Source: Dictyophora rubrovolvata
Lineage: Eukaryota; Basidiomycota; Agaricomycetes; Phallales; Phallaceae
DNA: 64,000 nt
Assembly (NCBI GenBank): GCA_029959195.1
Contig: CP114123.1
Span: 1,612,001-1,676,000 of the forward strand
Direction: 5' to 3'
Shown here: in pieces, positions 1 through 64,000 of the stretch
Layout: the number at the start of each line of letters is the position of its first letter
Position numbering within the stretch: the first letter of the stretch is position 1
Program-made: the position numbers and the translations under genes
The notes under the pieces: model-generated
The model's database searches: none
Seen by the model: only the letters and a program-made list of their open reading frames with translations
What the model was told of the DNA's origin: nothing

Positions 1-2354
1 TGTAGTCAAAATCAAAGGAGTCGTCCGTATCGCTGTCAATGGACAAAATCTTAACGATGGTCGCAGCCACACTAACGTCATTTCCCTGGTAGTCGTCCGT
101 GTCCACATCGGACTCCTCGACTTTCTGAAGAGGTTCAACGGTCTCGTCCAATTTTCCGCTATGAATGCTTTCAATATCTCTGAAGGGATCGTCGCTTTCT
201 TCGCTGACAATTGTCAGCGCTCCTTCATCTATAACAGCTTTCTGCGCATGAGCTTTGACCCAACGCATTAGGGTACGATCGAAACGCATTCCTCCAATAA
301 TCTCAGGCAAAGGAAGGTCGTCAGGTGTAATTCGTGTAATTTGTGCAGGACCAGGATGTTTCACAAAAGATGCGGCGGAGTCTGCTGAACCAGCACTAAC
401 GGATCTGGCTGTAAAAAGGGAGGTACTGCTCGTTGCTGTCGTCGCTCGTGTTAAGACCGAATCGGCGGTCTCCACGCTGGTAGTCGTTCCACTTGAAACT
501 TTACGGATCGGTTCATCTGGAATCATGTCGTTTGAAGGGGGGATTAAGAACTTTGAATTTGACGCGGTAGCATCACGACTTTCTGCAACCTGGTGTTGAT
601 CAGAAGCATGAAGCCGAATGCTATCCGTGAACGAGGAGGGTGTAAAGTGAGAAATCCTGTCGTCTGTGGATGATGGTTGCGCCGAAAGTTCCACGACAAG
701 CGATGTCTCTGAAGCCGATTTGTTCATGGCTATCTCCCGATCCACTTCATCTGCCGCACTTAATCTACGAAGTAGTTTACGAGGACTTGGTTTGATTGGT
801 TTATGCTGTTTCTCGGACAAGGGAGCCAAATCACGGGAAGTCGATGATTGTTGTACGAGGATTGTGCTATCCGGACTTGCTGGAGTAATTGAGACCTGAA
901 CCACAGACCCCGCATCGATAGTTTTAGAAGCGAGTGAAGCTTCATCACGTGTTCCCGAAGAAAATACTCTTTTTTCTTTCGTCACATCTCTTCGAATTTG
1001 GGCCATTAGATCAACGGCCTGCTGGCGATAATTAGAGGATCGGGGATGGGTGTCAAAGGCAGATGCACTGAGTGACAACGGCATTGAAGGTGTTATACAG
1101 GAAGCGGGGTGAATAGCATGCGAAGAGAACGTATTTTGAACAGTTGAAGGCTGCAAACAGGAAGAAGGCATAGCACTGTTGGATGATGACTTTGTACCCG
1201 ACGGGGTCGTCGCCGAAAATGAATCAGTAGACCAAAAGCTATATGCTGGTGAATTCAGAAAATGCGTCAAACCATACGAGCTTAATATATCACTCACGTT
1301 CGATATGGTCTTCCTTTTCCTTCCATTCGCAGTTTGTATTATCGAGCCTGTGTGGTGAATTTCTTAATTCGGCGAGAATTGTCATCATCGAAGGGCTACG
1401 AGCATCCTTAATTTTCTGCATTAAGCTTCTCGATTCGCCCACATAGTCTTTTCGGGATTTGGGATTCCCAAAAGGCTGATTTACAGAAACATCTCCCGGA
1501 GGTGTTAGTTTAAGGCGCTTTGGGGCTCGTAAATCTGAACATGAAGGCTCCTGACATTGAGGTGTTGACGAAGGAATTTGAGGAGAAACAGATTTGCTCG
1601 AATCAGAAGCATGGACGGCGATTGAATCGACCACAGCAGACAAATGCTCTCTAGTGAAGGTATCATATTGAAACTGAAACAGGCGCAGGCGAGGATCAGT
1701 CGCAGGAGCGGTTGCCTGAGAAATCGGAGGAGGGGTATTGACTTGAGCGGAACCGGACTGCACTGCTGAGAAAGTGAATTGATAATCGTTGCTTGGTTTT
1801 CGACCGTCAAATGCCACGAGATTGGGTATATCTGACGCTAAGATAACATCACGCTGCTCTTCATCATCCATTACAATGCTATCATTAGACATGTTGCCGG
1901 TAAACTCCATGTTTTCTTCTTCTGCACATGCAGTGCTCGTAGCGGAATGGCTAGACTCGAGAATCGTGCTGGGACATGTCTTTGGGTGCGATTGATGAGG
2001 AGATGGTGGATTAAACATTGTCTCGAGAGCCAGCGGGGTAAAAAAATCCTTGAAGGCATTGCGGTTCTGGTTTTTCTTTTCTAGGAGGTGCCCGATGGGT
2101 GCTGCTGGCTGGTCTTCGCGAATCTGGAATGTTCCTCGTTCCGGCGAGGATGACTGAGGAATATGAGTATGCCCAAGAAGTTCCACGTCGTCTGGCACAG
2201 GCGAGTCATGGACTACGAACGACCGGGTAAGTGGGGAGGCGGTATCATCATTATCACGACCGTCATGCAAGGGGTCATCAATCCATTCCTCGTCAAGGTC
2301 GGCTGTTTGCCAAGCAGGCTTAGGGATGTTTGAAGCGACTGTAGTTGGAGACAT
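1..2354 (-). CDS. Cdc11/Nud1-like septation (SIN/MEN) scaffold, N-terminal part
   Basis: Two exons are visible, 1298-2354 and 1-1245. The 52 bp intron has a gtgagt donor and a caccag acceptor. About 767 residues are open and the gene continues past the left edge. The protein is Ser/Thr-rich and disordered. It has an N-terminal WIDDP-type motif, a segment reading YVGESRSLMQKIK, and near residue 690 the motif MRFDRTLMRWVK. A conserved M-x-F-D-x(5)-W motif of this kind occurs in spindle-pole-body scaffolds of the Cdc11/Nud1 type (and in Byr4/Bfa1), which recruit the septation or mitotic-exit kinases. The leucine-rich repeats expected at the C terminus would lie outside the window, so the family call is an inference. 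Start ATG is at 2354. The gene product could instead be a Byr4/Bfa1-like protein. Confidence 0.5.
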
Positions 2355-3150
2355 AAACTACAAGGGTGTCTCCCCTATGTAATTTGGAGATGTACTATAA
2401 CAACTTGTATCCGAGGCAAATTCGAATGGAACGATGAGTCACGCGTCACGAACTGCAACATGCACGTGATCGTGCCGTTACATAATATCACGTGCCACAA
2501 ATTTCATTATTTGCGCGGAAGCAAAAAAAGTAATCTCACCCCAAATTCCATTGACAAACTTGAGTGTAGGGCACTGCTCGAGAAATAAATACCCACTATG
2601 CCTTTTTTCTTTGTAGCAGCACAACATCATTTACTTGGGTGAACTGAAGATTTGAAGTACTGCTGTTGATTAATGAATGAGGCTAATATTTGCGTTACTC
2701 GTTGGGCAGTGAAGTGTATATGCAGTCTTTGCACATTACTTCAAGGGACTCGCTTCATTTGGGTTTGGCAAACTATAGTTGTTAGATCATTTCCATAAAT
2801 CAGCCCCAGGAAGTAGAAGTAACTTCTGCTTATTTACAATTTCAATTGTTAGGTTTTTGAGATAGACTCAGTAGTCCCTGTCTCTTGGTTCAACGTCATT
2901 ATTGAACGCAGTTACAGGGACAAGTTTTCTCAGTATCTTGAGGGCATATGTTTATGAATTTTTCTTTCCTGTAAGGATTAAACTATCTGATATTGGTAAA
3001 TCGAGGTAATCCATCAGCCGAAACACGGTGGGTAGAAACAATCGTCGCACGGGACTTATAACGGGAGGGATAATCATTGCACCTCCTATTCCACGGGTAT
3101 GCCATGAGTCAACTGTCAAAAACTGTTGAGTGAGGGTCTCCCAACTGATA
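2355..3150. other. Intergenic: promoter of the scaffold gene and 3' flank of the wax-synthase-like gene
   Basis: Apart from the motif cluster at 2435-2494, I see no supported coding sequence or RNA gene. Open frames here are short and show no family likeness. Confidence 0.5.
2435..2494. promoter_or_regulatory. Promoter motif cluster: TGAGTCA, ACGCGT, two CACGTG
   Basis: Upstream of the minus-strand scaffold gene lie TGAGTCA (2435-2441, Gcn4/AP-1 type), ACGCGT overlapping its end (2441-2446, MCB type), and two CACGTG palindromes (2463-2468 and 2489-2494, bHLH/Cbf1 type). They sit 80-140 bp from the start codon. The motifs are seen directly. Their use as binding sites is inferred from yeast. 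Confidence 0.4.
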
Positions 3151-4472
3151 TCAGCTATTAAAGGTTTTACCTAGGATCTGACCCAGTACAATTATAGTAA
3201 AATAGGTCCATATGCGACCCCACCAGCCACCCACTTTCTTGCCTGTAGCCCACTGCCATAATCGTTCTCCCAAAACCAGAAAGGCTTGTAGTGAAAAAAA
3301 AGCTGGGACTCTCCAGTCCAATCCTTTACCCATAGCATAGGCCGGGATCTCATGAAAGAGCCCGGAAGCAATAAAGGTGCCGAAAAGCATTCCAATTTTG
3401 CTATGCCCGAGTCGCTTACCTATCCACCTGCCAGGTAAACCACCAAAAACCATAAAGACCCGTCTCAAGATTTGATGCCACCGTCGAGCCCAAAAATCAT
3501 GCAAGGAATGAGATCTCCATGGATGATCAAATATGGGGGGCCAGGCAGTCGGAGTATTATTCAAAAGCCCGACATCAATAACAGCATATAGATGATAGAT
3601 TACATGAAAGCCTTCCATGAGACCGCATCCTGTCGCAATGTGAATAAACGTGGAGATAGCATAACGTTGAAACATTGGAAGCGACGATATAAAAATACTA
3701 CCTCCAAGTGGCGTTCGCAGAGGAGGTGTATACTTGACAAGAGACTCGATAATGTCCAGCAAAAGAAAAGAGCGGAGAAATAAGATCACGGTAGCACGAA
3801 GGAAGGGACCTTTATCCAACGGACGTGTTTCTGAGGGAATTCTGATATCGGTGCCATACTCAAAGCCAATCCCACGTAATGAACACAGTAGTTCTATGGC
3901 ATTGGACGCCGGACGAAACATGAGACGATCGAAACTACTTGTGGATGACGAATGCTTTGGTGACTTGCCATACCCGCGTTGGGCTACGGAGGATTGGCCA
4001 ACAATTTGTTCATTGACTTTCTTGATGCCTTCGGCCGCAAATCCGAATTCTAACCCTCTCGAGACAGTTGCCACCGAAAAGAGGGCTGGGTGATCATCGA
4101 CGTCAGCCGCGTCGCGGGACAGGCGAAAAGAAAAAATTGACCTGCAGCGTAGTTGAAGTTATTATATCTAGGGTCTAACCATACAAAACCGAAGCCCGCT
4201 CTCAGACAACATAAAATGTTTATAGGTAATAACGTCAAGCGTAAGTAATGGGTATTTGGACGTCTCGCAAGATAAGCTGTGAAGACGATAAGCGGCAGTG
4301 GGGCGAACAGATGGGGCCATGTGTGTATGTCCAGGGCGGTCCTGTCCTGAAGTCGAGGAATAACAGAACCCAAGATATCATATATCACGGCCGAGGCAGT
4401 CAAATTTTGAAGAATATACGGAGTTGAAGGCAGTGGTTTCATCGCACTATTTAACTCACTCACAGCCATCAT
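3151..4472 (-). CDS. Wax synthase-like MBOAT-family membrane acyltransferase
   Basis: Two exons, 4142-4472 and 3151-4085, are joined over a 56 bp intron (4086-4141), giving 421 residues. The splice restores a continuous reading NFNYAAALFSVATVSRGLEF. The protein has several hydrophobic segments. Its C-terminal half carries the hallmarks of fungal wax-synthase-domain proteins (MBOAT_2): a PxxFDHPW...SLHDFWARRWHQ block, followed by a GLFHE motif holding the likely active-site histidine. Relatives transfer acyl groups to alcohols in the ER membrane, and fungal members include the Tri7-type O-acetyltransferases. The substrate cannot be told from sequence. Start is the first of two tandem ATGs. Confidence 0.8.
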
Positions 4473-4815
4473 GGTTCTACTTAGTTACATAGTTCGCACA
4501 CTTATAAATAGAGCCTATTTCCCGGAAGCGAGTGCCTTTTGACAGATTCTGATTCTGTGCCATGCGTCTCAAACCGCAATAATCCTCTACGTTGCTCAAT
4601 TATCATTAATCCTAATCCAGCAAGTTCTCCTAATTTACTTATTCTGGAACGAGTTAGATGCCTAGATTTAAAGCAACAGCGACGACATAATCGATATAGT
4701 CGAGAAAGTTTTGTGTACGCTTATAGACATATAACAGTGATCGAATATCATAAAAAGTATGTTTTGAGGTTAACGCATGATAAAAGAACAACGACTCAAC
4801 GCCATAGAAGCCCTT
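4473..4815. other. Intergenic between RPL17 3' end and wax-synthase-like gene
   Basis: 343 bp lie between two minus-strand genes. This must contain the RPL17 3' UTR and the promoter of the wax-synthase-like gene. The plus-strand open frame at 4539-4946 overlaps the RPL17 last exon antisense and has no family likeness. No other feature is seen. Confidence 0.5.
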
Positions 4816-5728
4816 CTACGCACGAGCTGCTTCTATGCGTAGTCTGGCTTGTTGCCGTCTGTTCACACCACGGCCAATTAACTTGGGTGCATCTTCTGCC
4901 TTGTCCTGGCTTTTCTCAACTTCAGAGTCCTTGGCAGACAAAATGATCTACGGATGAGATAAGCAAGCACTCGTTAACAGATTTTTTTGAAGAAAAGACC
5001 AACTTCGACGTGGCATGGCGAACCCTTGTATGGGTTAATACGACCATGAGCACGGAACGTCCGGCGACGGGTTTTCTAAAGACAATGTCACAATTAGTCC
5101 ATAAAGAGGGGAACTAAAAAAAAAAACACGTGCAGGAGCCTGTTGAACGACAATGTTCTTGACGACTAGACTTTCTAACTCAAGATTTTTGGCATCGGCG
5201 TTTGCTTCGGCATTCTTCAACAAGCGCAAAATGAACTTGATAGATTTTTCCGGCCAACGACCTGAAAAGAATGTTTTATACTGGATCCAACAATCAATAT
5301 TTGGAATGGCACACCTTGAACTGCTCCAAATTGTTTGACCTGTCCAGTACGACCTACTCCACCGGTGAACCTACGGAAGGGGATCGCTTGCTTGTGCTCT
5401 TGGACGTCGCCAAGGTAGGCATAGGCCTTCGTCAGATCCATGCCTGCAGAAACCAGTCAACGAAAAGTAGCAGATATAAACCACTAGAACATACCAGAAA
5501 TAGCAGCAGCAACCTCTCGCATATTTTTGAAGTGTGTGCGGAGGTTGTTACCTCGCGCGAGTGCAGCTATAACCATAGATTCATATGGATAATACTCTTC
5601 GACAAGTCGGTAAGAAAAACTTACTTTTTTCGGCATTTTTGGCAAGGTGAGCGGAAGCGTAACGTACTGTCATCACGTAGTTAGTTTCTTCTCGAGTAAA
5701 ACATATAAATTCCACACAACACACCCAT
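4816..5728 (-). CDS. RPL17: 60S ribosomal protein L17 (uL22)
   Basis: Seven exons: 5725-5728, 5625-5666, 5495-5566, 5315-5443, 5128-5261, 5004-5075 and 4816-4947 (585 nt, 194 residues). The family core is clear: [55 protein letters not shown], and [14 protein letters not shown] near the tunnel-facing hairpin. The first coding exon is only ATGG, followed by gtgtgt. This gives MVRYASAH, the usual L17 start, where an unspliced reading would begin [19 protein letters not shown] junction may carry two extra residues, or that donor may lie elsewhere. The last junction uses a gttggt donor. The protein is in the large subunit at the exit tunnel. Confidence 0.93.
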
Positions 5729-5935
5729 GACGAAGTAAAGTGTCTTGAAGAGGGAATGGACGCGGAGTAAGAAATTTAAGCGGGTACTGTACAGCAGCAC
5801 CGTTACGACTATTACATAATGCGAGCGCTTTATCGACTCGTGGCAAACCGTGTGAACTCCCTTATGAGAACTGATTTAATTTGCGTTACAATATATCTCT
5901 TTTTCTTTTTATATTTGTTATTATTGACTGGAAAA

Positions 5936-7438
5936 CTACCCGGACCCCGCTTGCACACTTCCTTTCGGTCCAAACAAGAATCTCGCAACACCTACATTTG
6001 TCCCCAAACCTTCAGCTGGTGTGGTCCAAACCGTATCATGAAGACCTCCACCGCTCTTGGTTCCTAACTTCATGCCCTCAGGTGATGTATCTGTGTTTCT
6101 TCTACGTTCTCTGGGAACGTCATTCTCTCTCATCTGTATTTTTAACCGGGTAAGTTGCTCCGGATGATGTGGGATAGACGGCGGAGGTGCCGATGTCTGC
6201 TGCTGCTGCTGTTGATGATGATGAGAATGATGTCCGAAATTATGAGAGTATGGAGAGGGTGACTGAGGCGTGCTTGGTGACGTATGTGTACTGGATGTAG
6301 ACGTGCTTTCATGCAAGAGCAAGTCCATTATCATATGTGCAATGTCTGTCCAAACATAGACGGCGTGAGTAAAAAAGAATAATAGACTATTGGGGTACCT
6401 TGTATGTCCCCCAATAGACATTGAAATTGGTTCATCCATGGTCCGCTTTTACCGAGGTATTCCGTAACTTCCAACCCATTTTTCCCTGGACCAGTATCTA
6501 ACGATGTGGTCGTTTCAAAGGATATGAGCAAGCCGGCCAGGTAGAGGCATGACAGGGCTATGCAATGTGGAGGGTACTGTAAAGGTGAGAAAGTCCGACT
6601 GCTGTCAGCGGCGAGTCTCCAAGCAAGGTTGGCGACATGTTTCGACGCTAATGTGTAAAGCCAACATCAACTGTCTTCCCAAAGCGACGATTCGCAGATC
6701 CACCTACCTCCAATAACCCTGGCTATTTTAATGAGGTAGGGGAATGGCATTCTGGTGTTGAAATTGAAACATATTGTTTCCAAGATATAGCGCTCAATGC
6801 CTAGCAATCGAATTCGGTCCTGCTCCACTCTCTGAAACAAGGTGGTAATTAGAAAGGAAGGCCCCTCATCGAAAGATATGGGATCTCAACCTCAGGATCC
6901 ATCGCCACTTCACCCCCAACAGCTGTCGATTTGGCTGCCAGGTCAGGGTACCGAACAATATAAGACACCATGAGGAGATCTTGTGGTTTTTTTAGGGTAT
7001 CGTGCATCTTAGACGAAGCATAAAGAGCAGCTAGTGCTACATCCTGAAGCCGTGAAGTGTAAAAGAAAAAGAATAGCGATATGGCAAGTCACTTGGTCTC
7101 ACATATACATTGAAATCCTTTCGTGAAAAGAAAAGATGAAATCGATGGTATAAATTTTGACCTGTGGCGATTGTTTTTCGCGGGCTTGATAAGAATGTGT
7201 TAGTATTCAGTGGTGTCGCACGACATAATATGAGATCTCAAGCGTACAACCCAATGCGCGCACCCGTCGCCTCGATGAACGTGCATGCTTGTTGCCGTTG
7301 CTTTTCTTCCTGCGAGGTAGATAATTTACCTCGCTGCTTCGTCGATAAAGCTTCTATTTCAACAGGACTGAAATAAGGATGATAATACCTGGTATAAATT
7401 TTAGGAGCCGAAGTGGAGGAGTCCACGTCCATTTGCAT
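5936..7438 (-). CDS. CTK2: CTD kinase I beta subunit, cyclin Ctk2
   Basis: Six exons: 7251-7438, 7103-7184, 6891-7043, 6708-6831, 6399-6647 and 5936-6345 (1206 nt, 401 residues). The N-terminal cyclin box is diagnostic of the Ctk2/cyclin K-like group: RYYHPYFSP, KQRGKLS, QQACTFIEATGARIG, PRKTIATGQNLYHRFHLFF, SSKMHDTLKKP and ERYILETICFNF. The second cyclin fold follows (YPPHCIALSCLYLAGLL). The C-terminal tail is Ser/His/Gln-rich with a short Gln run. Ctk2 activates the Ctk1/CDK12-type kinase that phosphorylates Ser2 of the RNA polymerase II C-terminal domain during elongation. Start is the ATG of MQMDVD. The next gene starts 66 bp away on the other strand. Confidence 0.92.
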
Positions 7439-7504
7439 CTGTTGCGTCACTTCGAGTTTCGGATGATGTAAGCACTCAAGCCTCTTGCCACATCCCACTT
7501 GTTC
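7439..7504. promoter_or_regulatory. 66 bp divergent gap between CTK2 and the G-patch gene
   Basis: The start codons of CTK2 (minus) and the G-patch protein gene (plus) face apart with only 66 bp between them. Promoter elements of at least one gene probably lie inside the other's transcribed region. The spacing is seen; the regulatory consequence is inferred. Confidence 0.5.
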
Positions 7505-8581
7505 ATGAGTCTCGTATGCCACAGAATTGTATCTAACTATGCTCCAAGGGATGATGAAACCGCGGAGAATGAAATCGAACAAGACGGTGCATGGGAAAAA
7601 GAACAAGTCTTTGGAAACACCAGACGATTGCATTCGAAACCCGCACCCACATTTATACCGGCCGCCTTACGATATGACGAATTTGGTATACCGAAGATAG
7701 AAGAAAAAGAAGAAGTACAAGTGGCTCAAGTCCCTAAATGTCGAGAAGATGTTGCTCTATGGTATCGTGGTATAACAGTCAAGAAAGAGTCGAGGACCGA
7801 GTCGTCAATCACCAAAACCAATAAAATCATCACCAAATTTGCAAATACGTCAACCCTAAATTCAAATACACTACAAATCGCAATAGCAAAGGCTAATCCT
7901 TCCAAACCGAACTGGTTCTCTACACGCCCTCTCCATGGGTCAGAGCCTGAGAATGCCAACCCCACACCATCTTCGCTGGCTGACTTACTTTCTCGGAACC
8001 CTCCTCCACTACCTTCCGAACCGGCGTTTACTCCACCTATTTTTCTTGCCTTGGGCCCATCCAATAAGGGTTTTGCAATGCTACAGAAAAAAGGATGGAA
8101 GGAAGGCGAAGGTCTCGGCAAAATACCACGAGCTGATCTGGAGGTGAAGGTGGCGCAGAAACTTAGACCAGAGGTCATTGACCTGACTCAATCTGATAGT
8201 GAGAATGAGGGAGGCCTTGCCACAGGCCCAACTTGCGAATCTGAGAGTGAGACAGAGGATGAACCAGATGAGCCGCTTGAAGATTCAGAGATGGACTCTT
8301 CTACATCCGCGGTGGATGCATATGAACCTTCTGCCCATGGCGGTACAGCGCTGATAACCCCTCTTGGCACCGTGCTGAAAGCCGATCGTTTAGGAATAGG
8401 TTTGAAGGCGCGTCGGACGAAAAGGGTAGTCACACATTCCCCGGCAGAACTTGCCACCTTCGTCCGGAAAAAAAGGCGACTAGAAAAACAAAAGTGGGGC
8501 CGGGGATCCAAAGGACTAGCTAGGAAGAACAGAGAAGAAGAGCAGAGACGCGTACAGATGCTGAAGTATCTGAATGAATAA
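7505..8581 (+). CDS. G-patch domain protein, GPANK1-like
   Basis: Single exon, 358 residues, starting at ATG 7505. The longer frame begins at TTG and is not used. A G-patch lies near residues 187-207 (NKGFAMLQKKGWKEGEGLGK), a glycine-rich module that binds RNA or DEAH helicases. It is followed by an acidic Ser/Glu/Asp stretch (about 226-270). The conserved tail is rich in basic residues (LGTVLKADRLGIGL, VTHS, then Arg/Lys/Glu-rich helix to the end). The arrangement of G-patch followed by a DRxGIG/VTHx block matches human GPANK1. The exact role is unknown, but RNA metabolism is likely. It is divergent with CTK2. Confidence 0.8.
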   Translation: MSLVCHRIVSNYAPRDDETAENEIEQDGAWEKEQVFGNTRRLHSKPAPTFIPAALRYDEFGIPKIEEKEEVQVAQVPKCREDVALWYRGITVKKESRTESSITKTNKIITKFANTSTLNSNTLQIAIAKANPSKPNWFSTRPLHGSEPENANPTPSSLADLLSRNPPPLPSEPAFTPPIFLALGPSNKGFAMLQKKGWKEGEGLGKIPRADLEVKVAQKLRPEVIDLTQSDSENEGGLATGPTCESESETEDEPDEPLEDSEMDSSTSAVDAYEPSAHGGTALITPLGTVLKADRLGIGLKARRTKRVVTHSPAELATFVRKKRRLEKQKWGRGSKGLARKNREEEQRRVQMLKYLNE

Positions 8582-9289
8582 CGAGCCGAACCAAAATTAA
8601 GTGGTTATACTGCGGCATCTCGTAAACCTAATCTTGCGTGGTCTTGTCAACCCATTAAAGTGATGCATGTTCGATTCATGAATTCCCTTCATACTTCTAC
8701 AACAAATATGGGCATGGCGCTGCGTGCCTTCCATCTTGACGCGAAAAGCTCCTAGCGAATTCCGAACATGTTGCTGATTTGGGCTTCGGAGAATGTATTC
8801 TTCCACGCCCTCCACAAAATATGAATCCCACGTTCTTAATACATGGAACATTTCTATTCAATTGCCAATTTTCTATACTTTAGATATATGAACATAGCTA
8901 CACGCATGAGGCAGACATGGATTGTAGTCAATTTGATCTAGATAATTAGGGATACATTCGTTTGGCACTTCGTATATTTTCTTTCGACACAGCTTACACG
9001 TCATGCTAGATAAATAACAGTACAAAAAAATGTTCATGAAAGACATTAAATGTTAAATGAGAGTCTCAAACCAAATAGAAACAAGAATGCGAGTCATGCC
9101 CCAACCAACCAAGCCCGAGAGATAAAAATACTGACAAGCGCAAAGGGAAATAGATTATATATGTGCGTGTGCAATGTGTGTATTGACAAAAAAAAATGAT
9201 ATGAACTGGAAAAAAAAAACTCGCCAGATTGGTGGTAGCCAAAACTCAATCATCGTACAAGCCCGATGGACCGAGACGTTGGGTGTACC
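8582..9289. other. Intergenic between convergent G-patch and F-box genes
   Basis: About 700 bp of AT-rich sequence between two 3' ends. One ATG-to-stop frame of 84 codons lies on the minus strand (8597-8851) and is listed separately. Otherwise I see nothing. Confidence 0.5.
8597..8851 (-). CDS. Small open reading frame, unrecognised
   Basis: This 84-codon frame starts at ATG 8851 and ends 15 bp past the G-patch gene stop on the opposite strand. The predicted peptide is mixed in character (WDSYFVEGVEEY, VRNSLGAF, then a His/Cys/Arg-rich tail) with no signal peptide or membrane segment. I recognise no family. It may be chance, since it lies in the 3' flank of a convergent gene. Confidence 0.25.
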   Translation of the reverse strand: MFHVLRTWDSYFVEGVEEYILRSPNQQHVRNSLGAFRVKMEGTQRHAHICCRSMKGIHESNMHHFNGLTRPRKIRFTRCRSITT

Positions 9290-11218
9290 TTACGCTCTCT
9301 CTTCTCTGCACACTACTTCGCCGACGTACATTCTTAACCACTGTATACGCTCGCGAGAAATTTGAGAACAACGTGTCAAGTCCAGTTTGGCTATTTTACG
9401 TGGGAAGGAAGGCTGAGATGATGATACCACCGGGGGATATGACCGTGATTGACCATTATAGGATGTGTGAGGAATAGTTTTGGCAAATTGCGAAGCCGAG
9501 GATGTGCTGCGAGATTGCGTGTACAGAACGTATAAAGCTGTGCTTCGGGCGGCTGAGGAGGCACTAGAAGAAGGAAGTCGACTCTCGACTAGAGTCTTTA
9601 GGTCGTCCCACTCAACAGATGTGCATCCTTCCAAATTCAAGGTTGATAGTGAAGGAAGGATCCACTCGTTGATTTGCGCTGGAACGGACAACCCCTTTAA
9701 ACGTGGTTTGTTAAAATATCCTCATCGTCATGCAAGGACAAGCAGCATAAATAAAATGATGGTGCATACCTTCAACAGATGGGCTGACACATCTTCTACA
9801 TCTACTAGTTCCAACTCTTCAATTGTCGGAATCTTTCTCAGGAGGCCCAGCAACGTAAGCTCGTTGAAAAGACTAGCTTCGATGCGCAAAGACCGTAATA
9901 TTGGTGGGGCTTGGTCCTTGAGAAATTTAAGACAAGAGGTGATATTGTCGAGGAATGATAGTTCGACGTGAGCCAATGAAGGAAGGTGAGCATATTGCAA
10001 TAATACACAAGCCCGTACGACTCCGGAGTAGTAGAACGTAAGTGTCCGGAGATACTTCAGTGATATTGGGGATGAAAATGTGTTGTCGTTACCATCGCCG
10101 TCAATGTCAGACATGTTACGGATATGTAACTCTTCGAGGAGGGGGCATTGTCGAAGGAGTTGCATCATCTCTGTACCATCTGGAGCGAAGTCGTTCCAAA
10201 AACCTACTAGTGAGAGTTTCCTCAAACAAGGATTAACGCCTGGGAAAACCATACGAGTCCATACGGAGGGATGGGATTGCAGCTGATGTAGTGAGGAGCT
10301 TGAAACACTGCCGGGAGACTGAGACTCGCTGGAAGGAGGTTTCCGTTCGCACCAAAAGCTGGTTATGGAACAGGTTTTGAGACGAGGCGTTATGCCACGG
10401 AATGGGATGAGCCCTTTTGTGGATGCACCGGCACCCCAGTCCACAGAAGACGCGTGGAGCATCGGATTAGTCACTTGTATAGTGAGACTTTCTAGCAATG
10501 GAGCGGGTAAAGTGCACGCTTGAAGGGCAGCGGTGGCTTGGGGACGGTAAGGAACAAGGAGAACAAATGTACGCCAACGATGAATAGCGGGTCGAAGGAG
10601 TACCATGGTACTTTTGAGTAGAGAGTCGGGCGTAACAGGCTGGGGTTGAGATAGAATATGAGATTGGAGTTGTTGCTTGGAGGCGTATGATATTTGGGAA
10701 GCCGGTGCACTAAACGAAGAACGGGGTGAGAAATCTAAAAAGATATCCAAGGGCACAACCTTTGAACGAATGAGACGTTTACGAGCGCGTTCGAGTGAAT
10801 CAGGCTCATTTGGAGATATAGTGATCCTTGACCAGAGTTCCGGAGTAGAAAGACAAACATCGCGCCATTGCTTACAAACGAGCATCAATGTACTGAGAAG
10901 AGCGGGAGGGTCTGAAGAAGGCGAAGAGGAAGATGGAGGTGAAGGCAGAGTAGCGGCAATGAAGATGGTAGAAAGAAGCTCGGAGGATAGTAGACGGATG
11001 GGTGATGTTAGTGCGACGGCCTCAGAAAGACGAGCAGTGAGAAGGAGACGTTGGTCGAGAAGGGTTGAAAGCGTCGATTCGATGCGATCAAGCTGTGCCC
11101 GGAGGAAAGGGACATCGAAGGAAGACGGGGGACGAGATTGGGACAGGATGGATAAGGCGGCTTGAGAATAAGGTGAAAGAGCGACAAGCGGAGTGGGAAC
11201 GCAGCGGGGAGAGTGCAT
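9290..11218 (-). CDS. F-box/leucine-rich-repeat protein
   Basis: Two exons, 9770-11218 and 9290-9694, flank a 75 bp intron with a gtatgc donor (617 residues). Start is the ATG at 11218 (MHSPRCVP). An upstream in-frame extension begins only with TTG. After a short helical segment typical of mushroom F-box proteins (FLRAQLDRIESTLSTL), the F-box-like domain spans about residues 70-145 (SELLSTIF...LMLVCKQWRDVCLSTPELW). The rest holds scattered leucine-rich strands, including two near the C terminus (LSTLNLEGC and IAKLDLTRC). Such proteins are substrate adaptors of SCF ubiquitin ligases. This lineage-expanded family gives no clue to the substrate. Confidence 0.85.
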
Positions 11219-12336
11219 CGACGGAGGAGAGGAGGAAAGGACTCGGCCGGACGGAGGAAAAATAAAAGAAGAGGAAATATTGAATAACGTCGGATGAGTG
11301 GGCACAGACGAGGGGAATCTGAATCTGATTTCGCCGCGTGGAATGTGAGGGGGAGAGGGCAGAGACAATTGAATAGCCAGACAAGAGCTCGAACAATAGC
11401 CAGATTCCGTTGTAATATGGAAGTGAACAGAGACAATAAGAAAAGAAAAGCCGATGTGGTGGTGGTCAGCGGTCAGGCCTGTGAGGTTTCAAATTTCAGC
11501 AACGAACTTGAGCTTGAAACGAGATTTGTCCGGAGCAGTGTCGGCTCAAAAAAGGAAAAGATATAGCGGGTAAAAGAAGGCTTTTGCTGGAGAAAACATG
11601 GCATGACATCGATTCGATTGCAGACAAACGAGCGACGCTGAGAGACAATCTCCCATGGGTATAATTACTCCAGGTGAATGGTCAGGGAACACGAGGCATG
11701 CAACGAGGCAGTTTCATCTCGCGCAATCTCATATACTCATTTATAATTCGCAGCTCGTGCCCCAGGGTCTCATGGCTTTTCCTATCGTACTCTTATCACG
11801 GCTCAAAACAAAAAAAAAACACTAAAATTTCAGAGAATACACGCACCCGTGAATAGAAGTACGGCCCAATCAGGAACAGCATTTGGCAAGACACGAGGGA
11901 GCCCCCCTTCCCTTAAGGTTACGACATACGAAATTAAAAAAAATTAAATAATCATAATAATCATAATAATAATAATAATAATAATAAATTGGTTTTCACC
12001 CGGGGTCGACATTTGGATGTTAGCAACGTCAACAGTGGTGATGGAATTGTAGGAGAACTAGAAAGTCACCCTCGGAAAACACCGAGTTCGGGCACATACT
12101 CAGGCTGGCACGTAGTACCATCGAGAAAGAGGCTAATTTATCATATGACACCGTGTACAATAATAGTAGTTACATATAATGATAACGGTGATGTATATGT
12201 TCTCACTGTCTCTCCGCATCGACGCACGATTTCCTGACAGACAATAACAATCGGGCTTGGCAGGTGGCAAGTGGCAATTGGCGGCACTACGTTATGGCCA
12301 TCATGCATGCCTTGCAATGCTTACAAATTCTATCTC
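11219..12336. other. Intergenic: F-box gene promoter and PQ-loop gene 3' flank
   Basis: About 1.1 kb. A trinucleotide repeat is listed separately. Open frames on both strands are short, and those near 11.0-11.4 kb are shadows of the F-box gene N-terminal region. No supported gene. Confidence 0.5.
11950..11988. repeat. AAT trinucleotide microsatellite
   Basis: A run of about ten AAT units, with two interrupting ATC units at its left end, lies in the F-box/PQ-loop intergenic region. Directly visible. Confidence 0.85.
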
Positions 12337-13545
12337 TTATCTGCTGGCCGTTTCATCTGATACAAACGCTGTCCTTTGGTCTCGGAAATGTACAAATTGA
12401 AAAAGAACCTAATGGATGGCAGTAATGAAGAGGAGCATCAGGACTCGTAACGAAAAGGACGAACGAATATGTCAAGGATGACGTTCAATCCACTTCCCGC
12501 CAGCCAAGGTGCGTTGATTTTAAGGTATGCGGGATCCCTGGATACTACAAGGATTGATGCCGAATACGTTATGTTCCCCCATATCGCGAAGAAGAATAGC
12601 AGAGGACTAAGTCCAGCGCATTTGGTAGAGAAATTTTTGACTGCAGGGCACAAGTAGAATTAATGAGACGATTGCGGCTCAGAAAGAAGCGAGAAAAAAA
12701 CCCACTAATTTGCGGAAATCGGGACCCGACTAGGGAAATATTAAGCACAAAAAGTTCCTTTTCTAACACCTACTCTCAGGCTTTACGAACTTACTATAGA
12801 GAGCAGCGCTTATCCATCCTAATACCTGACTCTTCCAATCAAAGATCTTTTCGGGGTCGTCACCGCTAGTCGGAGGATTACTGTCGAGGCTTCGGGTATT
12901 AATGACGTATGAAATACCACCAACTAGAAGAACAAAACAGATCCCGACAGTGTACGGTAAGAGAACTCCAGCCCGCCGCCACCGACGACCGGCACCGGCA
13001 CCATGTCCAGGAGCGAGTAATGAAGTAGTTTCAGAAGCCTCTGTCTCATTTGGAACTGGATGAAAAGACGGTTCTGAATCAACCAGATGAACTGGATTTG
13101 TGTGTCGGTAGTAGAATATTTGAAATAATAAGCCAATGTCACAAAGAGAATACTAAAAACACAAATAGTTGAATGATCCACGTAATAGAACAAACAATTC
13201 ATCGTGGAACACTTACATACGTAGCCAGGATAATGACAGTAGGCAATAATCCTGCGAGAACAGCCCCAAGTAGATTAGCAAGATCGCCTGCGAGCCATGT
13301 CAAGACAAAGAAGACAGAAAGACCCTCCCCAGATTTAAGAGTATAATTCTCGATTAACTGAGGTGTATAAACAACGATCCTATGATGACCCATAAGGTCG
13401 TCTTTTTGTCGTTTATGTGGGAAAAATTACGCACCAACAAGCGATGGACGACCATCCTATCTGAAGAATCGAGAACTTGTTCAAAGAATTTGCATAAAAA
13501 ATCGTCTGAACTCACGACGCTGCTCGCAATGGTTTCGCTCCACAT
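12337..13545 (-). CDS. PQ-loop vacuolar/lysosomal amino-acid transporter (Ypq/PQLC2 type)
   Basis: Seven exons: 13516-13545, 13435-13460, 13217-13379, 12795-13152, 12706-12729, 12465-12640 and 12337-12408 (849 nt, 282 residues). The first PQ loop reads WIVVYTPQLIENY and the second GSRFPQIIKNFSTK. About seven membrane segments are visible. The central cytosolic loop is hydrophilic and ends SGDDPEKIFDWKSQ. The last intron (12409-12464, gttcgt donor) replaces a short unspliced tail with the family-like DIFVLFQFVHF. Ypq1-3 and PQLC2 export cationic amino acids from the vacuole or lysosome. An in-frame ATG at 13623 would add 26 residues. I prefer 13545 because these proteins start just before the first membrane segment. 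Confidence 0.88.
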
Positions 13546-13715
13546 CGTGTCGTCCTGACAATCCAATGAAAAAGGTGCTGTTGGACGTTTGAGACTAACG
13601 GACGAGGGAATAGTCCATTTCAAGAAAACATTACAGATTCAGTATTCATCGGGCCGAGTGGGGTTGTATTAGCTGGCAAGCCGCTTACCTAAGCCAGCGG
13701 ACCGCGCTCCAACTT

Positions 13716-14438
13716 ATGGACTCCTCAACGTTAACTGTCGATTCTAAACCTGCTCCTGCGTTGCCTTCAGTACCATCCATACCACTCAACAATAGCGGTG
13801 GGGTAGCTCCGGAATCATCTGCCCAAATTCGAGAGGCTTATATGAGAATAAAGTCGGAACTGTCAGAGGCACTAGCGAAAAAACGCAACTTGGACAGACA
13901 ACTGATTCAATGCGAAGTCCAGCTTTATGAAGTAGAGGCACAATATCTTTTGGACACCTCGGTTGGGTCAGGTGGTGGTGGGAATATCATACAAGGGTTC
14001 GAAGGATACCTCAAGAATACGGCTCTAAGTAAAAGACGGACCGAGATTAGCGACGGAGACAGAATGTTCTCAAATAGCAGCTCGACGTATGCAAAAGTAC
14101 GTGTTTCTAAGTTTTCATAACAGAGATATTTCTCCACGGTAGTCAATGATTAGTCCCTTGAATTACGAGCGGACGACTCGGATACAGGTTCCGATCCCGG
14201 TAGCAAATTCGCAGCTCCTGCTTTACAAACCGTCATGCTGCCGCCCGCGCCAAGGCAACAAGAGATACCATCTGCCGCCATGCAGAAACGGGATCGAGAC
14301 AGATTATACCAGAGACAAAAACGAGCCAGGAAGGAGAGTAGGGGGACAGCCAGCGGTGACGACAACGATTACAATAGCATTACTAGTGGTGGTACCAACA
14401 AGCGAAAGCGACCGAAAACAGCCGAGGAAGAGGGATGA
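13716..14438 (+). CDS. EAF6: NuA4 histone acetyltransferase subunit Eaf6
   Basis: Two exons, 13716-14096 and 14154-14438 (57 bp intron), give 221 residues. The Eaf6 core lies at about residues 35-120: a coiled coil (KSELSEALAKKRNLDRQL), then LYEVEAQYLLDT, GGNIIQGFEGYLKN, and RRTEISDGDRMFSNSS. The second exon adds a basic, low-complexity tail (KRKRPK). Eaf6 is a small scaffold subunit of NuA4 and, in other fungi, NuA3, which acetylate histones H4/H2A and H3. It is divergent from the PQ-loop gene and ends 55 bp from the convergent RRP40 gene. Confidence 0.93.
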
Positions 14439-14493
14439 TGATATGGTATTGTTATATGATAGCTGTAGAGCCGGGCCTGAAAACAACTGTAGC

Positions 14494-15364
14494 CTATATA
14501 TCCATGTTTTGCAAAAACACTTCTAGTCGACTTCGGTCCATACCCCCACCAGTGCCGGGATCGACGGCTTCTATACAACGCGCTACTGCAATGGTTTGTT
14601 TAATCTCAGGCGTCTTTATCCAAACCCGACCATTGATACCAATCGCAACTTCAAGCGGGAATTTGGAACCGAGTAACGGAAGGAGAAAATATCGCGGGTC
14701 GAGTAGCCTGGAAAGGTTTATTAAGGAATATAATGAAACACGCCATACGTACAATCGACATAATTGGAGGCTACATTTTAACACGAATCCACCTTTCAAT
14801 TCGCCGAAACCGTCTGCCTTACGGGTTTGAGCGTCGAAACACTCTAACTCGGGTTCCATGTCCTTGTGTGCTAATGAAACGCGAGCATAGACAAGCGAGC
14901 CGACCTTTAGAAAAATTTGACATATATATGAATTAGCATGCAAGACATGCCACTTACCTTGAGAATGGGTCTATTCCGCTTAGTGGCACCTTCGAAGGCT
15001 AGTCCGTCTAATTGAGCTTGATGTGCCGATCCAATGTCAACGCGGTAAGCCTCTCCACCAGCTGTGCGTCCAGTCACAAGGCCTATGACGCCTTCCTGAG
15101 CAGCTGGGACGTACTTAATGTCATATAATTAGTTCATAACAAGAAAAGGTGAAAACGAATAGTCACCCTTTGGGAATTGCTTTCAACCCATAAGTTTTCT
15201 ACTGTTTGAGCTGGGTTTGAAGTTTTGTTTAGTTGGCCCGCTCGGGTTGCGACGATTTTTCTCAGAGGCGTGTGAGACGTTGTCTGTTGTAAAAGACCCG
15301 GTCCTAGTTTGAGGGACGAGGACGGTGACACTGGTATGGTATCTCCGGGCAGAACAAAGGTCAT
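14494..15364 (-). CDS. RRP40: Exosome complex cap subunit Rrp40
   Basis: Four exons: 15167-15364, 14958-15113, 14753-14904 and 14494-14707 (720 nt, 239 residues; yeast Rrp40 is of similar size). The N terminus has VLPGDTIP. The S1-like domain covers YVPAAQEGVIGLVTGR to VGSLVYARVSLAHKDMEPEL. The KH domain includes LGSKFPLEVAIGINGRVWI. The short 45 bp third intron gives CRLLLDPRYF. Rrp40 is one of three cap subunits that thread RNA into the exosome for 3'-5' decay and processing in nucleus and cytoplasm. The start codon is 58 bp from the divergent VPS37 start. Confidence 0.94.
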
Positions 15365-15422
15365 TGGGCTAAACAGCTCGGAGTGACAGATGTGGCCTTA
15401 TGTAAGCCCGCACCTAATTACA

Positions 15423-16101
15423 ATGTCAAACCCACAGCTTTTCGAGAAATACCCAGAGCTGAAGGAACTGTCGTATGTATTATTTGCAGTACATATAAAC
15501 TAAATGAACCATAATTGTTCAGGCAAGAGGACTTGGAAGATTTATTAACAGACACGCAGTACTTTCAAGCTATCTTCCATTCGTTACCCAGAGTGAAGGA
15601 CCTAATGCAGGCACAAAGTGAACTCGGAATGGCTAATCAGTCCATTGCAGGTTCAGTTACTTATTCCGTCTTCTAATTAGCGTGCTGAAATTCTGTTCCT
15701 AGAGAGTAATCTGTCTTTACAGTCGCAGTTATATGCCTTACGTGCTGAAACACAAAAGGCATTCGACGAAGCAAAAGCCTTGGAGACGCGTTGGAGGGAA
15801 TTAGAAAAGGAGCAAAAAGAGTTGTATCAGGTGCATCCAGTATTAGCGATCACAATAACTTTACGGTTTTTACCGACTAAACTAGCGATTCTCGTCCGGT
15901 TTTCTTCAAATGCGTCTTCGCCACGCTACATCTGCTCAAGACGATCTCTCAGAATCTGTGGCATCTGCCTTCATTAAATCACCCCCGGATGAATCCCCTA
16001 ATGTCGACTCATTTGTCAAGGAATTCAGAGAAGTCCGAAAACGCTATCACAAACGTGTCATTTGGGGAACGGGTTCTTCGAAGGTAGACTGGCGTGATTG
16101 A
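15423..16101 (+). CDS. VPS37: ESCRT-I subunit Vps37, Mod(r) domain
   Basis: Four exons: 15423-15472, 15523-15650, 15703-15830 and 15886-16101 (522 nt, 173 residues). The Mod(r) domain fills the protein: EDLEDLLTDTQYFQAIFHSL, a long coiled coil (LYALRAETQKAFDEAKALE), then RFSSGFLQMRLRHATSAQDD and a C-terminal FVKEFREVRKRYHKR helix. The acceptor at 15885 is chos because it restores the conserved RF...FL block. Vps37 binds Vps23 and Vps28 in ESCRT-I, which sorts ubiquitinated cargo at endosomes. Confidence 0.92.
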
Positions 16102-16226
16102 GGCAAATAAAATAGCCTAGAGTTCAGGCAATGTAAAACATCTGTTTTTCTTTATCATTGTACATACGCAATAGGAAGCCGACTACTACCTTACATGAGT
16201 AAAAGTTTGGGAGGATAATACCTCTA

Positions 16227-17577
16227 CTAGTTTTTCTTTTTGGAGAGTAAGTCTTTGGCATCATCGGTGACTAAAGTAGAAAGTTGTCATATTTTCTTAT
16301 CTCTTGTTTCTGAGCCAGCACTTACCATTCAAAAGTAGTGCTGCCGAATCCAGCATAATTTTGTTTGAACCTTGGGATAACTGTTCCGCGATTTCCCGTG
16401 CCGCCTCCAAACGACGGAGCTCAAGGAAACCTTTGTTGGACCTGACCGCTTCTCCAATCAACTCAGCGGATTGAGCTTCTCCTTCAGCACGAACGATAAT
16501 TGACTAGAAACGCATTGACGCGGAAAAAAAGACGTGTCAGAGAGCGTCTATGAGCAACCACAATAGTCTTACAGCCTTTTCTTGAATGGCCTGGTCAACC
16601 AGAAAAGCCGCTCGCAAGGCACTTTGTTGTGCAACCTGGAAATTCATATCGTTAGGTACCACAGAAACATGGTCAGCTATTCAACAGACCTGCTTTGCTT
16701 CAACGGCATGAGTAAACTCAGGCGAGAAGGTCACATGGGTGATTGAAACATCTTCAAGAACAAGGTTGAATCGAGTTGCACGTTGTGTTAGATTCTCGCG
16801 AACCAGTCTTGAAACCTAATAAAATGTTACAGAAGACCTGCGGGTGAAAACAATCAGCGTAATAATTACCATTTCACGTTGGGTTATGAGTTGGCTTGCG
16901 TTGAACTGTGCGACAACGCTTTTGAGAACCTCGTTCACAATGGATGGTAATATCCTCTCGTCGTAGTCTTGTCCAAGTTCGCGGTATATAGTGGGAAGAG
17001 AAGGAATATTTGGTCGTGATAGAACACGGCAAGTAATATTGACCATTTGCAAATCTGAAGGAAACCGAGTTGTAAGCTGATTAAGATGGGCCGGAATTGC
17101 CTGGAAAGCTAGCTACCTTTGGTACCAGTTAGACTGGCAATGCTACGCGGCTTGGCACGTATATCAAAGATAATAGGTTTTTCGAACCAAGGAATCTGAG
17201 CATTAAAAATAATGTCAAAAACGTTAGTATTAATGCGTGAATGAAACCAGTGCGAACATGAGACTTGCCGCAAAATGTGTCCCTTCATTAAAAACCAGTG
17301 GGGACACACCATTGAGTCTCGTGTATTTGATAGCTCTATGACCACCATCGACTAAATGAAAAAGAATCTTTCATTCATTTCTACTCAAGGCTGATAATAG
17401 TGAAACCATACCGTTGAACAGGGACGCGTTGAGGGTGACACCTCCGGCCACCAAAGCTATTAACAACCCAGAACCTGCAAAAAAGCCTCTTGAAGATGGC
17501 CCACCGCCTGCTCCTCCACGCCGTGCTTGATTTTCCAAAGCAGCAACAAATCGTCGGAAATTTTCCTGGCCGCTCAT
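16227..17577 (-). CDS. PHB2: Prohibitin-2
   Basis: Eight exons: 17412-17577, 17269-17351, 17117-17195, 16870-17054, 16690-16815, 16573-16635, 16326-16503 and 16227-16270 (924 nt, 307 residues). An N-terminal hydrophobic anchor ([16 protein letters not shown]) precedes the SPFH/Band-7 domain: [49 protein letters not shown], and the near-invariant [21 protein letters not shown] coiled coil follows ([18 protein letters not shown]). Prohibitin-2 forms ring assemblies with prohibitin-1 in the mitochondrial inner membrane. Intron 2 (17196-17268) has a GC-AG boundary with donor gcaagt. A GT donor there would not keep the frame. Confidence 0.95.
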
Positions 17578-17845
17578 CTTGAACGAAAAGCACCCAAGAA
17601 CTACGGCTAACTTAGCGCCCGTTTTGGCATTTGCTTCGTCATGAAAGTTTGTTCACTCATCATATTTCGTCATGGAATCATAAAGATCTAGAAGGAACTT
17701 CGCTTTAAAGACTTTACATATAGCGTTGCTATTACCCCTATAAATGTGATTTTCCATTAAGGAATAATTTATTATCGTTGTATCAAACTGCGAAATTGTA
17801 ACATAGTCAGATCGCATTATACAATGCAGCAACAGTTTGGATTCC

Positions 17846-19834
17846 CTAAATAACCTGGAAATCATCAACCGTCAAGGTTGCTTCCTGAGAGAACAAAACA
17901 TTTTCATTATTATCTGTCCGAGTCACTGTGTTGACCTAGAATGGCAATATCAAAAGACTTGCTCAGAAATAATCAAAATGCTAATCTTACTTCTATACCC
18001 AATAAGCTCGAAACCCCAACGAACGAGGTTTTCACTGGGAAAAATGCGTCAACTTCTTCACCGCCTACGCTAAATTCCATGCTGCCGGACGTTTGACCTG
18101 GTGTACCATCCTCATCTGGCGAAGCGGAAACTCGTGGTATTGTCCACTCCAAAGAATGCGAAGCAGCATTCAAAGACCATTGTCCTGGGTGACCAGGAGT
18201 GATGGTAGGATACGATCCTGACCTATATCGCATGTTAGAAGTGCTGGTCTAGAGAAAAACATAAACACAATTACGGTAGTGGTATAAATATCGTAAGGTC
18301 ATGCAATGTTAATTTGCTGTTCTCAAGCTCATATTCTATATTGACTTCACAAGTTCCATCGCCGCTCGGAGTTGGCCATACATTAACTACAAGAAAAGCC
18401 ATGAGAATACGCGGGGTTTAAGTAATACGTTGGCGCATACTGGATAACGGCAGTAGGCTTTCATCGCGACCGGAATATCGCCACTTCAAGACACTCAAAG
18501 GTTGACCGACAGGGAAAGCTCGATTGGCGTCTTTCAGGGCGATAACGCGTTCGTTCGCTTGAAGTTTACCCACGTTCGGATGTTGTTTGAATACCAAATC
18601 ATTGGCGGACGATGTTGGGGAAGTAAGCCCTAGTTTAATGCGCGCAAGCTGTGCGTCAGATATACTCAAATTAAGATCTCCTTTAATTTCTAGGGTCTTT
18701 AGACCACCTTCGCGCAGCAGGATGAGTGTTAGCTGCTCCCGGATATCAACGTGTACACTAATAATGATAATCGTAGTTTAGATGCTGGGCAAGCTGAGAA
18801 AGAATGAAAAAAAGCTACTTACCTTTCATGGACAACTACAGGAAGATTGGGAGTTTTGTCGGATGCTGGCGTTTGAACGCTAGCCGAAAGCGGGGGAGAG
18901 GTAATCAGTTCTTCTGCCTCATCGCCTATTATATTCACGAGGTCGACACCAGTCCTTTTTTTGCTGCCCAGCTTCATTCCAGAGCCTTTGAAAGCAGGAG
19001 GACGAAGAGAAGAAGGCGCAGGGCTCTCGTTGCGCGAAATGCTTGGTGGTGTTGAAGCTTCGAAACGAGAAACAGGGGTGTATCCACCGCCGGATAAGAA
19101 TGACGGTGATGACATGCCTCCGCCGCTTGAGGCTCGTTTTTGTTGCTCTCGACGTTGCACTTCCAATTGCTTTGCACGTCGCTTGAGTTCTTCTTTGGCT
19201 TCAGCTTCTTTGTTCTGGAGTTGGGTAAGAAATAGGCAGTCTATTCGCAGAGGCATTATTGCAACGCACCCTCGCAATAATTTCTTGTATCTTTTCTTCG
19301 TGACTTTCCATCTCAAGATTATTCTTAACCTGCATTAAATTGATTTGTTCTCTCCAGCCAAGGCTCACAATCTCGTCGAAAGCTCCAAGAAGCTCAAAAG
19401 CCTGACGAGAGATTTCGCGCTCGTCGGCTGAGCGACAGAGGTCTGACACGACCCTTGAGAAAAGGTGTAAGGTATCGATATCTTGGAGGATGTTGGAGGA
19501 CTTGGTTGTGATCAAAAGTATATAGAGTTCTTCCAAGGGTTGGTATACATAGCGGACGTCCACGGTCTCTATCGAAGTATGTTGGGAATTCGTGGGGATT
19601 AATTTTGGAAACGATGCTAAAAGAGAATCTATCCTGGATTTGGGGATTTCTAGAAATTGTCGAGAAATAACCGCTGTATGCTTAATCTTAACAACGGATA
19701 GAACTGGTAAAAGTGAAAGCGAGCGAGGATGACCCACGTTTCCCGGCTTTAGTGACGATAGAGGCGGCCAAAACAACCTTTTGTCTAAAGTCAGTAATAT
19801 TCAATGTTGGAGCTAAAACTATGGAACTCACCAT
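17846..19834 (-). CDS. RET2: Coatomer delta subunit (delta-COP)
   Basis: Eight exons: 19832-19834, 19738-19777, 19270-19673, 18823-19214, 18441-18757, 18275-18386, 17991-18222 and 17846-17935 (1590 nt, 529 residues). The longin-like N domain reads MVVLAASIVTKAGKPVISRQF and YVYQPLEELYILLITTK. The linker helix (KEAEAKEELKRRAKQLE) and Ser/Pro-rich hinge follow. The C-terminal mu-homology domain contains KQHPNVGK, INVWPTPSG and VNIEYELEN. The first exon is the ATG alone. Intron 6 (18223-18274) uses the second possible acceptor, with branch site CTAAC, giving IPLPSGSYP. The first acceptor would make a 31 bp intron. Delta-COP is part of COPI coats in Golgi-to-ER transport. Confidence 0.95.
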
Positions 19835-20299
19835 TTTGAGAGCTCGTCTTCAATACTATATACGTGCCAGCTCGAAAAGATGTCGTGTTACACCAGCGTG
19901 CGACTTTGTTGTGACAGGTGACATGTGACTAGCTCCGAAATGACTCTCACCGTCCACTTGTTTATTTCTTCTTTGAATGTAGATGTTATGGTGAGCACAA
20001 TCAAAATAACATGATCTAAAAAAGATACCCGCTGGTGTCAAAGGACGAGGTTGTAGGATTACCTGGGCGCACAATTTGATCTAGCGAAGGAGACAGATAT
20101 CGTAGAGGAGTTGTGTTGTCGCAGGATCTGATATTATTAGTGACTAGTATGGTGTACTACATTCTCTTCGAGATAATACTCTTAGGTAAATAGCTCACGT
20201 CGCGCGGTTTCAGCATAGTAACACAGCTTTTCAGTAATTTTTAGTTCCTACATACTATAGTGAAGCTTTCCAAGTCACACCAAGAGTAAATTTAGCGCT
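19835..20299. other. Divergent promoter region between RET2 and the cyclodeaminase gene
   Basis: 465 bp between two start codons on opposite strands. No coding sequence or clear repeat is seen. Confidence 0.5.
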
Positions 20300-21432
20300 A
20301 TGCAATTTGAAAGCATGCCACGACCGCTATGTGTACTTTCCGCAGTCGACGTATGGGATATCACCTCGCAACTAGCGGTGGATGTGATACTTGACACCGT
20401 TTTTGACGCACTACGTGCAGCTGCGATTCCGATTCCGATTCCGAGTGACACCTCGTCGTTGGCGGAGGTGGTAATGCCTCATCGGACGAGCATCGAAAGT
20501 CACCATCACACTACGCTGTTTATGCCGTCGAGATTGAAGGACTGCACGGTCGTTAAAGTCGTTTCCGTTCCGAAAGGGGGTGGAGGAGGAGGAATACCTG
20601 CTACAACACTGGTGATGGATGAGAGCAGTGGCGCGGCGGATGTGGTTGTCAATGCCCGTAGTTTGACTGCTTTGAGGACTGCTGCTGGTGAGTAAGAGAG
20701 GTCTAGAGAGCGAGGGTGTGCGACAAGCGACGTGGGGCACTTAGGCTGACACTCCGACGGATAGCATCGACAATCGCTACGAAACTGTTGCTGGGATCAG
20801 CGTCCCCGGCTAGATCAGTGTTATTCGGAGCAGGAGCACAAATACACGCACATGCTAGATTACTAATTGCGTCGTACCCCAGCATCAAGCATTGCACGAT
20901 CATCAATAGGTCAAACAATACACGTCTACGTACGCTCCTCGATAATTTCGAAGCTGAATTCTCGCATGTCGACGTCGTTGGACTGTCTGGGACAAGGACA
21001 GCAGACATTGAAAGAGCAGTGAGAGAGGCTGATATTATCGTAACCGCCACATCGTCAACCGTCCCTCTCTTTCCATCTACCTGGGTTAAATCTGGGGCAC
21101 ATTTGAATCTGGTCGGCTCGTTTACCCCGTCAATGAGAGAGGTGGACGATGACCTCATCCGTCGCTCCAAAGTCGTGCTGGTTGATTCTCGTGCCGCATG
21201 CGCTCGTGAAGCCGGCGAGCTAATCAGCGCGAATCTAGACCTTGAGAACATATGCGTCGAACTGGGAGAATGCTCGTGGAATAGTCGTCCTAACCCAAAT
21301 CTCGAGAACGGGAACGGAGATGTCACCGTGTACAAGAGTGTTGGTGTATCGGTGATGGATGCAGCGATAACTAAACTTGTAGTCAGCACTGCCAAAGAAC
21401 GAGGAAGAGGTGTATATATCCCGTTTGATTAA
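20300..21432 (+). CDS. Ornithine cyclodeaminase / mu-crystallin family protein (intact copy)
   Basis: Two exons, 20300-20687 and 20765-21432 (77 bp intron), give 351 residues. The N-terminal substrate domain includes VVMPHRTSIES and SRLKDCTVVKVVSV. The Rossmann part has VLFGAGAQIHAHARLL as the dinucleotide-binding loop and TATSSTVPLF, HLNLVGSF and DSRAACAREAGEL further on. This is the usual layout of NAD(P)-dependent ornithine cyclodeaminase, ketimine reductase and related enzymes. The substrate cannot be assigned. The acceptor at 20764 was chosen for the reading AASTIATKLL. An ATG at 20315 is a possible alternative start. The 3' flank carries an MSH5 relic, and a decayed paralogue lies at 37.4-38.2 kb. 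Confidence 0.88.
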
Positions 21433-22077
21433 TTGACCCGTGTACCATAATATCCATGAGTCTGATCAAGAGGAAAAAGCAAAGGTATGCTCATGTGCAC
21501 TAGAGCTCGATATTGCGTTACTGACAGGGAATACATTATTAAGACCTTTATTTCTTTGTGTTGTTTTCAGTACTTTCTTCGACGACCCTCGATGAAGGGT
21601 ACCGGTCAATAAGTGTACCTGTGTTGAGTTATGTATACTAAAGGCACGATTCGACGAACCATCCTCTTCCAACGCCTTTTGATAAATACGCAGGAGTCAC
21701 AGATTGGCCGCAGGATATTTTCAAACTCAAACTTTATCATACATTTAGAGTGCATTTTTGTCTTGGAGTGACTTTTACTCATTAATATTCACGTTAATCT
21801 TTGTATCGCTCCTCCTCGTTTGTATTCATGGTTCCTAAATATATCAGCTCACTAATTTATAGAGCTGTAGGCACTAAAAACAGAACTTGGAGTTTTCGTT
21901 GGGGCATCGAGGTTCGACACCGCTCTATTACGTCAATACTCAACGTATGTGCGAAATAACTATTTGAGTTTTACCGTTAGTCTTAGATCTTCAATTTTCA
22001 ACTCTCCCTCCTCCCAGCCACGTCTCTTTACTGCCAGTGCCCCCTTTTTCCACCTGCAATTTGCGTGCTTTGTCAGG
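21433..22077. other. Intergenic after the cyclodeaminase gene, partly duplicated MSH5 5' sequence
   Basis: The first 140 bp match the start of MSH5 (separate entry). The remainder, up to the 3' end of the sugar permease, holds no gene I can support. Confidence 0.6.
21446..21571 (+). pseudogene. Relic of MSH5 exon 1 and intron 1
   Basis: Bases 21455-21484 (ATGAGTCTGATCAAGAGG, then a stretch ending GCAAAG) and the following gtatgc...tttgtgttgttttcag intron closely match MSH5 exon 1 and intron 1 at 37258-37383 on the other strand. Most of the first exon's start is missing, and similarity stops at the intron's 3' end. The sequence between the cyclodeaminase stop and this relic also matches. This is seen by direct comparison. 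That it is a duplication footprint is inference. Confidence 0.8.
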
Positions 22078-24957
22078 TTAAACCACAATTGTGGAAGTAT
22101 AGGTGGTCTCAGGAGATGCATCTGAAATGGCCTTGATTTTTTCTTCGCCATCAAAAATGCTACAAAATTGACAATATCAATGTATAACCTCTCATCAAAA
22201 TAGAGAACTTTGGACTCACGCCGCGGTCTCTTCGAGCGTACGCTAGTAAGGATTATGGATTCGCTCAGTCTCGTTTGAATGAGGGAAGTAATAGCAGACA
22301 CATACCCCTTTAGTCTGAATTCATATGAGATATATGTGTCTACTTAACAAAGAGCATATATTACTTACCTCAACAACAAAAAGCACGACGAAAACGAGCT
22401 CAAAAACCAGCCAACAGCAAAAAACAATATAATACTTCCACTGCAACCTAGTTCAACTCAGTGGGATCGCATATAGAGCATGAGATAATATCATACTTTT
22501 CAAGAGCAATGGGATTAACGTATTGGTTGAAAACAAATGAAGCTGAGATTGCAAAGTAATATATCGTCAGACCCTTAGCTCGGAGAGCGTAGGGCATAAT
22601 TTCAACAGTATACCTGGTCGATCTCTGTCATTATACGTAAATTGAAATCAGTTTAGGCAGACTAACGCTCCGACCAAAGGCGAATAGGCAATCTGAAAAT
22701 ACTGTTAAGCCCGCGAAATAATGTACATATTTCAATCTCCCAATACTCACATCATAGGCAGCGTAGAAAAGGACTGAATATTACACAAATCAATAATCAT
22801 GAAAAAAAAGATGAAGAAACATACATATGAAGGCGATTACGGCATGGGCCAATGTTTTGTCTCCATGTTGTGCATAAAGAGAGGAAAAAACAGTTTGTAA
22901 GGTAAACGTAACCAGCATCCCTTGATGTTTACTTAGAATATTGGATAGATATGAACTGGAGCTACACACACACCAATAGTTGAAGCTATGAACAAGGTGC
23001 GCCTTCCAATACGATCACACAGACATGCCGCCCCGACAGCCATGAGAACATTCTCGACGGAAAGCAGGGCATTAACGAGTAATTGGGTGAATGAGTCCGT
23101 AACTTTTGAAAAAATGTTATGTTTTGATTGAAGAAAACAAGATGGATCATACCTACTTCCTATCGTATCGAAAACCGGGCTGAGATCTGAACCAGCATCA
23201 ATTAAACACGAAATTCCTGCAAAAAGGAAAACTTACAATAAGCCACCAACCCGTTTCCACTCCACTAAAATGATGAACTTAAATATCAACAGCTGATATT
23301 TAAACGGAAACAACATACTTGACTGAAGAATGCAAGTGCTACTACTACCAATAATCGACGTCTGTTGCCAACTGTGGCCAAAAAGTCCCTCCATCCAACT
23401 GATTGGTCCAATTTGATGGCCGTCTTGATTTCTCTAAACTCGTATTGTACGAGTGGGTCTTGTCTAGAGTCAAATCAGATTATTAAAATAGACGGGTGTT
23501 TACGTTGCCAAGAGCTTACTCGTCTCCATCAGCATGGTAGTGAGCCAGGATTCTCAAGGCTTCAGTTTCCCTACACGAAGAGTTAACCTAGATGCATGCG
23601 ATGTATACCAAGGGTTTAACTAACCGTCCTTTATTGATCAGCCACCTTGGACTCTCGGGGCCCAAAAACACAAAAACGATTTGGAACAGTGCCGGAAGGG
23701 CTTGGACGGCCGAGGGAACTCGCCACGCCCAAGAATTAGGAATACGAAATGATCCAAATGTCTTTGAAACATCAGTGCTTGTAAAGTTTTGTCACCAAAA
23801 TTTGAATTTTACCGTCCAAGCAGCCCTGCGAGAAGGAAGGGATCTCAGAGAACTTAACGCGCTGTTCATAAAAGAAAACTTACAGCACCGCACCACCTTG
23901 CCTACATGAAAATGACGACTACATTCAGATGCATGCATACACAACTGCAGACTGCTCACCAAAGAGCGCTGAACATGGAGGTTAATGCAGCACGCTGAGT
24001 AGGATAGGCAATTTCGGTAATTAGCATCTGTAAAATCAGCAAATGAACATGACAGCGTTATTTAAGACCACTATAAGTATTATTTACGGGGGATGCGTTT
24101 GTAGCAAAAGCGGAACCACATCCGACTATTTTGTGTATAAGTGGTACATCGTCACAAAATTATTGAATAACTTACTCAGGAATCTACGCGTATATGCGGT
24201 CAGCATACAAGGCCGAAAAAAAAAAAGAAAATTTGGAACGGGAATCAAAATACCTTGCTGCGATGAAAACGCCGACTGTTTGGCTGGAAGTCTGGATAAT
24301 GGCACCAATGATCATGGTGCAAGCCCCAACGAAGATAGTGAAACGACGACCCATGCCATCGGCAAGATAAGGGAGTATCGGCAGGACGGCTATTCCTCCA
24401 ACACGCTGTATAATTGCCAAAAGAGCCAGCTGCACAGGAGCATCATTAACATTATATAGCATGAAAAAGAGACTGGTTCTGCTTACACGGCTCCCACGAG
24501 GGAAGTCGAAAGATATTTCCCATTGGTTCAACGATTGCAAGCCATCTTTATACATTGATAATTTTGTTGACTGCAAAGAAGATAAACTGTAGCAGACGCA
24601 CTCATCATACTTCCTAATTAGAGACGATAAGGACGAAAGTGAGAAAACCAGAAGACGGAACTTGAGACAGATAGATGACTTTACCATCGTAGCCATCCGC
24701 AAAATTGGCCAGAAGACTGAAAAGAAACGCCATGTATGATGGGACGTCCAAGGAAGAAAAAAGTTTACTCACAGGACGGAAATGTACATGTTCAGCAGCA
24801 CCCGACGCCTGTTAGTGTACCAGGGTTGTTTATCTACGGCTTTGAGAACAGACACGTAAGTCGGACGTTGCTCCTTCATGAAACTCTTCTCCGTTTCAAC
24901 TTCATTATTCTTCTCAGACTCGACGGCAGCTTGGTTCAAGTTGATCGACGACGACAT
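22078..24957 (-). CDS. MFS sugar permease (lactose/hexose transporter type), about 24 exons
   Basis: Start is ATG 24957 (MSSSINLNQ). The longer frame to 25014 begins with GTG. Early exons are 24773-24957, 24685-24716, 24602-24613 (12 nt), 24487-24545, 24254-24429 and 24176-24183 (8 nt). The last codon is at 22078. Spliced motifs match sugar porters throughout: GYDGSMMNGLQSLNQW, ADGMGRR, ITEIAYPTQRAALTSMF, WAWRVPSALQALPALFQ, GPESPRWLI, SQWSGNGLVAYYLS, CDRIGRR, EIMPYALRAKG, FNQYVNPIAL, and VETKGRTLEE at the end. Twelve membrane segments are expected. The many tiny exons read in frame with no stop, so the gene looks intact. The sugar carried is not determined. It is divergent from the thioesterase gene. 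Confidence 0.88.
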
Positions 24958-25328
24958 TGCCAGCAAAGACAGCTCTGCTGGAACAATGAACTCAGGTTCG
25001 AAAACGTCTCTCACTGGGAAAAGAGTAATGACTCGTTTAATGAAACAGTACCGTAAGATAATTTATAAATCATTTACCGTGACAGCAACGTGAGATATCG
25101 AAGTCAAAGGGAGGAGAAGAAGCTTGAGCCTCGGTGGATATGCATGACAAAGCATAATTTAGTAAGGGCCCAAGGAACGATTACAACCAGAGTGCATTGA
25201 AATCCCGGGCTTAACACCTGACAAGGGTTGGACCGGCCTGGTTATGACTGTCACATGATATCAGCACTCTTTGATAAAAACCCGGTCCATCATCTACGCC
25301 GACCTTCAACTTTCTGCAAACACAATCA
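24958..25328. promoter_or_regulatory. Divergent promoter region of permease and thioesterase genes
   Basis: 371 bp between opposing start codons. I see no recognisable binding-site pattern or gene. Confidence 0.4.
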
Positions 25329-26760
25329 ATGTCAGAACAAATTGACCAAGACGAACATCCTCTAATTTCTGCTAATCTCGAAGTTGAACAACTCGACGTT
25401 ACGTTATATCGAAGCAGGTCCCTCTTCATTCCCGAGAATGCTCGCGGTGTCTTCGGCGGTCAAGTAATCTCTCAAGCACTTGTCTCGGCAACCAAAACAG
25501 TTGATCCAGCTTACACGGTGCACGTAAGTCTTCTTCAACCAGTCGCTTCTTTTCTTTCGCTAAAACACGGCGCAGTCGTTACATGTACGTCAACTCGGAA
25601 GCCATTCAAGTTCTCATTGTCCTCAGTTTTCTCTCTCTTCTCTTTCCGGTCCGATCTAGTGTTATTTCCTCCTCAGTGCTTCCGCGGCTATTCCTTTGAT
25701 CTACTTCGTCGAAAAAGTCCGCCATGGACGAACGTACACCACTCGTTCCGTCAAAGCCTCCCAGTCCGGGAAGTTAGTTTTCATCATGATCTGCTCATTT
25801 CAGAAGCCAGAACCTCGCCAGCTCTCCCTTCAAATTCCAATGCCAAATAATGTTCCCAACCCAGAGGTGTTGGTACCTGACGAGACGCGTTTTCACGAGG
25901 CAAGTGTCAATGAGAAGGATCCAAGATTACGAGAAATATTCGCAATGTACAGCAACGTGCGTATTACAAGTTTTTTTTTTTTTGGAAAAAAATTATTAAA
26001 TTCATTTTATTAAGGCTCGGAGACGTTCACCAATTGAAATACGAGCAGCCGGAGAGAACCTAACTGACGACGGAGTTTATACCCGCATGTGGTGGATGCG
26101 AGTATGTCCGTCATTTATTCGTCAACAACTCGAATGACAACTTTTTTGTTAGGTCAGAAGCTCACGAGGAATGCCTGACAAATTCGAGCAGTCCTTCCAA
26201 AAAGTATTGCGTTTTCCACTACACCGCCGCGTTTTTCATTCACTCATACGTTAACTAGTGTATTCTGGCTTACATATCCGACTTGAATTTGTATGTTTGC
26301 AATACTAGACTGTCAGTACGCTAACATACTTATGTGCATCGATATTTTTTTTCCAGTGTAAGCACCGTCGCCCGAACATTAGGGCTTACTCGAACTGGTC
26401 CACGGCGACAAACCATGGGAAGCTCTCTCGACCATAGCATTTTCTATTACAGCGATGATATTGATTGTGCAGAATGGATACTCTATGTCGTATGTCTTCA
26501 TTTCACCGCTAGCATTCAAAGGTTTAAAATCAATCCTTAGATGACGTCACCCGTAGCTGGTGGTGGTCGAGGGGTTGTGATTGGCCATGTGATTATTCCC
26601 ATTGAAATCGTGGTTCATATACTGACCCTTCACTCAGCTGTACGCCCAAGGAGGTAAACTAATTGCTGTGACGACGCAAGAAGGACTCGCTCGTATCGAT
26701 CCTCAGCGCTTTGACGAGGCGCAGCAAGAACAGCAAGAATTCCTGAAAGCTCGATTGTAA
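25329..26760 (+). CDS. TES1: Acyl-CoA thioesterase II (TesB/ACOT8 type), probably peroxisomal
   Basis: Nine exons: 25329-25523, 25576-25584, 25660-25956, 26015-26101, 26153-26203, 26259-26290, 26357-26489, 26541-26588 and 26638-26760 (975 nt, 324 residues). The double hot-dog fold is evident: ARGVFGGQVISQALVSA, YFLLSASAAIPLIYFVEKV, GRTYTTRSVKA and FIMICSFQKPEP in the first half, and MGSSLDHSIFYY and GKLIAVTTQEGL (acidic and Gln active-site blocks) in the second. The final tripeptide ARL fits a type 1 peroxisomal targeting signal. Exon 2 is 9 nt (TCGTTACAT) and restores the conserved SLH before CYFLL. The enzyme hydrolyses acyl-CoA in fatty-acid metabolism. Confidence 0.93.
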
Positions 26761-27065
26761 TCGTCAAAGCTTCATCATTGGGTCGCCGAGCTATCACAGC
26801 CGTTATTTAGTTCTTCATTCGGCCTCGATGCATACAAGTGAACAATATGGTTTTATACACATGAAAATGAAGAAAGAAGATGGTGTAATGTGTTCTACTA
26901 CATGGAAAAGGTAACCGATAATACAACTAGATACCAGTACAAACTGTTCGGAGATGCATGCGTCATAAATAGATGGAATATATGAATTAGCCCAAAAAGC
27001 AAGACAACAACAGCCTCGGTAAAGAATGAGAGAAAAGTAAACTAGACAAGAACCCCAAGCGATAA
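26761..27065. other. Intergenic between convergent thioesterase and RICTOR genes
   Basis: 305 bp shared 3' flank. Nothing recognisable. Confidence 0.5.
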
Positions 27066-30000
27066 TCAGGCGTCGAATCCAACATACCTTTGAAGAGGCT
27101 CCAAGCGCAAACTCGGGGGTTCCTCTTCTTCCGTATGCTTTGTGTGTTCATGACCCTCATCGATGTCTAGTACAACCTGCGTTACCATAAAATCAGTTAC
27201 GATCAGTGTATTCTCTCAAGGTTATATATATAGCCCAAACAAACCTCGTATTCATCGGCTTTCTGTATTGTCCGAATCATTGTTAAAGGTCGCTCCGTTT
27301 TATCGCGACGCATGTTCAAGGGCTGCACGCGCATTGATTTGCCATATGTGTTGAGGGCGTTAATAGTCTCCGCATCAAATTGGACATCAAATAGATCAAA
27401 GATATACCGGCGAACAGGTAGGCGGTAACGTTGCTTAGAGATCGTCTGCAATGCCCGATAAAACAACGGGATGGAGCTGAAAATAGCTTTTGTTTCTGGT
27501 CGAGCTTTCAGGCTAACGAATAGAAAGGTCAGTTCGAAAAGAACCCCGAGAAAGGGTAGGACAACATACCGGACCAAAATACGAGAAGCTGCATTGGCAA
27601 TTACATTGTTGCCAAGATTGTAAATAGCGGTTAGAGCATCTCGTTCAATTGAACTCGAGGGAGGTGGTAGTAACACTTCTGGGCCATCTTTTATAGGAGG
27701 AGGCTCCCAAGCGGGGATCTTCAAACACTGTCAGTTTGTTAATCTAATAAATGAGACGTGCCCGCCTACAGAAACAAAATCTTCAATGTTTACTGGAACT
27801 GCCAGCCCAGTTGGCATTCCAAGGGGTGTTGTCGTGGCTTCCCATCCGTAATCATCAAGAAGCTCTGCTCCTAAAACAGTAGAGGATATCAACCCCAAAA
27901 CAAAAAAGCAGGTTCTAAACCAATATCAGATACTTTCTCATTTCAAAAATAAAATGCTTCCCATTACCCTCTTATTGAAAGTACTTCCGAGTTGCGTGCT
28001 ATGTCAGCGATGGTAGGTATCAATTCTTCTTCCTCCATAAATGGAAGCCCAGATTCCGTAGCACCAATGTTTCCCTTATTACAGGTGTTTATCTCAGCTT
28101 ACCCACTTTCAGTTAAAAAAACTTACCACAGCCCAAAGAACACTTTTGAGCTTTAAAATCAAATCAAAATCTTCTTTCTCATGTCCATGTTGACGAATGA
28201 AGTGCGAAAATTCAGCAAAATGTCCCTTTTCGTTGAGAATTTCACACCCCATTGGCGTTTTTGCCATTGCACCGTAAAAATGGGCCGGAACCGTACCGTC
28301 AAAGACACCTCTTCAAAAACATTAACCACATTACTATGAGTTTAATGTTGGCTTACATGTCTTCTTCCTCCTCTAAGCCATTCGAGTTGAATGCCTTCGA
28401 GAGATATTGTTCTATACGAATCACATAGTGATAATTGCGTTCCTGGAGACATCAGCCAACTGTCAGCACTTTCGTAGCGATTTTCTAAAAGACATACATG
28501 AAACCAGGTATCCATTTCCCGCTCAATATAATGGCTGTGAAGAAGGTATTCGAACCCAACAGGTGTGGACATAAACCTGAAAGAACAAGCCGTGGTTTAA
28601 ACCATATTAATTTAATTTGAGTCTTAAAAACAACACAAACTTTAGCAGCAGCGGGTCTCCAATCTCGCCTAGATGATCCAAAGTAGGTTGTAACTCAACA
28701 GTAAGATTCAAGATTTCTGGAGATTCGCAAGCTTCCTCCAAGGTTCGGACGGCTAGTTCGCATACTTCGGCACTCGGATCATACAGCTGTGTTAATAACA
28801 ACGGAAGTGCCCAGGTGCTGGCTTTGAAAGAGGTTTGTAGAAGATGTCCCAGATACTCGGTTGCGTACATCCGGACCTCCTATTTACAAGATTAGGCGGT
28901 CCCGAAATGAGGACGCATGACACTTACGATGAAGGGACAAGTCAATGCTTTCGAAAGAATCAATCTAGCGTGACTATCTCTAAAGGGAGGAATGATTGAG
29001 CCAGGAATAAATACAGAGAAGAACACGTACGTAGAATAATCAAGTGCGGGAATGATCTCTTTAATAATATCCTCTCTTCCTGGCAGTTCTGTCACTTGAT
29101 ATAACGCTGTGAATAGATGAAACCGTTCCAATAACCTTAAGGTTTATCGGTGAATTCAAATTTAATACCAAAAGGTTTCTTAAAAGATACACTGACTCTA
29201 TTCCTTCCGGTGATCTACTTAGGACACCAATCATTTCGAGGTAGGCATATGTTAAAGTTGTTTCAATCCGCCGTCTTGAGAGCACGGGATTTGTCGGAGC
29301 TTTACCATTAATCTAGTGGAAGAATTGTCTAAGTCTATTTTGAAATGATTAATTAATCAACTTACGGGATCAAGTTCCGCAAAACATTCGAGAACTTGAC
29401 TAAGCAAGGGATCTTCAGCAAGGAAACGTCTGCCTTCGGCATGCTTTAACAAAGTCGTCAATAGCCCGTTAGCAAACCGGACCCATTTATGATTGGCCTA
29501 AAAATGATTGAGGTATGCGGAAAGTGACAGTTAGGACGTGAACCCACTCGTGTTTTAGACAAGTTAGAGAAACGATGGCTGTACGGATGGAAAAATGTCA
29601 TGAGTTTCCTCCCCCATTTAGCAACTCTGAACGCCTCTTCAAGTCGTTTAGGATTCAAAAATGGTCCTTCAAGCAAGTCCATGAGAATTTCGTAGTTCCA
29701 TTGTGTTTGATCCCGGGTAAGCATCACCTTGTGTCAAAGCATTAGACGTACAAAAAGAAAAGCTCTTATGTGAAACAAACCTGGGTTTCGAGTAATAAAT
29801 TTTGAAACACTTTATCATCCATCTGCATACCGAGCGTCATCTTATTTTGGTCGATTTGACGTTGATTACGTCGCATCGACTCTTCCACAGAGTTTGCTCT
29901 TTTCGCGGGTATTAAGTCACACCATTTATTTGTTCTTTGTCAGATTGCGCTTACCGGGGTCTACCATCTTTATATGTCAAAGGTTGAAGTCTTGTTTTAT

Positions 30001-32814
30001 TCCGATTAAAACTGTCCAAGGATGCTAGTGCAGTGGTGCCTATAATCCTATTAGGCCCACTTGAATAATCCGCTGCAAGATCAAAGATTCTCGGTAAAGT
30101 CTGTTTCATATATTCTTAAGTAATGTATCCAGGTATATAGACGTTGAGGGTATACTTGAATTTTGGACGCAACCGACAACGGTAACACTCGATTTGCTAG
30201 CTGCAGAACCTCTCCAATTAGCAAGGTCGCTTTTCGCGCTAGTGCGGGGTCAATCTCTGATTCCTGTAGCATTCCTGTTAAAGCCTACAGAGAGAAAAAA
30301 AACAGTATCAGTTCTGCAAAGTTCATCAGCTAGAACTGTCGAAATATCCCACATCTAGGAGACCGGCTTTGACTAAAGCGAGAAGTAATAGACTAAAATA
30401 CTGATCAATAAGGGTGAATCGATTTGAAACTTTGGAGGACGAGTCTTGATGTGTTGATGATTTAGCAGGGCTAAGTTTACTGCGGCCATATACTACAGTA
30501 GGCAGCTGTAAGCGAAGGATTACTTAAAAGACGGATGGGTGAACATCACAGACATGTTAAACGTCTTCCATCAATAAAGGTCTGGTACCATTCGGGTGTT
30601 TTAATGTTCAGTAACTCGAAAAATATATCCAAGATCATTTCCTAACATCACCAACTTGAGGACATTGTACTTTTGAACAAAATCGAATACATACGCGGTT
30701 TTGAAGACTAGGTATTCGCAAACTATCAACTGTCGAACGAATGCCTTGCATATTGTTCATGCAGAGATACATCAAGCCTATTTTGACGTAAGAACGTAGA
30801 AAAAACACATCAGACGGGGGCTTACCGCTAAAGCTGCGTAACATGACCTGAATGATTTTACTACATAACTTGATCTTTTCGACGTGGTCTTCTCCCTTCC
30901 CGTAAGCATCCGTAATCCCGGAAAGAACATTCTACAAAAGTAAGCCATGATGACTTTTCTCGAACTCCATAGCAAAACGTACCTCAAGATCTACGTCAGG
31001 ACGTAGATAAACCCTAGTCCTGGGTGCATCAACGATAGACAAGAATGCGGACACAATTAATGGTGCCAGCTCTACGGGACCATCAGAAATGGCCTGGATA
31101 AGACTTCGGATACCGTCCGTTCTATACATCAGTTCAATATCGATCAAAACTAAAGTTCCAAAAAAGATTTAAAAATGTCGGATTGACGATTAAAAGAGCT
31201 TACGAATTTCAGCTAATGTTACTAAACAAACGCCTTTAAAGGGATCCTCCGATTGATCAGCGATAGCAATTACTGCTCGAATAACAGCTTCGGAGATGGG
31301 GATGGAGCCACAGCCGGCTCCAGAACGTCGTTCGGATATGCTATTGCTTACATTGGCCATAGCACGAATAAGCATTATTGCCTGTTCTTTTTCCAAATGA
31401 TGTTTATTGTCCCGAGCGAGCGACCTTGGGAACACTCGGTTGTCAGTCTTTCCCAATATTATTACAAGAGCATTGAAACACACCGAACCAAAAACCAATC
31501 CAACCCAAACTCATGAAAGCGTTGTGTCCCTTCTGGGCTAATAATGACGTAGCGAAGCAGGCGATAAGCAGACGTTCGTGATTCCTTCGATGCAGAATCA
31601 GCTAGCGCTGGAATAAGTCTGACGGTATAAATATAAGTCCATTGCGGGAGGAAAATTATATTATCATAACCTACGCTCTCATCAATTCCTTGGCATCAAC
31701 CTCATACCTAACTCTGTGGTTTCGTTTGAGAGCAGATAGCAGAGTCTCAATGGCCTCAATTCTCGACTTGTCAACCTCTGGATCGAATATAGGGGGAGAA
31801 GGAGCTGAAATGGGTGAAACAGGTGCGAGACGCGGTGACCGGGGAGAGACAGAGTGCGCTGGTCGCGAATGAACGACTAGTCGTGCTATTTGTGCGGTCG
31901 CAAGAGTCATTGCCGTTCGAAAGTCATCTGCGGTACTTGTAAGACAAGTGAATTAGGTAATTTGACAGAGAATAAAACCTTTATCTGCAAAGTCCTCTCT
32001 TGACTTTTTAGCCGCGATATTTGCTTTCCGTTTTCCGTACGTGTAGTGGGGGGGATTACTTTCGGTTACAATGACAGGTTTTTTCTTCGGGGCACGTGCT
32101 ATATGAAACTACGATCAAGACACGCGAAGAAACAAAAGAGAGAAAAGAAAATGAACATACGAGGGGCGCGGACTTCATCTAACTTCTTGGAGATAGCTTC
32201 AATATTCTTTCGAGCAGCGAACAACTCCGATTCGAGATTTCTTCGCAATTCCTCCCCAAGATCCTACAAGAAAGGTGGTGCGGCTTAATGTTTTGATAGA
32301 GACGGAATAAGGTTCAATTATACGAACATTGGGGTGGAGCTCCAAGAGGTTCTCTGCGCCATCCCTGATCCTAGTGAAAACACCCAATTCCTGAAGAAGT
32401 ATTTCAGTCTGTGGAAATGATTCACCACATCATTCAGCATCAGCATTCCACGATTCGGTTGACAAAACGTGCCTGTTCATGCGGATCCTTTCCTTCCAGC
32501 TTTGGAAAGTCATATAAATTCGGCGAATTGTACAGAGTCGCATTGGGCGAGCTGTAATCGCTGTCCATGGGGTGATTGTCTTCGCTTGAACGGCGAGAGC
32601 CAGTTTCGTCGCCACCAACAGCTACAGGCATTGAGTTATTATCTGGAATGTGGCTGGCACGAGCACTGAACAGCGTCAAAAGCCTTGTGCCTCCTTCCAG
32701 AGGCCATGGCTAGGTCCGGGTATGGCAACTCACTCCCACGCCTAAATTTAGGGCTTTGAAGCTGTGCTGTCGTTCCCATTTCTCTGTCAAGAATTCTTTA
32801 CGAAAATCAGCCAT
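27066..32814 (-). CDS. RICTOR: TORC2 subunit Rictor (Avo3/Ste16)
   Basis: A many-exon gene of 5.7 kb. Start ATG 32814 gives MADFRKEFLTEKWERQ. The stop is at 27066 after EPLQRYVGFDA. An HR1-type coiled coil near the N terminus (GEELRRNLESELFAARKNIE) is usual in fungal Rictor. The armadillo-like N region follows (ASKESRTSAYRLLRYVIISP, EQAIMLIRAMANVSN, SEDPFKGVCLVTLAEI). The diagnostic C-terminal block reads LGEIGDPLLLKF, STPVGFEYLLHSHYIEREMD and WALPLLLTQLYDPSAEVCELA. Rictor scaffolds TORC2, which phosphorylates AGC kinases and controls actin and membrane growth. I did not resolve every junction. The first intron, near 32680-32740, is the least certain. Confidence 0.9.
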
Positions 32815-33025
32815 GGTGCAAATGTGAACTTTATCCACAAATCAGTGTCGTCGTATTTCATCTATAGCAGTAGCCTAAATAGTTCCGAATTCTACGTATT
32901 CTCTGTGGAATTACCGTAAAATCACCCAACTTAATAGAAGAGTCAACTTCATCAGTCCCAAGACACTATACGTATCACCGCTGTCAATCTTTAGCAGGAT
33001 TAAAAAAAGTAGATTACCCACCCGA

Positions 33026-36000
33026 CTACCTATCCATGCCTCCCTCAGGCTCCTCTTCTTTGTCCTCCTCATCTGCATCTACCCCCAAAACCGTTTGCAA
33101 TAGTCCCTTCACATCGAAATCTTCATCCTCGTCAATTCTCTTCAGATCTGCGGCAAGGTCCCACGCCAAAAACCGCCGGCAAACAGCTTCAGCATTTTCG
33201 AGGTCCTCCTCTTCCTTGGCCGTCATTTTCTCATCTATAATCTCCTGGATAGCATGTCGCGTAACCGCGTCCGTGATTTTTCGTGCTCGTTCGACGACGT
33301 TTGCTTGTATGCCGAATGCTAAAGCACACTGCGCAGCGTAGGAGTTTAAGCAGAGCCCCGGTGCAGCCCTTCATATGATCAAATTAGATTCTAAAGTGCG
33401 AGTGAACGAGATAAACAAACCTACTTGTACAAATATGTGATCGATTCTCCTTGCTGAAGCATAATTCCTGCTCTTCCTTGCTCCTCATCACCCTCAGTAC
33501 AAATATCCCCATTAATGCTGGTCAATAAAACCTGCATATGAACAAATGAAATTGGCAGAGCAGAGGGCGAAATCAGCTCCTCCTCATCCCTAAACACTTC
33601 ATGAAAATGCGTGGCTATAAGCGTACGAGGACAGCGAGGTCCTAATTCAAGTAGATATTTTACAAGACCGCAAAAAAGACCTGCGCCATCTAAATAATTA
33701 ATATAGAAAGAAGAAAAAACATTAAAATTCAATATGCTGAGGGAAAATAACGATCCTGCGCGAACCTGCGGCCAACGTCCCTTTCCCGAACTCATCAATA
33801 ATCAGCAAGGACCGAGGAGTCATGTTTCTCAGTGCAATCGAAACTTGATTGAGGTCGATCATGAAAGCCGATTGAACCTGAGGAGTATGAATTACGATAC
33901 CGCCATTTACTGGAGGAGTAAGCCACGAAAATACTTTTGAAACGGATTCTCTCGTTTGAATACGCCCGAAAACTAGGTTGAACAGCAATTGTTAGCTAGG
34001 AAATCAATTTATCCCGTTCTCAAAGTTTACTTTTATCAACAATCCCAATTTTTGCATATGATGCGGGCACGAAGCTTGAACACACTCCATCAAATAAAAC
34101 TTCTTTCCATCACAATATAGGGTCGCTCACCATCCGATCTTATCCAGTTTGTCAGTTTAAAAACTCGCTATAATAACGAGACAAACCTGAGCCATAAACG
34201 CAATCAAAGCAGCCTAAACATGTACATAAGAACCAAATTTCAAATATGAAGGAACTGACGGACCTGTTTCAAATAAACACTCTTTCCACACGCATTCGCT
34301 CCTGTGCATATAACAACACTCCTCTCTTTCGACATTATATTTTCCTCAATCTGGTCCTCGGTATTTTCATCCACCGAGTCTACTTCCATCTCAGTATTTT
34401 CACCTAAACCAAGGCCTTTACCCCCGACAACATGAAGATCGTTGGCAACAAAGGTATCAACGACTTGTTCATGAAGCGGGTGTCTAACATCAGTCAATAA
34501 ACAGAGTTAAATCTCATAATTGAGAAGACTCACCGACCCTTTCTGATATCAAGGACACTATCTTCCACAACCTCCGGACGCACATAATCATAGATTTTGG
34601 ACACGTGAGCAAAAGCAAGAAGACTAAAGGCTCGCGTGAATGGTCAGTGCCAGGAAGATTTCGAAGCGATGCAACTTGCTCACCAATCTAATTCTGCGCA
34701 TACATCCACAATAGCAAGAACCATGTCTTTGTGGCACAAGAATTTGTCCTCCAAATTATGAATGATTTCGATTTCACGATCTAAAGGAAACGGAAATGAG
34801 GAAAGCATGTATCAACGAAAAATATGGCTGCTTGCCAAAACGTACCAACAATAGTGGGGTGTAAGTCCCCTATGTGTTCGTCCAGATCTGAACGAAAGAG
34901 ATTCATACCTTTGATTCAAAGACATTGTTGACCGCGATGCCTTACCGTGCATTTTAGCGGATTTGAAGAAAGCACTTTGTCTATAGGATTTTAATCTTTG
35001 AAACCAACTCCATTAGATTCAAAGACTACATACTCTGTGAAAAACTATAGACGTAAGGTTAACATCGTATTTTTAGCATCTTATGGCCAAACCTCACCTG
35101 ATAAATGAATCGATCTCCACTCCTTGTCAAAGGAGGCTCAGGAATTTGAATCCCATCTTCGTTTTCCCATTCGTCGCGAAGCGGGATGCATATCAGGAAA
35201 CCTTCGAAAAGAAGGAAAGAATAGAACCAATGGGGAAGAGGGTGAAAATAGGGAGTTCGATAAGTAACTTTTTTTTGAGGTCGCAACGTCAACGAACCAA
35301 GTTGGGGAAAATAAACCACATTCAATGATTCGGCGTAATCAGGAGGAACCTCCGCTGCTATTTGTGTTGCTATATTTGACTGGGTGTACAATGGAGGAAC
35401 AAGTTCCGAGTATGAAAGTATAAGACTGCCAGTGAGAAGTGGAAAAACTATCCCTTCTCACCAATAATGAATCCAGCCCACTTAGCATCATCTTCCACTC
35501 GTCCAATTCCTCATCGATGTGTGGCCGGACGACCATCCTACCTGCGGTACGAGACATTTCCCAATCGATCTATCGAATTTTTTAATTTTATTGAGAGTCA
35601 GGTGCCTTTTGGTGGCCCGTACTTACAATCTCATTCATCTCACCTCCGATCTTTCGTATCAATGACATATCCAGCACAGAAAACAGCTAGTGAAATTACT
35701 AATCACAGTTTTTGAAGGTAGACAAGTAAAACTCACTTTCTCTACGACTTCAATCTTTACTTGTTCCATTTCATCTTCCGTGCTACCCCCAAAAAGTTCA
35801 AGCAGTGAATCATACAAGTTCGAAATACTTTCTATACACTAAGGTTTGGTCAGTTCGTCAGACGCAAAGTGAGATGTATGATAATAATAAATGGATTAAG
35901 CAGGTCTAGGGAAAATCCTGCCCACCTTTCGAATCGCATTCCACTCTCTTACGCCTGCGGAACCGGTGGTCATTTTGGAAATGGCGCTATGGACAGATCC

Positions 36001-37383
36001 AATACCCTAATAAGGTCAGAATCAGCGTCAACCACCCCCAAATATTCATACCTTCATCCCTACTTTACCCAGCCCTCTCACATCACCTAAACGAACGAAA
36101 GATTGAACAGCGTTCAGACGCGCTTCAATTACGCGCAACGAGAGAGAGGGACGAAGCATCCAGTGTTTAAGGAGTCGTTTACCGGGTGAGCTTTGTGCAT
36201 GAGGGCATATGAGACCTTTGTGGGGTGGGTGTCAAAATCAAAAAAAAAAACACTATAATTATATACCAAATAGCGACAGGCCCTCTTTTTTCCTTGTGGT
36301 ATGGATGGAAGCATGATTTTCTTCGGCAAATACTCCTATTGAGCTTGAAAAAGGTCAGTGATAGTGCTGAGACGAAAGCTGAGGACGTACGTCAATGTAT
36401 CAGCATTGAGATGCATTGTTTGGGCTCTGTTTGAGAAAGATAAAGCTTCCCAACATAAATACTTGAAATGATCTACTCACAAACTCAAACACTCGATGTT
36501 TCTCACATCTAGCCCTCCCCAGGCATCCTCACCCTCTTCCTCAAGGGCCTCTTCTGCCTCGTGATAGTCTTCAAAGCCCGGTATGTCTGTTTGAACGTGT
36601 ATTCCCTTCCGACGAGACATGAACTCCAGTAGAGCACCTGCAGCTGCAATCTTACACATCGAGAGTAAGGTTTAGCACCCTCTTATTATAATCACAACGT
36701 ATTCATACTTACACCACCGGAACATAATTCGACATTAGAGAAGTTATTCAAGCGAACCCGAGCTGCCCAGCGGAACTGTGGGTTTTGGTCTTTATCGTTG
36801 TTTCGTTCTCCGAGTAACAATTCCAAAGACAACAATCTTTCGAGGGCGATGTGGTAGTTAAATTCTTTCTTAGGACGGATAAGAAACTTGGGAGGGGAGG
36901 GATGCGAGTCCACTTTTGGCCTTATGGGTGAGTATATGCGCCTCGAAGTCAAACAAAGATTGGACTTGAACGTACGGAAATCACGAATAGCTTGGATAAA
37001 TTGCACATCTGATTTAGAACTTGTGATAATGAAAGTAGGAGATATTTGGTCAATCACTGCAATAGAATGAATGAAGGAGAAGCGCGCTGAGAATGAGCAC
37101 AGACCCATTTTGGCGAGATCAAAGTGACCCCAATGATCCACCGTATCTTCAAGGATGTAGAGAGTGGCTTTGATGGGATCATAATATGCTGCTGCTATTC
37201 TTCCACTGGGTTCAAGGGTTTAGTGTTTTGCGGCCAGAGTCCAGAACAAACGACGCACTGAAAACAACACAAAGAGAGAAAGGTCTTCATGTATTTTGTT
37301 AATAACACAACATCAAGTGCATGTGTACATGTGCATACCTTTGCTTTATCCTCTTGGTCAGAGTCATAGTCGGAGCCAGACAT
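33026..37383 (-). CDS. MSH5: Meiotic MutS homologue MSH5
   Basis: Exon 1 is 37339-37383 ([15 protein letters not shown]). Exon 2 is only 10 nt (37248-37257). Exon 3 starts at 37194 ([18 protein letters not shown]). The other junctions were not all set. The C-terminal ATPase is clear: Walker [14 protein letters not shown] near 34.3 kb, [13 protein letters not shown], and Walker [12 protein letters not shown] near 33.8 kb. ATHFHEVF and a C-terminal helix ending in an acidic tail follow. The GANACGKS and SAFMIDLNQ wording fits MSH5 rather than MSH4 or the repair MutS proteins. MSH5 pairs with MSH4 to stabilise crossover intermediates in meiosis. A decayed cyclodeaminase copy lies immediately upstream. 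Confidence 0.9.
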
Positions 37384-37394
37384 CGGGGGATGGA

Positions 37395-38230
37395 GAAGGG
37401 TATTATAGCACACGGTCAATTGATCAAATAGGATATGTACACTCTTTCCTCGTTCTCTGGCCGTGCTGACTACAAGATTAGTAATCCCTGCATCACGATG
37501 GCATCTCCCTAGACGACTATCCCACGAGAATTCTCCCAGTTCGACTCTGTCTCTAAATTCAGCTCGACGCTGGACGAGGGTCATCCACGATCTTGGAGCG
37601 AGGGATGAGGTCATCGTCCACTTCACCCCAACGACGTCGACATGCAAAAATTCGGGCTTAGAAATGCTGAATCGTACTTATGCGTATGTTGTGGGATCCA
37701 TTAACGACTGTGCAATAATGTTCGGTGCGGGGAACGACCCAATTAATCGATCGTCTGGCATGTGCTCCGAGTGAAACATTGATCAGACGCTGGTACACGC
37801 AGTTTGGTAGCGATTTTCAATCCACACCGTCGGACTCTTGAGTGTCAGCGCACACATTACACACCTTCGATCCCTAGAACTCCTTGCCAGCGGCAGTCCT
37901 CAAAACAGTCAAACTCCTTGTATTCATAAGCACATCCATCACCTCTGTTTCCACGGTCGCCCTCATTTTGTTTAGACGGAAACGACTTAAAGTGACAACC
38001 ATGCAGTCCTTCAATCTCGGCGGCATAAACAGCGCAGCTGAGGCGGTTTCGTTTGATGAGGGATTTGGAGGGATCACCACTTCCGCCGACGACGTGTCCA
38101 CGTCACCCGGAGTCGCATCCGCACGTAGTCCAAAGATGGTTTCAAGTATCGTTAGATGTAAATGCTAGAAATCTATTTGAGGTCGTTCCAAGTGCGCACA
38201 ACCGGCTTGGTCAGCAGGGTTCACTGATGG
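37395..38230 (-). pseudogene. Decayed ornithine cyclodeaminase-family copy upstream of MSH5
   Basis: Read on the minus strand, blocks match the intact gene at 20300-21432 in order: TSSAEVVIPP and PPRLKDCMVV (first exon); TRSLTVLRTAAGKEF at the old intron donor; HVDVVGVKWTM; VELGEFSWDSRLG; and ITNLVVSTARERGKSVHILFD at the C terminus. The middle of exon 2 (the dinucleotide-binding loop and about 80 following residues) is mostly deleted and out of frame, and the start region is scrambled. The former stop TAA reads CAA here, so the frame runs on into the MSH5 ATG. This is a host gene copy, not a mobile element. Confidence 0.85.
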
Positions 38231-38311
38231 GTTTGTTAGCGGCATGATCTCCGAGCTTGAAGCTGTCAATCGGTCGAGAATTTGCTACAAGTTTCTTTGC
38301 TGTCTTTCCAG

Positions 38312-38675
38312 CTTACTTATGTATGCCGACAAGGAACCATCACAAATGCCTTTCATGCACAGGCTCAAGTCCGAGAACATTCCGTTTCTATTGCAGGTGA
38401 CCATACTTCCAAAATCCCATCTGGGCAATCTCAGATGCAATTAAAGAGGTCGTAAAATAGAGGAGATGGAAAACGCTGAACCCGACACAGATTCAATTCG
38501 AGGTCTTGTCGATATAATTCCTTATATCAAAGAATCTGGGACCTTTGGACGTTACGGATCTCAATACTCATCTGACGGTTCCATTTCCATTGACTTCTTC
38601 GGATTCAGTCAAGAAATGACCGCTAACGGGATTTATTTACAGACTATGGAATCAAAAGCCTATGAAACCTCGTAG
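38312..38675 (+). CDS. Two-exon gene fragment, unrecognised
   Basis: An acceptor (ctttccag) opens exon 38312-38396, read as LTYVCRQGTITNAFHAQAQV and onward. After a gtgacc...aatag intron (38397-38460) comes exon 38461-38675, with ENAEPDTDSIRGLVDIIPYI and a Ser/Gly-rich tail ending at TAG. The two exons stay in one frame (100 codons including stop), which suggests a real C-terminal part. No 5' exon is visible, because the decayed cyclodeaminase copy begins about 80 bp to the left. It may be a remnant cut off by the rearrangement. I recognise no family. An ATG at 38466 would give only 69 residues. Confidence 0.35.
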
Positions 38676-38859
38676 GGTTTTTCGGCAAAAACAACATGAC
38701 CGTCGACGATCCTCTTCTCAAAATTTCCTTCGTAATGAAACTAGTAAAGAAAGAAAGAAGCTGAGGATGGAGACGTGAGGGTGAAGAACAAGTAAACAAA
38801 TAGTGGGATTGTAAATAAGTCCATGAATGGAGAAAAAAAAAGCACCCCCACAAAATCCA

Positions 38860-41800
38860 TCAGTCTGTTTCATCGGTATGGTAACCCGCTCGTCGCATTT
38901 GTCCAAGTTTATGACGCGCTGCTCCGAGCTCTTTTTCCAGTCTGAGAATATCAACTTGTTGCTCCATTTCCCGGACCTTGAACTCATGAACACCCAAGGT
39001 ACTGAAATCAATCTGGTCCGCGTCAATCTGCTTTGCAGTGATTTCTTTGACTTGACGAACAAGAGCTCTACAGGCTTCCGTCACAGCTTTGGCAGCCAAT
39101 TCAAGTTTTTCTTGTGTTTTCGACATGAGCGATGCCTTAACGCGAGAGGCAGCAACCAGCTGTGCGGTCGCGCTAGCCACCTCATTGGACGCGACAATGA
39201 GTTGCTCAAGAGTATGAGTGCCAGATAAAACGCCATCAGCACATTCTATAAGCAGATTAGTCGCAAATGCGACTGCTTTGGCAGCGGATATCAATCCTTC
39301 TGTCCACCGGTTATTCTTTTTATAAAATTGGTGTGTCGAACTAGTGCCTTTGCCTTGATGAACAATTTCTTGCTGAGATTCAGTGGCTGCTTGAATGAGT
39401 CGTGATATAGCATTAGCAATTGCAAGAGCGGAAGCAAGGATGGTATCGTGAACTTGGACGTCTATGGCACTGAAACGACTTGTATCGCGAGGCCTGCCCA
39501 TAATCTCCTTTAGACGTTGGGTAGCAGCTTCAATCGCACGCGCAGTACCAAGCATCTCCTGCTCGACAATATCCCCAATATCACCATTGGCCTTCGCCAA
39601 GGGACCGGCTTTGCTTTTGGGCACAAGGGTTTCAACGGCTTCTGACAACTTGGTCAAAGAAGCACGGGCCTCGACATTGTTCCTAACTGCCACCTCTGAT
39701 CGTTGGGCCGGCTGCAAGAAATCGATCTTATACGATTGCAGATTAAGGAAAAAGCGTAAGACAACATCGCCAGCTTTCTTGGCCACAGCCACAAGTCGAT
39801 CGGAGGCATCATCGTCGCTCGCAAGACGAGTGACACCCTTTGCATTAACAAGTACATCTGACATGACCTGGGCGAACTCGTTGGCGCCCTTAATCACTTC
39901 CACATGCTCGCCTCCCGGTTCTTGATTGACATACAAAGTGAATGTGGTGGCAAATTCAGTGGATGTGCTTGTGGCCTTTTCAATCATTGACAGTGTATAT
40001 TCGGGCGTGGCGTTCATGTTGCCAGCTTGACTCGGTGATTCGAGCTCATAAATGGCTTCGTCGACCTTCTGCACGCAACTCTGGAGAATTGAATCTGAAC
40101 AAGTGCAATGGTGAGTGAGATTTGATTAGAAAAGGGTCACATGAGCGTACCGATAATCTCGTTGAGCTTCTTGCGATTATCCAAGATTAGGGTATCAATC
40201 TGAGCAGTGTTAGCTTGATCGAATATGCCCTGAGTCTATAAAAAAGAGTATCAATGGATATAACTATCTTCTGGGAGTATATAACCACACACCTGTTGCA
40301 ACTCATGCAACTGCTGAATGGTGCTGTCCATTGCTTCTTGCAAAATTTGAATTTCCTGATCCTTCTCTTCTCGGAGTTGTTCGAGACCATCAACCGAATT
40401 ATCCATTTTCCGAAGTAATTCATCAATTTGGATTTGTTTTGCCTATAAAGGTAGAGAAAAGAAAAGAGTTAAAATGCGTTAGAAATCCCAATCCGTAATT
40501 GATATATGAAATGCATTACCCGAAGCGTGTCTTCCAATTCGTTCACCTGGCGGTTGTATTTAGAGATCAATGACGTCGTTTGTTCACTCTTTCCCCTTGA
40601 CGCATCTTCGGCGCGTTCATTGGCAAAGTCTAGTTCTCTGCGAAGTCTTTCAAGCTCATCACGGTGATTCTATTATATTCGACAATGGATTCCATTAGTA
40701 CTTGGCAACATCACAGCAGTTAAGAAGACGTACAGCAGTCTGGCGATCTAGGTCGAATCGAGCACGATCACGTTCCTTGATCATGCCTGCCAACTCAAGG
40801 TTCTTCGCTTTAACATCTCTTTCCATACGTTCCATTTTGTCGACAGCTTCTTGAGCAGAACTAGCCTTCAACTGTAGTTGTTTGTATTTGCTAAGCATCT
40901 CAAGATGTTCTGTTCGTAACTGGCTGTACAATTTGGCCAAAGCCTCGTATTTGTTCCGCCATAATGCTACTTGCTCTTGCAGTTGTTTAATAAGTTCGTC
41001 CTTGGACATCAACTGCCCGCCCACATTGGCGTTGATGGATGCGAGCTCATTTTCAAGCCCTTTGACTCTCTACGAGGATTAGTACGTACATTAGAAGACC
41101 TTTTTCCGGCGATTTTCTCGAAGATACGCACCCGATCATACTGCTCAAGCAAGAGCTGGTCACGTTCATACTGGCCCTGCATCGCTAAGACTTGTTGCTG
41201 CAACTCCAGAACTTGCTGTTGGGCTTGAGAAGAATATGCCTGTAGCTGGTTCTGCAAGAGTTGCTCTTGCGCCAGACGTTCTCTTTCGGCCTGTTGTCTC
41301 TGCAGCTCTTCGTATTGACGTTGTTGAGCAGCTTCTTGCTCCCGTCGCATCATCTCTTCCGCCTCTCGTTGAGCAGTCAATTGCTTTTGTTGAGCCTCAT
41401 ATTGAGCGAGTATTCTGGCTTGTTCGTCAATTTCAGCAGAGGTAGGCGTAGGCGTCGGAGCAGTAGGCGGTGGTGACTTTACATCAAGATTTCTATTGCT
41501 GGTATCCGGGCGTGCGGGAAGTGCAGGAGCACCATCCTCGCTTTCAAAAAGATTTGGAGGTTCGGCGCCGAGTTTTGGAACATTGATAAGACCGGTAAGA
41601 TATTTGAGATTTGAACATTCATAGTAAAACTTGCGAAGGGCATGATGGTGTGCTGCAAATCTTGAACGAAGGGGCTCAAGGGCATCGGGGGCATCTGTTC
41701 GTCTATGCATGGCACGAAGCATGCTGGTTATAAAACGGTAGATGTTCCAGCTCTCTTTGACAAGCGGAACAAGAGCGGAAATACGACATTCATTATTAGA

Positions 41801-42830
41801 TGAATAATTGAAATGTGAGAATATAATGCGCTGGAAGGCATCGATCTGGTCCTGAAGGCTCATAAGTTCGGAAATAGTTTCATAGCTGCAGAACCATCAG
41901 CTCTGTTTCTAAATCAAATAAAAAAAGGAGGAAATACCCTTCGTTGGGATCGTCTATTTCCTTCAGACTTATATATTCCTTGTATTCAAAGAGACCGTTG
42001 AACTCTCGTCTTTGGCGGTGAAACCGTAATTTAGCAAGGATAAATGAGACATATGTTCGAATTAGCGAACCATAGCCTACGTGCAGGGAATACCGATTTA
42101 ATCCAAATTCAAAGGGCACCGCCACAGATTCGACAAGACCCACCTTTGCTGGTATCATTTGTAACAGTACGGGCACAGGTTTCTAGCCAGCCAGTTTGGC
42201 TTTGAGCCTCTTTAAGAACCTATATGACCTGTAAAGCATATTTCATATACATACATATATAACGACACGGCTTACAATTGGATGTCCTTCCTGCAGAATC
42301 TTATGGACTGTAATTAATGCCTTAAATATTTGAACTTCATCGGACAAGATGGGCTGAACTCGAAGACCCTGCCATATGGACATCGAGCTGTGATAATCCC
42401 AAGTGTAGACAATGCATTCTACGAAGCAAATTTACGGTGAAACGAACACATTAAACAGCTACGGATTGTGAACAATAATGAAGAATACTGACGCACTTCG
42501 GACATGCTTTTGTTTTGGGGCTGTTTCCTCTGAATTAGTGGCTTTCTTGATGTGTATAGATAATTCCTGCTCGGCCTTATCTTTGTCTACAGGTCTTGTT
42601 GGATAATGGACTTCATCGCCGTCGATGTTGTACTGCGGCGTCCGTGACCTAGAGAATTTAAGACAGGGCTATGAGCGCGAAGAGCCATTGGAAATGAGTT
42701 ACATTTCTTTAAATGCAACCTGCAGAATATGCTATAGATTTAATAAAGGAAAGGAACCGAATGGCACAAAGTACTTGGTAGGATAGCGATCACTGCGTAC
42801 TATGCTTGAACTCCACCTCTTAGCGACCAT
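38860..42830 (-). CDS. SLA2: Sla2/End4 (HIP1R-like) endocytic adaptor
   Basis: The order of domains is characteristic. The N-terminal ANTH domain reads EQELSIHIKKATNSEETAPK, CIVYTWDYHSSMSIWQGL, ILSDEVQIFKALITVHKIL and LKEIDDPNEGY. A long Gln/Glu-rich coiled coil follows (QQQVLELQQQVLAMQGQYER). The C-terminal I/LWEQ (THATCH) actin-binding domain contains NRWTEGLISAAKAVAFATNL, LIVASNEVASATAQLVAASR and KAVTEACRALVRQVKEI, then ends HKLGQMRRAGYHTDETD. Sla2 links membrane PIP2 and clathrin to actin during endocytosis. The N-terminal exon is tentative: ATG 42830 with donor gtactt, giving a phase-2 join to the SRTPQYNIDGDE exon. The region just upstream was not otherwise interpretable. Confidence 0.92.
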
Positions 42831-43129
42831 TATGTAAGAGTTAACCAATGGCCGATGGCTTGGGCGACACTTGATAAAAGAGCCAAAAGATATCAAAAGA
42901 GAAGTATATGTAAATGTATTATACGAACATGTACACATGTCCAAACATGAATTCTTTACTGGTGTTCCATAAACACAACATGAGATGATCTCGAAGAGAA
43001 CAAAATGAGGAAAAAAATGCAATGCGTGATATATGTAGTCATGAACTTGTGATAGTGGAAATCGGAAGCATGAGAAGATTTTTGTAGTATACGACACGAA
43101 TGGGTACGCAAATGGTACCCCAAAGCGGG

Positions 43130-46100
43130 TTATATCGTCCCCGTCCCCGACGCAGCAGCAGTGATCTTTGCACCGACCATTTGCCCTTCTTTCCGACTTA
43201 AAGTACTTAGACCCCAAAGTTGGAAGATCGGAATGTTCATTGTTCCGCCTTGAGATTTTCCTTCTCCAGATGTCACGGACGCTGATGAGATGGAGGGGTC
43301 AGCCGGTCGACGAGGTTCAACGAGAAGACTATACATGGCACAATGCAGAATTAGGCTTTTGAAAGTTGCTGAAAAATACCAGATTCTTTATCTTACCTAC
43401 GACGATACAACTCCCCCAAGTCATCTGTCTTCTTTGCTCGATCAAATTGTGAACCCAGATAATCCTGCACCTCTGGTATTTCTTTCAAATTGAATGGTAC
43501 TTGGAAGCGTTGCATGTCTGGCAAAAAATATTAACGTCCACCCAATGATAACTAAATGAGCGTTAATCTTACCTTGAACGATCCTCGCCAATTTATGATA
43601 CTTGTTGAAGTTGATCAGTTGGCGCATCTGATCGCGAGGCGAAACTCGATAGCTTGGGTTGCCTTCTCGACAGAACGTGATATCCGTGAGATATAAGCCA
43701 AGGAACGGCACAGCAGGTGGACAGGTATTGCGTAGTCGCGAGCGGTATTCTGAATAGTTACGAGCATGATCTGCTAGTTTTCTGATGACGTCGAGCTGGA
43801 GGCGGGTTTTTTGAGAGATTGCCTAAAAGATGTGTCCAGTTTAGGGGGTGAGAAGAGTAAATGATAAAATAGACAACGTACAGCCCAGGTCTGATGCAAT
43901 CTTAGAATGGTAGAGGAGTCTAGAGCTGCAAGAATAGAGCGCAAAGTGCTAAAATTGTTCAAGCTATGACACCGCTAGAATGATATAACCATTAGTTTGA
44001 CGGTCAAACAAAAAAAAACCATAAAGGATTTTTAGCGCAACATACATCGGCAACCTTGACAAAAAACTTGACTAATGCTGTTCTTTTTTTCGCATCACCC
44101 TCGTCAAGGATGCACTCAGTAACCCATCCGGTAACAGCCGTGCTCAACGAACTAATAGCCTTCAAGTTCTTTGACGGCGCGCCGGGCTGTCCAAGTTCCA
44201 GAACCTCCTCAGGCGAAACCAGCAAGTACAACTTTGACTCGCGTATCGTAAACTGCCGGGCGAGCTCCAAAGGATCAAAATCCGTAACATTAATGGTGCT
44301 ATAATTCTTGTTTTTCAGGGCGGTAAACAGGGCTTTCGTGATCGTCGGACGAGGAATCTCAGAAGGTGAGCCTGGAAGGTGACTAGTATACAAAGAAGTG
44401 GTATCTCGAAATGCAGACTGCGGCATTCGATCAATAAGCCGCGGTGAGAGCACCGAATCGTCAGAAATCGTTCGAGCACGGATGGTATCCAGAATCCGTT
44501 GTGCTGGACCAGGGAACTGCACAGCTACAGTTCCACGTACAAATTGGCTAAGCTGCGTCAAAACTGCATCATCGGTATCGGCTCTCCAATGATTTTCCAG
44601 CCACGACTTGATAAAGTTCGCGACTCTCAGCTTGACAGGCGTCGCCTTACGTTTCCTCCATACTATCAAATCTTCTTCATCCAACGTCGGAGATGGAACG
44701 AGATTGTATCTTGCTACTAGCGCGTTGACAAACTCACTGGGCGAGACAAACAGTCTCCAAGTCATTATGAAGATCTGTTGAAATGCTGGATCGACAAGTG
44801 CATCGTGCGGTGTGATTTTCTCGATCATGACGGCTAGTGATGCACCAACTATTGCACCTTCAGAATTGTACGCTATATCGCGCACGTCATAATCGTGTGC
44901 TAGGACGTTTGCGAATGCCTTTTCCATCTCTGAGGTGGAAGATTGACATGGACTACTGGGAGTCGGAGGGACGGGTGACTCTGATGTGGGAATGGAGGGA
45001 AGCTCGCCATGAAGCAGTTTCTCTTCAAAAGCATCTAGTCAGGATTAAAAAAAGGAAAATTGTTAGACATGCGTATAGATAGTTTAAACCAAAAAGAGAT
45101 ATATACGTACCTTTCTCCTCGGGAGTGATAGACGTAGCGGGTGTAGTTTCAGCTGTCGTAGACGATCTTCTTGAAGCACTTGAAGAAGGTCGATCTTCCT
45201 CGGATTCCGCCAAACTTTTCAAGCTACCAGAAGATAGAATTTCCGACAACTCCTTTGATCGGAACTCGATTTCACCCTCAGTTGAGACATTTACAGCTTG
45301 TAGAGTGAGGTCCTCTTCAGCAAAAGCAGTCTCAACCTGCACCGCTGTCGCGGCTATCACGTCGGACTCGTGATCACATGGGACGTTAGCACCCTCAGTC
45401 ACGCTCGACGACCGCGGACGCAAGTACGAGACACGGGTATTTCGACTCGACGTATTCAGCGGCAGAACAGGCAAGCAAACAATAAACGGAGTATCGCCGA
45501 TGGATCGGCTCAAGCCTACTTTCACAGCAGCAACACAATCACTTGCCACCCTGAGGATGTTTGTGGCACATAACAAAGTCTGCTGTCTTTCCTCATCTTC
45601 GCTTTTATTCGCAGGTGATTCCGAGCCAGTGATAAAACGCACAGATTCGACAAGCTTATTCGTAGCATCGAATAAAGCGCTTTTAGACGTCTGCAAACTG
45701 TTACCACGGCCAGAAATATCAGGATGCCGTGCAACAGCTTCGACAATGGTGAGCAACTGCCGGACCATATCAACCGTTTCGCGAGCCAATTCAATTAGGT
45801 GACCTTTACTTGACGCATGCGAATGACGACCATAAGCATGAACGTGGCCAATTAGTGCCGCTATAGATGACAAAAGCGCATCATTGCTGGTCCGTAAAGC
45901 TGAAAGCACCTGCGCGGGAGAACTAGGTCCTGAAGGAAACGGAGGAGAGACTGCGGGGGCGGCAGCGGAAGCGGAGCTGATCGACGATGACGAGACAGAT
46001 GATATACTGCTAATGCTATTGTTTTCCTTGGCGTTATTTGCCGTTGGAGCATCCGGGATAGGTCGCGTTGGAGCTTGTTTAGATCGCTCCAAGTGCTGAA

Positions 46101-47873
46101 GACGTCTTTGAGCTCGAAGATCATTCAAACTCTTCGTTCGGAGAGCTGACAAAGGAAGTGTGCGTGAATTAGGCGTCGACGTCGGTCCAGACGCAATTCG
46201 ACTATGAGATGTAGCTTTTGGAGTAACAACACCCAAGTCGACCCTGATCCGCTCCTTCGCGTCCCGCTCGCTAGGGCTTCTAGAAGAGGGAGAAGATTCA
46301 GATCCAGAGGAAGAACGTCTTGGAACAGGTAAATCAACTCCATTTTCCTGGCAAACTTCAAGAAATTGAGTAACGTTCCGAGTGACTTCCCCACCCATTC
46401 GCAGCATTTGTTCGAGTTCCCAATCTTGCTGTTCAATTTCAGCTTGTCGGACAGAATCTTGCCATCCATCTTCCTGTTGATCTACCTCGTCAATTCCAGG
46501 CCATTCGGAACAACGTCTGGCTTGAGCAACAAGGGTGGCGAGATTGCTAAGAATCACCTTTCGCTCACGAGCGAGTGCTGGGACGCGTTTTAATACAGAG
46601 GCATCACGGTGAAGACATTCAGTTGACATTAAGAGGCTGCGAACACAAGAGATAATACAAGCAGTGGAGGGTTGGTAATGGGCTTGGCGTCGCCCTGCAA
46701 CTGCACGATTGAGGAGGGAAACTGCATGTAGGAGAGGTGTCAATAATGGCTGACGAGGAGTGGAAGTCGTGGGTGATATTGATCTGGTTGACAAGGCACC
46801 TGAAGCAATGGTGTTATAAATGGAAAATGAAGGAGAGGTTCCGCGATCGACGGATTCGGCCGCTGAAGAGACTTTTGGAATCGAGGTGGACACTTCAGCG
46901 CTGGAGATTGCTCTATTTCGTACAATAGTCGGGGAGGATGTGAAATCATCGGCGTCTGGGGAAGACACTTGCGATGGTACGGTTTCTGAGAGAAGCAATT
47001 CGGAATCGCCACTAGTCGGAAATTGAGTTAAAGAATGAGATTGTGGGAAGGCAGATATTGACGCTGATTGTTCATTGTCCGGGCCTGTCCATGACGCTAG
47101 TGAAGATGTGGATTTACCGGAACTCAGCTGAGATACCAGGGGGGAAAATCAAAGTCAGTTACATCCGCGATTATATCTATGCGGATATTTGTCCCACCTC
47201 GATCAATACTTCGTCTCTTAGTCTTCCTATTTGATCCAGTCCGCTTACATAGTTACTCGGAAACCAGCCTCGACGGCCTTCTAATTCACCATCCCACCAT
47301 CCAGAAGGATCACGGTTTAATACCTAGGCAAGTAAGTCAAGAACGTCGGAGCGGGAAAGAAAAGGAAACCAGCCTACCTGGATGACTTGTCCAGCACGGA
47401 ACGCCAAGCAGGTGGCATTGTGAGTGACAGGTATGAAGTCATGCAGGGCAAGGACATGAGATTGTAGGTGTTCACCTATTTGGAAGTGCAAGGCAAGTCA
47501 CGCTTTGCTCCCGGAACTAGGGACGTGGCGGTCACTTACTAAGAATGTCAATGCTCTCTGAGGGGCTCAGCGGGCGGGAGGCGTCCTTGTTGCTGATCTG
47601 AGTGCCGCTAGTTGAACTTGAGGCGGAATTATCTCTAGACTGGACGTGGTGTAAATGCGACGGATATTGTTGTGCATTGGACAGGACGTTTCTCACATGT
47701 GACTCAATTCTGGATCTGGTCGTTAGACTACGCGTACGAGAATAAACGCTTGGTACAGAGGTATTGATGACGGGCCGTTGAAAGACGTGAGTTTTTTGCA
47801 GATGATAGGTATTGGCGCGTAGACGAGAAGAGTTGGAGGCGGAAGCGGAAGTTGTTGTAGTAGTGTTCTTCAT
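43130..47873 (-). CDS. CDC25: Ras guanine-nucleotide exchange factor Cdc25, SH3 + RasGEF-N + RasGEF
   Basis: Start ATG 47873 (MKNTTTTTSASASNSS) and stop at 43130. After a Ser-rich leader, an SH3 domain is encoded at about 47.17-47.47 kb (VLALHDFIP, FRAGQVIQVLNRDPSGWWDG, RRGWFPSNYV). A large, mostly disordered middle exon (45.1-47.0 kb) contains helical bundles around RNAVAGRRQ-type and VQFLEVCQE-type segments. The RasGEF-N domain follows (LVDPAFQQIFIMTWRLFVSP), then the catalytic Cdc25 domain (DPLELARQFTIRESKLY, AVTGWVTECIL, PFLGLYLTDITFCREGNP). The tail ends KITAAASGTGTI. Fungal Cdc25 activates Ras for cAMP or mating signalling at the plasma membrane. Some internal junctions are not fixed. 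Confidence 0.9.
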
Positions 47874-50800
47874 CTGGATATTACCTTGACCGCTCGAGGG
47901 AGAGTCAGCGCAAGCGCGCACAAGATATTTAAGACAATGCACCTTTAATGAAACACGAATAATTTTGGGTGGATGAAAAAAACTCCAGACGAAGGAGAGG
48001 TGGGGGAAATAGAATATATACAAAATGGACTGAAGACTAAAACCGTTAGAAGGAAGGCACGTGCGGAGGTGCGCACACGGCCTGCGAAACTGTAGAAATG
48101 TTGGGAAAGCGAATTAAAAGAGACGAAAGGGGAAGAGTGTGGGTGTCGAGGAACGAGGAGAAAGACGGTGAGCACCGGCAGCGAATCTCGGATTCTTCGA
48201 ACTTTGGGCAAACAGAGTTTTGGCCAGATTTTTAAACTCCGATATCCATATTTAGTTTACTTCGACTTCCATTCGCTTATAAACCCTAAAACTCTGCAGA
48301 TTAGGTGTTTATTGCAATTTTGACGAGGAATTTCAAAATTTCAGCCTTTCTTTTTTCTGTGTTGTTGTCGTGGAGCCCGCGTGAATAATATTATCCTCTA
48401 GCCAGGTGCGCTCTTGCTATGTGACGCCGCGTGATGCGTGACGATGATCACGCACCACAACTTCAAGTTGCCAGTGTCCATGTCCCCTGCGCCGCCAACG
48501 GCTAGCTTGCACTTTACATACATCAGAATGGCCAAGTTCACGCCTATCGAACCTACGCTTGCCCCGCCGTTTGCTCGGTGATCTCCATGTCCTAGAATCT
48601 GTCACATCTGTCGGCTCGCGTGGGCCCTATCCCGAGCTCAGCTTGTCCAGGAGTCCGCCTTTTCCCTCTCATCTACAATGCATTCTCTAATTTGGTCGTC
48701 TGTTATCCGACAAACGTACTCTTTTCGCGATATCTATGCAATTGTGTTGTGAAGAACTGCATCATCTTCGCATCTTTTTCTCACGCCATTAATAATAAAA
48801 TAGCCTCTTAAGTTGCATTGCCAAAAGACCAGTTTTCGGATGATTGGAACATCTTTCTTCATTCAATATCCGTTGGAAATTTTAAACACGAAATCTCCTT
48901 GAATCCCACAATCGTTCGGTCCCATCAGGAACAATGTCATTCGTAGAACACCGTAAGCCTGTCGGCATCTTCACTTTTCCCAAGCAATCCTTCGTTTCTA
49001 AAGGAACAACGCTTTGTGGTAACTATTCACTAAACAAGCAAACATCTAGCTCCCCTCGCCGCATCACTTGTTTACCTCACTAGCCAATCACATTCAACTT
49101 TAACTCCTACTCTCTTGTACATACATAACCTGGCGTCACCAGGTACGAACAGCTATCCAAACTAATCTCCCAAGGAGTATACTTCTCTTTCACGAATTCA
49201 TGGATATTCTATTTACCCCGCCTGGATGTTCCCCATGCCATTGTTACTATTTTCTCTTTTGACCATCTCAAGCTATACCGTTTTGAGTTGACACACCAAA
49301 GCAAAACATTCTCTCCTCAATCTTCGTACGTAAAATTAGCTGTTTAATAATATAAGTAATCAAAATGGCTGTTGATTACTTATAAAGCTCACCCCATTTT
49401 CGCCCAAACTCACGCATATATCTGCGTATATCAACAACAGGTGGTCAGTGCTTCACTTAAAACACCCTTGGCAAAGCCAGACCGCTTGAATGCATATTTC
49501 AAAGTAAAGGCCCATGCGTTGGGGTCGCTAGAAACTGTCCCTCCTTACGAAACATTCTCTCGGCTTTTAAGTTTGATTGAGTCCTGACTGGCTCACCAAA
49601 ACTTGGTCCTTTCAAAGCGAAAACCAGATGTTCCATGCGACGTCTTTGCAAATAAACATAAAATTCCCATCCAAGCCGGTTCTCGTGGATAAGTTATTAA
49701 TCCAGACAGGTTTATGTGTAAGTAGATCACCAGAATGAACACTATTCATGCAATTCTCACATACGTAACTTGAATCTCGACTTCTAGCTTCAGGACGAAA
49801 AAATCAGCCTGATTACATTAGTTTATTTCAAGGCCGACTGGACCCCGAGTGTCATAAACCGTTCCTCGAAATTGTTTGATTTATTCCCGAAATGAGCTGT
49901 ATTTACCGGTAACTTCCTGCCTAAACGTTATTGCTCAATAAACCTTCTTTTTTTAAAAAAAAATCGACCAAAACCATTTTTGGAATAGGTTCCTCCCCTC
50001 TCAGTCTACTTGGCCGATGGTCGCAAGTTTCACTACTAGTACTCCCTTGCCGATGGTACCTTAGGCATTTAAGTATTTCTGGTTAGACACCATCCCCTTT
50101 ATAGTTCGAACCTTTGTCAAACTCAGCCTACATATGCAGGTGTGCACATCTTCTCATAATAGGGATTTCTTCTTGATGCTTCTGACTCAGTGGTACAAAC
50201 AATTCGTCGGCGGATCATGTCGGAAATTCACGTAGATCGTCGAAGTGAATATTCTGAAAGTGAGTTTAGACCACACGCGTTATTTTAGTTTACTTTCTTC
50301 ACCACAGCTTCGTCGTGAGGAGTATCCACTTTCTTGAGCTGCACATACATTTTCAAGCCAAATTCCCTTGGCAACCGCCTGTAGACTGTCGAAAGAATCC
50401 AGATATAAGTAAGTTATTAAGGTCTTAGTGACTCCCCTTGATATTCAACCCGCTCGAATTATAATATAGAGCCCGTCCTACTTGACCACATAGATGCGGG
50501 TGTTACCGAATTCATCGCACCGATTGACATTTTATATCGACACAATCGGAGCCGCTAAACCGCCATCTAGCCGACCAAGCAGATCTGATACCAATACGGA
50601 AGTACCTCCATCAAGAAGTTGATTTCCTGGTTTATTCTAGCACTTTAAATTTCATATTCAGTTTTTCCTACAGGATCGCTTAAATGGATAAAGTACGTCA
50701 GATGACAAGCTTGCGAACATAGCTCGAGACTCTTCGAATTCCTTGATTGCCTGCGCTGACGTGCATTTGGGAAGGGTATTCCGCCTTGTTGAGCTCAAAA

Positions 50801-52219
50801 GTGAGATAATCAATGTCTCCATCGAAAGCCCTACAACGTTGTCTCAATAAGACAGACAGTTCAATCCTCGAGAAAGAGAGGGGGGAGAAAGAAACTGGAT
50901 GAAGCTAGCAAAAAGGTTCGTTTTTCGTAATTTATTAGATCATGTGTCTTTTTAGAACTGGATAAATAAACAACCGGACATTCACCAGGACCTTTGTGTT
51001 CCTGGTATGGACAAAAAACTCAGATTTCTTTTCAAATACTTGACCGTATTGTATTCCGTTCAAGGAGGGTAATGCAAGTACGTTTATCCTCTAGGCCAGA
51101 ACGGATGAAGGATTTATTTGGAAACAAAGGGCTGTACTTATTGCCTTATTTAGCACTTGGTGCACAGACACTCATTGGTTTCGCGACACGCATGCGAATT
51201 ATTCATTGAGCTTGCCAGGTACTCAGGTACCAAATTTGGAAGTATTGTCTTCATGCAGTAATGGCGGTACGAAAAATTGAGGTATGGCTTCTATCGTCTG
51301 CGATGTCTATCAATAGGGTTCTAGTTTCGCATCTAGTCCAGATCTAGTATTCAACCACTGCTGCCACAAAGAACATTAGCTAGCCGAGTATTAACGTTCA
51401 TCCAAATAAGTAAATTCTACGCAGACCGTGGCGCAGAAGGCAAGGGCGAGGATACCACTGTTTTCTTTGTCGGGTTATTTCGGATATTCTAAGCTGGACA
51501 TTGCAGCATGGACTAGTCAAATTTTGTGGTAAAAAGTGAATGAGTTATCCCCGCAATTTCTTTCGGCATTTTCCTCTGTTGACTTGTTAAGACGTCCAGC
51601 CGAAGTAAACAGCTCTTCCAAAAAAAAAAAAAACCAACATGGTATGCATTTCAAAAAGCACGCAGGTAAACATCTATCCACCCGTGAAGTGCCTCGATTA
51701 ATTTCGATCTACAAACGCATTGATAGGGCTTGATCCATATTTAGCAACGACCAGGCCAGGAGGTTACGTCATGTCGGTGCTTTCAAATTGGAATGATCCT
51801 GTTGACGTCTTCTTATGGTCTCCATGTCGATGGAACCTCACTGTAAAGCGGTTGAAAAAAGATTTATCGTCACGCGAGTGGGTATACAAATGAAAATGCT
51901 TGGCGGATATGTTTATACCTAATCAAGTATGAGGTAGACTATTCTATAGAACAAGGCTTTCATGAGACCCCGAAAAAAAAATATACAAAAAGCTTACAAT
52001 ATGGAAATTCATTGGCCGAGGGTTTAAGCTGAATCCGCCTTTGACAAAATTGCCATATATGTCAAGATATTTCCATCCAGAACATACACACGGGAGCTTC
52101 TTTAGAGAAGCAGTCTTGATGGCGAAGCAAAAAGCGAATGCGGTCTCGATAAGTGCTTCTGTAGGTTAGTCATGTGAATTGGGCAACGATGCAGGAGATA
52201 ATCTTCTGCCTTACCATCC
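47874..52219. other. 4.3 kb gap without supported genes
   Basis: The first few hundred bases are the CDC25 promoter and 5' UTR. Beyond about 48.3 kb, all frames on both strands are short (under about 75 codons). They carry no family motif, and I could not chain them through splice sites. I see no terminal repeats, target-site duplications or transposase/polymerase motifs. A non-coding RNA, a fast-evolving gene or old eroded repeats cannot be excluded. Confidence 0.5.
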
Positions 52220-52970
52220 CTACTCCCAGTCTAGTCCTAACGTGTCAGGTTTAACTCCACGAACGCATCTTTCGATGGCAGCCGCCAGGTTCTTTAAAGC
52301 ATCAGCATCTCCAGGTGCGACGGAAATGTCCGGATGTCTAAGCGACACCTCTAATAATGCTTCGAGAGTTTCTTCGCGTTCCTTTCCTCTCAATTTGTCC
52401 ACCTTCCGTAAAAGTGTTGGTAAATTCGGGCCAGAGGCCAGAATGTGCCGAATTTCTTGTGACGTAGCTCGGGAAAGTTGAGAAAAAAAATCGAATATAG
52501 ATGGCTTGATGGAGCTAGCACCTACCAATGGCTTCGTAGTCCTTCAGCTTTAGTGGTTTGGGGTCATCTCTCTTTAATGGGTCATCGTAGCTAGAATCAT
52601 CGGGTATATACGGCCATTTGAGTGTAGTCAGCGGGCGAAGATTGGGAGGTTCTATCAGCTCTTTTGTCTCGTCTATTTGGGGGGAGGCAACGTTGCTGGA
52701 CGGCTGACTCTGGGCAGGTCTAGAGCTTGGAGCACAATCTTTGCCTATCGTAACTTTGCAAAAATAACGACACTAGAGGATGAGTGCCGTACTTAGTCGT
52801 ACCTTTATGTTCCTTGAAACACGAAACCGAACAGCTGTCCGTGTGAGCCTTTACTATAAGATACATTACACAAAGAAAAAAACATACTATGCAATTAAAC
52901 ACCCTGGACAAACATACTTTGAAATTTGTGTCGAACATACTCCACATTTTTTTTCTGTTGGTCGAGGCAT
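52220..52970 (-). CDS. HIT1: HIT-type zinc-finger protein, ZNHIT3/Hit1-like
   Basis: Four exons: 52888-52970, 52803-52834, 52526-52738 and 52220-52467 (576 nt, 191 residues). The zf-HIT finger occupies residues 9-40: Cys9, Cys12, Cys21, Cys24, Cys29, Cys33, His37 and Cys40, with the typical YCSVSCFKEHKDC ending. The acceptor ggacag at 52835 restores the conserved Tyr before CS. A Pro/Ser linker leads to LKWPYIPDDSSYDDPL and a C-terminal helical region (PNLPTLLRKVDKLRG, NLAAAIERCVRG) ending LGLDWE. In yeast and human, Hit1/ZNHIT3 acts in box C/D snoRNP assembly. The function here is inferred from homology. Confidence 0.85.
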
Positions 52971-54611
52971 TTGCTGGGGAACTGTAGTCTGTACCTGAAG
53001 CGCCAAAGCAACAACTGGAGAGTGCTGACGTAATCAACAAGCCGACAACCAGAACATAAGAGTGCAGCGCTGTTCTGTACCCTCTCGGTTCGCTGGCGTA
53101 CAACGTATGAAACTCTTCATAGAAATCGAATGGAAGTAAGATTCGCATACTCCGAATTCATGGTTAGTCATATGCCGATTTTCACCAGGGTCCCGCGCAC
53201 TAGTAAGCATGAAATCATTCTCCGGAACTGCAGCCAGGCTCGGTGCAACCACACTGCAGTTCTCACTCCCGCGCACGTCATACATAATAATAACTAACGA
53301 AAGTACTCCTGCCGTAAAAAAACGTGTGTCTTAAATAAGTTGACGTCAATAAATGTTTGTCTATAAACCTTTAGCTCGCAAATGGTTGAAAACACATCCG
53401 GCGAGTTGCATAATTGATTTCCATATACCGCATTTCTATGCTAGTAAATCAGGTGGGACAAAAAAACCCCATCATGCCAACGGATCGTTTTCGTTGGCGA
53501 CAAATGAGCCGGTTGGTCGTCCTGTGCATCCACCCTACATGGACATTGCAACATCTCGGCGTAGAAAAACCACCGGAGTTGCAAGTTCTAGGTACATTAC
53601 CAAAATAACTAGGGCCGAACGAATTTGTAAAATTTATAAAATATTTTTCTGAAGAATTAATCCATTTTTTTAAACAATTGTTTAAGAAAGGTTTTCAGGC
53701 CTTGTTTTTCCAAGGACTTTGTCCGAAGCCTAAAGGGTTTCCGGAGTCGATATATTTTGTCTAAGAATAAATAGCTCCATCTGTTTATTCCTCACGACAG
53801 AGAGATCAATGTGAATTGGTTACAGCATCTTTCAGATCAATTAAGTTAACAGGAGCAAGGGCCTCTGATTAAACGTCATTGTCACTATCGACATTTAATC
53901 CGGACAAAATATCGACTACTGTATAGGACTGTAATACAGATGACGACTGGGAAGCCAGGGAGCTTCCGACGTTAGAGCCAGACCAGCTGAGTACTAGTGA
54001 TGAACCAAGTTTGTTTTTTAGGATTCACGCTCATAAGATATTCAGCTATAGTTTTGTTACTAGCTAAGGAGGTGTAAAATTATTTTATTCGCGCGATCTG
54101 AAAGATATAGAACATGGGGATATCTAATGCTAAACACGGAAAACGGCATGTGCACTGCAATGTCTGGCAGCTGAACGAGCCACATGTAATTCGACAACGT
54201 TTCGATACACGGGCCAGAATTAAAAGCTCCAGTTCTTTATTCTTCGAGGCAACAGTTTCGAAAGGAGAGAAACTTTGGTGTAATATTAAATCATACACCG
54301 TTCTCCGTCGACAGGACAAATAGTAAAGACGGGAGAGACCCGCCGAAAAGCATGCTTTTCGACATCACGAAGCTGCTAGCTGCATGACTGGCCCTATCCA
54401 CAACTATTTGAACCCTTGATAACGGCTGACCTCGTTGGCCATGGAAAATACTTTTTCCTTCACGAAGTTCTGGCTGGCACAGTCTTTTCGATTACTGGAC
54501 GCATAATGATAGTTGTGCGAGGACGCAAAGTGGCAGGATGGATCCACAGACGCCCACAAGATCTCGTAACTGAACGCGTCACCTCCATCCTCCTCCACTC
54601 GCCATTGTACC
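52971..54611. other. 1.6 kb gap between the zinc-finger gene and RPT5
   Basis: Divergent upstream regions of two genes. Short frames on both strands (for example 53353-53652 and 54114-54323) show no family likeness and no splice-linked continuation. A 16 bp perfect palindrome (TTAAACAATTGTTTAA) lies at 53670-53685. No gene is supported. Confidence 0.5.
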
Positions 54612-56326
54612 ATGTCGTCGTCGGCTGAACCGCCTCCTCAACCGCCTACGGAATCAAAGGAGCCTGGAAGCTCTTCAGAAGCAGCACCAGGCACTTCACA
54701 GGCAGATGCCACAATGGATACCACGCCTGACCAGCCCGCTGAAGAAACCTGGGATGACATTCCGGAAGATGTTCTCAATTCATCTACAGACGACATCCTG
54801 ACTCGCGCACGGTTAATTGACAATGATATCAAAGCAAGTTTATCTTCGCAAAGATCGGTTTTGGATTATAGTACTCAATTCTTATGTCTTCAGGTAATGC
54901 GTTCCGAGACCTTACGATTGCAACATGAGCAAAGTACAATGAAGGAGAGGATTCGAGACAATGGCGAAAAGATCAAACAAAACAAAGTACTGCCATATCT
55001 TGTAGGAAATGTAGTTGAGGTATGTCTGCTTTTTGAAAGGGATCCGCAATAATTTCACTCACTAAAAACTCCGAAAAAAAAAACAGATTTTAGATGTAGA
55101 TCCGGAGGGTGAGGAGGATGGTGCAAACCAAGATTTAGATTCCATGCGCAAAGGCAAATGTGCCGTCATCAAGACGTCCACCCGTCAAACTGTCTTTCTT
55201 CCTCTCATCGGTCTAGTCCCTTCCGACAAGCTCAGGCCTGGTGATCTTATCGGTGTAAACAAAGATTCCTACCTCGTCCTTGATACCCTACCTGCCGAAT
55301 TTGATTCGCGAGTAAAAGCTATGGAAGTGGATGAACGACCGACGGAGACCTATATTGACATCGGTGGTCTTGATAAACAAATCGAAGAACTTGTCGAAGC
55401 TATAGTCCTTCCTATGGAACAAGCCGATAAGTTTAAGACTATTGGCATACGCCCTCCCAAGGGGGTGTTGATGTATGGGCCTCCAGGTAATGAAAATTTT
55501 TAAAAAAACATGTCGATTTTTTTGTCTTGAGAGAGAGTCGTTAACTCACTTCACACACCTTTCTAGGAACTGGGAAAACACTGTTAGCCCGAGCGTGTGC
55601 CGCACAGACTAAAGCTTGTTATCTCAAACTCGCCGGTCCTTCATTGGTGCAAATGTTCATTGGAGATGGTGCGAAACTCATTCGAGATGCGTTTGAACTT
55701 GCAAAAGAAAAAGCCCCGGCAATTATCTTTATCGACGAGCTGGATGCTATTGGTACCAAGCGATTTGATTCTGAGAAGAGTGGTGATCGCGAGGTACAAC
55801 GCACCATGTTGGAATTACTCAATCAATTAGATGGATTTAGTAGCGATGAACGGATCAAGGTAAAAAATCATAGCGATCAAGTTCTCCACCTCGTCCTTTT
55901 TTTTCATTTCTCAAATTCTACTTACAGGTCATCGCGGCCACCAACCGTATTGATATACTCGATCCCGCGTTGCTCCGTTCAGGTCGATTAGACCGAAAGA
56001 TCGAGTTTCCCTTACCCAATGAGACAGCCCGTGCCCGTATTCTTGAAATTCACAGTCGTAAGATGGCTGTTGGGCCAGATATTAACTTTGAAGAAATTGC
56101 TCGTAGTACGGATGAATTTAATGGTGCACAATTAAAAGCAGTATGTGTGGAAGCAGGGATGATCGCATTACGGGAGGGGGCTAAGCAATTGACACATGAA
56201 CATTTCCATAGTGGAATTGCGGAAGGTATGATTTCTCTTTTTCCGGCGTACGGTCTTTTTTTTTTCCTAACCACCATATTTTTAGTTCAAGCAAAGAAGA
56301 AGAATGACCTCATGTATTTCGCTTAA
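54612..56326 (+). CDS. RPT5: 26S proteasome regulatory ATPase Rpt5 (PSMC3)
   Basis: Six exons: 54612-54833, 54894-55019, 55087-55486, 55567-55859, 55928-56225 and 56286-56326 (1380 nt, 459 residues; human PSMC3 is 439). The N-terminal coiled coil includes [15 protein letters not shown]. The OB domain reads [20 protein letters not shown]. The AAA domain has Walker A YGPPGTGKT, Walker [12 protein letters not shown], and arginine-finger and sensor region [20 protein letters not shown]. The end reads [13 protein letters not shown], carrying the Rpt HbYX-type hydrophobic-Tyr tail. Intron 1 (54834-54893) is GC-AG with donor gcaagt. It is 60 nt, stop-free and in frame. I remove it because the family joins DNDIK directly to VMRSE. 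Confidence 0.95.
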
Positions 56327-58195
56327 CAGTGCCTCTTGTTGTTGTTGTTGTTTTTAGATTATCCTGGTCTTTATTTCATCCTCATTTTGTCAATTTTCAT
56401 CTCATTTTCATCCCACGTTGCTTATATTTTGCTTGCCTGGATGAATGGTCTGGCCGAGTGAACAATATAGCAAGAAGACTTGCTTCGACTTGTATGTAAT
56501 TATCCCGGCCAATTCATAATTGCGAACTCACGAGTGCCTGTTAAAAAAAAACCTAACCTATTCATGAGTCTTCTTTGAGCCCGACAAACGCAGAACATGC
56601 TATCCAATAGAAGCAAGAGTTTATTAGCTTCCGGGCTCCTATGTTCGTCTATTTTCAATCGAGAGTCATTTTTCTTGCACGCCGTCGTGCTCAGTACTTC
56701 ATTTAATGAATAAGGATTTTGAGAGAGGTGAGCAGACGCCAACACGAGGACATCCCATGTTCACGATCACATACCATAACGAGTCTATGAATTCTTGCCG
56801 TGAAGGTACCAATATGACTAAAAAAAATATAAGGGACATCTCTTTTTACAAAGGAAATTTTTCTTACTTACAGGGGCGAGGATTTTTTTAAGAACGGTAT
56901 CATATTTCATTCAGTCTTGTTGCCCTGGCTTCATAACCCTGTTTGTGCATCGATCATATGATGTATTGAATTTAACCCCGGGCAAGCATCGAGGATATCT
57001 AAATTCTAATCTACTGTTTACAGATGTTTTTTTTTGGCTCGGGGGGGAAGGGGTACGTAGACCGAGATGATGAACGGCCCCAAATTAAGCTAGGAGATTC
57101 TGTATGTTGGTCAAATGAAATGTGTTTCCTTATGTTTATTCCTTACACTTTTGCAACGTAATTTTGTATGTATGTATTTACTGTGTGCATCATGGCCTGC
57201 ATACATAGCAAACACAGCTACTAGCACTTGCCACTGATCCACACCTCCCTGCCGAACACAGCATATGTAAGCACGAGAAGAAAGGTGATATATTTAGTGT
57301 CGCTTTGAAAAAAAAAAAAGAGAGAAATGGCGAGATTATTTGGTCAGGTAAGAGTTTAGGCATGCAACCGGCTTCGCTGGCAGTAAAGTGACATGCCGGG
57401 CTGTGCTATCTGACGGCATTATTTTCGGAGAAGTTTTGCTGATTTCGGGACCTGCACATTTTTGCCTAATTTGGTGGGCGATCCAAAGATGATCGAAATC
57501 GAGGTCTTTACGACGATGCAGTCATAATGGATTAGTAAGCGAATATAAGTCCACGCCGAAGTATAAGTCAAAAGTCAAAAGCACGTTGGTATCAAGTTGG
57601 TATGTATCTGGTATGTAGGGATTTGGGTGTACATACACCGCGGCGCGTCAAGCTGTAATTTATATTTATACTGATATATACTGTTATTTCCGGTGGTTGA
57701 AGTGGTAATGAAAGGCAGTTATTGGCTAACGATGCTGAATGAAGGGAGTTAGCGATCCGACAGAGGCGGGGTGGATTCACGGCCTTCAAGACCGACGACT
57801 AGTACGAGGCCGAGCCTGTATATGTCAGTAATTGTAATTAGCTATAATTAGTAATTAGATCCTACTATAAGTGGCCAATTCCGTTATGACCGCCAAAAGA
57901 AATGACACAGCTGAAAGGATCGCTCATGCCGACGGGGACGAGACTGATGTTTTTCCAGCTTGAGAGTACCTACTCCTGGCATTGCGTTGACTTGAAAAAA
58001 GGTCAAGTCATCGCTAAAGCTGCGACGTTGACACAGCAAACAGAAGTGGAATGTGGAATGTCTAACGCTGCCGTTTTGAGAGAGTCGTCCGATGATGACC
58101 ATCGGAGGTCAAATGATTGCAAGCCTAAAGAGAGGGAAGGAAATTTTAGATTGATAAGTTATGGTTATCTAACAAAAGGATTATCTTCACCCTGC

Positions 58196-58644
58196 TGATC
58201 CCCTGAAGAGACGCCTGACTGATGAGCGGGGGTTCCATATGGTATCGACAGCTGGCCACTAGAGGTTTCGGAGGGTCTAGAGTCCGAAATGCCCATTGAC
58301 CGATATTTACCACCCTGCACGAGATGGTTCATCGGACTCCTAACGTCTCGGACTTGCTTGATTGTTGCACGCAAGCATTATTTTAAACAGGTCGGAAAAA
58401 GTCTAAGATCTTTGGAAGAATGTGCGCATGTTTATGTTTGATATGAAGCAACTCAGACTACAATGTATATAATACGTGCAATGGTTTCTGTGGTGACTGG
58501 TAGGCTACGCACAAGACCGGAACCGGCACCGTGACGACTTCCGTTTCTGGACTGCCGCCGGATCCAAACCCAAATTAATATAAAAGAGCTCAGCACACCG
58601 AAGCCAGCTTTTCTCCCTAAAGCATACACAGTTATGTGCATTGA
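58196..58644 (-). CDS. Possible small membrane-protein gene fragment, unrecognised
   Basis: On the minus strand an ATG at about 58644 (MHITVYALGRKAG) opens a frame with one hydrophobic segment (FGVLSSFILIWVWI) and a basic flank. Further on, a different frame gives a hydrophilic tail (RSMGISDSRPSETSSGQLSI to GEDNPFVR, stop near 58196) that looks like a cytosolic tail. A gt...ag intron could join them, but I could not fix it. No family is recognised. This may be chance or a remnant. Confidence 0.2.
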
Positions 58645-58858
58645 ATTGAACCCCTGAAGGAAGGAGCTCGTTTGCAGTTTGAACACACAGTTTTGAATGA
58701 ATTGATATAATAAGAATATGGCGTGTTGGGATTTCCCTGGGCCCTCGTTGCCACCAGTATGCTCAATTGCAAGTATGTACAATAGAATTCTAAAAGAAAA
58801 AGGGTAAGAAGGGTAAGAGGGTTGACCGGAGGCCAAAGCTCAAGGGTCCTTCGGTGAA

Positions 58859-58887
58859 GGGGAAGGGGAAGGGGAAGGGGTGAGGGG
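58859..58887 (+). repeat. G-rich hexamer repeat, G-quadruplex-type
   Basis: Five runs of GGGG are spaced by AA, AA, AA and TGA. This fits the standard pattern for an intramolecular G-quadruplex with very short loops. It lies in the gap between RPT5 and the septin-like gene. Confidence 0.7.
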
Positions 58888-59612
58888 CATGTGCGCATCC
58901 GCAAAGTCTGCGCTAATCAGCTTGCAAAGGCGAGAGAATCAGGCTACGAATTACATAGTCCGTTTTGATCAGGGAAAACATATTACCAATTGCAATTGCA
59001 ATTGCCAATCACGCACTGTATTACCGTAGACCAGGATCAGAATGCACTGAATCTCTCAAACCGCAAGATGATATGTATGGAGCAATTTGAAAAGACTTGC
59101 CGTTTCTCCAGTTTTGAATTGCACTCTTTCCTTGCTTAATTTTGAGGGCAGTCATATACATTGATTGTTACATAAAATGAATCCGGAAATTGACTCTAAA
59201 GGGAAATCCGGCATAAAATGGGTGTCAGTTGGTTGTGAAAAATCCCACTAAGCAACCTGTGCTCTCTGCTCTGCGGTGCATCAACCTCACAGAGAGGATG
59301 GTGATGATGAGTGTTTGTCTGCCTGCGGATCAGGGCAGGTGCACAGCACAGAGGGGGGAGAGCACACACACACAGACAGAGGGAGAAAAAACACTAGCGC
59401 TGAAACAACTAACGGAGACGGAGCCAGGAAAGTCGGAGGGAAAATAATTCCGGTGAATTAATTATCGAAATTTGCGGTGTTTTTCCAAAAAATAAAAATA
59501 ATCAAATATTTTCTGTTGTCAAAATAAATAATAATTGAATAAGCTCTGTTCCCCCGGGAACCTCTCATCTCCGAAATAAGAGTCCCGTCTCCTTTGGATC
59601 GTTTACATTTGT

Positions 59613-59744
59613 CCTTTCAACCTTCCTTTCCTCCTCCTCCTCCTCCTCCTCCTCTTCCTCTTCCCCCTCGTCCTTTTTCTCTTTATCTTTTTCTTTTTTC
59701 TCTTTCTCCATTTCTTTCCTTTCTCCAAAAAACCTTTCCCCCCC
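59613..59744 (+). promoter_or_regulatory. Long pyrimidine tract upstream of the septin-like gene
   Basis: Nearly unbroken C/T sequence, with an internal CCT repeat, runs up to the ATG at 59745. Such CT-rich blocks are common just upstream of transcription starts in filamentous fungi. The composition is seen; the promoter role is inferred. Confidence 0.55.
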
Positions 59745-60658
59745 ATGAACGGACCTGGCGTAATACGTCCGCGACAACGACCTCGCAACCCCGCCGTTCC
59801 ATCTTACACTATTATTGCCGTCGGCCAACGCTGCGTCGGAAAATCATCTCTCCTCCGTCTCCTCTTAGACACATTGCCTCTTTCTCCACATGCAACTCAT
59901 GACCAGCTACGCTCGGTTGCCAACTTTGTTTCCTCCCCAAATTCATTCTGTGAATGCCACCTCGAAGTTTTATGGCATAATGAACGTCTATTATTACATC
60001 TCATCGACACACCTCCATTGACTGGAGATGACACCCTAGCAGAGATTATTTCCGTCGTAGAAGAACGATATATTCGTGGCGCACAGTCAGACACCACCGA
60101 CGAGGGCGATTCAACCCTCGGCGAGTCCCATGTTCATCTCTGTCTCTACCTCCTAGATGCCCTCCAACCCGACTTCCTCCATGATATCAGCACTATCGGT
60201 CGTCTGTCCGTCCGAGTCAATGTTCTTCCAATATTGGCACGCTCAGATGTCCTAACGCTCAACGGGTGAGTTTCCTCGTCCTATTTTTCTTCCGATTAAT
60301 TCCATTCAACATTTGATTAATTGTTTTATGTGCCCCCCCCCCCCACCCCTTCGTTGTTTATAGACTAATAAACTTCAAACAATCCATACGTGCTCGACTT
60401 GCCGATGCCGGCCTGGGTTTTGGTATCTTCGATAAACAGGGAGAGGCTGGCGTCATTCCAGCCCGTCACACGGCTATTGAATCCCCTCGGAGTCTGCCTC
60501 TCCTTCCTTACGCTATTTTCACTCCAGAACATTCCAAGTTAGCTTATGAACCCATATTAAACTTATGGATGGACAAGCTAGATAAACGCCGCGCCGAATG
60601 GCAACAATCCGATACCAAAATGGATGTCGACCGCAAGATCGACGAGCCATCATCTGTC

Positions 60659-60689
<31 letters not shown>

Positions 60690-63600
60690 CTTCAATATCG
60701 GTGGGTAGACATTTAACCAAGCCTGCTTCACCTAGAGATAGCAGTTCGCCCGCGCCGGCGAGCGAACAGGACTCAGCCCACAAGTCCGATCACGATGCAG
60801 TCACGCAAGCCAACAACGGCACTACTAATAACCCGTCTACGTTTTCCACCATATCCGCTCTCACGGACGACAAGTCCCATCCCCGAACGCCGCCAATCTC
60901 AGATTCACCAGCCTCAGCTCAATCCTCTTCACCGCAATCTTCGGCACTGAAAGATAAATTTGGCACCGTCCGGATAAAGTCGGACTCAAGTCAGCAGGCT
61001 CCAAATGCCGAGGACAGTGCTGCAACTGCACATATCGAAGCCGAAGTTCAAAATGCAGATAATTCCGGTAGGACTAAAACTACTGTTACTATTACGGATC
61101 GACCTTTATCAGCCTCCTCGCCTCAAAATGGGCCACATTCAGATGTCAAAATTTCTCCGTCGATTAACACCATTCCCCTTGATCCTAAAATTTCATCATC
61201 ATCAACAACACCAACAGCAGCAACAGCAACTTCGGAGGTACCATGTTTTAAGGAACAAAAGAACCAAAATCCTAAATGCGATGCTGACCCTCAGAACATC
61301 ACCGTGCCTAGCGTGTCAAATGATTCAGAATTGGCCATGGAGAAGTTCGTCCGGATTATGCGTTGGGGAATGCTGGATTGCATCGACAATCGTCAGTCGG
61401 ATTTCGTCCGTTTGCGAGATGAAATAATGTCGTGGCGTAAAGTACTTGGGATATTTCTTTACGTCAACCTATCTTAACGTACTTACATCTGGTCCCCAGG
61501 AATTGAAAGCCTATACACGGGATTATCTGTATAGCCGCTTCAAAGACGATTCTTTTTCACGGCTGGCTGCTCAAGCGCAACAACAGCATCCCCATCAACG
61601 TGATCCCCCGCCTTCATCGGGGCCTCTTCCTCCTCCGTCTCGACATTACATCGTTTCCTGTGACACTGCCTATCGTGTCTCACCACCACCCCCACCACCA
61701 CCTTCCTCTTTTCAACATGGCCATGGCCTTCGCGACAGGTCTACTTCCCCCGACCCTGCTGCTGCAGAGCGCGACCGACCTAGCATGTCACGTTCCATAC
61801 CGCCGTATTCGGGCGTCCGTGATCATGATTCCCACGTTTATGAACGCGACAGAGACTTTGGCCATCGTTATCCATATCACGACCGCCCCAGAGATAAATA
61901 TCTTTCTCCCGAAAGAGAAAAAGATTATCACGCCCCTCCTCCGCCTCCTCACCCTCACCCCCACCTATCGCCCCATGCCGCAACAGCCGTGCCTTTGTCC
62001 AACGAGCGGAAACATTCAGTCTCGAATGGCGATCGAGATCGTGATAGACCCAAGTATCGTGACCCCACTAAACACGATCATGATTGGGAGGAGCAGCAGC
62101 GCCACCATCCAGTTCTCCCGTCAATCGACCGAGGAGACAGGTATTCTCGTGTCTCACCTATCACGCACGCACCTCCTTCACTACCCCCTCACTGCCATCC
62201 TGGTCCTTATCCACCGCAATATGGTTCTGATCATATTAATCGCGACAAGGAGCATTTTGAGCGTGACAGAGGAAGGGAAAAAATTTCACCGTCTATTCGG
62301 GGACGCGATATCATCACACCGCCATTGCAGCGTTCTGGGTCTCCTGGCGCATCGGGGACTCCTATCGGAATGCCCACGGGTCAGCACGGGCAAATCTATG
62401 GGTCTAATGTGGTGAATCCGAGCGTCAGCCCGACTATAGCTTCTGGTGGTAAGCAATTAGATGTCCATTCGTTGCTGAACCACAATAGTCATCATGGTGC
62501 GTATTACGAAATCTGACCGTTTTTTTTTCTTCTAACCGACATTTCAGGTGCTGTCCCAGGCATGATTTCTCAAGGCTTGGAGAAGGAATGGGAACGTAGG
62601 GAGAGGGAGCGCGAGCTTTCACCTAATTCTGCTACACTGCAGTCTTCTGGGGTGTCCCTCGGTATGCCGATATCCAATATGCCAATGTCATCAGGACCGC
62701 AAGCGGGCAGTGTTGTTGGCCCCGCTGGTTCAGCTAACAATGTTTCTCCTGCCGTACCCAATGTCGGATCTAATTCCATCGGAAGAAAAAGAAAAATTAC
62801 CATGGCTTGCAATTTTTGTCGTTGTGAGTGTCAATTCAGAATATTTTTTGGGGGGGAGGGAGTAGAAACATATTTATCGCTGATTATTATTTTTCTTTAG
62901 CTCGTAAACTTAAATGTGATGGTCTAAAACCAGCTTGTGGACAATGTACCAAGAGGGGGAACACCTGCGATTACCAGCAGCATGCTGTTGCCCAACAGGG
63001 TCCTTCTGGTGTCCCAAAGGACGCACCTATGAGTTCTTCTTCCCAGTCGCGAGATCACCTCGCAGGTCAACCAAGCGCGATTCTGCCTCCCACGCATGTA
63101 AGCGGCGGTCAACTGACCTCTCCTGGCTTGCGACATAGGGAACGGGGGTACGGGCGCGAAATGGAGAGAGACAGGGATGGTTCGTATTATCATTCAGGTC
63201 GACCTTATTCGCCGCCACCACAACAGCAACAGCAACAACAAGGAGGTCCCGGTCAGTCTCACGCTCATGCTTACCCTCAACAGGGTTATTCCTCTTCCTC
63301 CAATTATCCTCGTATTAGAGAAGGCTCTCCCCAGTCCCAACACCACGTCAACGCTCACGGTGCTACACATACTTGGCGGTATACGTCTCAGTCTCACGCT
63401 CAAGCTCATGCAGCCGCTACTAGAGATTCTGACGTGGACGAACTCATAGAAGACCTTTCTGAGCACGAAGAAAGAAACTCTGACATGCGTTCACGCGGTA
63501 TGAAATCCAGCAGTCATCGAGATTTCGCAACGCATGTAGTTTATGAACAGACTAATGGACCAGGTGGCATGAATTCAACTTCTGCAAATGGGCGTGGACG

Positions 63601-63944
63601 CGTCAGCGTTGATATGCTTATTGTCGAAGCTCTTGGTGAGGGAAGTTCATCTAACGGACCTTTAGAAGACGATAATAGGACTGGACCTGCTGCTATTGGT
63701 GCAAACGGAGGCCGAAATAGGGACGGAGTGAAAGACTCTGAGAAGGGACAACAGCATGTCAGCCAACCTCCAAATCAGGCTCAGCCACCTTCTTCTGGTC
63801 AAGGCGGACATTACGAATCTGGAAGTTGGTATGAAATGAGTGTGGGGGTTATCGATGTCGGGAGTGAAGGCGACAAGAAGAAACGGCTGAACAGACAAAG
63901 TGCCAATTATGGAAGCAAAGCTGTTGCATGCGTACATTGTCGAG
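59745..63944 (+). CDS. Septin-type GTPase domain fused to Zn2Cys6 cluster(s), 3' end outside window
   Basis: Five exons: 59745-60265, 60364-61441, 61500-62496, 62548-62823 and 62901-63944, then a gtaagc donor. About 1305 residues are visible in one frame. Residues 1-260 resemble a septin GTPase: P-loop GQRCVGKSS (27-35), DTPPL, and LPILARSD (G4, 161-168). A Ser-rich insert (about 275-499) precedes the septin-like C-terminal block MRWGMLDC and DFVRLRDEI (about 505-530), then LKAYTRDYLYSRF. The same exon runs on into Pro/His/Arg/Asp-rich sequence. A Zn2Cys6 cluster spans about 950-980 (CNFC, KC, AC, QC and TC cysteines). A second begins at about 1300 (ACVHCR). If real, this is a septin-transcription-factor fusion. 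Two overlapping genes are the alternative. Confidence 0.7.
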
Positions 63945-64000
63945 GTAAGCCAAATATCTAAATTGAAAAATAATATAAAAATTGTTAATATTGGTTTTGT

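Follow-up and report, generated by a model that had tools for sequence, protein, structure and literature searches.

Organization of the locus

The window, i.e. the whole stretch of DNA analysed (64,000 nucleotides, C7:1612001-1676000), belongs to a genome of 28.24 Mb in 11 contigs, and the next 14 kb past its end were also taken. Zn2Cys6 genes and introns point to a fungal genome; its assignment to the agaricomycetes follows a previous sequence-only reading. Near that end, on the + strand, lies a predicted gene (hereafter the fusion gene) whose six exons keep one reading frame throughout and encode 1,602 residues, from a septin-type domain to two zinc clusters (table 1). The gene extends beyond the window, with exon 6 entirely outside it and the second zinc cluster straddling its end, and the stop is reached at C7:1676926. 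All five introns are of the GT..AG type and frame-keeping. The claim of the sequence-only reading that all junctions keep frame holds, and the ends of the five exons within the window agree to the base with those given in that reading.

Table 1. Features of the fusion gene and its leader (window positions unless contig C7 is indicated).
Feature	Position	Strand	Description
CT-rich leader	59600..59744	+	directly 5' of the first in-frame ATG; read in the sequence
Exon 1	59745..60265	+	start MNGPGV; P-loop GQRCVGKS (G1); DTPP (G3 position); VNVLPILARSD (G4 position); PF00735 match at C7:1671805-1672263 (window 59805-60263), E 4.8e-10
Intron 1	60266..60363	+	98 nt, GTGAGT..TAG; without the branch motif required by the intron scans
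Exon 2	60364..61441	+	end of G domain; Ser-rich low-complexity insert of ~240 residues; then septin unique element WGMLDCIDNRQSDFVRLRDE
Intron 2	61442..61499	+	58 nt, phase 0; same site as the paralogue's last intron
Exon 3 (joining exon)	61500..62496	+	ELKAYTRDYLYSRF (septin C-terminus), then ~310 residues in the same frame, largely Pro/His/Arg-rich
Intron 3	62497..62547	+	51 nt, GTGCGT..CTAAC..CAG
Exon 4	62548..62823	+	linker and basic stretch GRKRK; Zn cluster 1 begins (CNFCR)
Intron 4	62824..62900	+	77 nt, phase 1; within Zn cluster 1
Exon 5	62901..63944	+	remainder of Zn cluster 1 (SRKLKCDGLKPACGQCTKRGNTC); long linker and KKKR; Zn cluster 2 begins (CVHCR); PF00172 match at C7:1674903-1674980
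Intron 5	63945..64000 in window, to C7:1676033	+	89 nt
Exon 6	C7:1676034-1676926	+	remainder of Zn cluster 2 and end of the gene; PF00172 match at C7:1676036-1676116

The leader would act as a promoter or 5'UTR. Intron 3 has an alternative donor, GTAAGC at 62449 (window 62449-62547), the use of which would give a 99 nt intron and remove 16 residues in frame. On either side of the gene, 3.4 kb (56327-59744) and 7.4 kb (C7:1676927-1684351) are devoid of any stop-to-stop ORF longer than 136 aa, and are possibly large regulatory regions. The nearest upstream gene seen, on the + strand, consists of AAA-type ATPase exons (window 54570-56326) which we take to encode a 26S proteasome regulatory subunit.

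A divergent septin-type domain

When the 1,602-aa protein was compared with Pfam, two families were retrieved, each in two stretches: PF00735 Septin (E 8.9e-21, 74.8 bits, cut-off 26.2) and PF00172 Zn_clus (E 2e-18, 66.7 bits, cut-off 21). No further family was listed at E<=1, PF04082 included. The two PF00735 stretches may be read as one septin domain split by the insert of exon 2. Consistently with the Pfam assignment, a phmmer search of the first 570 residues against the PDB listed 43 distinct sequences at E<=0.1 (best 4.6e-11), and all of them bear septin names (Septin-n, CDC3/10/11/12, SHS1).

Septins typically display a DxxG motif at G3 (DTPG) and an AKxD motif at G4. Here, the P-loop GxxxxGK[S/T] is present (GQRCVGKS), the G3 position, aligned to the DTPG of Septin-9 and CDC10, departs from DxxG by its final proline, and the G4 position reads ARSD, with the Asp retained and the Lys replaced by Arg (SRAD in the paralogue described below). 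Near the C-terminus of the domain, the septin unique element is found: residues 506-553 form the best stretch against CDC11 (5ar1), and the element shares 43% identity over 53 residues with the paralogue. Because of the G3 departure, the protein is filed here only as a divergent septin-domain protein and not as a canonical septin. The label 'septin' used in the earlier reading has to be qualified, since G3 and G4 are altered. Given the usual meaning of these two motifs, their alteration suggests that GTP hydrolysis may be lost; in such a divergent G domain, catalysis would be doubtful and nucleotide binding possible.

Two Zn2Cys6 clusters

The complete Zn2Cys6 cluster described previously is confirmed by PF00172, except that the protein carries two of them, at residues 953-980 and 1301-1328 (CNFCRSRKLKCDGLKPACGQCTKRGNTC and CVHCRARKTRCDAVRPACGNCARRSLAC), and an intron interrupts each one. 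Both are spaced C-X2-C-X6-C-X6-C-X2-C-X6-C, which fits the class pattern C-X2-C-X6-C-X5-12-C-X2-C-X6-8-C. The similar position of the intron in both clusters was considered as a trace of duplication within the fusion gene, an idea that was dropped since this position recurs in other zinc cluster loci of the genome. Indeed, among seven other loci retrieved, five were picked up by pattern (L016, L017, L018, L019 and L020; two were unmatched), and in these five an intron ends, as judged by eye, at most approximately three residues before the same RK. The position of this intron therefore looks old and shared.

A septin-only paralogue nearby

Another septin-type gene (C7:1686935-1684352, opposite strand, 780 aa) is convergent with the fusion gene and lies 7.4 kb from its end. 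Pairwise BLAST between this paralogue and the septin part of the fusion protein gave three blocks (E 2e-11, 8e-11 and 8e-8), a fourth (E 0.14) looking like chance. In the paralogue an intron is located directly before SLKATTKDVLYERF, just as intron 2 of the fusion gene directly precedes ELKAYTRDYLYSRF, an alignment that needs a one-residue gap just before this site. The splice that leads into exon 3 is thus supported by homology. No intron occurs at this site in two further septin genes (L012 and L013), and in a third (L011) an exon appears to end approximately four residues before it. Across the genome, at least 24 septin and at least 17 Zn_clus exon matches were obtained, and among the matches listed the fusion gene is the only gene shared by the two families; outside it, the Zn_clus match nearest to a septin match, among those listed, stands approximately 19 kb away (C7:1705148).

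A published counterpart

The sequence-only reading knew of no described protein that combines a septin with a Zn2Cys6 cluster. This view does not hold: PoZCP55 of Pleurotus ostreatus is reported to carry PF00735 together with two zinc clusters at its C-terminus (PMC7295025). In the survey of 66 zinc cluster proteins from which it comes, PoZCP55 is described as having 'three septin domains' and forms its own clade (PMC7295025); its GenBank entry is one of MN652925-MN652990. According to the methods section, mapped RNA-seq reads served to correct the gene structures of the survey, and in the text consulted PoZCP14 is the sole member listed as unexpressed (PMC7295025). Within the literature searched, most subscription papers lying outside it, PoZCP55 occupies three short passages of that one survey, where no function is given (PMC7295025), and no other protein with a septin domain and a zinc cluster was found. 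The word 'zinc' is absent from the available text of two septin papers (PMC11238149, PMC6323724), the first of which does mention a very large septin of a dinoflagellate that bears additional domains of other kinds.

One gene or two

As described in the earlier reading, exon 3 opens with the septin C-terminal element and continues stop-free, for 997 bases in all, into the low-complexity arm. Dinucleotide shuffling left the frame open in none of 5000 trials for 61500-62496, and likewise in none of 5000 for 61560-62496. Over the sub-stretch 61560-61785 it stayed open in 1497 of 5000 trials, so that an open frame is hardly informative in that part. Across the exon there is another open frame (window 61507-62415, + strand, 302 codons), which is probably an outcome of sequence composition. 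Taken together, the shuffle result for 61560-61785 and this second frame indicate that composition helps the openness of exon 3. Codon usage was scored with a table built on the 2,928 codons of seven long ORFs (stop to stop) in the window, which were not checked as genes. Of the six frames, that of the gene scored best in 27 of the 29 overlapping 150-nt windows across exon 3 and in four of the five across exon 4, but its score was low (1.4-3.6) over 62130-62490.

Introns were sought with scans that demand a branch motif. The strict scan of 61500-62560 gave three candidates, all multiples of three in length and with their 3' ends at 62547 or 62559, adjacent to the zinc cluster exon; the relaxed scan gave eight, six of them frame-keeping and two, sharing the donor 62501, frame-breaking. 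As intron 1 itself is without this motif, the scans are not exhaustive and may have overlooked an intron in exon 3. Relatives were sought by pattern scan in prokaryotic contigs (30 stretches) and viral contigs (11), of which none was confirmed; given the collections scanned, this result says nothing about other fungi.

Could the locus hold two adjoining genes? The first, septin-like, would end here through an overlooked splice or 3' end, and the second, of the Zn2Cys6 type, would begin at an ATG within the present gene model (e.g. 61786). Such a boundary could be accommodated by the uninformative openness of 61560-61785 and by the two relaxed introns that break the frame, and the paralogue's protein does end 26 residues past LYERF. 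Yet no in-frame stop occurs before 62514, the strict scan yields no out-of-frame intron, and the in-frame codon score is the highest in all eight windows starting from 61560 to 61770; moreover, PoZCP55 is described as a single gene in another mushroom (PMC7295025). We consider an arrangement in two genes very unlikely. An isoform pair, with intron 3 spliced to give the fusion or retained to give a septin-only protein, is improbable as well: the sole stop between the two open stretches of one frame (TGA 62514-62516) does sit in intron 3 and would end the shorter protein, but stops are common in fungal introns.

It is also conceivable that the fusion is made while its septin part survives only as a functionless, decaying relic. 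The DTPP and ARSD departures would fit such decay, whereas the P-loop and the septin unique element are retained and the profile match is strong. Furthermore, the paralogue also carries Arg in place of the G4 Lys, so this change is not peculiar to the fusion gene, and the same combination is reported in Pleurotus (PMC7295025); a relic thus appears highly improbable. One open gene joining both domains, as proposed in the sequence-only reading, is supported by the reading frame, the Pfam matches, PoZCP55, and the paralogue, in which an intron matches the one that precedes the joining exon. From the sequence, the locus very probably holds a single-gene fusion of septin and Zn2Cys6 parts, which would be transcribed as one unit in this species. 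The best explanation, and a probable one, is that this gene makes one protein of ~1,602 residues, composed of a divergent N-terminal septin-type G domain interrupted by low-complexity sequence, a long linker, also of low complexity, and a pair of Zn2Cys6 clusters.

Possible function

Where a DNA-binding protein includes a GTPase domain of the septin family, gene expression could be coupled to cell shape or septation. With the P-loop and the septin unique element kept, G3 and G4 altered and PF04082 without a match, two-cluster DNA binding and a septin-like interaction role would be expected. The fusion protein would then be a sequence-specific DNA-binding regulator, the two clusters of which would contact two half-sites from one chain, while the septin-like domain would provide nucleotide-dependent dimerisation, or would tether the regulator at septin assemblies until it is set free. 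This mechanism, which presumes DNA binding, nuclear entry and GTP control in addition to tethering, is put forward as a tentative possibility only.

A more specific proposal, which we hold to be rather unlikely, is that of a transcription factor tethered by septins. By assembling into or onto septin structures at septa or hyphal tips, the septin-like domain would hold the two clusters outside the nucleus, and septin disassembly or a nucleotide switch would release the regulator. If true, the cytoskeleton of cell division would thereby be wired directly to transcription. In Magnaporthe, the Zn2Cys6 regulator Tpc1 is described as required for normal septin rings (PMC5542705), a case which shows only that Zn2Cys6 regulators and septins can share a pathway.

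Comparison with known systems

Like the solved septins (Septin-9, CDC10, CDC11 and others), the fusion protein has a G domain and a septin unique element that can be aligned; unlike them, it has altered G3 and G4 motifs, a large insert and attached DNA-binding clusters. The paralogue resembles it by a divergent septin domain, long low-complexity inserts, Arg at the G4 Lys and an intron before the C-terminal element. However, the paralogue keeps DTPG, has an N-terminal extension, ends shortly after LYERF and contains no PF00172 match.

As in Zn2Cys6 proteins at large, the six-cysteine clusters are canonical and have basic stretches close by. By contrast, the fusion protein has two clusters per chain, neither of them N-terminal, a septin domain attached, and no PF04082 match, a domain present in 43 of the 66 Pleurotus zinc cluster proteins (PMC7295025).

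With PoZCP55, compared here by its description, the likeness is one of make-up: both unite a septin domain and two zinc clusters in one protein, in our case as read from the gene model. The 'three septin domains' of PoZCP55 contrast with two Pfam stretches here, and probably represent one domain cut by inserts, as in the fusion protein. The clusters of PoZCP55 are C-terminal, whereas here the middle third of the protein holds cluster 1 and the last third cluster 2 alone. As the proteins of the survey range from 195 to 1,386 aa (PMC7295025), against 1,602 here, PoZCP55 is not the same record; the make-up that they have in common nevertheless makes a common origin likely. The combination itself is not new, and the fusion gene adds a further example of a known, little-studied one, to which it brings exact exon ends, a second cluster, altered GTPase motifs and a septin-only paralogue nearby.
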